A stretch of 39,067 nt of DNA. It comes from Verrucomicrobiales bacterium (GTDB lineage: Bacteria; Verrucomicrobiota; Verrucomicrobiia; Verrucomicrobiales; V1-33). The stretch is from NCBI GenBank assembly GCA_018003315.1, contig JAGNEJ010000043.1, positions 1 to 39,067 of the forward strand, given 5' to 3'. The translations under genes were made by a program, and so were the position numbers. Of this stretch, positions 1 through 39,067 are shown one piece after another. Within the stretch, counting starts at the first letter, position 1; each line of letters starts with the position of its first letter. The notes beneath the pieces were generated by a model. It saw nothing but the letters and a program-made list of their open reading frames with translations, made no database searches and was not told the origin of the DNA.

Positions 1-3000
1 GCGAGGATGGTGCCAATGGTTTGTTCGGAGTGGATGGCGGAGACGGTGCTGACGGGCAGGACGGCGGGGGCGGGCGCGGCGGGCGTTATCCCACCCGGGA
101 TGGCACGCTGCGCGGCGGCGGCGGCGGATCCTCCGGACGTGCCGGTGGGTCCGGTGGCGGGGGCGGCAGCGGGGCCAGCGGCGGCGGCGGCGGGGGCGGC
201 GGATCGTCCGGGCTGTATCTTTTTGCCGGCTTCTTTCCCAAGGTGGATGCAGGTGGCGCGGGCGGTGGCGGCGGAGATAGTGGCGCCGGCGGCGCGGGCG
301 GAGATGGCACCAATGGCGGACGGGGCGGGATCGGGGCCGGGGCCTTTGAGCTGCGGGCCACGGGATTGGTCACGCTCGGCGGCACATTGCGGGCCAATGG
401 TGAGGCCGGCGGGCTGCCCAGCGGCCTGCCCGAGGCTGGCACCGCGGGTTCGGCGGGCGCTCCCGGGACGACGGGCACCGCGCGACCCGACCCGACCCCC
501 AAGGGCGGCCGCGGCGGCGATGGCGCGGCGGGCGGTCACGGCGGCGATGGCGGCAATGGCGGACTGGGAGCGCCCGGCGGCGGCGGCTCCGGCGGCACCA
601 TCATTTTGAAATCAGACCTCGGCCTCGTGAAGCTCCCCACCGCCACCATCCAGACCAGCGGCGGCGCCGCGGGCGGACCGGGGGCCGAAGCGGGGCAGAG
701 CGGCGCTTACTACGAGTCTGCACCCACCGGGTTGCTGGGGCTGGAGCAGTTCGATTACCCGGACGGCCCCATCGCCTCGCGCAATGGCGGTGCTTTCTGG
801 AACTGGAGAAACCAGACTCCCGCCGGCCGCACGGCGGGCGTTTCTGACTGGGACAACGACACCGGCACCCCCGCCATCGCCTCCGGTCGGCTCATCACCC
901 AAAACAACAGCGCCACCCGCGAATACAACGGCCCCGGCGAAGGCCTGCCCATCACCACGGACGAAGGGCTGGGAGCCATCAGCGCCTTCGACAACGGCAG
1001 CCTCTCCTTCCGGCACAAGGTCGTTTACTGCCGTGTCACCCTCACCACCGGGGCCAGCGTCACGCCGGATGCGTCCATCGGCATCCGCTCGCTCGATTTC
1101 GGCACGGAGCGCGTCGTCTTCGGCAAAAAAGCCGGTAGCACCACCTTCGGCATCGAGGAGTCCGGCGTCAGCAACACCAACAGCACCACCGCCGTCGCGC
1201 CCAACACCACCTACACCCTCGTCACCAAGCTCGACTTCGGGAACGGCTCCACCGGCATCGCCAGCCTCTTCCTTGATCCCGACCTCAACGCCGTCGAGCC
1301 CGCCCCGCTCGTCACCCGGGCCTTCAATGCCTCGCTCTGGAGCACCTCCGTGAACCTCCGCAGCGGCGGCGGCTCGCCCATCGCATGGGACGACCTCGTC
1401 GTCGCCGCCTCGTGGGACGAACTCGGCACCGTCGTCACCACTGCCACCGACGAGGACAATGGCTCGCTCAATCCCGCCGCAGGCACCGGCGTCTCCCTGC
1501 GCGAGGCCGTGAAATTTTCGCCCTCCGGCACCCTCATTACCTTCGCCCCCGGCCTTTCCGGGCAAACCATCACGCTCACGCATCCCGATGGCGACATGGA
1601 GATTCCGAACTCCGTCACCATTGATGCCGCAGCGCTGCCCGGCGGCCTGACGCTCAGCGGGAACAACGTCACGCGGCATTTCCAAGTGCCCATCAGGACA
1701 TTCCTCACCCTGCGCGGCCTGGCGCTCACGGACGGCCATCCCGACGGCGATGGCGGAGCGATTTACAACCAAGGCTGGCTCACTGCGGACCGCTGCAGCT
1801 TCAGCGGAAATATCAGCACTTCAGATGGCGGAGCGATCTTGAACACCTCCGGCGGCACGATGACGCTGACACACTGCACCCTCTCCGGCAATACCGCTAA
1901 ATACGGCGGAGCGATTTTAGGTGACGACGCCGCGCTTACGCTGACCCATTGCACCCTCTCCGGCAACTCCGCCGCAACCGTGGGCGGTGCGCTGCTCAGT
2001 ATTGGCAGCACCTTGACTCTGACCAACAGCATTCTGGCAGGAAACACCGCCAACAGCGCCCCGGACTTTCACCAAGACATCGGTGTTCTCTTCACCAACG
2101 GCGTGAACCTAATCGGCAACCTCACCGATTCCGGTCTCACCGCCGGCCCCACCATCCTGACCGGCGACGCCAAACTTTCCCCCCTTGGCCACTTCGGCGG
2201 CCCGGTGATGACCATGCACCCACTCATCGGCTCCCCGGCCATTGATGCCGCGGGCAGCACCGATCCCGGCGGCACGGATGCGCGGGGTTTTCCGCGTTTT
2301 GTGGATGGAAATGATGCCAGCGCCGGAGCGCAGCTCGACATCGGGGCCGTGGAGGCCGGGCTGCTGTTGAAAGTGCTGGCCTCCGGCGACGGCGGTGGCG
2401 CCACCCTGCGCAGCACGCTCGCGTTGATCAATGCCGCGAGCACTCAGGGCCTGCGCGTCGCCTTCGATCCAGCCCTTTTCCCTGCCAGCACCATCACCCT
2501 CGCGGGCAGCAACGAACTGACCGCGCCCGCAGGAAAGGCTTTCTTCATTGATGCCTCCAACCTCACCGGCCCCGTCACCATCTCCGGCAACAACGCCAGC
2601 CGCGTCTTCAACATCCCCGCCACCGCCACCGTGGCGATGCATTCGGTGAACATCGTGAATGGAAAAGCGACGATTCTATCCCACGGCGGAGGCATCCTGA
2701 ACGGTGGACGGCTGACCATGGAAGCCTGCCGGGTGGAGAACAATCGCTCGGTGGACAGTGCGGACGGTTCATTGCCCCTCCCGGGAGGGAGCGGGGGTGG
2801 AATCCGCAACACCGGCATCCTCTCCATGACCAACAGCCGCATTACCGGCAACCAGACCGGGCGCGGCGGAAATGCCACGGGAACCGATGAAAGCGGGGCT
2901 CGTTCCGGCAACGGGGGAGGAATCAGCAACCGGGGCATTCTAACCCTGACTGATTGTGCCGTCGCCGACAACGCCACTGGGCAGGGTGGGAATGCCACCC

Positions 3001-5030
3001 CGGGCGGAACGGGCACCGGCGGGTATGGGGTAGGCGGGGGGGTAAGTCATGAAGGTGCCAGCGCCCGCTTCACCGCCACCCGTTGCTCCTTTACCGGCAA
3101 CCACGCCGACCGGAATGGCCGCGATGGCAATGGCCAGGTTCGCACCGATGGCGCACCTGGAGGCGGGATCGATGCCCACGCCGCCATGACCCTGGAGAGC
3201 TGCACCATCGCGGGGAATTTCTCCGCCGACACGTCCTATGGCGGCGGCGGCGTGGCGTTGTTCGATGATACCGTGGTCCTGCGCCATTGCACGGTGGCCA
3301 ACAACACCACCACCGGACCGGGCGCGGGGATCTTCTGCTTTCATTCCACCCAACTGACCCTGCAAAACTGCGTGGTGGCGGGGAATATCACTCCGGACAG
3401 CATCAAGGATTTGAGAATCCCAAACACCACGACCTATGTCGGAGCCAACCTCCTCGGCACCGCCGCCTCCGGCTCCGGCACCCCCACCGGCCCCGCGCCC
3501 ATCATCAACGCGAACCCGCTGCTCGCCCCGCTCGGCGACTACGGCGGCCGCACGCAGACCATGCCGCCGCGGCCCGGCAGCCCGGCGATTGATGCCGGGA
3601 CGACGACGACTCTGCTGACCGACCAGCGCGGTCTGCCCCGCACCCGCGATGGCGATGGCAATGGCACCGCCCTGCCCGACCTCGGAGCGGTCGAGGCCAG
3701 CCACGTCCTCGTCACGAATACCTCCGACACCGGCACCGGCTCGCTGCGCGCCGCCCTTACCGAAGCCGCCGCCCAGCCCGGCGCGGACACCGTGTTTTTC
3801 ACCTCCGCCGTCACGCCGCACATCACGCTGGCCAGCGAAATCCTCATCACCGACCCCGCCGGCGTCACCATTGATGCCAGCGACCGACCCACCGGCATCG
3901 TCATTGACGGCGGCCCCGGGGCGAACCGGCACTTCCGCATTGATCCCACCAGCATAGTCACCCTCCAGCGCCTGCAACTCACCGGCGGCAATGGCGGCGG
4001 CGGCGGCTCCCCCGCCAGCTACGGCGGCAGTATTTTCAACGGCGGCAGCCTCACCGTGCGGGAATGCACCCTCCACGGCAACACCAGCGGCATCGCCGGA
4101 GCCATCTACAACCAGGCCGGAGCCCTCACCGTGGAGCGCAGCACCTTCCACAGCAACACCGCCACCAACGTCGGAGCCATTCTGCACGAGAGCCTCACGC
4201 CCATGCTCATCACCGCCAGCACCTTCACCAACAACAACGGCGGGTTGGAAGGCGGCGCCATCACCGTGAGCAACTTCCGTCCTGCCACCCTCACCCACTG
4301 CACCATCAGCGGAAACCGCGTGACCCAAACCGGCGGCGGTGGCGGCGGCGGCATCCGCACCATCGCCGGCGCGGGCAATCTCCTCACCCTCGGCCAAAGC
4401 ATCGTCAGCGGAAACACCGACGCCAACACCCCCGGCACGCCTGACATCAACCCCGGCTTCATCAGTCAGGGCGACAACGTCATCGGCGGCGATGCCCGCC
4501 TCTCCCCGCTGCTCGATTTCGGCGGCCCCACTTGGACCATGGCCCTGCGCCCCGGCAGCATCGCCAGGAATGCCGCCTTCACCAGCACCGCGACGTTCGA
4601 CCAGCGAGGCTACTCCATCATCGGTCCCGCCGACATCGGCGCCTACGAAGCCAGCAATCCCTGGCTGTTCAACTACAACGCCTACATCTGGGAAAGCCTC
4701 CCCCCCACTGCCACCGCAGCCCAGGCCGCCTCCGCCTTCGACTTCGACGGCGACGGCCAGAGCAACGAGGACGAGTGGCTCGCCTTCACCACCGCCACGG
4801 ACCCCGGGAGCGTCTTCGCATTCACCGGCCATGTCCTCAACGGTTTGAATATGGAGATCAGTTTTCTTTCCGTCACGGGCCGCACCTATGACGTCGAAGC
4901 CTCCAACGATCTCGTGACCTGGGCCAATCTCGGCACCTTTCCCGGACACGGCGGGACGCTGGTGTTGCCCATTGGTCCCGTCGGGGCCGACCAACGGATG
5001 TTCTTCCGCATCCGGCCGAGGCTGCCTTGA
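1..5030 (+). CDS. giant secreted glycine-rich / parallel beta-helix surface protein, 5' end outside window
   Basis: The frame is open from base 3 to the TGA at 5030 (1675 visible residues), so the true start and export signal lie upstream. Bases 3-600 encode a collagen-like low-complexity region of GG(D/N)G-type repeats. Bases about 710-1420 encode a beta-rich domain containing FDYPDG, of the lectin-like kind common in this phylum. Three beta-helix modules follow (about 1440-2370, 2380-3700, 3710-4650). The first opens with a CSLREA-like motif (SLREAV, near 1495). Each has right-handed helix rungs such as LTHCTLSGN and GGAIYN, and the first two end in a choice-of-anchor-Q signature (GSPAIDA, then LDIGAVEA or LDLGAVEA). 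An acidic Ca-binding-like segment (DFDGDGQSNEDEW, near 4740) precedes a C-terminal beta domain (YDVEASNDLVTWANLG). It is probably an extracellular adhesin or polysaccharide-binding protein; any catalytic role is unknown. Confidence 0.85.
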   Translation, partial: EDGANGLFGVDGGDGADGQDGGGGRGGRYPTRDGTLRGGGGGSSGRAGGSGGGGGSGASGGGGGGGGSSGLYLFAGFFPKVDAGGAGGGGGDSGAGGAGGDGTNGGRGGIGAGAFELRATGLVTLGGTLRANGEAGGLPSGLPEAGTAGSAGAPGTTGTARPDPTPKGGRGGDGAAGGHGGDGGNGGLGAPGGGGSGGTIILKSDLGLVKLPTATIQTSGGAAGGPGAEAGQSGAYYESAPTGLLGLEQFDYPDGPIASRNGGAFWNWRNQTPAGRTAGVSDWDNDTGTPAIASGRLITQNNSATREYNGPGEGLPITTDEGLGAISAFDNGSLSFRHKVVYCRVTLTTGASVTPDASIGIRSLDFGTERVVFGKKAGSTTFGIEESGVSNTNSTTAVAPNTTYTLVTKLDFGNGSTGIASLFLDPDLNAVEPAPLVTRAFNASLWSTSVNLRSGGGSPIAWDDLVVAASWDELGTVVTTATDEDNGSLNPAAGTGVSLREAVKFSPSGTLITFAPGLSGQTITLTHPDGDMEIPNSVTIDAAALPGGLTLSGNNVTRHFQVPIRTFLTLRGLALTDGHPDGDGGAIYNQGWLTADRCSFSGNISTSDGGAILNTSGGTMTLTHCTLSGNTAKYGGAILGDDAALTLTHCTLSGNSAATVGGALLSIGSTLTLTNSILAGNTANSAPDFHQDIGVLFTNGVNLIGNLTDSGLTAGPTILTGDAKLSPLGHFGGPVMTMHPLIGSPAIDAAGSTDPGGTDARGFPRFVDGNDASAGAQLDIGAVEAGLLLKVLASGDGGGATLRSTLALINAASTQGLRVAFDPALFPASTITLAGSNELTAPAGKAFFIDASNLTGPVTISGNNASRVFNIPATATVAMHSVNIVNGKATILSHGGGILNGGRLTMEACRVENNRSVDSADGSLPLPGGSGGGIRNTGILSMTNSRITGNQTGRGGNATGTDESGARSGNGGGISNRGILTLTDCAVADNATGQGGNATPGGTGTGGYGVGGGVSHEGASARFTATRCSFTGNHADRNGRDGNGQVRTDGAPGGGIDAHAAMTLESCTIAGNFSADTSYGGGGVALFDDTVVLRHCTVANNTTTGPGAGIFCFHSTQLTLQNCVVAGNITPDSIKDLRIPNTTTYVGANLLGTAASGSGTPTGPAPIINANPLLAPLGDYGGRTQTMPPRPGSPAIDAGTTTTLLTDQRGLPRTRDGDGNGTALPDLGAVEASHVLVTNTSDTGTGSLRAALTEAAAQPGADTVFFTSAVTPHITLASEILITDPAGVTIDASDRPTGIVIDGGPGANRHFRIDPTSIVTLQRLQLTGGNGGGGGSPASYGGSIFNGGSLTVRECTLHGNTSGIAGAIYNQAGALTVERSTFHSNTATNVGAILHESLTPMLITASTFTNNNGGLEGGAITVSNFRPATLTHCTISGNRVTQTGGGGGGGIRTIAGAGNLLTLGQSIVSGNTDANTPGTPDINPGFISQGDNVIGGDARLSPLLDFGGPTWTMALRPGSIARNAAFTSTATFDQRGYSIIGPADIGAYEASNPWLFNYNAYIWESLPPTATAAQAASAFDFDGDGQSNEDEWLAFTTATDPGSVFAFTGHVLNGLNMEISFLSVTGRTYDVEASNDLVTWANLGTFPGHGGTLVLPIGPVGADQRMFFRIRPRLP

Positions 5031-5252
5031 GCCGGTGTATTGGTTTTGACCGGTCACCATCCATTCCGGAGCAGCCCCCGATGCCTCGAACCGCTCCGCT
5101 GGGCAAATCGCCGATCAGTACTGACAGGTTTGCGCAGGGATTCTTTCCAGTCGCGAGCAGACTTCCTTGAACACCAGGCAGGTCGCCACCTCAACACCAA
5201 ATCAAACCCCGATATTTTCCATGTTGCCGGGGATGAGATTGCGGGAGCCGCC

Positions 5253-5705
5253 TCAGAAGTACCAAAACAAGGCTTTGGCTAGGAGGACAATGCCGACCAT
5301 GAAACCCGCCACGATCCGGTGGGTGTAGCGAAAGCGGCAAAGGTCCATTTTGCCCTTGAAGGAAGCATAAATGGCATTGGCGAAGATTCCCAGAACGACA
5401 ATGGCCAGGCTTGCTTTGATGGTAAGAAGTATGCCGAACCGCGAGTGGAAAAAGAAGTCGCCGTAGGCTTTGAACCAGTGAACAAACATGCCAATGCCGG
5501 TGACAAAGAGCAGGCCAACCACATACGGCATGAAGCAGCGGACGCGGCGGGGAATTTCCTTGGCGAGCAGTTCCGACAGGTCGCGGGGCAGGCGCTTTTC
5601 GAGCGGCTCAATGACCAGAACTTCGAAGAACACGGCCCCCACGAAGGTAATGGCACAGAAGAGATGGATGACTTTGAGGACTTCGTAGGCAGCGTGCGGC
5701 ATCAT
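5253..5705 (-). CDS. CopD-like small integral membrane protein
   Basis: About 150 residues beginning MMPHAAYEVLKVIH. The frame runs further upstream to 5861, but those residues look non-coding and the hydrophobic protein begins here; another ATG at 5759 cannot be excluded. Four hydrophobic helices are visible: VIHLFCAITFVGAVFFEVLV, a segment around YVVGLLFVTGIGMFV, one around ILLTIKASLAIVVLGIF, and one at the C-terminus around IVAGFMVGIVLLAKALF. Conserved-looking His residues lie in helix 1 and before the last helix (YTHRIV). This resembles the CopD/DUF2269-type membrane family linked to copper or haem handling, but the match is by pattern only. It is convergent with the giant surface protein and divergent from the Gfo/Idh/MocA gene. 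No Shine-Dalgarno sequence is visible. Confidence 0.6.
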   Translation of the reverse strand: MMPHAAYEVLKVIHLFCAITFVGAVFFEVLVIEPLEKRLPRDLSELLAKEIPRRVRCFMPYVVGLLFVTGIGMFVHWFKAYGDFFFHSRFGILLTIKASLAIVVLGIFANAIYASFKGKMDLCRFRYTHRIVAGFMVGIVLLAKALFWYF

Positions 5706-6009
5706 GGCAGGAATCGTCTGGAGCGTTGGGGGAATCGGACATTGCTGGAGCCCGGTCATGAAAACCGGAGCCCGCCGCCCACGACAGGTGTCAGCGTGTC
5801 GGGGCTGGCGAAACGAAGGAAAGATGACAGGGACTGTCAATGGATTTTCCTGACGATCCATTGCATGGTGACGGCGGTCCTTTGCGCTCGCGCCCGCAGG
5901 AGGCTGCGCGCCGCGGGAAGAGCCAGGGGAAACGTCTTTGCGTTGTGCATGAGGATTGCGCAGGTGGCATCGTGTCCGGCATAACGTTCGCAGTCACACT
6001 TGTTTCCTC
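5706..6009. other. divergent intergenic region with an 8-bp inverted repeat
   Basis: This 304-nt space separates the CopD-like gene (-) from the Gfo/Idh/MocA gene (+), so both promoters should lie here. I see no convincing -35/-10 pair and no coding sequence. The one clear structure is an inverted repeat, caatggat at 5838-5845 and its exact complement at 5856-5863, separated by 10 nt. It could be an operator or a leader hairpin. Confidence 0.4.
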
Positions 6010-7446
6010 ATGAACTCCGCATCCCATTCCATTTCCCGCCGCCAGTTTTTGAAATCGGCCGCCCTCGCTTCGGGCAGTCTGCTCACCGCCCGGAGTTGGT
6101 CTCAGGTGAGCGGGGCGAACGGTGCCATCCGGGTGGCCGTGGTCGGTTTTGGCGGACGGGGCGGCAGCCACATCAGTGCCTTTTCTAAAATGAAGGGCGT
6201 GCGGCTGGTGGCGCTGTGCGACGTGGATCAGCAGGTGCTCGATGGGATGGTGAAAAAAATGAGCCAGCAGACCAAGGGGGAAATCAAGGGGTTCCGGGAC
6301 ATCAGGCAGTTGCTGGACAGCAAGGAGGTGGATGTGATTTCAATTGCCACTCCGAATCACTGGCATTCGCTGGGGACGATCTGGGCGGTGCAAACCGGGC
6401 GCGATGTCTATGTGGAAAAGCCGGTTTCTCACAATGTCTGGGAAGGGCGGCAGTGCGTGGTGGCGGCGCGCAAGCACCAGAAAATCGTGCAGACCGGCAC
6501 CCAGTGCCGGAGCAGCCGCGTGGGCATCGGCGAGGCGGTGCAGTGGGTGGCGCAGGGGAATCTGGGGAAAATCACCCTGGCCCGCGGGTTGTGCTACAAA
6601 CGCCGCCCCAGCATCGGCAAAGTCGAAGGCGACCAGCCCATCCCTCCCGGCATCGACTACGATCTCTGGTGCGGTCCGGCGGAAAAGCTGCCGTTGCGGC
6701 GCAAAAAGCTGCATTACGACTGGCACTGGGTCTGGAACACGGGAAATGGCGACCTGGGGAACCAGGGCATTCACCAGATGGACATCTGCCGCTGGTTTTT
6801 GGGCGAGGCGGCATTGGCACCGCGAGTGCTGAGTGCGGGCGGGCGGCTCGGTTATGTGGACGACGGAGAGACGGCCAACACCCAGATCATTTATCAGGAC
6901 TATGCCAAGGCTCCGCTGCTGTTCGAAGTGCGCGGGCTGGAAACGGACAAATTCATGGGGGCCAAGGTGGGATGCGTGATCCACTGCGAGGGCGGGCACG
7001 TGGTGGTGCCGAGCTACAACGATGCCATTGCCTACGACAAGTCAGGAAAGGAAATCAAAAAATGGAGCGGCAGTGAGGACCACTTCGCCAATTTCATCCA
7101 GGCCGTGCAGAGCCGGAAGCACGAGGACCTGCACGCCGACATTCTGGAAGGCCACCTCTCCAGCGCCCTGTGCCACACCGGGAACATTTCCCACCGGCTC
7201 GGCAAACAGCAGTCGCCCGAGGAAATCCAGGCCGCCGTCAAGCAGGACCATGACATGGGCGAAACCTTCGGACGCATGCTGGAGCACCTGGAGCAAAACA
7301 AGGTGGATGCCGCCACGGATCGGATCACTCTGGGAGCGGCACTGCGGATGGACCCGAAAACCGAGCGGTTTATCGGCAATGAAGCTGCCAACGCGATGCT
7401 GACCCGGAAATACCGCGAACCGTTTGTCATTCAACCCGGCTCATGA
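6010..7446 (+). CDS. Tat-exported Gfo/Idh/MocA family oxidoreductase
   Basis: 478 residues from ATG 6010. This start is chosen because it gives a twin-arginine signal (SRRQFLKSAALASGSLL, residues 9-25); an upstream in-frame ATG at 5956 would put 18 extra residues before it. The Rossmann nucleotide-binding motif is VAVVGFGGRGG (about 42-52). The family motif EKPVSHN at 136-142 contains the Lys-Pro pair that marks the active-site end of the NAD(P) domain. The family oxidises or isomerises sugars, inositols and related polyols with NAD(P), and Tat-exported members are abundant in Verrucomicrobiota and Planctomycetota, where they are thought to act on periplasmic carbohydrates. The substrate cannot be read from the sequence. 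The next gene is a secreted SGNH hydrolase, 182 nt downstream beyond a strong hairpin, so the two are probably not one transcript. Confidence 0.9.
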   Translation: MNSASHSISRRQFLKSAALASGSLLTARSWSQVSGANGAIRVAVVGFGGRGGSHISAFSKMKGVRLVALCDVDQQVLDGMVKKMSQQTKGEIKGFRDIRQLLDSKEVDVISIATPNHWHSLGTIWAVQTGRDVYVEKPVSHNVWEGRQCVVAARKHQKIVQTGTQCRSSRVGIGEAVQWVAQGNLGKITLARGLCYKRRPSIGKVEGDQPIPPGIDYDLWCGPAEKLPLRRKKLHYDWHWVWNTGNGDLGNQGIHQMDICRWFLGEAALAPRVLSAGGRLGYVDDGETANTQIIYQDYAKAPLLFEVRGLETDKFMGAKVGCVIHCEGGHVVVPSYNDAIAYDKSGKEIKKWSGSEDHFANFIQAVQSRKHEDLHADILEGHLSSALCHTGNISHRLGKQQSPEEIQAAVKQDHDMGETFGRMLEHLEQNKVDAATDRITLGAALRMDPKTERFIGNEAANAMLTRKYREPFVIQPGS

Positions 7447-7507
7447 CCGCGGGCCCGGATGACCGCCGGGCCTGGCATTCGGGGGATTTAGTTTCCAGCC
7501 CAGCGTG

Positions 7508-7595
7508 GTCCGCACCGTCCTCTGTGCGGCATGGGTGGAATCGGCCGCTTGGTTTTGAACCGCACAGAGGACGGTGCGGACTGCTTTGGTTTTTT
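7508..7595 (+). terminator. 22-bp perfect inverted repeat followed by a T-run
   Basis: The left arm 7508-7529 and right arm 7560-7581 are exact reverse complements over 22 bp around a 30-nt loop (7530-7559). A T-rich stretch with six consecutive T at 7590-7595 follows on the plus strand. The position, 61 nt after the oxidoreductase stop, suits a terminator. The stem is much longer than a usual intrinsic terminator, so it may be a palindromic mobile or REP-like repeat serving as one. Confidence 0.6.
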
Positions 7596-7628
7596 GCCGA
7601 CGGACGGAAAACGGTGTAGGGTGGCATC

Positions 7629-8966
7629 ATGAAACCCTCCCTTTCATGGGTGCCGCTGCTGGCACTCTGGTTTGCCATGCCTGCCGCTTCCGGTGCCGAC
7701 ACCCTGCTCATCATCGGGGACAGCCTGTCCAAGGAATACCTTTACGAACTGGACTACATCGGCGGCGAGGATGCCGACGGCATCAAGAACTGGAACGAGA
7801 TCCTCGACCAGCGGCGCAGCCAGTATTTCGAATACGGACCGGAGGGGGATCATGTGGATCTGCGGCTCATCGGCCACGAGTATAACTGGTCCGTGCCGGG
7901 ATCGGATGCCGATGACTGGTGGAATGATTATCTGAGCGCGGGCTTTCCGCAGGATGAACTGTATGGGATTCCGGAACTGGAGGATCAGTTGGAGAACGAC
8001 GCCGAACGCATTGTGGTGTTCTTGGGGGGCAATGACCTGCGGGCAAACTACGGAAGCGTTTACGACGGCTCGCTGAGTACCTCCACCTTCGCCAACAACT
8101 TGTTCAATGACATCGAGGATGTGGTGAACTGGGTGCTGCAGCGTCGCAAGAGCGGGTCCGAAGTGGTGCTGGTGAACGTGCCGCACCTGGGCGCCACCCC
8201 AAGCAAAAACGACGCACACCCCTATCATCCTACAAAAACCGGACGCGTTACCACGGCACTCAACAGCGTGAACAACCGCCTGACAACCTTTGCACAGCAA
8301 AAGAACATCGGACTGGCTGACATTTATTCGCCCACCCTGGGCCTGGTGATTGCGGATCAGATTTGCATCGGAAACATGCCCATCCTGCGCTACCCGCCGC
8401 ACTCGGACGGGAATCCACGGTATTGTTTCCTTGGCGATGGCCTGCACCCCAACATGCCTCTGCAGGCGCTTTTTGCGCAGATCATCGTGGATGCTTTCAA
8501 CACGAAATACAACCGGAGCATTCCTCGCATCACCAATCAGGAAATTTTGGTGAACATCCTGGGCTTCAGGGCGGATCAGCAGTTTGATGACTGGCTGGGC
8601 GGGCATGGTATTCCCAATGCGCAGCGCGGCGCTGCCAGCGACCCTGAGAAGGATGGTGTGGCCAACCTCATCGAGTATGCGCTCGATCTGGATCCGGCGA
8701 AGTCGGATGCGGAAAAGCTTCCGCAGGCCCAGTGGAGCGTCGCTGGCGGGCAGACCTGGCTGACCCTGACATGGAAGCTGCGGGCACAGCTCTGTCCGGC
8801 GGTCACGATCACCGCACAGCAGTCTGGAAATCTGACGGCGTGGCAGAATGTGGCTGCTGGAAATCTCCTGCAGAATCCGGATGGCAGCATCAGCGCCCGC
8901 TTGCTGCGCCAGCCGGGGGATCCCCCGGTTTTTCTTCGACTCAAGGCCAGCTTGGTCCAGCCATGA
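7629..8966 (+). CDS. secreted SGNH/GDSL hydrolase with C-terminal Ca-binding-like segment
   Basis: 445 residues. The N-terminus is a Sec signal peptide (MKPSLSWVPLLALWFAMPAASG). The SGNH blocks are all visible: IIGDSLS with the nucleophile at Ser32, GGND at 133-136 for the oxyanion-hole Asn, and GDGLHPN with Asp270 and His273 completing the catalytic residues. These enzymes are esterases, often deacetylating or deacylating polysaccharides and lipids outside the cell. After the hydrolase domain, about residues 320-365 carry an acidic EF/TSP3-like segment (DPEKDGVANLIEYALDLDP) and a C-terminal beta-rich domain. The same architecture occurs at the end of the giant protein at 1-5030 and is common in secreted verrucomicrobial proteins. 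The upstream AGGG gives at best a weak ribosome site. Confidence 0.88.
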   Translation: MKPSLSWVPLLALWFAMPAASGADTLLIIGDSLSKEYLYELDYIGGEDADGIKNWNEILDQRRSQYFEYGPEGDHVDLRLIGHEYNWSVPGSDADDWWNDYLSAGFPQDELYGIPELEDQLENDAERIVVFLGGNDLRANYGSVYDGSLSTSTFANNLFNDIEDVVNWVLQRRKSGSEVVLVNVPHLGATPSKNDAHPYHPTKTGRVTTALNSVNNRLTTFAQQKNIGLADIYSPTLGLVIADQICIGNMPILRYPPHSDGNPRYCFLGDGLHPNMPLQALFAQIIVDAFNTKYNRSIPRITNQEILVNILGFRADQQFDDWLGGHGIPNAQRGAASDPEKDGVANLIEYALDLDPAKSDAEKLPQAQWSVAGGQTWLTLTWKLRAQLCPAVTITAQQSGNLTAWQNVAAGNLLQNPDGSISARLLRQPGDPPVFLRLKASLVQP

Positions 8967-9027
8967 GATTTAGGCGGCAGTGCCGGTGAGGATGCTGGCC
9001 GATCCAGGCAAGCACAACGTCCAGCCC

Positions 9028-9072
9028 AGGCAACCCGGAAGACGGTTCGGGAATCTCATCTCCGGGTTGCCT
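9028..9072. terminator. 12-bp hairpin between convergent genes
   Basis: Arms 9028-9039 (aggcaacccgga) and 9061-9072 are perfect complements around a 21-nt loop. The hairpin lies between the SGNH hydrolase stop and the stop codon of the convergent response regulator, which it partly overlaps. There is no T-run on either side, so it is either a factor-assisted bidirectional terminator or an mRNA 3'-end stabiliser. Confidence 0.5.
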
Positions 9073-10495
9073 ACTCCTTCGGCTTGCGCTTGCGGATGTT
9101 CATTTCGCGCAGCTTTCGCTGCAGGGTGCGGCGGCTGAGCCCCAGCAGTTTTGCGGCTTCCGTGCGGTTGTCACCGGCGCGGATCAGTGCTCGCTGGATG
9201 AAACGTTCCTCCATTTTTGCCAGATCCAGATCATCCAGTTCCTCCGTGGAGGCGGCCGAGGCGGATGCGGAAGCGGCACCGTTGCCGGAGGAGCGCGGGA
9301 GGACCGGCGGAGCTGCTTCCCCGCGGATGGTTGCCGGGAGATGCCGCAGGGTCAGTCGGCTGCCGTTGCACATGACCACGCCGTGCTCGATGGCGGTGCG
9401 CAGTTCCCTGACATTACCAGGCCACTCGTATTCCACCAGCCGCTGCATGGCGTCGGGGCTGATGTCCCGGATACTGCGCCGGTTCTCCTTGGCCAGTTCT
9501 TTCAGAAAGGCTTCGGCCAGCACGGGAATGTCCGTCCGGCGCTCCCGCAGCGGCGGCATGGTGACCTTGACGACGTTGAGGCGGAAAAAAAGATCCTCGC
9601 GGAATTTTCCCTCTTCCACTAACTTTTTCAGATCCCGGTTGGTGGCGGCGAGGAGGCGCACGTCGATTTTGATCGGCTGGTTTCCGCCGACCCGCTCAAT
9701 GGTCCGTTCGCCGAGGGCGCGCAGCAGCTTCACCTGGGTGCTGGCGTCGATTTCCCCGATTTCATCGAGAAAGAGCGTGCCGCCGCTGGCGATTTCAAAG
9801 CGTCCGATGCGTTTCTCCGCCGCTCCGGTGAAGCTGCCTTTCTCATGGCCGAACAGTTCACTTTCCAGAATCTGCGGACTGAGGGCCGCGCAGTGGACGA
9901 TGACCAGCTTGGACTTTGGACGTCCGCTGAGATTGTGCAGCGCATGGGCTGCCAGTTCCTTGCCGGTGCCGCTTTCCCCCTCGATGAGCACGGTGGCGCG
10001 CGTTGGGGCCACCTGTTCGATGGTTTCGTAAACCTGTCGCATGGCATCGGATTTTCCAAGGATCCGGTCCAGGGCGTAGCGGTCCTCCACCTGGCGGACC
10101 AGGGCGGCGTTTTCCACCTCCAGTCTCCGGCTTTTCAGCGCCCTTTTGATGAGCATTTCCAGCTCGTCGATGTTGAGCGGCTTGGTCACGAAATGATAGG
10201 CTCCCCGCTTCATCGCCTCCACCGCCGTGTCCACGGAGCCGTAGGCGGTCATCATGATGACCACGGGCGGCTTGGAAAGGGTCAGCGCTTCTTCCACGAT
10301 CTCCATGCCGTTGTCCGCGCCCAGGCGCAGGTCGGTCACCACCACGTCCATGGGTTCGGCCTTCAGCAGGTCCATCGCCTCCTTTTTGTCGGAGGCGACA
10401 TAGACGTCGAACTCGTCTTCCAGCGCGGCCCGCAGGCCTTCGCGGGTGTGGCGCTCGTCGTCAACGATGAGGACAGTGGCTTGCATGACCGGCAT
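9071..10495 (-). CDS. sigma-54-dependent NtrC-family response regulator
   Basis: 474 residues from ATG 10495. This start is favoured over the GTG at 10516 because an AGGAG lies 5 nt upstream. The receiver domain (about 5-120) has the acidic pair Asp12/Asp13, phospho-acceptor Asp55 (VVVTDLRLG) and Lys105. The AAA+ domain (about 145-390) has Walker A GESGTGKE (173-180), Walker B LFLDEIGE (241-248) and LAATNRDL. The sigma-54 contact loop reads GSFTGA (220-225) where GAFTGA is usual. A Fis-type helix-turn-helix ends the protein (NRTEAAKLLGLSRRTLQRKL). It should activate sigma-54 promoters after phosphorylation. No sensor kinase is nearby, so it is an orphan here. It is last in a minus-strand run after the YdcF-like gene, and the GTG alternative would overlap that gene's stop. 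Confidence 0.95.
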   Translation of the reverse strand: MPVMQATVLIVDDERHTREGLRAALEDEFDVYVASDKKEAMDLLKAEPMDVVVTDLRLGADNGMEIVEEALTLSKPPVVIMMTAYGSVDTAVEAMKRGAYHFVTKPLNIDELEMLIKRALKSRRLEVENAALVRQVEDRYALDRILGKSDAMRQVYETIEQVAPTRATVLIEGESGTGKELAAHALHNLSGRPKSKLVIVHCAALSPQILESELFGHEKGSFTGAAEKRIGRFEIASGGTLFLDEIGEIDASTQVKLLRALGERTIERVGGNQPIKIDVRLLAATNRDLKKLVEEGKFREDLFFRLNVVKVTMPPLRERRTDIPVLAEAFLKELAKENRRSIRDISPDAMQRLVEYEWPGNVRELRTAIEHGVVMCNGSRLTLRHLPATIRGEAAPPVLPRSSGNGAASASASAASTEELDDLDLAKMEERFIQRALIRAGDNRTEAAKLLGLSRRTLQRKLREMNIRKRKPKE

Positions 10496-10500
10496 TTGGG

Positions 10501-10505
10501 CTCCT
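10501..10505 (-). promoter_or_regulatory. Shine-Dalgarno site deciding the response regulator start
   Basis: AGGAG on the minus strand, 5 nt before ATG 10495. It lies inside the longer reading frame that begins at GTG 10516, which argues for the internal ATG. It is one of few clear Shine-Dalgarno sites in the window. Confidence 0.65.
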
Positions 10506-10512
10506 GTGGGCG

Positions 10513-11109
10513 TCACTTTCCAGCCAGCAGGTAAACATGGTATTTGTAAACTTCCGACAACAGGAAATCCAGCTTCTTGTCAGTGGAACGGAAGCGCGAC
10601 GTGGGGGTGGGGGAGGAACAGGCGGGGACGTTGAGGTCGCGCAGGATTTTCATGGCGCGCCGCATCTGCAGCGGATCGCTGACGACGATGGCGCTGGCCA
10701 GTCCGTGCGCCTGCATGAGACGCCGGGATTCGATGAGATTTTCCACCGTCGAGCGGCTGGTGGTTTCAATGAGAATGTCGCCCTCGGGAATGCCCTGGCG
10801 CATGGCATAACTGCGCGCCACCTGGGATTCCGCCATGGGGGCGCCGTCCCCGAAGCCTCCGGTGAACAGCAGCTTTCGCACCAGATGCTTGCGGTAGAGT
10901 TCCAGCGCATGGTTGACCCGTTCCTCGAGCACTGGCGAGGGCTGGCGGTCGTAGGCGGCGGCGCCCAGCACGATCGCCACGTCACTCGGACGCGCTTCGT
11001 CCCTGCCGCCAAAGGACACGATGTCCCAAGCCACGTAGCCGCACCAGGCCGTGGCCGCGAGCGTCAAAACGAGGATCCATTTCAGGGCACGCCGGAATTT
11101 TTTCCACAT
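10513..11109 (-). CDS. YdcF/SanA-like DUF218 membrane-anchored protein
   Basis: 198 residues. There is one N-terminal membrane helix (ALKWILVLTLAATAWCGYVA) after a basic MWKKFRR start, then a DUF218 domain. Recognisable family segments are DVAIVLGAAAYD, the LFTGGFGDG loop, the TTSRSTVEN segment (the conserved S-x-x-T-x-x-N pattern) and IVVSDPLQMRRAM. Proteins of this type (YdcF, SanA, ElyC) sit in the cytoplasmic membrane and are linked to envelope integrity; their chemistry is not settled. The gene lies between a Sel1-repeat protein (upstream, 113 nt) and the NtrC-type regulator. The stop codon overlaps an alternative GTG start of the regulator, so the two are very likely co-transcribed. Confidence 0.85.
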   Translation of the reverse strand: MWKKFRRALKWILVLTLAATAWCGYVAWDIVSFGGRDEARPSDVAIVLGAAAYDRQPSPVLEERVNHALELYRKHLVRKLLFTGGFGDGAPMAESQVARSYAMRQGIPEGDILIETTSRSTVENLIESRRLMQAHGLASAIVVSDPLQMRRAMKILRDLNVPACSSPTPTSRFRSTDKKLDFLLSEVYKYHVYLLAGK

Positions 11110-11222
11110 GGGGACGGGTTGTCAGCAGGCGGTGCGAGCGGACGCAGCATCCCGCCGGCCGGCAAACGGGGCGTCGCGTTCCAGGCGGGTGGCCGGTGAC
11201 GGACGGCAGGGGTGCCACGGGC

Positions 11223-12803
11223 TCATTTCCCCGGGCTGGGGGCAGGGGCGGGAGCCGGGGCTGCGTTGGGATCGCCGAGCGGTTTGGTTTCCGTCGGAGT
11301 GGCGGCGGCGGGAGGCTTCGATTTGATGCGCTCGAGTTCCTTCTGCGCTTCGGCCAACTGATCCTTGCTCATGTTTTTGGCCATTTCCTCGCGCTTTTTC
11401 TTGGCGGGTTCGAAGTCGCCCGCCGCCAGCAGCAGCGCGTAGGCGCGGATGAGGTCCTGCGGGGTGCCTTTCGCCTCGGCGGTGTTTTCTGCCAGTTTGA
11501 CCTGGGCTTCGGCGACTCCCAACTGCGCCACCTGCGTGAGCAGGGCATTGGAAGCCCGGAGATCGCGCGGCAACTCGTCGCCTTTTTCATACATTTCGGA
11601 AAGAATCATCGCGGATTCCAGATCGCCGGAGTTCATCGCCCGCTGCAGCCAGGTAAAGGCGGCCAGGATGTCCTTGTTCAATCCGTTGCCGTCGCGGTAG
11701 CGGATTCCCAGTTCGCGCATGGCGGGGGCGAAGCCGCCGACGCCCGCCCGCATCAGCCAGGTTTTGGCCTCCTTTGGGCTTGCACTGACGCCTTCGCCTT
11801 TTTCGTAGGCCACCGCCAGGGCATGCATCGCCACCGGGGCCCCGGCCTTGGCCGCCAGCTCAAACCATTTGAATGATTCCTTGGGGTCCTTCGTTCCCAC
11901 TCCGGTGCCGGTCGCATACATCGCGCCCAGCCGGACGGCGGCGCCGACGTTGGGATTTTTTTCATCCGCCGCTGCCAGTTTGAAGTATTTCACGGCTTCC
12001 TCCGGTTTCTTGTCCACCGTTTCTGCCAGCAGCCCCAGGTTGTAGAGGCACACGGTGGTTTTGCGCGTCGGATCGGTGGCAGCCTTCTCCATTTCCGCTC
12101 CTTTGAGCAGCCACTCCCTGGCCTTGCCGGGGTCTTTTCCCATCAATTCCTTGCCGTCCTTGTCGGAAAGACCGTTGGAATAAATGGCGGCCAGCCTGAC
12201 AATCGCCTGCAGGGATTCGCGGTTGGCGGCTTCCGTGTATTTCCCGATGGCCTTGTTGACGTCCTGGGTCACTCCCGCCCCGGTCTCATACATCTGCGCC
12301 AGCAGGAGAAAGGCGTTTTCCTCTCCCTGCTCGGCAGCCTTGTCCAGCAGCTCCTTGGCTTTGTCGAAGTTCTTTTCGACACCCCGGCCGTTGGCGTAGA
12401 GCTGGCCGAGCGTGAGCTGGGCTTCGGACGAGCCTCCGGTGGCGGCATCCTTCAGCCATTTGAGCCCTTCCAGTTGGCGGTTGGGATCGTTGAGCAGAAT
12501 GACCGCCAGGTTGAACTGCGCACCCAGGTGGGACTGGGCTGCCGCCTTGCGGTACCAGGATTCCGCAACGCTCAGCGAGCGGTCGATCCCACGGCCTTCT
12601 TCCGCCAGACGGCCTACGGCAAACTGTGCATTTTTATCCCCCTTGGCCGCCAGCCCCTGGAAGAGCTTGGCGGCTTTTGGCAGGTCACCCAGCTTGTAGG
12701 CGTCGTAGGCTGACTTCATGTCGCCCTGCAGCGATTTGTCGCCCTCCGGGAAGACGAGGAACGCGGCGAAGGCGATGCTTTGCAGACAGGTTGTTAGGAT
12801 CAT
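11223..12803 (-). CDS. secreted Sel1-like repeat protein
   Basis: 526 residues from ATG 12803. This start is preferred over the frame opening at 12929 because it gives a signal-like hydrophobic N-terminus (MILTTCLQSIAFAAFLVF). About ten to eleven Sel1-type alpha/alpha repeats of some 36 residues fill positions 25-450, with typical units such as AQLTLGQLYANGRGV, AVRLGAMYATGTGV and AMHALAVAYEKGEGV. A charged helical stretch (KKKREEMAKNMSKDQLAEAQKELERI) and a Pro/Ala-rich tail follow. Sel1 repeats are protein-binding scaffolds, often periplasmic, so it probably serves as an adaptor. It leads the minus-strand group with the YdcF-like protein and the NtrC-type regulator. The partner is unknown. 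Confidence 0.9.
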   Translation of the reverse strand: MILTTCLQSIAFAAFLVFPEGDKSLQGDMKSAYDAYKLGDLPKAAKLFQGLAAKGDKNAQFAVGRLAEEGRGIDRSLSVAESWYRKAAAQSHLGAQFNLAVILLNDPNRQLEGLKWLKDAATGGSSEAQLTLGQLYANGRGVEKNFDKAKELLDKAAEQGEENAFLLLAQMYETGAGVTQDVNKAIGKYTEAANRESLQAIVRLAAIYSNGLSDKDGKELMGKDPGKAREWLLKGAEMEKAATDPTRKTTVCLYNLGLLAETVDKKPEEAVKYFKLAAADEKNPNVGAAVRLGAMYATGTGVGTKDPKESFKWFELAAKAGAPVAMHALAVAYEKGEGVSASPKEAKTWLMRAGVGGFAPAMRELGIRYRDGNGLNKDILAAFTWLQRAMNSGDLESAMILSEMYEKGDELPRDLRASNALLTQVAQLGVAEAQVKLAENTAEAKGTPQDLIRAYALLLAAGDFEPAKKKREEMAKNMSKDQLAEAQKELERIKSKPPAAATPTETKPLGDPNAAPAPAPAPSPGK

Positions 12804-12962
12804 GGCGGGAAGGCGGAAAGTTGGGTTGGTTTGCCCGTGGCAGGGATGGATGAAATTCAGACCGGAAAATTGCCGGGGAAACCAGCACTGCGCAAGGACG
12901 GAATCCGCGCGAAAATCGCACCGGTGCATCCCATCCCGCGGGCGTTCGGTCCGGTTTTTCGG

Positions 12963-14213
12963 TCAGGAAAAGTGCAGGGTCGCAATGTCTGTGCGGCGCT
13001 GGCATCCCGCAAAGCTGAGTTTTTCCGCTGCGGCATACGCCTTGTCCCGCGCCGCCTGCCGGGTGGTGCCCTGGGCGACGACAGCCAGCACCCGTCCGCC
13101 ATTGGTGGTGAATTGTCCTGCTGCGTCCTTGCGGGTGCCGCAGTGGTAAACGCGGGCAGCCTCGACGGCTTCCAGCCCGGAAATGACATCGCCGCTGCGG
13201 GAGGTCACCGGATAACCTGCGGAGGCGAGGATGACGCAGACGCTCCAGCCGCCGTCAAAGGAAAGCAGGTCCCGGCGCAACACCCCGCGGGCTCCCTCCA
13301 GGCAATAGGCAGCCAGGTCTCCGCCCGCCAGCGGCATCACCGCTTCGCATTCCGGATCGCCGAACCGGCAGTTGTATTCCAGCACCTTGGGGCCGGATGG
13401 GGTCAGCATGAGGCCGAAATAGAGGAACCCGCGGTAGGGCAGCCGGTCCTTTTGCAGGCCGGCAACTGTGGGCTGGACGATGGTCTGTTCGATTTCTGCC
13501 AGCAGCGGGGCCTCCACCAGATGGCGCGAGGCCACCGCCCCCATGCCGCCGGTGTTCGGCCCCTCGTCACCGTCGCCGATGCGCTTGTAGTCGCGGGCCG
13601 GACAGAGGATTTGATAGTCACTGTCCACAATGCTGGCGAAAATGCTCACCTCCGGTCCAGTCAGGCATTCTTCCACGACCACGCGGCCTTCGCCGAACTG
13701 CCGCTGCACAAAGACCGCATGCAGAAATTCTTCCGCCTCCTGCCTGCTTTGGCAGACCGCCACGCCCTTGCCGGCGGCCAGACCGTCGAATTTCAGCACC
13801 ACGGGAAACCGCGTCAGCAACGCCTGCGCTTCCGGCAGGGATCCCGCCATCGCATGGGACGCCGTCGGGATTCCGTGCCGCACCAGAAACGCCTTGGCGA
13901 ACTCCTTGCTGGCCTCCAGTTGGGCGCTTTCCCTGGGCGGCCCCCAGCAGGGAATGCCCGCCGCTGCACACGCATTGGCCAGTCCTTCGCCGGTTACCAG
14001 ATAGCTTTCCTCACCCGCCACGCAGAGGTCCACGGACTGTGCCTTCATGAAGGCGATCAGGCTTGAAAGATCGTGTGCGGGTGTCGGCTTTGCCCGTTGA
14101 AAAATGGCGTCGCTGCCAGGAAAGCAAAACAATTCCGGTGCGGACGGGGATTCGCTCAGGGCCGTGACCAGCGCATGTTCGCGGCCTCCTTTGCCAACAA
14201 CAAGAATCTTCAT
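12963..14213 (-). CDS. purD: phosphoribosylamine--glycine ligase (GAR synthetase)
   Basis: 416 residues from ATG 14213, where the protein begins MKILVVGKGGREHAL, the standard PurD N-terminus; residues upstream in the same frame are not PurD-like. It joins phosphoribosylamine and glycine using ATP, the second step of purine synthesis in the cytoplasm. ATP-grasp features are visible in order: PVVLKFDGLAAGKGVAV, VVVEECLTGPEVSIFA, the glycine-rich GPNTGGMGAVA, and LEYNCRFGDPECEAVMP with the metal-binding acidic residues. Length matches the family (about 420-430). It stands 159 nt upstream of the Sel1-repeat gene on the same strand and is divergent from the small secreted protein. No Shine-Dalgarno sequence is visible. 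Confidence 0.96.
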   Translation of the reverse strand: MKILVVGKGGREHALVTALSESPSAPELFCFPGSDAIFQRAKPTPAHDLSSLIAFMKAQSVDLCVAGEESYLVTGEGLANACAAAGIPCWGPPRESAQLEASKEFAKAFLVRHGIPTASHAMAGSLPEAQALLTRFPVVLKFDGLAAGKGVAVCQSRQEAEEFLHAVFVQRQFGEGRVVVEECLTGPEVSIFASIVDSDYQILCPARDYKRIGDGDEGPNTGGMGAVASRHLVEAPLLAEIEQTIVQPTVAGLQKDRLPYRGFLYFGLMLTPSGPKVLEYNCRFGDPECEAVMPLAGGDLAAYCLEGARGVLRRDLLSFDGGWSVCVILASAGYPVTSRSGDVISGLEAVEAARVYHCGTRKDAAGQFTTNGGRVLAVVAQGTTRQAARDKAYAAAEKLSFAGCQRRTDIATLHFS

Positions 14214-14365
14214 GGGTGTGCGGTGGACGGGAAAATCAGGGGGGAATTCAGGCCCCGTGCAAAGCGCAGTCCTGCACCGGTTGCAAGGGAGAAATGGACG
14301 GCATCCCACCGTGGCGGCCGTGCAAATCACGTTGAAATGCCGACGGTTCACCGGATGGTGTCGGC

Positions 14366-14980
14366 ATGATGTTCCGGCTGATTCTTCCCGTGTTGTGCTC
14401 CGGCCTGTTCCTCGCCACGACGGCATGGGCCGACCCGGTCGCCGACAAAAAAACTTCACGGGAAATCGTGGACCGGATGGCGGCGGAATTCAGGCAGGGG
14501 AAACTGGACCTCATTTTCGCCCGCACCCATCCCGGGCTCATCGAGGAACTGGGTGGCCGGGAGGCGTTTGAAAAAACCACCCGCGACGCCGTGGCCGGCT
14601 TTGCCAAACAAGGCGTGGAGATCAAGGCCTACACGACGGGCGAACCGGAAGAACCGGTGATCCACCATGGACGCGTTTTTGTCCTCATCCCCACCAGGCT
14701 GGTCATGGTCGTTCAGAAAAACCGCGTCACCTCCAGCGGATGGATGCTCTGCATTCGCCCGGTGGCAGGCAGCGACTGGCAACTGCTCACCCTGGGCCGG
14801 GAATTGTCCCTCGACCGGCTGAAGAAACTTGAGCCAAACCTTCCGGACGACTTTGTCCTGCCCGATTGCCCCGCACCAAAAATCGAATCGCTGGAGGATG
14901 GCAGCGAAGACGATGCCGGAAAGAGAAACGAGGATGGCAAGAAGCCGCAAAACACACCGCAAAAAGTGAAGCCAGCCTGA
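14366..14980 (+). CDS. small secreted protein of unknown function
   Basis: 204 residues with a clear Sec signal peptide (MMFRLILPVLCSGLFLATTAWA). The mature part opens with a helical segment (SREIVDRMAAEFRQGKLDLIF), then strands around HHGRVFVLIPTRLVMVVQK and GWMLCIRPVAGSDWQLL. A helix-then-sheet arrangement of this kind would fit an NTF2/SnoaL-like fold, but that is a guess from the pattern. The last 40 residues are strongly charged and low in complexity (acidic, then Lys-rich), probably disordered. It is divergent from purD and 111 nt upstream of dinB. I do not recognise a family. Start ATG 14366 or 14369. Confidence 0.7.
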   Translation: MMFRLILPVLCSGLFLATTAWADPVADKKTSREIVDRMAAEFRQGKLDLIFARTHPGLIEELGGREAFEKTTRDAVAGFAKQGVEIKAYTTGEPEEPVIHHGRVFVLIPTRLVMVVQKNRVTSSGWMLCIRPVAGSDWQLLTLGRELSLDRLKKLEPNLPDDFVLPDCPAPKIESLEDGSEDDAGKRNEDGKKPQNTPQKVKPA

Positions 14981-15091
14981 TCTGCGGGCAGCGGGGCGTC
15001 AGGTGCCGCGCATCCATTTTCCGGATTTCCTCATGTCCATTCGTTTCTGGTTTCCGTGCATGCGGCCGGGTCCGCACACTGCACCTCCAAC

Positions 15092-16186
15092 ATGAATGCC
15101 TGGCGGGTCATTTTCCACCTCGACATGGATGCCTTCTACGCCTCCGTCGAGCAGCGCGACCACCCGGAATGGCGCGGAAAGCCAGTCATCGTGGGCGCAC
15201 CGCCGGACCGCCGCGGGGTGGTGTGCGCCGCCAGCTACGAAGCGCGGAAATTCGGCGTGCGTTCCGCCATGCCCAGCGCAACCGCAGCGCGCCAGTGCCC
15301 GGCGGGTATTTTTGTCAGGCCGCGGATGGATGCCTACCGCGGCGAGAGCCGGGAAATCATGCGCATCGTGGCCCGGTTCGCCGGAGAATGGATTCAGCAG
15401 GTGTCGGTGGATGAAGCCTATCTGGAAGTCACCCCGCAGCTGCCGCCAGCCCCGTCTCACGACGCGCTGCTGGAAAGCGCCCTCCCGCTGGCCAGCAGAA
15501 TCAAGGAAACCATCCGCGCCGAACGCAGCCTCACCGCGACCATCGGCGTCGCTCCTAACAAACTGTTGGCAAAAATCGCCTCCTCACAATTCAAGCCCGA
15601 CGGCCTGACGCTGGTGCGCGATTCCACCAAGTCCGAATTCCTTCGCCCCATGCCCGTCGGCGTCATCCACGGCGTGGGACGCGTCACCGGCGAGGCGCTG
15701 GCCAGGGCCGGCATTCAGACCATCGCCGACCTTCAGGATTCCGATGTCAACCTGCGGGCCATCGCCGGCTCATGGGCGCAGGAGTTGCGGAGCATGGCCT
15801 TCGGCGAGGACGACCGCCCGCTCGACCTCGCCGATGAAATCAAAAGCATCAGCAGCGAAAACACCTTTCCGCGGGACACCGCCGACCGTGCCTTGCTGCG
15901 CCGCTGCCTGCGGGAACAGGCCGACGAACTGGCCGCCCGCCTGCACCAACTGCGCCTCGCTGCCGATACCATCCAGGTCAAGGTCCGCTACGGAGACTTC
16001 ACGACCCTCACCCGCCAGATCAGCGTCGAGGAACCGGTCGAAGGGGCCGCTGCCATCTACCGCGCCGCCTGCTGGCTGCTCGCCCGCCACCAGCTTGTGA
16101 AACGCCCGCTGCGCCTGCTCGGACTCGGCATTTCGAATCTCCGTGAAGTCACCATTCGCCAGTTGCCTCTCCCCTTCGATCCCTAG
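15092..16186 (+). CDS. dinB: DNA polymerase IV (Y-family translesion polymerase)
   Basis: 364 residues from ATG 15092; the frame continues upstream but the family N-terminus (WRVIFHLDMDAFYASVE) fits this start. Catalytic acidic residues are Asp11 (with the Asp13 motif) and the Asp107/Glu108 pair in SVDEAYLE. The palm/thumb helix-hairpin-helix region follows (GVAPNKLLAKIAS, then GVGRVTGEALARAG), and the little-finger domain runs from about 240. The C-terminus ends QLPLPF (357-362), a good match to the sliding-clamp binding motif QLxLxF. It copies past damaged bases with low fidelity. Downstream come tRNA-Pro and the Fpg-type repair glycosylase on the same strand. No LexA-like box was recognised upstream. 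Confidence 0.95.
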   Translation: MNAWRVIFHLDMDAFYASVEQRDHPEWRGKPVIVGAPPDRRGVVCAASYEARKFGVRSAMPSATAARQCPAGIFVRPRMDAYRGESREIMRIVARFAGEWIQQVSVDEAYLEVTPQLPPAPSHDALLESALPLASRIKETIRAERSLTATIGVAPNKLLAKIASSQFKPDGLTLVRDSTKSEFLRPMPVGVIHGVGRVTGEALARAGIQTIADLQDSDVNLRAIAGSWAQELRSMAFGEDDRPLDLADEIKSISSENTFPRDTADRALLRRCLREQADELAARLHQLRLAADTIQVKVRYGDFTTLTRQISVEEPVEGAAAIYRAACWLLARHQLVKRPLRLLGLGISNLREVTIRQLPLPFDP

Positions 16187-16332
16187 CCAAACGGCTCCAA
16201 ACCTTCCGTCAGGACTCCGCCGCACGGGCAGCCGTCGCGCGCCGCAGACGACTGCAGGGCAATGCTGCAAGGCCGCGTCGTCGGCATACCATTCCTGGCG
16301 TTGCGGAACCTTGCGTGATTCCATTTCCCCGT

Positions 16333-16361
16333 TTGACACCACTTCACATCGCTCCCATACT
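16333..16361 (+). promoter_or_regulatory. sigma-70-type promoter of tRNA-Pro
   Basis: The -35 TTGACA (16333-16338) is perfect. The -10 CATACT (16356-16361) matches four of six positions, with an ideal 17-nt spacer. Predicted transcription starts near 16368, about 40 nt before the mature tRNA. Confidence 0.65.
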
Positions 16362-16406
16362 CCCCACGCCTTCGGGGCAGTATTGCTGCCGCCGAAGACT
16401 GCTCAG

Positions 16407-16483
<77 letters not shown>

Positions 16484-16585
16484 CGTTGCGGCTCCCTGGC
16501 GTTTCGCGTGCCATGCTGCGTACGCGGGGCGGTCTGGAATTTGGAGAATGCTTGCGCGGGGTGGCTCTGCGGGCCAGTCTGCGCC

Positions 16586-17389
16586 ATGCCGGAACTGGCT
16601 GAAGTGGAATATTACCGCAGGCAGTGGTCGCCTGGAATCGGAGCGAACGTGCTGCGGGTGCAGGTGCATGGGCAGGCCCGGGTGTTTCGCGGGATGGTTC
16701 CAGAGTCGATTGTCCACGGGCTTGCCGGAGCGCGGTTCCGGGAATCGTTCGCGCATGGCAAGCAGATGCTGTTTGGTTTTTCGGGCGGATTCTGGCTTGG
16801 CATCCACCTGGGCATGAGCGGGGAGCTGCTCTGCCTGCCGCCGGATGCCGCACCGCTGCGGCACGACCATCTGGTGCTTCATCAAAAAGCGCGGACGCTG
16901 GTGTTTCGCGATCCCCGGATGTTTGGCAGGGTCCGGCTTGACCAGGGGCGAATGCCGCCCGGCTGGTGGCGGGATTTGCCGCCGGAAATTCTGAGCCGCG
17001 AACTCTCGGCGGAGCGCATGACGGCAATGCTGCAGCGCCGTGCAAAATCCCCACTCAAACCGCTGCTGCTGGACCAGTCGATCTTTCCTGGCATCGGCAA
17101 CTGGATGGCGGATGAAATTCTCTGGCGACTGCGGGTGCACCCGTCCACTCCGGCTGGTTCCTTGGGGAAGGCGGCGAAGGTTCTCCTGCATGAAACCGTG
17201 CAGGCGGTCTGCCGCGAGGCGCTGAAGGTGATCGCCACCACCTGGGGGCGGCCTCCGGCATCGTGGCTGTTTCCGCACCGGTGGAAGGACGGCGGGTCCT
17301 GTCCGCGCTGCGATGCCCCGCTGCTCCGTGAAGCCCTGCGGGGACGCACCACCTGCTGGTGTCCGAAATGCCAGCGGGTGCCCAGATGA
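16586..17389 (+). CDS. mutM: Fpg/Nei-family DNA glycosylase (formamidopyrimidine-DNA glycosylase)
   Basis: 267 residues from ATG 16586, the only start that gives the required N-terminus: after Met removal Pro2 is the Schiff-base nucleophile and Glu3 the proton donor (PELAEVEYY; most Fpg have PELPEVE). Lys59 (HGKQML) matches the conserved beta-hairpin lysine. The helix-two-turn-helix DNA-binding region reads IGNWMADEILW. The zinc finger uses Cys239/Cys242 and Cys259/Cys262 (CPRC and CPKC). It should excise oxidised purines and nick the strand. The A for P at residue 5, NWMADEILW, and ASWLF before the finger place it in a divergent Fpg/Nei subgroup, so exact base specificity is uncertain. Convergent with the RND pump, 15 nt apart. 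Confidence 0.88.
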   Translation: MPELAEVEYYRRQWSPGIGANVLRVQVHGQARVFRGMVPESIVHGLAGARFRESFAHGKQMLFGFSGGFWLGIHLGMSGELLCLPPDAAPLRHDHLVLHQKARTLVFRDPRMFGRVRLDQGRMPPGWWRDLPPEILSRELSAERMTAMLQRRAKSPLKPLLLDQSIFPGIGNWMADEILWRLRVHPSTPAGSLGKAAKVLLHETVQAVCREALKVIATTWGRPPASWLFPHRWKDGGSCPRCDAPLLREALRGRTTCWCPKCQRVPR

Positions 17390-17404
17390 GGCGGAGGATT
17401 TTTG

Positions 17405-20400
17405 TCAGGCTTCCGCAGCCCGGTTCTTTCTGCGGAAAAATCGTCCGTGGCTCCAGTCATCGAAAATGGAGTAGGCGACCGGCGTGACCAGCAGGGAAAG
17501 CAGCAGGCAGAGCATCTGGCCGCCAATGATGATTTTGGCCATGGATGCGCGGCCGGCCGAGCCGGGACCGTGTCCGAGGGCGATGGGGATCATGCTGGCG
17601 ACGAGCATCAGCGTCGTCATGAGGATGGGGCGCAGGCGGGCTTTGTTGGCCTGGAGGATGGCGTCCTCCCGGTGCACGCCGCGGCCGCGCAGGGTGTTGG
17701 TGTAGTCCACCTGGAGAATGCCGTTTTTCTTCACCATGCCGAAGAGCATGAAGATGCCGAAGATGGCGTAAATGTTCAGCGGCTCGTTCAGCGCGATCAT
17801 GGTGACCAGGGCAAAAGGCAGCGACAGCGGCACCGCCAGCAGAATGGCTACGGGCTGGACGAAATTTTCGAACTGTGCCGCCAGAATCATGTACATGAAG
17901 ATCATGGCCAGGGCGAAGGCCAGGAGGAAGTTTTGTGCCGTTTCCTGCAGGGTTTTTGCCCGTCCGGTAAAGACCACGGAATAGCCGGCGGGAAGGTTCA
18001 GTCCGGCGGCGATTTTCTGCACGTCGGCGACGGCATCCCCCAGCGCTTTGGCCGGAGTGAGGTTTCCCATGATGGTCACCTTGCGCTGGCGCTGGAAGCG
18101 GTCGATTTGGTTGGGACCGCGCGCCTCCTCAAAGCGGACGAAGGTTCCAAGTTCCACTTGTCCGGCATCGCCCGGAAGGCGCACCGCGATGTTCTCCAGC
18201 GCTTCCGTGGAACTGCGCGTGGCCAGGTCGGCGCGCAGCCAGACGTCGAAAAGGTCGTCGTTTTCACGGTAGGTTCCGACAATTTCGCCGCCTAACAAGG
18301 AGCGGAGCGTGCCTGCAATGTCCTCGACCTGCAGGTGAAACTGGCTGGCCTTTTCGCGGTCGATCACCGCCCGGATTTCCGGCTTGCGGTTGGAAAGGGC
18401 GGTGTCCACATCTTCGAGGCCCGGTGTCTGTTTGAGCTTGGCCATGATCTGGTCCGCATAGGTGATCAGGCTCTCCAGATCCGGTCCGACGAGGTTGAAC
18501 TGCAGGTCGGAATTGCGCCCGCCGCTGCTGATGTTGGAGAGCATCTGCACGCTGCTGCGGATGTCAGGGTACTGCTTCATGACGCCGCGGGCCATTCCCA
18601 TGGCCTGGAACTGCGTCCACCGGCGCGTTTTTCCCGTCAACTGCGACCACCAGCCGCCAACTTCGGGAAGGCGGCAGTAAATGCTGGCGATGGTGACGTC
18701 GCCCTCGCCCTTGCCGAGGCGTCCGGAGGTGTTTCCCATGGTTGTCAGGAGGGAATGGATCACCGGCTGTCCGTCGAACTGCAGCGCCTTGAGCCGGCCT
18801 TCGATCTCGCGGCACAGCTCGCCGGTGCGCTGCAGATCCGATCCTTCCGGAGTCTGGAGGGAGATTTCAAACTCGCTGGAATCATCCTGCGGCAGGAAGG
18901 TGAAGCGGGTCATTTTTGCCAGAAACGGGATGGTGGCAAAACAGGCGGCGGCGGTGAGGACCACCACCCAGCGGTGGCGCAGGCTCCAGCCCAGAATGCC
19001 CAGATACCGCCCGGACATCCAGCGCATGAACGGGCCGCCGTGCGCTTTTTTCTCCCGTTCCTTCTCCGTTCCGGCCTGGCGCAGGAAGCGGGCCGAAAGC
19101 ATGGGAGTCAGGGTGAACGATACAAAGAGCGAGACCATGATCGCAAAGGCCACGGTGACGCCATAGCTGGAAAAAAACCTGCCAACGCGCCCTTTCATGA
19201 AGGCCAGCGGCAGAAAGATGACCACCAGGGAAAGCGTCGTGGCCATCACCGCGAGGGCGATTTCCTTGGTGGCATAACTGGCGGCGCGGCGGCCTGACCA
19301 GCCTTTTTCCTCGATGGTGCGGTGGATGTTTTCCAGCACCACAATGGCGTCGTCGATGACGATGCCCACCGCGAACACCAGGCCGAGCATGGTGAAGTTG
19401 TTCAGCGTGTAGTCCATCGCCCGCATCAGCACGAAGGTGGAGACGATCGAGGATGGAATAGCGAGGCAGGCGATGAGCGTGCCGCGCCAGTCATGCATGA
19501 AAAAGAACGTCGTCAGCGCCACCAGCAGGGCGCCAAGCAGCAGGTGGAAGTTGATCTCCTCCAGCGAGCGCTTGATGAAGCGCGACTGGTCGCGGATCAC
19601 CTCCATTTTGAAATCCGGAGGGACGACTGCGCGCAGCTCGTCGAGCCGCTGCTGCACGCCTTCGATGACCTTGACCGTGTTGCTGCCCGACTGCTTGCGC
19701 ACCACCATGGTGACGCAGGGCTGTCCGTTGATGGTGGCGGCGCTGCGCGGTTCCTCCACGGCATCCGTGACCGTGGCCAGATCTTTCAGCAGCACAGGCT
19801 GTCCGGCGAAGTTGGCGACGATGAGGCTGTTGAAGTCATGCACGGCCCGCATCCGCCCCAGGGTGCGGACGACGAATTCCCGTGGGCTCTGGTTGAGGCG
19901 TCCGCCGGGCAGCTCGACGTTCTGTTTGAGCAGGGCGGAACGAATGTCGCCAACGGTGAGTTGGAAGGCCCGCAGTTTGTCAGGGTCGAGCGCCACCTGG
20001 ACCGCCCGGGTGCGTCCGCCAGCCATGGTGACCGCCCCGACATCCATCACGGTCTGCAGGCTCTGGCGGATGGTCTTGTCGGCGATGAGGGTGATTTCCT
20101 TGAGATCACGCGGCGCGGTGATGCTGACGGACATCACCGGCATGGCATCGAGGTCGAATTTGTCGATGATGGGCGTTTCGGTGCCCTGCGGCAGGCGGGA
20201 AAGGATGGTGTTGACCTTGTCGCGCACGTCCTGCGCGGCAATGTCCCGGTTCTTCTCCAGCAGGAACTGCACGGTGATCTGCGACACGCCTTCCGTCGTC
20301 GTGCTGCTGATTTCATCGATGCCCTGAATGGTGTTGATGATTTCCTCCAGCGGCTTGGTCACGCTGGTTTCCATTTCCTCTGGCGCCGCACCGCGCAGCG

Positions 20401-20599
20401 TGGTGGTCACGGTGATGACTGGCAGTTCCACGTTGGGAAACTGGTCCACGCCGATCTCGCGAAAGGAAAACCAGCCCAGGATCACCAGGAAGAGGTTGAT
20501 CATGGTGGCAAACACCGGGCGGCGGATGCAGACATCCGCGATGCCAATGCCGCGGGATTCCGCAGGCGGCGGATCAGGAGTGGGAGGCGGTGCCGACAT
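17405..20599 (-). CDS. RND multidrug efflux pump permease (HAE1/AcrB type)
   Basis: 1064 residues from ATG 20599; the longer frame upstream of this is a shadow of the adaptor gene. The Pro-rich cytoplasmic start (PPPTPDPPP) precedes the family N-terminus CIRRPVFATMINLFLVILG. The periplasmic porter domain begins QFPNVELPVITV. Proton-relay residues are present: the Asp pair in helix 4 (GIVIDDAIVVLENIHR) and the helix-10 Lys (FGMVKKNGILQVDY). Length and the twofold layout of large periplasmic loops fit inner-membrane drug/proton antiporters of the AcrB/MexB group. The ATG overlaps the adaptor's TGA by one base, so translation is probably coupled. With the adaptor, divergent channel and TetR it forms a complete tripartite pump. 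The substrate is unknown. Confidence 0.96.
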   Translation of the reverse strand: MSAPPPTPDPPPAESRGIGIADVCIRRPVFATMINLFLVILGWFSFREIGVDQFPNVELPVITVTTTLRGAAPEEMETSVTKPLEEIINTIQGIDEISSTTTEGVSQITVQFLLEKNRDIAAQDVRDKVNTILSRLPQGTETPIIDKFDLDAMPVMSVSITAPRDLKEITLIADKTIRQSLQTVMDVGAVTMAGGRTRAVQVALDPDKLRAFQLTVGDIRSALLKQNVELPGGRLNQSPREFVVRTLGRMRAVHDFNSLIVANFAGQPVLLKDLATVTDAVEEPRSAATINGQPCVTMVVRKQSGSNTVKVIEGVQQRLDELRAVVPPDFKMEVIRDQSRFIKRSLEEINFHLLLGALLVALTTFFFMHDWRGTLIACLAIPSSIVSTFVLMRAMDYTLNNFTMLGLVFAVGIVIDDAIVVLENIHRTIEEKGWSGRRAASYATKEIALAVMATTLSLVVIFLPLAFMKGRVGRFFSSYGVTVAFAIMVSLFVSFTLTPMLSARFLRQAGTEKEREKKAHGGPFMRWMSGRYLGILGWSLRHRWVVVLTAAACFATIPFLAKMTRFTFLPQDDSSEFEISLQTPEGSDLQRTGELCREIEGRLKALQFDGQPVIHSLLTTMGNTSGRLGKGEGDVTIASIYCRLPEVGGWWSQLTGKTRRWTQFQAMGMARGVMKQYPDIRSSVQMLSNISSGGRNSDLQFNLVGPDLESLITYADQIMAKLKQTPGLEDVDTALSNRKPEIRAVIDREKASQFHLQVEDIAGTLRSLLGGEIVGTYRENDDLFDVWLRADLATRSSTEALENIAVRLPGDAGQVELGTFVRFEEARGPNQIDRFQRQRKVTIMGNLTPAKALGDAVADVQKIAAGLNLPAGYSVVFTGRAKTLQETAQNFLLAFALAMIFMYMILAAQFENFVQPVAILLAVPLSLPFALVTMIALNEPLNIYAIFGIFMLFGMVKKNGILQVDYTNTLRGRGVHREDAILQANKARLRPILMTTLMLVASMIPIALGHGPGSAGRASMAKIIIGGQMLCLLLSLLVTPVAYSIFDDWSHGRFFRRKNRAAEA
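17411..17437. terminator. 8-bp hairpin at the convergent mutM / RND ends
   Basis: Arms 17411-17418 (ttccgcag) and 17430-17437 are exact complements with an 11-nt loop. They lie 22 nt after the mutM stop and inside the last codons of the RND gene. There is no T-run on either strand, so a terminator role for mutM is only possible. Confidence 0.3.
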
Positions 20600-21711
20600 C
20601 AGTTTTTCCCAGGTTGGATGATCTGCACCGCTGAACCCTCCACCAGCTTGCCCTGCCCGCTGGTGACCACCGATTCCCCCTCTTTGAGTCCGGTTAGGAT
20701 TTCCTGCACTCCGCCGCGCATTCTTCCCACGGTGACCTGGCGCGCTTCGGCATGGGTTCCGTTGGCGACAAACACCTTGGTCACACCCGCATAACTGATG
20801 ACGGCCTCCAAAGGCACGGCCGGCACCGGAGCGCCGGGACCCAGCACCAGTTTTCCGCGGGCAAAGGTGCTGGCCTTGAGCGCGAGGTCCTCGTTGCGCA
20901 CCAGGGCTCCCACGTTGAAGGCCCTGGAAGCCGTGGTGACCATGGGGCTGATCAGATACACCTTGCCGGAAAATTCGCGGCCTGGGTAATTGTCCACGTT
21001 GAAGGTGACCGGAAGTTCGACTTTCACGTCGGACCCGAACCGTTCCGGCACCTGGAAAATGAACTTCAGGACCTTGTCGTTCACGATGTCGAAGAGCGGC
21101 GCACCGATCTTGACGAAGTCGCCCTTGCTGATGATGCGCTGGGCGATGGTACCGTCGAAGGGAGCTTTGATCCGGCAGTGTTCCAGGTTCAGCCGCGCCA
21201 GCGCCACCGAGCTTTCCGCGGCCTTCACCTCGGCTTCCCACTGGGCGACAGACGTGCGGGACTTGTCGAGTTCGTTGGCGGCCAGCGCTCCCTTGTCAGG
21301 AACCTTCAGCGCCCGGTCGTAGTTCAGCCGGGCATTTTCCAACTGTGCGGCGGCGCGCCCCACGCTTGCTTCCGCCTGTTGCAGTTGTGCGGCATAGGTG
21401 GTGGAGACAATCACCGCCAGCTCCTGTCCCGCGGTGACCCGTTGGCCAAATTCCACAAAGGTTTTTTCCACCGATCCCTCCACCTCCGCACCGAGGGTCG
21501 CTTCATCCTTGGGAAAGAGCGTGCCGATGATCTCCACTTCCCGGTCCCAAGTCACCGTGGAGACCGGCTGGACCGCGACCCTTGCCGTTTCCGTGGTGCC
21601 CGCGGCCTTCTCCGCGGGCGGTTGATGGCAGGAACAGAACCCCAGCAAGGGCAGGAGAACGGTGGACAGCCAGCGACGGGCAGTTTGGCGGAAGGTGCAG
21701 GCGGTGTTCAT
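20599..21711 (-). CDS. RND efflux periplasmic adaptor (membrane fusion protein)
   Basis: 370 residues. The N-terminus is an export signal ending LLGFCSCHQPPAE. The Cys residues suggest a lipoprotein like AcrA, although the lipobox is not canonical. Family features follow in order: first beta-barrel/lipoyl strand (VSTVTWDREVEIIGTL), lipoyl half-motif (EGSVEKTFVEFGQRVTAGQELA), alpha-hairpin of heptad-like repeats (QLQQAEASVGRAAAQLENARLNYDRAL, about 110-180), second lipoyl half (CRIKAPFDGTIAQRIISKGDFV), then beta-barrel and membrane-proximal domains. It links the inner-membrane pump to the outer-membrane channel. It starts one base after the TetR stop and its own stop overlaps the pump start, so tetR-adaptor-pump is one translationally coupled operon. 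Confidence 0.95.
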   Translation of the reverse strand: MNTACTFRQTARRWLSTVLLPLLGFCSCHQPPAEKAAGTTETARVAVQPVSTVTWDREVEIIGTLFPKDEATLGAEVEGSVEKTFVEFGQRVTAGQELAVIVSTTYAAQLQQAEASVGRAAAQLENARLNYDRALKVPDKGALAANELDKSRTSVAQWEAEVKAAESSVALARLNLEHCRIKAPFDGTIAQRIISKGDFVKIGAPLFDIVNDKVLKFIFQVPERFGSDVKVELPVTFNVDNYPGREFSGKVYLISPMVTTASRAFNVGALVRNEDLALKASTFARGKLVLGPGAPVPAVPLEAVISYAGVTKVFVANGTHAEARQVTVGRMRGGVQEILTGLKEGESVVTSGQGKLVEGSAVQIIQPGKN

Positions 21712-21712
21712 G

Positions 21713-22303
21713 TCAGGCGCGGGCTCCCATCAGGAAAAGTTCCACCACGCGCAGCGCCCGGCTGCGGTCGAGTTTTCCGGAGTTGGACAGCAGGGTGAGG
21801 CGAATGGGATGGGTGATGGCTCCAAAAAAAGCTTCGGCCAACTCGGACGCCTTGAAATGCGCGGTCAGTTCGCCCGCCAGTTGGCCCGCCCTGATGACGT
21901 CTCCAAGCAGGTGGAACAGGCGCTGGCGTTTGGCCATGTCGTACACGCCCGGAGGCAGTTCCTCCGGAGCTGCGAAAGCGGAGGAAATGATCAGGCGGAT
22001 CAAATCCTTGTTGCGCACGGAAAAATCAAACATCGCCGCCGCGATTTCGCCAAGCTGGCTGCGGCTTCCGGACACGCTCCGGCTGCTTTCCGCAATGATC
22101 CGGTAAGATTCATCCTGGGCCTGGTCCAGAATGGCACGAAACAGCCCCGCCTTGCTCCCGAAATAATAATACAGCGTCGGCTTGGAAAGCCCGGTCGCCC
22201 CCAGAATGTCCTGCACCGACGTGCCCGCATAGCCCCGGCTGGCAAACGCGGCCGTCGCCGAAGCCAGCACCGCATCACGCGAATTTGTAGCTGTTGCAGA
22301 CAT
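21713..22303 (-). CDS. TetR/AcrR-family repressor of the efflux module
   Basis: 196 residues. The N-terminal helix-turn-helix is typical: AVLASATAAFASRGYAGTSV, then DILGATGLSKPTLYYYFGSKAGLF (about 10-57). The C-terminal ligand-binding part is helical and family-variable, with a TetR_C-like segment around AEAFFGAITHPIRLTLL. It is the first gene of the operon with adaptor and pump, as is common for local repressors. A 14-nt palindrome ends 15 nt before its ATG, inside the region shared with the divergent outer-membrane channel gene. It most likely represses itself, the pump operon and the channel, and is released by an unknown ligand. Confidence 0.93.
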   Translation of the reverse strand: MSATATNSRDAVLASATAAFASRGYAGTSVQDILGATGLSKPTLYYYFGSKAGLFRAILDQAQDESYRIIAESSRSVSGSRSQLGEIAAAMFDFSVRNKDLIRLIISSAFAAPEELPPGVYDMAKRQRLFHLLGDVIRAGQLAGELTAHFKASELAEAFFGAITHPIRLTLLSNSGKLDRSRALRVVELFLMGARA

Positions 22304-22310
22304 GGAAAAC

Positions 22311-22338
22311 TTGATTTCTACCGAACGGTAGGTATGTT
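22311..22338 (+). promoter_or_regulatory. candidate promoter of the outer-membrane channel gene
   Basis: -35 TTGATT (22311-22316) and -10 TATGTT (22333-22338) have a 16-nt spacer that contains the palindromic operator at 22318-22331. The -10 matches four of six consensus positions. The prediction is by eye. Confidence 0.35.
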
Positions 22339-22342
22339 TGAA
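22315..22342 (-). promoter_or_regulatory. candidate promoter of the tetR-adaptor-pump operon
   Basis: On the minus strand, -35 TTCAAA (22342-22337) and -10 TAGAAA (22320-22315) are separated by 16 nt, interleaved with the plus-strand promoter and overlapping the palindrome. The predicted leader is only about 5 nt before ATG 22303. Low-confidence prediction. Confidence 0.3.
22318..22331. promoter_or_regulatory. palindromic TetR-type operator
   Basis: ctaccgaacggtag: two perfect 6-nt arms around a 2-nt centre. It lies in the 141-nt divergent region between tetR and the outer-membrane channel gene, 15 nt from the tetR start. Position and symmetry fit a TetR-family operator able to block transcription in both directions. 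Confidence 0.6.
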
Positions 22343-22444
22343 CCGATGTCAACCGCGCAGCAGAGGAAAATCAGTTGTCACCTGAGTTCCATGGCTAGCG
22401 TATGCGGGCGTCACGGTCCGGCTCACCCCTGTTTTTTTTGCCTC

Positions 22445-23854
22445 ATGAAATTCCTGTTTGCACTGTTCATTCTGCCGTTTGGTTTTGTCGCCGGGGCGGA
22501 GACGCCTGGCCGTTTTGCCCGGCAGGCTCCGATGCCTGCTGTGGATTTCAGCACCTGGTGGAAAGCGTTCGGCGATGCGCCGTTGAACCGGCTGGTGGAG
22601 GCGGCGCTGGCTGGAAATCCCAGTCTGCTGGTCGCGGAAGCGCGGGTGCGGGAGGCGCGGCAGAAGCGCCTGGCTGCCGCGGGGGACTGGTGGCCGCAGG
22701 TCAGGGGAAGCGGCGGCATCATGCGCGACCAGCAGAGCGGCGGCAGCCGGTTTGGCGGATTTGCGGGATTTGCCGCACCGCAGACCATGTATGATGCGGG
22801 GCTCGATGCGAGCTGGGAAATCGACGTATTCGGGCGCATCCGCTACAGCGTGAAGGCAGCCGCGGCGGATGCCCAGGCCGCGGAGGAGGCGCGGCGGGAT
22901 GTGCTGATCTCCCTGCTGGCGGAAGTGGCGGCCAACTACGTGGACCTTCGCGGACTCCAGCAGCAGCTCATCGTGCTGGAGGACAACATTGCCAGCCAGC
23001 AGAAAACCGTGGAACTAACCAAATCCAGGGTCAAGGCGGGACTGAGTCCGGAACTGGTGGTGGCACAGGCGGAAACGCTGCTGGCAAATTCCCGGGCGGC
23101 CGCTCCGTCGGTGGAGGCTGCCATCGCCGAGGCCATGCACCGGCTGGCCACCCTGACAGGAAAGCCTCCCGGAGCGCTCATTGCCGAGCTTTCGTCGCCG
23201 AAAGCCATTCCTGTCGGCGCCGCCACGGTTCCGGCGGGCCTGCCATCCGAGTTGCTGCTGCGCCGGCCAGATGTGCGCCGGGCGGAGAGAGAGTTTGCGG
23301 CTGCCAAGGCCCGGGTGGGAGCGGCCAGGGCCGAACGCCTGCCGCGGTTTACGATTTCCACCCAGGCGGGCTTTGAAAGTGCCGAGACCGGCACGTTGAT
23401 CGAGGAAAAAAGCAAGGAATGGAGCGTGGGTCCGCGCGTCAGCATCCCGCTCTTTACCGGAGGAAAACTGAAAGCCAATCAACGTGCGGCTGAAGCCGGG
23501 CGGGACCAAGCCCAGGCCGCCTGGGATCAGGCCGTGCTCACCGCGCTGGAAGACGTGGAATCCGCGTTGGTGGTTTACCGCAAAAGCCAGGAGCGCCTGA
23601 CCGCGCTGAACGATGCGGAGAAAGCCAGCAGCCGCGCCCTGCAACTGGCACAGGATCTCTACAAAAACGGACTGGGGGATTTTCTCAATGTGCTGGAGGC
23701 GCAGCGCTCCGTGCTGGCGGCACAGGAACAAGTGGTGGGAGCACGGCGCAGTGTCAGCCTCAACCTGGTCAAGCTCTACAAGGCGCTGGGCGGTGGATGG
23801 GAATCGGCAACCACCGTTCCACGGCCTGTTGATTCCGCATCGCGATCACGATGA
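22445..23854 (+). CDS. outer-membrane efflux channel (TolC/OprM/NodT family)
   Basis: 469 residues from ATG 22445; the longer frame upstream crosses the divergent promoter region and is not coding. A Sec signal peptide (MKFLFALFILPFGFVAGA) is followed by the NodT-family N-terminus (FSTWWKAFGDAPLNRLVEAAL). Two outer-membrane-factor repeats are visible: the first includes ASWEIDVFGRIRYSVKAAAADAQA; the second includes LPSELLLRRPDVRRAEREFAAAKARVGAARAERLP and VSIPLFTGGKLKANQRAA. Long helical segments rich in Ala, Gln and Glu form the periplasmic barrel. No lipobox Cys is seen, unlike many OprM-type proteins. It is divergent from tetR-adaptor-pump and should be the third component of that pump. Confidence 0.93.
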   Translation: MKFLFALFILPFGFVAGAETPGRFARQAPMPAVDFSTWWKAFGDAPLNRLVEAALAGNPSLLVAEARVREARQKRLAAAGDWWPQVRGSGGIMRDQQSGGSRFGGFAGFAAPQTMYDAGLDASWEIDVFGRIRYSVKAAAADAQAAEEARRDVLISLLAEVAANYVDLRGLQQQLIVLEDNIASQQKTVELTKSRVKAGLSPELVVAQAETLLANSRAAAPSVEAAIAEAMHRLATLTGKPPGALIAELSSPKAIPVGAATVPAGLPSELLLRRPDVRRAEREFAAAKARVGAARAERLPRFTISTQAGFESAETGTLIEEKSKEWSVGPRVSIPLFTGGKLKANQRAAEAGRDQAQAAWDQAVLTALEDVESALVVYRKSQERLTALNDAEKASSRALQLAQDLYKNGLGDFLNVLEAQRSVLAAQEQVVGARRSVSLNLVKLYKALGGGWESATTVPRPVDSASRSR

Positions 23855-23860
23855 CCATCG

Positions 23861-23952
23861 TCCCCGGAGGGATGGCAGATGAAAGCCCGGGGTTGAGCGC
23901 CAGCGATGCCCCCCGGAACAGAGCCAAAATGTGCAGCACCCTGCAAGGGTGC
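23861..23952. repeat. candidate dispersed GC-rich intergenic repeat
   Basis: A ccgggg/ccccgg stem (23887-23892 with 23911-23916) is followed by a perfect 7-bp hairpin with 3-nt loop (gcaccct at 23936-23942, agggtgc at 23946-23952). Its style, a CCCCGGAGGGATGGCAGAT lead-in and then a CCCGGGG stem, resembles repetitive intergenic elements I recall from planctomycete and verrucomicrobial genomes. Only one copy is in this window, so repetition is unproven. Confidence 0.35.
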
Positions 23953-23977
23953 CAGAAGCTGGGGTCCGGACCGAACG

Positions 23978-24000
23978 GGCACCCTTCCGGAGTGCCTTTT
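23978..24000 (+). terminator. weak terminator-like hairpin after the efflux channel gene
   Basis: ggcac (23978-23982) pairs with gtgcc (23992-23996) around a 9-nt loop, directly followed by tttt. It lies 123 nt after the channel stop codon. The stem is short and the T-run minimal. Confidence 0.3.
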
Positions 24001-24146
24001 GCATGGCATCGCCAGGAGGCTCGCTCAACCAGCGGCTCTTATCGGACAAGCCTCCGGCTGGCGTATTCCAGTCAGCCGACCCCTGCGTGCCGCGGTGGGT
24101 TGAGTGCAGTTTTCATTCCATTCAGCACTGGATAATTTTGCGAAAC

Positions 24147-24163
24147 TCTTTGAATTTCAAAGA
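24147..24163. promoter_or_regulatory. 17-nt AT-rich palindrome upstream of the PEP-CTERM gene
   Basis: tctttga and tcaaaga are perfect arms around att, 44 nt before the ATG, within the AT-rich segment that probably carries the promoter. It may be a repressor or activator site; the cognate regulator is unknown. Confidence 0.35.
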
Positions 24164-24207
24164 ATTTTATTGACGTTCTCTGACGGAATTGATACGGCCG
24201 AACCAGG

Positions 24208-25008
24208 ATGAAACCAATCCTTTCGCCGGTTTCGTTTGGGCTGCGGGCGGTTGCCTGCATTGCATTCGCAGGTGGATGTTTCGCCATCCGAAGCCAGGCT
24301 GCGGTGTTTTTGGATGTCACCTCGCTGACTCCCGGTCCCGCTGGAGTTGGGACGTTTTCAGGCACCTTGGGGGGCGTGACTGTCACCGGCACCATCTCCT
24401 CGTTGGGTGGTCCCCCTGCGTTTGGTTTCACTCCGGTTGGACCCGGTTCCGGAAGTTCAACGCTGGATGGCACCTCCCCGCAATTCAGCTATTCCCCCGT
24501 TTTCAGTCCCGCCGAGCCAGCCACGGATCGCGTGGGGTGGACCTACATGTCGGTGGCCGGCAATCTCGTCACCATCAGCTTCAGCGCACCGGTCACCGAT
24601 CCCGTGTTTCACGTCGCCAGCATGAGCGGGGTTGGCTTCCACTTTGGACCCACACCGGGCTTCACCAGCCTGACCTTGCTGGGCGGCAATCACGGTGCAG
24701 GCGACGGAGTGGACCCGGCGTTTGGCGGAGGGGCCTACAGTTTCGCTATGATTTGGGATCTCATTCCGCCAACGACCGACGCCACGCCTCCGGGCATGCC
24801 GCCGCCGGTCGCCGGTGATCGCTCCGCGTATGCCTCGGTGCGTATCAATGGCACGTTCTCGAGCCTTGCGTTCATCACCGACGGCATGGGATTTGGTGAC
24901 GATGGCAGCTTCACCCTTTCGCTCGTGCCGGAACCATCCGCGATGCTGCTCATGCTGGGGGGAATGGCGTTGTGCGGGTGCTTTTCGCGCCGCCGAAACG
25001 GTGCGTGA
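24208..25008 (+). CDS. PEP-CTERM sorting domain protein
   Basis: 266 residues. A Sec signal peptide (about 1-31, ending in the region CFAIRSQA) precedes a Gly/Thr/Ser-rich beta domain. The C-terminus is a textbook PEP-CTERM tail: VPEPS, a hydrophobic helix (AMLLMLGGMALCGCF) and the basic end SRRRNGA. Such tails are recognised and cleaved by an exosortase at the cytoplasmic membrane, in organisms that make extracellular polysaccharide. No exosortase gene is in this window. The start ATG has AGG 2 nt upstream (ccaggatg). The central domain has no recognised family, though its organisation is like other small PEP-CTERM surface proteins. An AT-rich leader with a palindrome precedes it. Confidence 0.92.
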   Translation: MKPILSPVSFGLRAVACIAFAGGCFAIRSQAAVFLDVTSLTPGPAGVGTFSGTLGGVTVTGTISSLGGPPAFGFTPVGPGSGSSTLDGTSPQFSYSPVFSPAEPATDRVGWTYMSVAGNLVTISFSAPVTDPVFHVASMSGVGFHFGPTPGFTSLTLLGGNHGAGDGVDPAFGGGAYSFAMIWDLIPPTTDATPPGMPPPVAGDRSAYASVRINGTFSSLAFITDGMGFGDDGSFTLSLVPEPSAMLLMLGGMALCGCFSRRRNGA

Positions 25009-25131
25009 CTCCGCTGCGAATGCGGCGGCAGCGCGAGCACTCGGTTTCGTTGAGAATGGCGCGAAAATCTTCGGGAGACATGGAATCCCCGCTGGACGCG
25101 GAACCCGTTCTGCATTTAGTCCCGCGCTGCC

Positions 25132-25635
25132 ATGTATCACATCAGCAGAAACGGCCAGCAGTCCGGTCCTCACACGGAAGAACAACTTCGCCAGATGGCA
25201 GCCTCCGGGCAGTTGCAGCCGCAGGATCTGACCTGGCGTCAGGGCGATGCCAACTGGCGTCCCGCGGCGGAAATTCCCGACCTTTTCCGCGGTCAACCGG
25301 CAATGCCTGCCTTGCCGCAACCCAATCTTTACGGACCGCCCGCGGCATCCACGCAGGTGCCCAGCTACATGGGGGTGCCCATTCCGAACTATCTGGTGCA
25401 GTCGATTCTAGTCACGGTGCTGTGCTGTCTGCCATTTGGCATCCCGGCCATTGTGTTTAGCAGTCAGGTCAATTCCAAGCAGGCGGCAGGAGACCTTGCC
25501 GGCGCCCAGGAATCCTCGCGGAAGGCTAGGTTCTGGTGCTGGATGGCCTTCTGGTTTGGTTTGGTTCCTCTCCTGCTGTGGCTGGTTGCCGCTGTGTTCG
25601 GCTCGGTCAGCTTCACCTCATCCCGGAACTTCTAA
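25132..25635 (+). CDS. GYF_2 (DUF4339) - CD225/dispanin fusion membrane protein
   Basis: 167 residues. Positions 1-50 are a GYF_2 domain (MYHISRNGQQSGPHTEEQLRQ, ending DLTWRQGDANWRPAAEIPDL). A Pro-rich linker follows (about 55-80). Positions 82-160 are a CD225/dispanin-type region with two membrane segments: NYLVQSILVTVLCCLPFGIP with the conserved Cys pair, then the loop QVNSKQAAGDLAGAQESSRKAR and a second helix FWCWMAFWFGLVPLLLWLVA. The loop is diagnostic of bacterial dispanin-like proteins, which share ancestry with eukaryotic interferon-induced transmembrane proteins. GYF-like domains bind proline-rich peptides, so a membrane adaptor role is plausible. The DUF2752 gene starts 11 nt downstream, a recurrent pairing. 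Confidence 0.92.
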   Translation: MYHISRNGQQSGPHTEEQLRQMAASGQLQPQDLTWRQGDANWRPAAEIPDLFRGQPAMPALPQPNLYGPPAASTQVPSYMGVPIPNYLVQSILVTVLCCLPFGIPAIVFSSQVNSKQAAGDLAGAQESSRKARFWCWMAFWFGLVPLLLWLVAAVFGSVSFTSSRNF

Positions 25636-25646
25636 CCTGCGCCGCC

Positions 25647-26069
25647 GTGGTGTCCCGGCGTTCCCAGCGCATCGTTCTGTCCGTGGCCGTGGCCGCTGCA
25701 CTGGGCATCGGCGCGCTGCTCCTGCTCCAGGCTCCGCCGGAGCAGAATGCGTTTGCTCCCTCCTGCGTGTTCCATTCCATCACCGGACTCCATTGTCCGG
25801 GTTGCGGCGCTACCAGGTGCCTCTATGCCATGCTGCACCTGCATTTTGACGCAGCCGCCCGCAGCAACATCCTGGCACTGCTGGCCATCCCTGGCGTTGC
25901 CGCCGTCCTCACTCTGAAATGGTGGCGCTGGATCCGCCTCCAGCCACCGCCCATTCCTCGCCGTCTCCGGTTTGTGTGGTGGCCGAAAGCCGTGGCGTTC
26001 GCGGTGGTTGCCTTCTGCATCCTGCGAAACCTTCCCTGGCCGCCATTTTCCTGGCTGGCACCGCATTGA
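25647..26069 (+). CDS. DUF2752 small membrane protein
   Basis: About 140 residues from GTG 25647 (or GTG 25650), the first start codons after the preceding stop at 25635. The hallmark is HCPGCGATRCLYAML (about residues 49-63), the Cys-Pro-x-Cys-Gly-x-Thr-Arg motif of DUF2752. Three hydrophobic segments flank it: VLSVAVAAALGIGALLLLQ, ILALLAIPGVAAVLTL and WPKAVAFAVVAFCIL. The family has no assigned function; the paired Cys suggest metal or redox chemistry at the membrane. It is probably co-transcribed with the GYF_2-CD225 gene. The frame extends back into that gene, but those residues are out-of-frame shadow. Confidence 0.88.
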   Translation: MVSRRSQRIVLSVAVAAALGIGALLLLQAPPEQNAFAPSCVFHSITGLHCPGCGATRCLYAMLHLHFDAAARSNILALLAIPGVAAVLTLKWWRWIRLQPPPIPRRLRFVWWPKAVAFAVVAFCILRNLPWPPFSWLAPH

Positions 26070-26196
26070 AGCTGAAGCCGAACGCTTGATTACATTCGCC
26101 AGGCATTTTGATGGCCCCCTCCATGGCCATTTGCTCGCCACGGCGATTGAATCAGGTCAGGAATCCGTGCGGTGATTCAAGGATCTGCGCCGCCAC

Positions 26197-26239
26197 TCAG
26201 GCGGCCGCGGTGCTCCATGCCCAAACCGCCTGAAGGCGG
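26197..26239. repeat. GGCGG inverted repeats with two mutually exclusive hairpins
   Basis: tcaggcgg (26197-26204) pairs perfectly with ccgcctga (26226-26233). The same ccgcc (26226-26230) can instead close a tight hairpin with ggcgg (26235-26239) over a tgaa loop. The element lies in the 294-nt gap between the DUF2752 gene and the RDD operon. It could be a REP-like repeat or, if transcribed, part of the operon leader. Confidence 0.35.
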
Positions 26240-26363
26240 CACCCCAGGCGTTCGTCACTCAACGCAATCACCGAAAAACACAACACCGCCCGGCAGTCGT
26301 CGGAGGCGGGGGATTGGAGGTGGCTGTTGCAATCGCGGGGGGCGGGGCTAAATAATCGACCTC

Positions 26364-27146
26364 GTGACGTCCGGCCTGGCTGCAACCTGCAAGCTCGACA
26401 CGCTCCAGCAGATCGAAGTGGCTGAAGGCGTGGACATTCTGCTGCGTCCTGCGGGACCGGCGCCGCGGATGTATGCCTATGTGCTGGATTTGCTGATCCG
26501 GGCGGGGATTTTTTTGGTGCTGACCGTGTTGCTGACCCTGGCAGCGGGGTTCGCGCGCGGCGGTGGCGCGGAGTTTGGCGTGGGGATTTATCTGCTGGCG
26601 GCGTTTGTAATGGAGTGGGGGTATTACGTGTATTTTGAAATGGGCAAGCGGGGAGCCTCGCCTGGCAAGCGGGCCATGGGGTTGAAGGTCGTGCGGACGA
26701 CTGGCACGCCGATGACCTGGGGGGCGTCGATTCTGCGCAATCTGCTGCGCACCGTTGACGGGCTGCCGTGGATCGGCCTGGGCGGGGGATTCGATCTCAT
26801 TCCGCTGGCGCTGGTGGGACTGGGGGCGATGCTGTTTTCGAAACGGTTTCAACGGGTGGGGGACCTGCTGGCGGACACGCTGGTGGTCTATGAGCCGAAG
26901 GCGCAGGACTTTGTGGCGCTGCAGTTGAATCCGGTGGTGCAGCAGCAGATGGTGCCCGGCCCGCCGCCGGTGGCGCTGACCCGCGAGGAACAGCAGGCCG
27001 TGGTGCTGTATCTGGAGCGTGCCGGCGTCTGGTCTGACGCCCGCAAGGAGGAGCTGGCCGGACTGCTGCAGGAACTGACCGGATGCTCGGGCCGCCCCGC
27101 CGTGATGCGCCTGCTGAGCATGGGGCTGTGGCTGCGCGATTCCTGA
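26364..27146 (+). CDS. RDD family membrane protein
   Basis: 260 residues from GTG 26364. The RDD domain occupies about residues 25-180. The first helix (MYAYVLDLLIRAGIFLVLTVLL) has Asp and Arg in the usual places. A second membrane segment precedes MGKRGASPGKRAMGLKVVR, the conserved P-G-K-R-x-x-G-L loop, and a third region (FDLIPLALVGLGAMLF) leads to the closing motif KRFQRVGDLLADTLVV. The C-terminal 80 residues are soluble and helical. RDD proteins are inner-membrane proteins of unclear function, some linked to ion or solute transport. It begins the five-gene operon with SpoIIM, DUF4129, DUF4350 and MoxR; the next start is 17 nt after its stop. No Shine-Dalgarno site is seen. Confidence 0.9.
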   Translation: MTSGLAATCKLDTLQQIEVAEGVDILLRPAGPAPRMYAYVLDLLIRAGIFLVLTVLLTLAAGFARGGGAEFGVGIYLLAAFVMEWGYYVYFEMGKRGASPGKRAMGLKVVRTTGTPMTWGASILRNLLRTVDGLPWIGLGGGFDLIPLALVGLGAMLFSKRFQRVGDLLADTLVVYEPKAQDFVALQLNPVVQQQMVPGPPPVALTREEQQAVVLYLERAGVWSDARKEELAGLLQELTGCSGRPAVMRLLSMGLWLRDS

Positions 27147-27163
27147 CCGTTTCACTCCAGACC

Positions 27164-28147
27164 ATGAAGAAAGCGAGCTTTGAACAGCAGAGCGAACCCC
27201 GGTGGCGGGAGGTGGAGGAACTGCTTGAACACCTGGAAAAGGATGCGGCCAACACGGAAGCGGCACGGCTGCCGGCGCTGTTCCGCCAGGTGTGCAGCGA
27301 CCTGGCGCTGGCGCAGCACCGGATGTACGGCCGCAGGCTGTGCGACCGGCTGAATCTGCTGGTGGTCCGCTGCTACAGCCAGCTTCGCAAGGGCATGGGG
27401 CAGGGGTGGGAAAACATCGTGGGGTTCTTTCTTCACACCTTTCCCCGTGCGGTGCGCAAGGACTGGAGGCTGGTGGCGGTGGCGCTTTCCCTGTTCTGGA
27501 TTCCATTTGGGGCGATGATCCTCGCCTCGCAGCATGCTCCGCACTGGGTGTTTTCCGTGCTGGAGCCGGCGGAGATCGAAATGATGGACGGCATGTATGG
27601 CGAAGATGCCGAACCAGTGGACTACATGCACAAAAAATACGGGGGAGTGGGGACCTCCTTCGCCATGTTTTCCTATTATGTGCAGCACAACATCGGAATC
27701 GGCCTGCGCACCTTTGGCATGGGCATCCTCTTCATGGTCGGAGCGCTCTATGAACTAGCCTGGGAGGGAGTGAAACTGGGGGCGATGTTTGGCTATGTCC
27801 ATTACACGGGAAATGCGGACAAGATCTGGCGCTTTGCCATCAGCCACTCCTCGTTCGAGCTAACAGGACTCATCATCTGCGGCGCGGCCGGCATGAAACT
27901 GGGTCTGGGAGTGCTCTTTCCGGGCAGGCTGCCGCGGGCGGAGTCCATCGCCCGGGCAGGACGCGAGGCCCTGCCACTGCTGATCGGGGGAGTGTTCATG
28001 GTGTTCCTGGCGGCGATTGTCGAGGGGTTCTGGTCCCCCACGCACTGGATTCCCGTCGGGGTGAAATACGCTTTCGGCATCAGCATGTGGGGATTCTGGC
28101 TGGCGTATTTCCTGACATTCGGTTGGGGGAGGAGGCGGGATGCTTGA
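27164..28147 (+). CDS. SpoIIM-like (stage II sporulation protein M family) membrane protein
   Basis: 327 residues from ATG 27164. A soluble helical N-terminus (MKKASFEQQSEPRWREVEEL, about 1-95) is followed by a set of membrane helices: LVAVALSLFWIPFGAMIL; the segment around GIGLRTFGMGILFMVGALYE, typical of SpoIIM/DUF95; SSFELTGLIICGAAGMKLGL; LLIGGVFMVFLAAIVEGF; and the C-terminal FGISMWGFWLAYFLTFGWG. In Bacillus SpoIIM is part of the peptidoglycan-degrading DMP complex, but homologues occur widely in bacteria that do not sporulate, very often with RDD and MoxR genes. The stop overlaps the next gene by 8 nt. Confidence 0.9.
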   Translation: MKKASFEQQSEPRWREVEELLEHLEKDAANTEAARLPALFRQVCSDLALAQHRMYGRRLCDRLNLLVVRCYSQLRKGMGQGWENIVGFFLHTFPRAVRKDWRLVAVALSLFWIPFGAMILASQHAPHWVFSVLEPAEIEMMDGMYGEDAEPVDYMHKKYGGVGTSFAMFSYYVQHNIGIGLRTFGMGILFMVGALYELAWEGVKLGAMFGYVHYTGNADKIWRFAISHSSFELTGLIICGAAGMKLGLGVLFPGRLPRAESIARAGREALPLLIGGVFMVFLAAIVEGFWSPTHWIPVGVKYAFGISMWGFWLAYFLTFGWGRRRDA

Positions 28148-29684
28148 GGCCGTCACCGCCCGGCTGCGTCCGCGCAATCCCTGGGAAGGGCTCGACCTGG
28201 GGCTGGCGATGGCACGGCGCAGCTACGCTCGGCTGATGCTGCAGTCGCTGGCCGTGCTGCTGCCGTTCTGGGGCGTGCTGGCGGCGCTGCTGTGGCGGCA
28301 TCCCGGCTGGTTTTTGTTTCTCACCTGGTGGCTGAAACCGGCGTATGCCCGGCTGCCGCTGTTCACGCTCAGTCGCATCCTCTTCGGCCAGAAAACTTCC
28401 CATCGCGAATTTTTCCGCGCGGTGCCGGGCCTGCTCTTCCGGGACAATCTGCACTTCCTGACATGGGGCCGCTTTTCCTTCTGGCGGTGCTTCACCATGC
28501 CGGCCCTGGTGCTGGAAAAGTCCAGCTATGGGAGCTACCGGCGGCGCGCCGCAGTCCTGATGCGCCACGGAGGATCGCAGGCGATGTCCTTTGGCATCGC
28601 CTGGATGGCGGCCACTCTTGGGCTCATCATCGGCGGCTTCAAGCTGGCGGGGTGGCTGGTGCCGCGTTTTCTCAGCGAGGACCTTTCCGAGGTGATGCGG
28701 ATCACGGTGACCTCCTCGACTTACGAAGCAGAACCTGCGGTTTACTGGACGCTCAATGTCCTGCACCTGGCTGCCATGTTGCTTCTGGAAATCTTTTACG
28801 TCGGAGCCGGATTCGGACTCTACCTCAACAGCCGGACGCATCTGGAGGGCTGGGACATTGAAATCACCTTCCGCTCGCTGGCGGAGCGGTTGAGCAGCAC
28901 CGCCGCGGTGGCCGTGCTGGCCGCCTGGGCAATGTTCGCGGGAAACAGCCTGGCTGCAGCGCCGAAGTGGCAATCCGCACCGCCCCCGTCCGTCAGCGTG
29001 GAGAGTGACGGAGCGGACCCCGCCATTGAGGAAGCCCACGGCAAAGCAGCGCCGGAAACGGCGGCAGCCAGGGAGTTGATCGGCAAAATCAAGGCGCACC
29101 CGGATTTCAAAGTGCACACGGAGGAAATCAAGGTGCGGGCGGCGCAGTCCGCACCGAAATCCGATGTCCGTCTGCCGGATCTCTCCTTCATGCAGTATCT
29201 GGGTTCGGCGCTGTTTTACCTGATCCTGGCGCTGCTGGCCGCAGGCCTTGGCTGGCTTATTTACAAAAACCGCCATCTTTTTCTGCCGTCGAAGGAGGGG
29301 AAAGGTTCCGGGCGGGAGGAAAAGGAAGGACCGCGGACGGTGTTAGGGCTGGACATCCGGCCGGAAACACTTCCGGCGAACATCCAGCAGGCGGCCATGC
29401 AGCGCTGGCTGACCGGCGATGCCCACGGCGCCCTGCGGTTGTTGTATGCGGGTTCCCTTTCCTGGATGGTGGAACGGGCGGGCCTGCCCATCCGGGAAAG
29501 CGACACCGAGGGCGACTGTCTGCGGCACGCCTCCGCCCTGCCGGACCTCCCGCGAACGGACTATTTCCAGGAATTGACGGACCAGTGGATTCACAGTGCC
29601 TATGCCCGGCAGGCGCCGCCGGGTCCCACCATGGAACGCCTGCTGCATGGCTGGCCGTTCGGCCGCAGGGTCTCCACGCCATGA
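28140..29684 (+). CDS. multi-helix membrane protein with C-terminal DUF4129 domain
   Basis: 514 residues, overlapping the SpoIIM gene by 8 nt. The first 300 residues form a membrane part: helices around LQSLAVLLPFWGVLAALLW, MSFGIAWMAATLGLIIGGF, LNVLHLAAMLLLEIFYVGAG and VAVLAAWAMFAGNSLAAA. A periplasmic linker (about 280-350) and one further helix (YLGSALFYLILALLAAGLGW) follow. The C-terminal DUF4129 domain (about 400-510) is cytoplasmic by prediction: NIQQAAMQRWLTGDAHGALRLLYAGSLSWM, then DTEGDCLRHA. DUF4129 is usually the tail of transglutaminase-like or shorter membrane proteins near MoxR; here it is joined to a longer membrane part. Its stop overlaps the DUF4350 start (ATGA). Confidence 0.85.
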   Translation: MLEAVTARLRPRNPWEGLDLGLAMARRSYARLMLQSLAVLLPFWGVLAALLWRHPGWFLFLTWWLKPAYARLPLFTLSRILFGQKTSHREFFRAVPGLLFRDNLHFLTWGRFSFWRCFTMPALVLEKSSYGSYRRRAAVLMRHGGSQAMSFGIAWMAATLGLIIGGFKLAGWLVPRFLSEDLSEVMRITVTSSTYEAEPAVYWTLNVLHLAAMLLLEIFYVGAGFGLYLNSRTHLEGWDIEITFRSLAERLSSTAAVAVLAAWAMFAGNSLAAAPKWQSAPPPSVSVESDGADPAIEEAHGKAAPETAAARELIGKIKAHPDFKVHTEEIKVRAAQSAPKSDVRLPDLSFMQYLGSALFYLILALLAAGLGWLIYKNRHLFLPSKEGKGSGREEKEGPRTVLGLDIRPETLPANIQQAAMQRWLTGDAHGALRLLYAGSLSWMVERAGLPIRESDTEGDCLRHASALPDLPRTDYFQELTDQWIHSAYARQAPPGPTMERLLHGWPFGRRVSTP

Positions 29685-30847
29685 CACGTCTTTGTTTCAT
29701 CGTGGCTGCGATCACATTTCTGACCGGCTGCCGGCCAGCTTCCTACACCACGGAAACCCGCGAAGTCGGCTACAAGGGCATTGCGCGCACCCAGCCGTTT
29801 CTTGCTGCGCGGCGGCTGCTGGAACAGTCTGGCCATGCGGTGAAAACCATCCAGTCCGTGGCGGAAGCACCGCGCTTCGGCGGCGCGCTCATTCTCTCCG
29901 GCGCCACGGCGCAGAATCAATCGACGGCCATGCGGTCCCTCGACTGGGTGAGACGGCATGGCGGCCACCTCATCGTCTTTTTCAAAGGAGCCGAGCCGTG
30001 GCGCGATGATTTCCGCGGCGGGATCGCGGATTTCTGGCAGAACCTGCTCGACTCAACCAGGGAATTTGAAACCAATGCAATTCTGCGGGAACTGCGGGTC
30101 ACCCCTGCAGGCGGCTTGAAGGACGCCTCGGTCGCGTTGGATGCCGAAAGCTATGCCTTCGAGATGGACAGCCGGGCGGGATTCGCCACCCAGGGAGCCG
30201 TGCTAGAGCCGGACATCCGCTCCGGTGACGGCGGGCATTCGCAGATCGCCAGCATTCCCTATCAGGGAGGCCGCGTCACACTGGTCATGGATGCCCGGCC
30301 TTTCCGCAACCGCTACATTGACGAAAAGGACCACGCCGCCCTGCTGCTGGCCCTCGTCGGGAAAAGTGGCGGGGGGAGTGCATGGGGCACCCACGGTGGC
30401 GCGGAAGTGGCCTTTTTCCTGCGCGGTGGCGACAGTTTTTTCGCGCTGCTCTGGGAGCAGTTCTGGATGGTTCTGGTCGGCCTGGCGCTGCTCGTCGCCT
30501 TTTGGCTGTGGAAAAACCTGCCGCGGTTCGGGCCGCTGCGCAGCGCTGCTCCCGACACGCTGCGCCAGTTTTCCGAGCACCTGAAGCTCACCGGCTCCTT
30601 CCTCTGGCGGCGGCGGCAGCCGTTTGATCTGCTCCAACCCATGCGCCGCTCCATCCTCGCCCGGGTCAGCCGCAAACATCCGCTCTGGCTGGCCGGGGGC
30701 GATGATACCCTGCTGCCGCGCCTGGCCGAGGCCGCCGGCCTGCCACTGCAACGCGTCACTGCCGCCTGGAACACGGCGCACGTCCAGCATCCACCGGAAA
30801 TGATTCGCCTGGTTCGCGACCTTCAGCACATTCACCAAGCCCTATGA
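29681..30847 (+). CDS. DUF4350 lipoprotein-like membrane protein
   Basis: 388 residues from ATG 29681, coupled by ATGA overlap at both ends (with DUF4129 upstream and MoxR downstream). The N-terminus ends in a lipobox, FLTGC, so an acylated, membrane-bound product is possible. A DUF4350 domain follows: GYKGIARTQPFLAARRLLEQ and GGALILSGATAQNQSTA, with LDWVRRHGGHLIVFF (about 85-100), resembling the ThuA/GATase-like core of this family. A transmembrane helix (FWMVLVGLALLVAFWLWKNL, about 260-280) leads to a cytoplasmic tail of about 110 residues beginning RFGPLRSAAP. The family is uncharacterised and almost always met between DUF4129 and MoxR. Confidence 0.87.
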   Translation: MTRLCFIVAAITFLTGCRPASYTTETREVGYKGIARTQPFLAARRLLEQSGHAVKTIQSVAEAPRFGGALILSGATAQNQSTAMRSLDWVRRHGGHLIVFFKGAEPWRDDFRGGIADFWQNLLDSTREFETNAILRELRVTPAGGLKDASVALDAESYAFEMDSRAGFATQGAVLEPDIRSGDGGHSQIASIPYQGGRVTLVMDARPFRNRYIDEKDHAALLLALVGKSGGGSAWGTHGGAEVAFFLRGGDSFFALLWEQFWMVLVGLALLVAFWLWKNLPRFGPLRSAAPDTLRQFSEHLKLTGSFLWRRRQPFDLLQPMRRSILARVSRKHPLWLAGGDDTLLPRLAEAAGLPLQRVTAAWNTAHVQHPPEMIRLVRDLQHIHQAL

Positions 30848-31932
30848 ACGAAATTCCCGCTCAACCCGTTTTCCCAAACCCGCCGTCCTGGCCGGTGCCG
30901 CCGCCTGCTGCGTCTGCTCCTCCGCCAGTCCCTGGGGTGCCGACCGGCACCGCGCCAGCAGAGCCTGCCACGCCGGAATTCCGCCGTGCGGCAGGGATGC
31001 TGCAGGCCATCCGTCAGGAAGTCGGCACGGTTTTTGTCGGTCAGGAAAAAGTCATGGACCAGGTGCTGGCTGCCTTGCTGGCGGGCGGGCATGTTCTCAT
31101 CGAAGGCCTGCCTGGCCTGGGCAAAACCCACCTGGTGCTGGCCATTTCCAAAACCATGGGAGGCATTTTCCGGCGCATTCAGTTCACGCCGGACCTCATG
31201 CCCTCGGATGTCATGGGACACACCCTTTACGACATGAGCCAGCAGACATTTCGCCTGCGCAAGGGTCCCATCTTTACCAATTTTCTGCTGGCGGATGAAA
31301 TCAACCGCGCCCCGGCCAAAACCCAGAGCGCCCTGCTGGAAGTCATGCAGGAGGAACAGGTCACGATCGACGGTGAGACCATGCGCATCGCTCCGCCGTT
31401 CATGGTCCTCGCCACCCAGAATCCCATCGAGCAGGAAGGCACCTATCCGCTTCCGGAAGCGCAACTCGACCGTTTTCTCATGAAAATCCTCATCGGCTAC
31501 CCGACGATCCACGAGGAGGAAAAAATCGTGAGTGAAATCACCGCCAGCCGAGTGGGTGGCGGGTTGAATTCCCAGAATGTGCGCCAGCTTTGCGAAGCGC
31601 GTGACATCATTGACGCGCAGACGCTTTGTGCCGGCGTTCGGGCCGTGCCGGAAGTGGTTTCCTATGCGGTGCGGCTCGTCCGTGCCACCCGCGATGCCCA
31701 GGGCATCACGCTGGGTGCAGGCACCCGGGGAGCCATCTCGTTGGTGCGCGTGGCGAAGGCCTACGCCCTGCTCAACGGACGCGATTTCATCACTCCTGAC
31801 GACATCAAAAGCGCGGTTGCGCCCGTCCTGCGCCACCGCGTCATTCTCGCCCCGGAACTCGCGATCAGCGGGCAGCAGGTGGACCAAACCCTCGAAGTCA
31901 TCGTCCGCAGCATCGACGCTCCCAGACGATAA
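30844..31932 (+). CDS. MoxR-family AAA+ ATPase
   Basis: 362 residues. A Pro/Ala-rich disordered N-terminus (1-45) precedes the AAA+ core. Walker A is GLPGLGKT (88-95), Walker B LLADEIN with Asp151/Glu152, and sensor 1 lies near VLATQNPIEQEGTYPLPEAQ. The last of these is the diagnostic MoxR segment, with the arginine finger just after it (LDRFLMK). The C-terminal lid contains the GRDFITPDDIKSAVAPVLRHR motif. MoxR proteins are chaperone-like ATPases, typically acting with von Willebrand factor A or DUF58 proteins to insert cofactors or remodel membrane complexes. The usual DUF58 partner gene is missing downstream. Its ATG overlaps the DUF4350 stop, completing the five-gene operon. Confidence 0.95.
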   Translation: MNEIPAQPVFPNPPSWPVPPPAASAPPPVPGVPTGTAPAEPATPEFRRAAGMLQAIRQEVGTVFVGQEKVMDQVLAALLAGGHVLIEGLPGLGKTHLVLAISKTMGGIFRRIQFTPDLMPSDVMGHTLYDMSQQTFRLRKGPIFTNFLLADEINRAPAKTQSALLEVMQEEQVTIDGETMRIAPPFMVLATQNPIEQEGTYPLPEAQLDRFLMKILIGYPTIHEEEKIVSEITASRVGGGLNSQNVRQLCEARDIIDAQTLCAGVRAVPEVVSYAVRLVRATRDAQGITLGAGTRGAISLVRVAKAYALLNGRDFITPDDIKSAVAPVLRHRVILAPELAISGQQVDQTLEVIVRSIDAPRR

Positions 31933-32166
31933 GCCGCGGTTTTCACCGTCGAAAAGGCGTCCGTCCAAGCAGTGGGATTTTCATTGCTTCGAAACGACGC
32001 GTCCGGAAGTCCCACCACCCGGCTCCACAACCCGTTGCGTGGGCTGGGATCGGGTTGTTTTCGGCCTGCTGTCCGGAACCACAAAATCCGGGTGCAAAAT
32101 ACCCTGGAAACAACTCCAACCACGTTGTTTCGGAAAAATTTACTTTCAGGATTGCCCTGAATTCCA

Positions 32167-32182
32167 ACACAATATGTAGTGT
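32167..32182 (+). promoter_or_regulatory. NrdR box 1
   Basis: acacaatatgtagtgt matches the NrdR consensus acaCwAtATaTwGtgt at nearly all positions. NrdR is the ATP-cone/zinc-finger repressor of ribonucleotide reductase genes. This copy starts exactly 31 nt before box 2, the helical phasing expected for cooperative NrdR binding. Confidence 0.85.
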
Positions 32183-32197
32183 GTATCCGGCCAACGA

Positions 32198-32213
32198 ACA
32201 CAATATGTTTGAC
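32198..32213 (+). promoter_or_regulatory. NrdR box 2 (degenerate right half)
   Basis: acacaatatgtttgac shares its left eleven bases with box 1 and diverges at the right. It overlaps the -35-like TTGACA at 32209-32214, so bound NrdR would block the promoter directly. Confidence 0.75.
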
Positions 32214-32236
32214 ATTATTTGGATTTTTTGGATCAT
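32209..32236 (+). promoter_or_regulatory. candidate nrdG-nrdD promoter
   Basis: TTGACA (32209-32214), a 16-nt spacer, then GATCAT (32231-32236) matching four of six -10 positions. It would start transcription within about 3 nt of ATG 32246, implying a leaderless or near-leaderless message, which fits the absence of a Shine-Dalgarno site. An upstream promoter overlapping box 1 is an alternative. Confidence 0.35.
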
Positions 32237-32245
32237 TTCCGAATC

Positions 32246-32740
32246 ATGATTTCGTCCCTGCGCTGCGCTGCTCACACTGTTGGCACCCTGGAAGTTCCGG
32301 ATGAAATCGCCCTCGTTTACACCATTAGCGGCTGCCCGCTGCGGTGTCCTGGATGCCACTCGGCGGACCTGCGCGATCCCCGTCTTGGGCAGGTGCTGGA
32401 TGCCGCCACCCTGCACGCCACCCTGGTGCGGTATCGCGGCCTGGCCTCGTGCGTCTGCTTTCTGGGCGGCGAATGGAATCCTTCCGCGCTGATCGAGTTG
32501 CTGGTGCTCGCTCGCGGGCAAGGCTTCACCACCTGCCTCTACACCGGACTCAACGAAGTGTCCGACGCCATTGCCGCCCATCTCGACTACGTCAAACTCG
32601 GCCCGTTCGTCGCCTCACGCGGCGGGCTCGACAGCCCGGAGACCAACCAGCGCTTTCTCGACTTGCGGACCGGTCGCAATCTCACCCCCCGCTTCCAGAA
32701 TCCGCTCGGCACCCCCGCCGTCCTGGAAAAGGCCGCCTGA
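32246..32740 (+). CDS. nrdG: anaerobic ribonucleotide reductase-activating radical SAM protein
   Basis: 164 residues from ATG 32246 (an upstream TTG at 32219 would lie inside the promoter). The radical SAM cluster motif CPLRCPGC places Cys30, Cys34 and Cys37 around a [4Fe-4S] cluster. Supporting features are FLGGEWNP (the GGE motif that contacts SAM), TCLYTGL, and VKLGPFV near the C-terminus. It generates a 5'-deoxyadenosyl radical that abstracts hydrogen from the glycyl-radical site of NrdD under anoxic conditions. The length is typical for short NrdG. It precedes nrdD by 65 nt, the reverse of the nrdD-nrdG order in E. coli. NrdR boxes lie directly upstream. Confidence 0.93.
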   Translation: MISSLRCAAHTVGTLEVPDEIALVYTISGCPLRCPGCHSADLRDPRLGQVLDAATLHATLVRYRGLASCVCFLGGEWNPSALIELLVLARGQGFTTCLYTGLNEVSDAIAAHLDYVKLGPFVASRGGLDSPETNQRFLDLRTGRNLTPRFQNPLGTPAVLEKAA

Positions 32741-32774
32741 TTTCCCGACTCCTTGCCTGCTCTCCACCCGTCCG

Positions 32775-32794
32775 TCCATCCATCCATCCATCCA
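32775..32794 (+). repeat. tetranucleotide microsatellite (TCCA)5 before nrdD
   Basis: Five exact TCCA units, preceded by a TCCG variant unit (32771-32774), end 11 nt before the nrdD ATG in the nrdG-nrdD gap. It occupies the place where a ribosome site would be expected. Slipped-strand change of copy number would alter the spacing to the start codon but not the reading frame of either gene. Confidence 0.8.
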
Positions 32795-32805
32795 TACCAA
32801 CAACC

Positions 32806-34611
32806 ATGAACACACATCTCGACTTCATCGACCGCTACATTTCCGCCAAAAACTCTGCCGACGGCAGTCTGGTGGATGCCAATGCCAACGTCAGCATGAA
32901 GCACGCCTCGGTGCTCGCTTCCGAGATCCACAAGCAGACGAACATCCGCATCCACCGTGCCCTGATGCAGCGCAAGCTCGCCGCGCTGTTCGACCAGGAA
33001 ACCGCCGACCGCTACCTCCGGCAGTTGGAAAATCACGAGATTTACACCCACGACGAAACCGCCCCCTTTGTGCCCTACTGCGCGAGCATCAGCCTGTTTC
33101 CGATGCTCCACCAGGGCCTTGTTCCGCTCGGCGGCGAAAGCAGAGCCCCCCGGCACCTCGCCAGCTTCTGCGGCAGTTTCATCAACCTCGTTTTCGCCGT
33201 CAGCGCCAATCTCGCCGGTGCCTGTGCCACCGTCGAGTTTCTCAACTGTTTCGACCACTTTGCCCGCAAGGATTACGGACGGAACTACCTGGAAACGCAC
33301 CGCCATGAGATCGAAAACCACCTCCAACACGTCGTTTACGCCCTGAACCAGCCTGCAGCCGCACGCAACTATCAGAGCGTCTTCTGGAACATCTCGGTGT
33401 TCGATGAACACTATTTCGAAAGCATGTTCGGCGATTTCGTTTTCCCTGACGAAGACCGTTCGGACTGGCAGAGCGTCAAGCAGCTCCAGGCCTTTTTCAT
33501 GCAGTGGTTCAACAAGGAACGGGAGAAAACCCTGCTCACCTTCCCCGTCGTCACCGCCGCCCTCATCCACGACCATGAAGAACCGCGCGACGCGGACTTC
33601 GCCCGGATGCTGGCCCATGAACTCAGCCGCGGCAACTCGTTCTTCATTTACACCAGCGACACCGTGGACAGCCTTTCCTCCTGCTGCCGCCTGCGCAGTG
33701 CCATCGACGCCGGAAACGATTTCTCCTACTCCCTCGGCGCCGGCGGCGTGATGACCGGCTCCATGCAGGTCATGACCATCAATTTCAACCGGCTCATCCA
33801 GGACGGACGGGACCTGGCGGAGCAGGTCAGCCTGCTTCACAAATACCTCGTCGCCCGTCGAGCCGTGCTCATGGAGTTCAACGATGCCGGCCTGCTTCCG
33901 ATTTACACGGCGAAATTCATTGTTCCGGAAAAACTCTACCTAACGATCGGCGTCAACGGCCTGGTGGAAGCCGCCGAGTCGCTCGGACTTGACCCCTCCA
34001 ACAACGAAGCCTACATGAACTGGGTCAGCGGCCAGCTCCGTCAGATCAACGAACTGAACCGCGCCGCCTCCGCCCGCTACAAGGCGCGCTTCAATACCGA
34101 GTTTGTGCCTGCGGAAAACCTCGGCGTCAAGTTTGCCCGGTGGGACCGCAACGACGGCTACCGCGTCCCGCGCGACTGCTACAATTCCTACTTCTACCCG
34201 GTCGAACGCGAAGACATCCACATCCTCGACAAGCTGGTCCTCCACGGCGACCGTGTCACCCGCTATCTCGACGGCGGTTCCGCGCTGCACCTCAATCTCG
34301 AAAGTTATGCCACCGAGGAATCCTTCGCCAAACTCCTCCGGGCCGCCATCCGCACCGGCTGCAATTACTTCTGCACCAATGTCAAGGTGACCTGCTGCAA
34401 CTCCTGCGACCACATCGACAAGCTCACCCGTCAGCATTGCAGCGCCTGCGGATCCATGGATGTCGATCACGCCACCCGCATCATCGGCTACCTCAAGCGC
34501 ATCGCCAGTTGGTCCACCGAGCGCCAGCATGAGGAAGGCCGCCGTGCCTATCATGTGCCAGCCGTAGCAGCGGCCAACCAGCAGGCCGTGCCGGCAGAGC
34601 CGTCGTCATAG
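32806..34611 (+). CDS. nrdD: class III anaerobic ribonucleoside-triphosphate reductase, no ATP-cone
   Basis: 601 residues from ATG 32806. It reduces ribonucleoside triphosphates to deoxyribonucleotides without oxygen. The active-site Cys lies in SLSSCCRLRSAI (Cys293/294). The C-terminal zinc site is Cys531/Cys534 and Cys545/Cys548 (CNSC and CSAC). The glycyl radical is Gly561 in RIIGYL (E. coli has RVCGYL). E. coli NrdD is about 710 residues with an N-terminal ATP-cone; this protein starts directly with the catalytic region, as in phage T4 NrdD (about 605). No cone can be read upstream in frame. It should therefore lack dATP feedback through a cone, leaving transcriptional control by NrdR. 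A longer frame from 32344 is a shadow of nrdG. No Shine-Dalgarno site. Confidence 0.95.
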   Translation: MNTHLDFIDRYISAKNSADGSLVDANANVSMKHASVLASEIHKQTNIRIHRALMQRKLAALFDQETADRYLRQLENHEIYTHDETAPFVPYCASISLFPMLHQGLVPLGGESRAPRHLASFCGSFINLVFAVSANLAGACATVEFLNCFDHFARKDYGRNYLETHRHEIENHLQHVVYALNQPAAARNYQSVFWNISVFDEHYFESMFGDFVFPDEDRSDWQSVKQLQAFFMQWFNKEREKTLLTFPVVTAALIHDHEEPRDADFARMLAHELSRGNSFFIYTSDTVDSLSSCCRLRSAIDAGNDFSYSLGAGGVMTGSMQVMTINFNRLIQDGRDLAEQVSLLHKYLVARRAVLMEFNDAGLLPIYTAKFIVPEKLYLTIGVNGLVEAAESLGLDPSNNEAYMNWVSGQLRQINELNRAASARYKARFNTEFVPAENLGVKFARWDRNDGYRVPRDCYNSYFYPVEREDIHILDKLVLHGDRVTRYLDGGSALHLNLESYATEESFAKLLRAAIRTGCNYFCTNVKVTCCNSCDHIDKLTRQHCSACGSMDVDHATRIIGYLKRIASWSTERQHEEGRRAYHVPAVAAANQQAVPAEPSS

Positions 34612-34759
34612 AGGCACCACCAGCCCTTCTGCTGCAGCACGTTTTCCCAAGTTCATCCGGCTCAGCCCCTGGCCTGCGCAGGGTGGCAACACTTGCGGTG
34701 TTGGTGCCGCGCAGAAGGAAAAACTTGCTGGAAGGCGGCATTCGTTGGTATTCAGGACG

Positions 34760-37700
34760 ATGACAACCCGCCTGACGATGAAAACGAAGCCCCAAGTCCT
34801 GTGTACTTTTTTACTGATTGCGCTGCGGCTCGTCGCCACGGCGGATCCTGTCATCACGGTTTTTACCAATCGTGCTGCCTTTGAAGCGGCGACCGGTCCG
34901 GTGCTGGTGGCAGATGATTTCGCTAACAATCCGCCGCTGCTGTCGGTCACGACGGCAAATGGTGTCATTCGGCATGGGCTCTGGGCCGATATCGCACGCG
35001 ATCCTGAACCCTCGACCGTCTGGGAACTGCCTTTCGCTTCCAGGGCGTGGGGAGGCACCTGGGATTTGACCGTGGCCGGCACCGGCGGAGGGCTGGCATT
35101 TGAACTGGAATTCCCTGGGTTCGGTATCGTCAGCGTGCCGACGCATATCGCACCAGGCACGGAGGCGGGCGTATTTTTCGGATTTTCGGCAGATCAGCCG
35201 TTCACGCGCGTGCGCGTGAGGCAGTTCGACTCTCACGGCAACACGACCCAGGAGACGCACAGCTTCGACGACATGGCGTTCTCCATGACTGCGCCGTCGG
35301 GCGAAGTGGCGCTCCACGACGGACCCACCACGGCGGCACCGGAAATCACTGACGGGCAGGCGGCGGCGGTGAATTTCGGAACCGTGGCCCACGGGACGAC
35401 GGCGACGCGGACCTTCACGCTGGCGAATCCCGGAGCGGTGTCGCTCTCGGTGCATCGGTTGCGGACGGGTGGGAAGTTTCAAATCGTCAATGCGCCGGCC
35501 ACGCCCTTCACGCTCGCTGCCGGGGCCAGTGCCACGTTCGATGTCAGCTTCAGTTCGGTCAGCGGCGGCACGTTCACCGGACGGGTGGATGTTCTGAATT
35601 CTGACGCGGATGAAGCGCTCCTCGATTTCCCCGTGACCGGCAGTGTGCCGGTCATCACGGAGATCAGCATGACAAACACGCAGAACAATGCGTCCGTGAC
35701 CAGCGGCCAGGCGGAAGTGATTGAAGTCGAACCCAATCCGTTCGGTGGCGGTTCATCCGTCTCGCTGACGCTTGGCAATCCTGGCCTGGATCCGCTCACC
35801 ATCACCGGCGTGATCCTGCCGCCCGGGTTTGAGTTCACGCTGGCTGACTCCTCGATCCTGCCTCAGAGCATCGCTCCCGGCGGCACGGCGGCCTTTGTCG
35901 TCACCAGCACTGGCCCGACGGCGGGAGTGTATCAGGGCCAGGTGCATCTGCTGAACAATGACAGCGACGAGAGCGACTTTCAGTTTCCCATCCGCGCGCT
36001 CTTCAACATGCCGGAGATGCAGGTGCTGCTGAACTTCGGCCAGGATCTCGCGTCCGGCGCGACAGTGGATTTTGGAACCACCCTGCTCGGTCAACAGCGC
36101 GGGGTTTCCCTAGTGGTCAAAAACCTGCACGCCGGCCCGCTCACGGTCACGGGCATCACGCTGCCCGCAGGATTTGCCCCCGGCCAGTTCGCGCCGGCCT
36201 TTCCGTTCACCCTGACGAAAAATCAGACTCGGGAAATCCCGGTGGTGCTCGCCGCGCAGACGCCCGGTAACTTCACCGGAACGGCCTCGATCGCGAACAA
36301 CGATTTCGACGAAGGGTCGTTCCTGCTTCAATTCACGGGAACCGTCTCACCGGAATCCATGACGTTCTTCGGATTCAGCACCTCCATCAATGAGGGAGGC
36401 TCCGTCTCCGCATTCGCCTTCGGCAGCGGGACGGTGCTTTACGAATGGGATTTCGATAACGACGGTCAGTTTGACGACGCGACCGGCAGCGATGTCCCGC
36501 TGCTGGCAAGCGATGGTCCGGGGAGTTTCCTCGCGCGTGTCCGCATGACGGACGACCTCACCTCCATGATCCGCACCGAAACGATCCCGGTGCTGAATAT
36601 CACTCCATCGCCCGTCATCAGCGCCGCCGGCGACATCACCACCGGGCAGTCCCTTGCTCTGGGCGTGCAAGCGTTCGACGCGGCGATGGATCTGGCCGCG
36701 GGGGTGCAGTGGCGGATCGACTGGGGCGACGGCAATGTTCAAACCACCGGCACCGGACAGCCCGCTGCGACCACGTTTCAACACGCCTACGCCGAGGCTG
36801 GACGCGCCTATGACATCGAAGTCACCGTCACCGACAAAGACAATGCGAGCGGTGTCTCGTCATTCCAGGTGTGGGTCCACAGCGCTGTTATCGGCGTTTT
36901 CGACGGACCGGACACTTCCGGCGAGCAATTGCGAGACGGCCTCAGCACGCTGAATTTCAGCAGCACCCTCGGCGTGCCTGTGGAGCGCACGCTCACGCTG
37001 CTCAATCGCAGCGCCGCCCCCGCCGCGATCGGTCCCGTGAGCATCCCTGCCGGCTTCCAGATCGTCGCCGCTCCCGCCTTTCCGCACACGCTGGTACCGG
37101 GCGGCGCAGTGACGCTCACGGTGCGCTTCATGGCGGCGTCCTTCGGCACCACGGACGGCATTCTCCAACTGGGCACGCCGGACCCGTTGATGCCGGTATT
37201 CGATCTGGCACTCTCCGGATTTGTCGAAAGCCCTGACATTACCATCGACGAGTCTAGCGCCGAGATTTCCGATCTGGAAAACGGCTTCGGCGTTTTCACG
37301 ATCAACCCCGGCACCGGCAATTTCGACGGCGTTTCCCTTGAGGTGAGCAACGACAATCCGTCCGTCCCGCTGACGATCACCGCGGTGCAGTTGCCGCTGG
37401 GTTTTCGCCTCGCCGCCTCCGCACCCGCGCTTCCTCTCACGCTCGACAACACCGGCAGCAGCTCCGCCAGCCTCCGCATCCAATGCGAAGGCGCAGCACC
37501 GGGATTCTACGACGGCTGGGTGCGCATCGTCTCGAATGACCCCGATGAAAATCCCTTCCGATTCTTCGTGCGCTCGCGCGTCGGCAATGTGCCCGACCTC
37601 ATCGTGCTCACCGCGGAGGGGGCGTCGGATTTCCAGTCGTTCGGCTCCAGCGCCTCCGCGGCCGGCGCATTGCTGCACGGGCAAACCGCACCGCTGACTT

Positions 37701-38215
37701 TTGCTGCACGCCACACCGCCGACCCAGCCACCACACGCGCCCTCATGCTTCACAACCAGGGGAATCAGCCGCTCACGGTCAGCACCATCACGCTGCCCGC
37801 TGGTTTCGCCTTCGCCAGCGCCCCCGAGTTTCCGCTGAATGTTGCCGCCTCGGCCGCGGTGCCGCTGCCGGACATTCTGTATCAAGCCGCCGCTCCCGGC
37901 ACTCACGGCGGCACGCTGTCCATCACCAGCACTGACCCGGATGAAAATCCCTACACCTTCCCGCTCAGCGGCACCGTCACTGCGCCGTCTGTGGAACCCG
38001 TGATCCTCTCCCACCAGTTTCCGCCCGGCAGCGGCGTTGCCGTGACTTGCACCGGCCCTCCCGGCAAAACCTGCATTCTGCAACGCTCGACCAACCTCCA
38101 GACGTGGCAAGCCGTGGACAGCGCCGTAGTTCCATCATCGGGCACGGTTTCCCTCGCGGATGCGGAAGCGGTGACTCCCCGGGTCTTTTACCGTGTGACC
38201 GTATTGCAGGAATGA
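34760..38215 (+). CDS. secreted multi-domain protein with choice-of-anchor-D and PKD-like modules
   Basis: 1151 residues from ATG 34760, which has AGGA just upstream; TTG 34745 and ATG 34778 are alternatives. The signal peptide is followed by a beta-sandwich domain (about 35-185, ending SFDDMAFSM). About six choice-of-anchor-D Ig-like modules can be counted, each with a core such as TRTFTLANPGAVSLSVHRL and an end such as LLNNDSDESDFQFPI or STDPDENPYTFPLSG. Three lie before and three after two PKD-like domains (about 530-715, containing YEWDFDNDGQFDD and WRIDWGDGN). The C-terminal domain (CILQRSTNLQTWQAVDS) is the same kind as ends the protein at 1-5030. The role is probably cell-surface or matrix adhesion. 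Confidence 0.88.
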   Translation: MTTRLTMKTKPQVLCTFLLIALRLVATADPVITVFTNRAAFEAATGPVLVADDFANNPPLLSVTTANGVIRHGLWADIARDPEPSTVWELPFASRAWGGTWDLTVAGTGGGLAFELEFPGFGIVSVPTHIAPGTEAGVFFGFSADQPFTRVRVRQFDSHGNTTQETHSFDDMAFSMTAPSGEVALHDGPTTAAPEITDGQAAAVNFGTVAHGTTATRTFTLANPGAVSLSVHRLRTGGKFQIVNAPATPFTLAAGASATFDVSFSSVSGGTFTGRVDVLNSDADEALLDFPVTGSVPVITEISMTNTQNNASVTSGQAEVIEVEPNPFGGGSSVSLTLGNPGLDPLTITGVILPPGFEFTLADSSILPQSIAPGGTAAFVVTSTGPTAGVYQGQVHLLNNDSDESDFQFPIRALFNMPEMQVLLNFGQDLASGATVDFGTTLLGQQRGVSLVVKNLHAGPLTVTGITLPAGFAPGQFAPAFPFTLTKNQTREIPVVLAAQTPGNFTGTASIANNDFDEGSFLLQFTGTVSPESMTFFGFSTSINEGGSVSAFAFGSGTVLYEWDFDNDGQFDDATGSDVPLLASDGPGSFLARVRMTDDLTSMIRTETIPVLNITPSPVISAAGDITTGQSLALGVQAFDAAMDLAAGVQWRIDWGDGNVQTTGTGQPAATTFQHAYAEAGRAYDIEVTVTDKDNASGVSSFQVWVHSAVIGVFDGPDTSGEQLRDGLSTLNFSSTLGVPVERTLTLLNRSAAPAAIGPVSIPAGFQIVAAPAFPHTLVPGGAVTLTVRFMAASFGTTDGILQLGTPDPLMPVFDLALSGFVESPDITIDESSAEISDLENGFGVFTINPGTGNFDGVSLEVSNDNPSVPLTITAVQLPLGFRLAASAPALPLTLDNTGSSSASLRIQCEGAAPGFYDGWVRIVSNDPDENPFRFFVRSRVGNVPDLIVLTAEGASDFQSFGSSASAAGALLHGQTAPLTFAARHTADPATTRALMLHNQGNQPLTVSTITLPAGFAFASAPEFPLNVAASAAVPLPDILYQAAAPGTHGGTLSITSTDPDENPYTFPLSGTVTAPSVEPVILSHQFPPGSGVAVTCTGPPGKTCILQRSTNLQTWQAVDSAVVPSSGTVSLADAEAVTPRVFYRVTVLQE

Positions 38216-38712
38216 TGGAGGGGAGATGAGGCAGGGTTTGCCCGTTTGGCGAGGCCGCTGCCGGGGATCAATACCCACGCAGGCGAAAGTCAGTATGAAC
38301 GCACAGGAGATGTTCGGATTCGACCGCATGCGATCGGAGTTCGGCGGCGCTCTGCAGGAAGTGGAACGAAGCGGCAATTCCTTGGTTCACAACGCGAGGC
38401 GTTTTTTTGACAGAGTGCTTGCCCTTGGGGAGTTTGCCCTTAGGGTGCCGGTTCCGAATTGTCCGGAATATTCAATGTTCCTTTCCCGTTATCCCATGAG
38501 TGTGAGCCCGCAAGGCGCTCCAGGGAGAGGCTTGCCGGACAGTGCGCACAACCCGCGGAGCGACAACGAGCCGGCCAGTGGCCGTCTCCATCAGGCAGGT
38601 TTGCGGCCCGGGTGCGATTTTTGTTTTGCTGGCTGGCAACAAGTTGCACCGATGGAGGCCGGTCCTCCCCCTGACGCTCCCCCCATCCGTCACCACCATC
38701 CAACAGGTGCCC
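38216..38712. other. 497-nt intergenic region, no recognised gene
   Basis: Frames here do not give a credible protein; the longest (38226-38804 +) is Pro/Arg-rich and runs into the next gene out of frame. TTGACA at 38407-38412 could be a -35, but no matching -10 is seen at 15-18 nt. Two similar short direct copies, gcccttgggg (38421-38430) and gcccttaggg, lie just after it. Confidence 0.4.
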
Positions 38713-39067
38713 ATGCCACCAGAACACCGATCCTCCGACAATTCCCGCTCCCAGAATCGCAACCGCAATCGATCCCGCAACCGGCCACGGCACCACGCCG
38801 ATGACCGAAACCGCGGTGGAGGCGGGGGCGGACGCCACCGGTCCCCGCGGATGGACGATTCCATCGAATACATCCCAGGCCGTGAAATCCGCGCGGAGCG
38901 CGACCAACGCCGCCGTTCTGGCTCCTCCCAGGAAAAACCCACGCTGGTCAGGCGCATTCTGATGCGACTGGCCGCTCGAGGCGTCGAGCGCGTAGTCATC
39001 GGCACGATGCATCGTGGTCGTCTCAATATCCTGACCAATGCGCTGGACCGCCCGCTTGCGCTGACCC
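38713..39067 (+). CDS. 2-oxoglutarate dehydrogenase E1-like protein, start only (cut by window end)
   Basis: The frame from ATG 38713 stays open to the window end (118 residues). Residues 1-46 are extremely basic and low in complexity (NRNRNRSRNRPRHH, then GGGGGRHRSPR). From about 47 the sequence becomes ordinary (MDDSIEYIPGREIRAERD). From about 80 it reads VRRILMRLAARGVERVVIGT then MHRGRLNILTNALDRPL, matching the HRGRLN(V/I)L signature of SucA/DHTKD1-type thiamin-diphosphate E1 subunits. In ordinary SucA this motif comes after about 200 residues, so the N-terminal part here is short and unlike the family. The gene may encode a divergent or fused E1. AGG 6 nt before the ATG is a weak ribosome site. 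Confidence 0.5.
   Translation, partial: MPPEHRSSDNSRSQNRNRNRSRNRPRHHADDRNRGGGGGGRHRSPRMDDSIEYIPGREIRAERDQRRRSGSSQEKPTLVRRILMRLAARGVERVVIGTMHRGRLNILTNALDRPLALT

Follow-up and report, generated by a model that had tools for sequence, protein, structure and literature searches.

The locus considered here raises the question of how an anaerobic ribonucleotide reductase (RNR) operon, nrdG-nrdD, is controlled in a member of the Verrucomicrobiales, and especially whether the repeated motif at 32167-32213 is an operator for the repressor NrdR. The window, i.e. the whole 39,067-nucleotide stretch of DNA that was analysed, was therefore searched together with other parts of the same genome and with genomes of the same order.

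Paired boxes in front of nrdG-nrdD

Table 1. Features of the nrdG-nrdD locus, in window coordinates.
Feature	Position	Strand	Remarks
NrdR box 1	32167..32182	+	ACACAATATGTAGTGT; conserved C 32170 and G 32179 (C-N8-G); predicted from sequence
NrdR box 2	32198..32213	+	ACACAATATGTTTGAC; C 32201 and next G 32211 (C-N9-G), one base over the usual; predicted from sequence
TTGACA, candidate -35	32209..32214	+	shares five bases with the 3' end of box 2 and extends one base past it
GATCAT, candidate -10	32231-32236	+	16-bp spacing to TTGACA; 10/12 matches
nrdG, anaerobic RNR activating protein	32246..32740	+	NrdG3-like, CxxxCxxC; best NCBIfam match TIGR02826
nrdD, class III anaerobic ribonucleotide reductase	32806-34611	+	TIGR02827 type; 840 bits versus a cut-off of 568.3

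The first-pass annotation had described two tandem 16-mers with eleven shared leading bases, 31 nt apart, and this description proved exact. Indeed, the first 11 bases of both boxes are identical, their starts lie 31 bp apart with a 15-bp spacer, and the pair is found 32 bp upstream of the nrdG ATG. The consensus of the NrdR box is ACACWATATNTNGTGT. Box 1 matches it with 0 mismatches, and box 2 is an incomplete palindrome with a right arm of TTTGAC instead of the textbook TWGTGT. With up to 3 mismatches to the consensus, 4 matches are found in the window, all overlapping at 32167-32184, while 100 shuffles gave a mean of 0.53, none reaching 4. Furthermore, an exact search of the 5.09-Mb assembly for the two 11-mers separated by 20 bp gave a single occurrence (0 for the reversed-pattern control). 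On a pair score with a maximum of 29 and allowed spacers of 14-17 bp, the nrdG-nrdD pair reaches 25.5, and the top value among 100 window copies generated with a first-order Markov model is 20.5.

NrdR operators are made of two boxes before an RNR operon, about three helix turns apart and with a 14-17 bp spacer, in which range the 15 bp observed here falls; the commonest spacers are 15-16 bp in the accessible part of PMC12051234. The overlap of box 2 with a TTGACA, also pointed out in the first-pass annotation, is confirmed and places the pair, in terms of a consensus match, on a putative polymerase site. The candidate promoter is the single one found at 10/12 matches (shuffles mean 0.4).

The genes downstream form a class III operon, with nrdD above its family cut-off and an adjoining nrdG which, at 146 bits, is just below the TIGR02826 cut-off of 151.7. 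The nrdG start was set by judgement at the ATG at 32246, as the mechanical ORF begins earlier, at the TTG at 32219. Pfam displays an NRDD domain at 44-583 of NrdD and no ATP-cone, and NrdDs lacking an ATP-cone are also known from T4 and T. maritima, as mentioned in the available text of PMC11226230. Without this domain, to go by Pfam, the NrdD of the window may depend on NrdR as its principal dATP brake. Between the two genes, just before the nrdD start, a short run of TCCA repeats can be seen at 32771-32795.

NrdR and its candidate sites in the genome and the order

The search for the regulator itself, proposed along with the first-pass annotation, revealed one complete nrdR gene in the genome (G000:C40:31995-32435; 204.4 bits versus 124.65; E 2.6e-60), coding for a protein with Zn-ribbon and ATP-cone domains. 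By counting, its D15, R17, R26-29 and R37 bear the same numbers as the DNA-contacting residues of S. coelicolor NrdR, and position 12 is K, not R (PMC9110341, available portion). The scan of other nrd promoters gave pairs at both nrdR (score 24; 16-bp spacer, located between 78 and 31 bp upstream of its ATG) and the class I gene nrdB on contig C114 (15-bp spacer, end 52 bp before the ATG, score 21). In the 91.2 kb examined of this genome, i.e. the window plus four further stretches selected to cover nrdR, nrdB and nrdA neighbours, only the nrdG-nrdD, nrdR and nrdB sites score at least 19.5. Each of these three pairs has one weaker box. Against the pattern C.[AT].A[AT].[AT].G, published for screening, 0/3 pass as a whole on the strand as printed, and the nrdR pair passes once the opposite strand is taken for its second box.

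The large subunit of class I/II RNR (PF02867) has 0 matches in this assembly although nrdB is present, and tblastn with NrdA of the congener G001 gave no match in the five examined stretches. Most likely, the missing nrdA lies in an assembly gap. Class III as the sole reductase was rejected as unsafe, considering an nrdB with its own pair, an nrdA in the congener and a draft assembly of 155 contigs.

Paired boxes were also found before the nrd genes of relatives, among 37 genomes of the order including that of the window. The gene nrdR was found in 35/37 genomes, and 18/35 of its upstream regions score at least 20 (background windows 0/462). The other 17 are below 20, with about nine (G015, G019, G023, G027, G030, G032, G033, G035 and G036) at 13.5-16.5. 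Since these nine or so resemble background, NrdR autoregulation would not be universal in the order. For class I, PF02867 was found in 31/37 genomes, from which 22 nrdB-nrdA operons were counted, the remaining PF02867 loci being of other types and left out. A first scan of the 500 bp before nrdA displayed almost no pairs, because in most relatives nrdA comes second, after nrdB, and the boxes sit before nrdB. In G001, where nrdA lies apart from nrdB, nrdA has its own pair with a score of 24.5. A 200-bp window before nrdB gave 10/21 at 20 or above, with boxes up to ~295 bp upstream; with a 300-bp window, picked after the box positions had been seen and compared with background windows of equal length, 21/22 nrdB-nrdA upstream regions score at least 20 (background 0/550), nrdB of G029 reaching only 18.5. 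The C-N8-G spacing is found in 36/36 nrdR boxes and 41/42 nrdB boxes, counts that are biased upward by a pair score favouring C and G at these places. Genomes of Bdellovibrionota, Bacteroidota and others gave a mixed picture, some with strong pairs (Mannheimia, 28.0) and some with none, and were left out of the counts.

NrdD above the TIGR02827 cut-off is sporadic, being observed in 9/386 genomes of the order (10 loci, window included) and in 1/13 of the window's family, with none in the 12 other genomes of that family. A pair precedes nrdG-nrdD at 10/10 loci with scores of 18.0 to 25.5, at least 20 in 8/10, five of the ten loci coming from one genus and hence not being independent; among background windows, 10/400 reach 18 and 0/400 reach 20. 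The nine loci other than that of the window, all from other families of the order, are thus all paired (9/9). Duplicate records (L123-L128 and L139, identical to L004, L165, L163, L161, L164, L013 and L162) were counted once, L157 and L158, which come without upstream DNA, were left out, and L159 and L160 both display a normal pair.

The one-base stretch of box 2

Box 1 passes the published pattern and box 2 fails it, because its C-N9-G is one base longer than C-N8-G; with one base added to the pattern, box 2 passes as well. As the pattern is a screening tool and not a binding test, the nrdG-nrdD site is classed as a variant. A scan with this pattern misses box 2 in this nrdG-nrdD lineage, and the partner assigned to box 1 would be a chance match located 33 bases further on. 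No report of an NrdR box stretched by one base was found in a literature search that was not aimed at stretched boxes.

The stretched form (CAATATGTTTG or close) is shared by the window locus, copy a of G020 and five loci of genus g25, while both boxes are C-N8-G in copy b of G020, G131 and G220. In the NrdD tree, the seven C-N9-G loci form one group with a support of 96/87, copy b of G020 is its sister, and G131 and G220 are distant. Since the tree groups exactly these seven loci, the stretch would most simply have arisen once and then been kept across three families. The DNA upstream of the boxes aligns poorly within this clade, and the scattered presence of the clade hints that the operon was transferred together with its operator. 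The genome G020 contains two nrdG-nrdD operons (L004 and L013), one with a stretched and one with a normal box 2.

The stretch bears on how rigidly NrdR reads a box. Its retention in three families (C-N9-G, CAA-N5-TTG) might reflect a deliberately asymmetric operator, the second half-site of which doubles as the -35, such that the same NrdR would repress the anaerobic enzyme differently from class I; we offer this as a tentative suggestion, possible but doubtful.

Proposed repression and competing readings

Taken with the nrdR gene of this genome and the pairs at its other nrd promoters and in relatives, the proposal of the first-pass annotation that 32167-32213 is an NrdR operator gains support, and we consider it highly probable (about 0.92) that this site serves to repress nrdG-nrdD under dATP control. 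The boxes, their spacing, the TTGACA overlap, the presence of nrdR, the nrdR and nrdB pairs and the conservation among relatives all point to this reading. By analogy with other bacteria, when dATP is plentiful NrdR tetramers carrying ATP and dATP would occupy the two boxes, which lie three helix turns from each other, and the bound repressor would kink the DNA, cover the -35 region and switch the anaerobic enzyme off. At lower dATP levels, NrdR carrying only ATP would release the operator. Apart from the stretched box 2, the predicted operator is an ordinary one and corresponds to expected biology.

A repeated 11-mer could in principle be the site of another regulator or occur by chance, which is highly improbable given that the pair scores above 100/100 simulated windows, that the same motif is found at nrdR and nrdB and that it is conserved at all nine other nrdG-nrdD loci. 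A closer competitor, which we still regard as unlikely, takes box 1 as the true NrdR box and box 2 as mostly a -35 element contributing a half-site only, with weak repression as a result. Indeed, the right arm of box 2 reads TTTGACA and not GTGT, its TTGACA is exact, and the affinity of E. coli NrdR is drastically lost when either box is mutated, as stated in the accessible sections of PMC12051234. However, the left arm of box 2 and the TTTG are kept in 7/7 loci of the clade across three families despite the poor upstream alignment, while the exact -35 is not (TTTGAT, TTTGAG and TTTGCG occur), hence conservation seems to exceed what a -35 would account for. Moreover, the sister copy L013 combines a normal C-N8-G box with a TTGACA, which argues that a -35 does not force the stretch.

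The NrdR operator proposed here resembles those of known systems. In E. coli, nrdDG and nrdHIEF likewise have two 16-bp boxes 15 bp apart, before a class III operon and overlapping the polymerase site, according to the portion of PMC12176259 at hand, whereas in the window the gene order is nrdG-nrdD and box 2 is one base longer. In the excerpted account of L. monocytogenes nrdDG (PMC12051234), the pair also overlaps the polymerase site near the start codon, with a spacer of 16 bp compared to 15 bp in the window, where box 2 is merged with the TTGACA. At the S. coelicolor nrdRJ operator, for which the NrdR-DNA complex has been solved, the conserved GC pairs described in the available part of PMC9110341 are 31 bp apart (9 and 40), as are C 32170 and C 32201 of the window; within box 2, the second such pair, at 49 in S. 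coelicolor, is found one base further along in the window. The same source reports that S. coelicolor NrdR controls its own gene, and the nrdR promoter of the window's genome likewise bears a predicted pair.

PMC4989314, as far as its consulted part goes, reports conservation of NrdR within the PVC superphylum and works with an NrdR consensus taken from a chlamydial relative, and the survey across phyla in PMC12051234, judged from its accessible part, may include Verrucomicrobiota. Our sequence evidence would extend the known dNTP feedback circuit to class I, class III and nrdR promoters in an order of this phylum. In the nrdR promoters of relatives and in L001, a TTGAC-like sequence is often located in the spacer, immediately upstream of box 2, and nrdG-nrdD has its TTGAC inside box 2.
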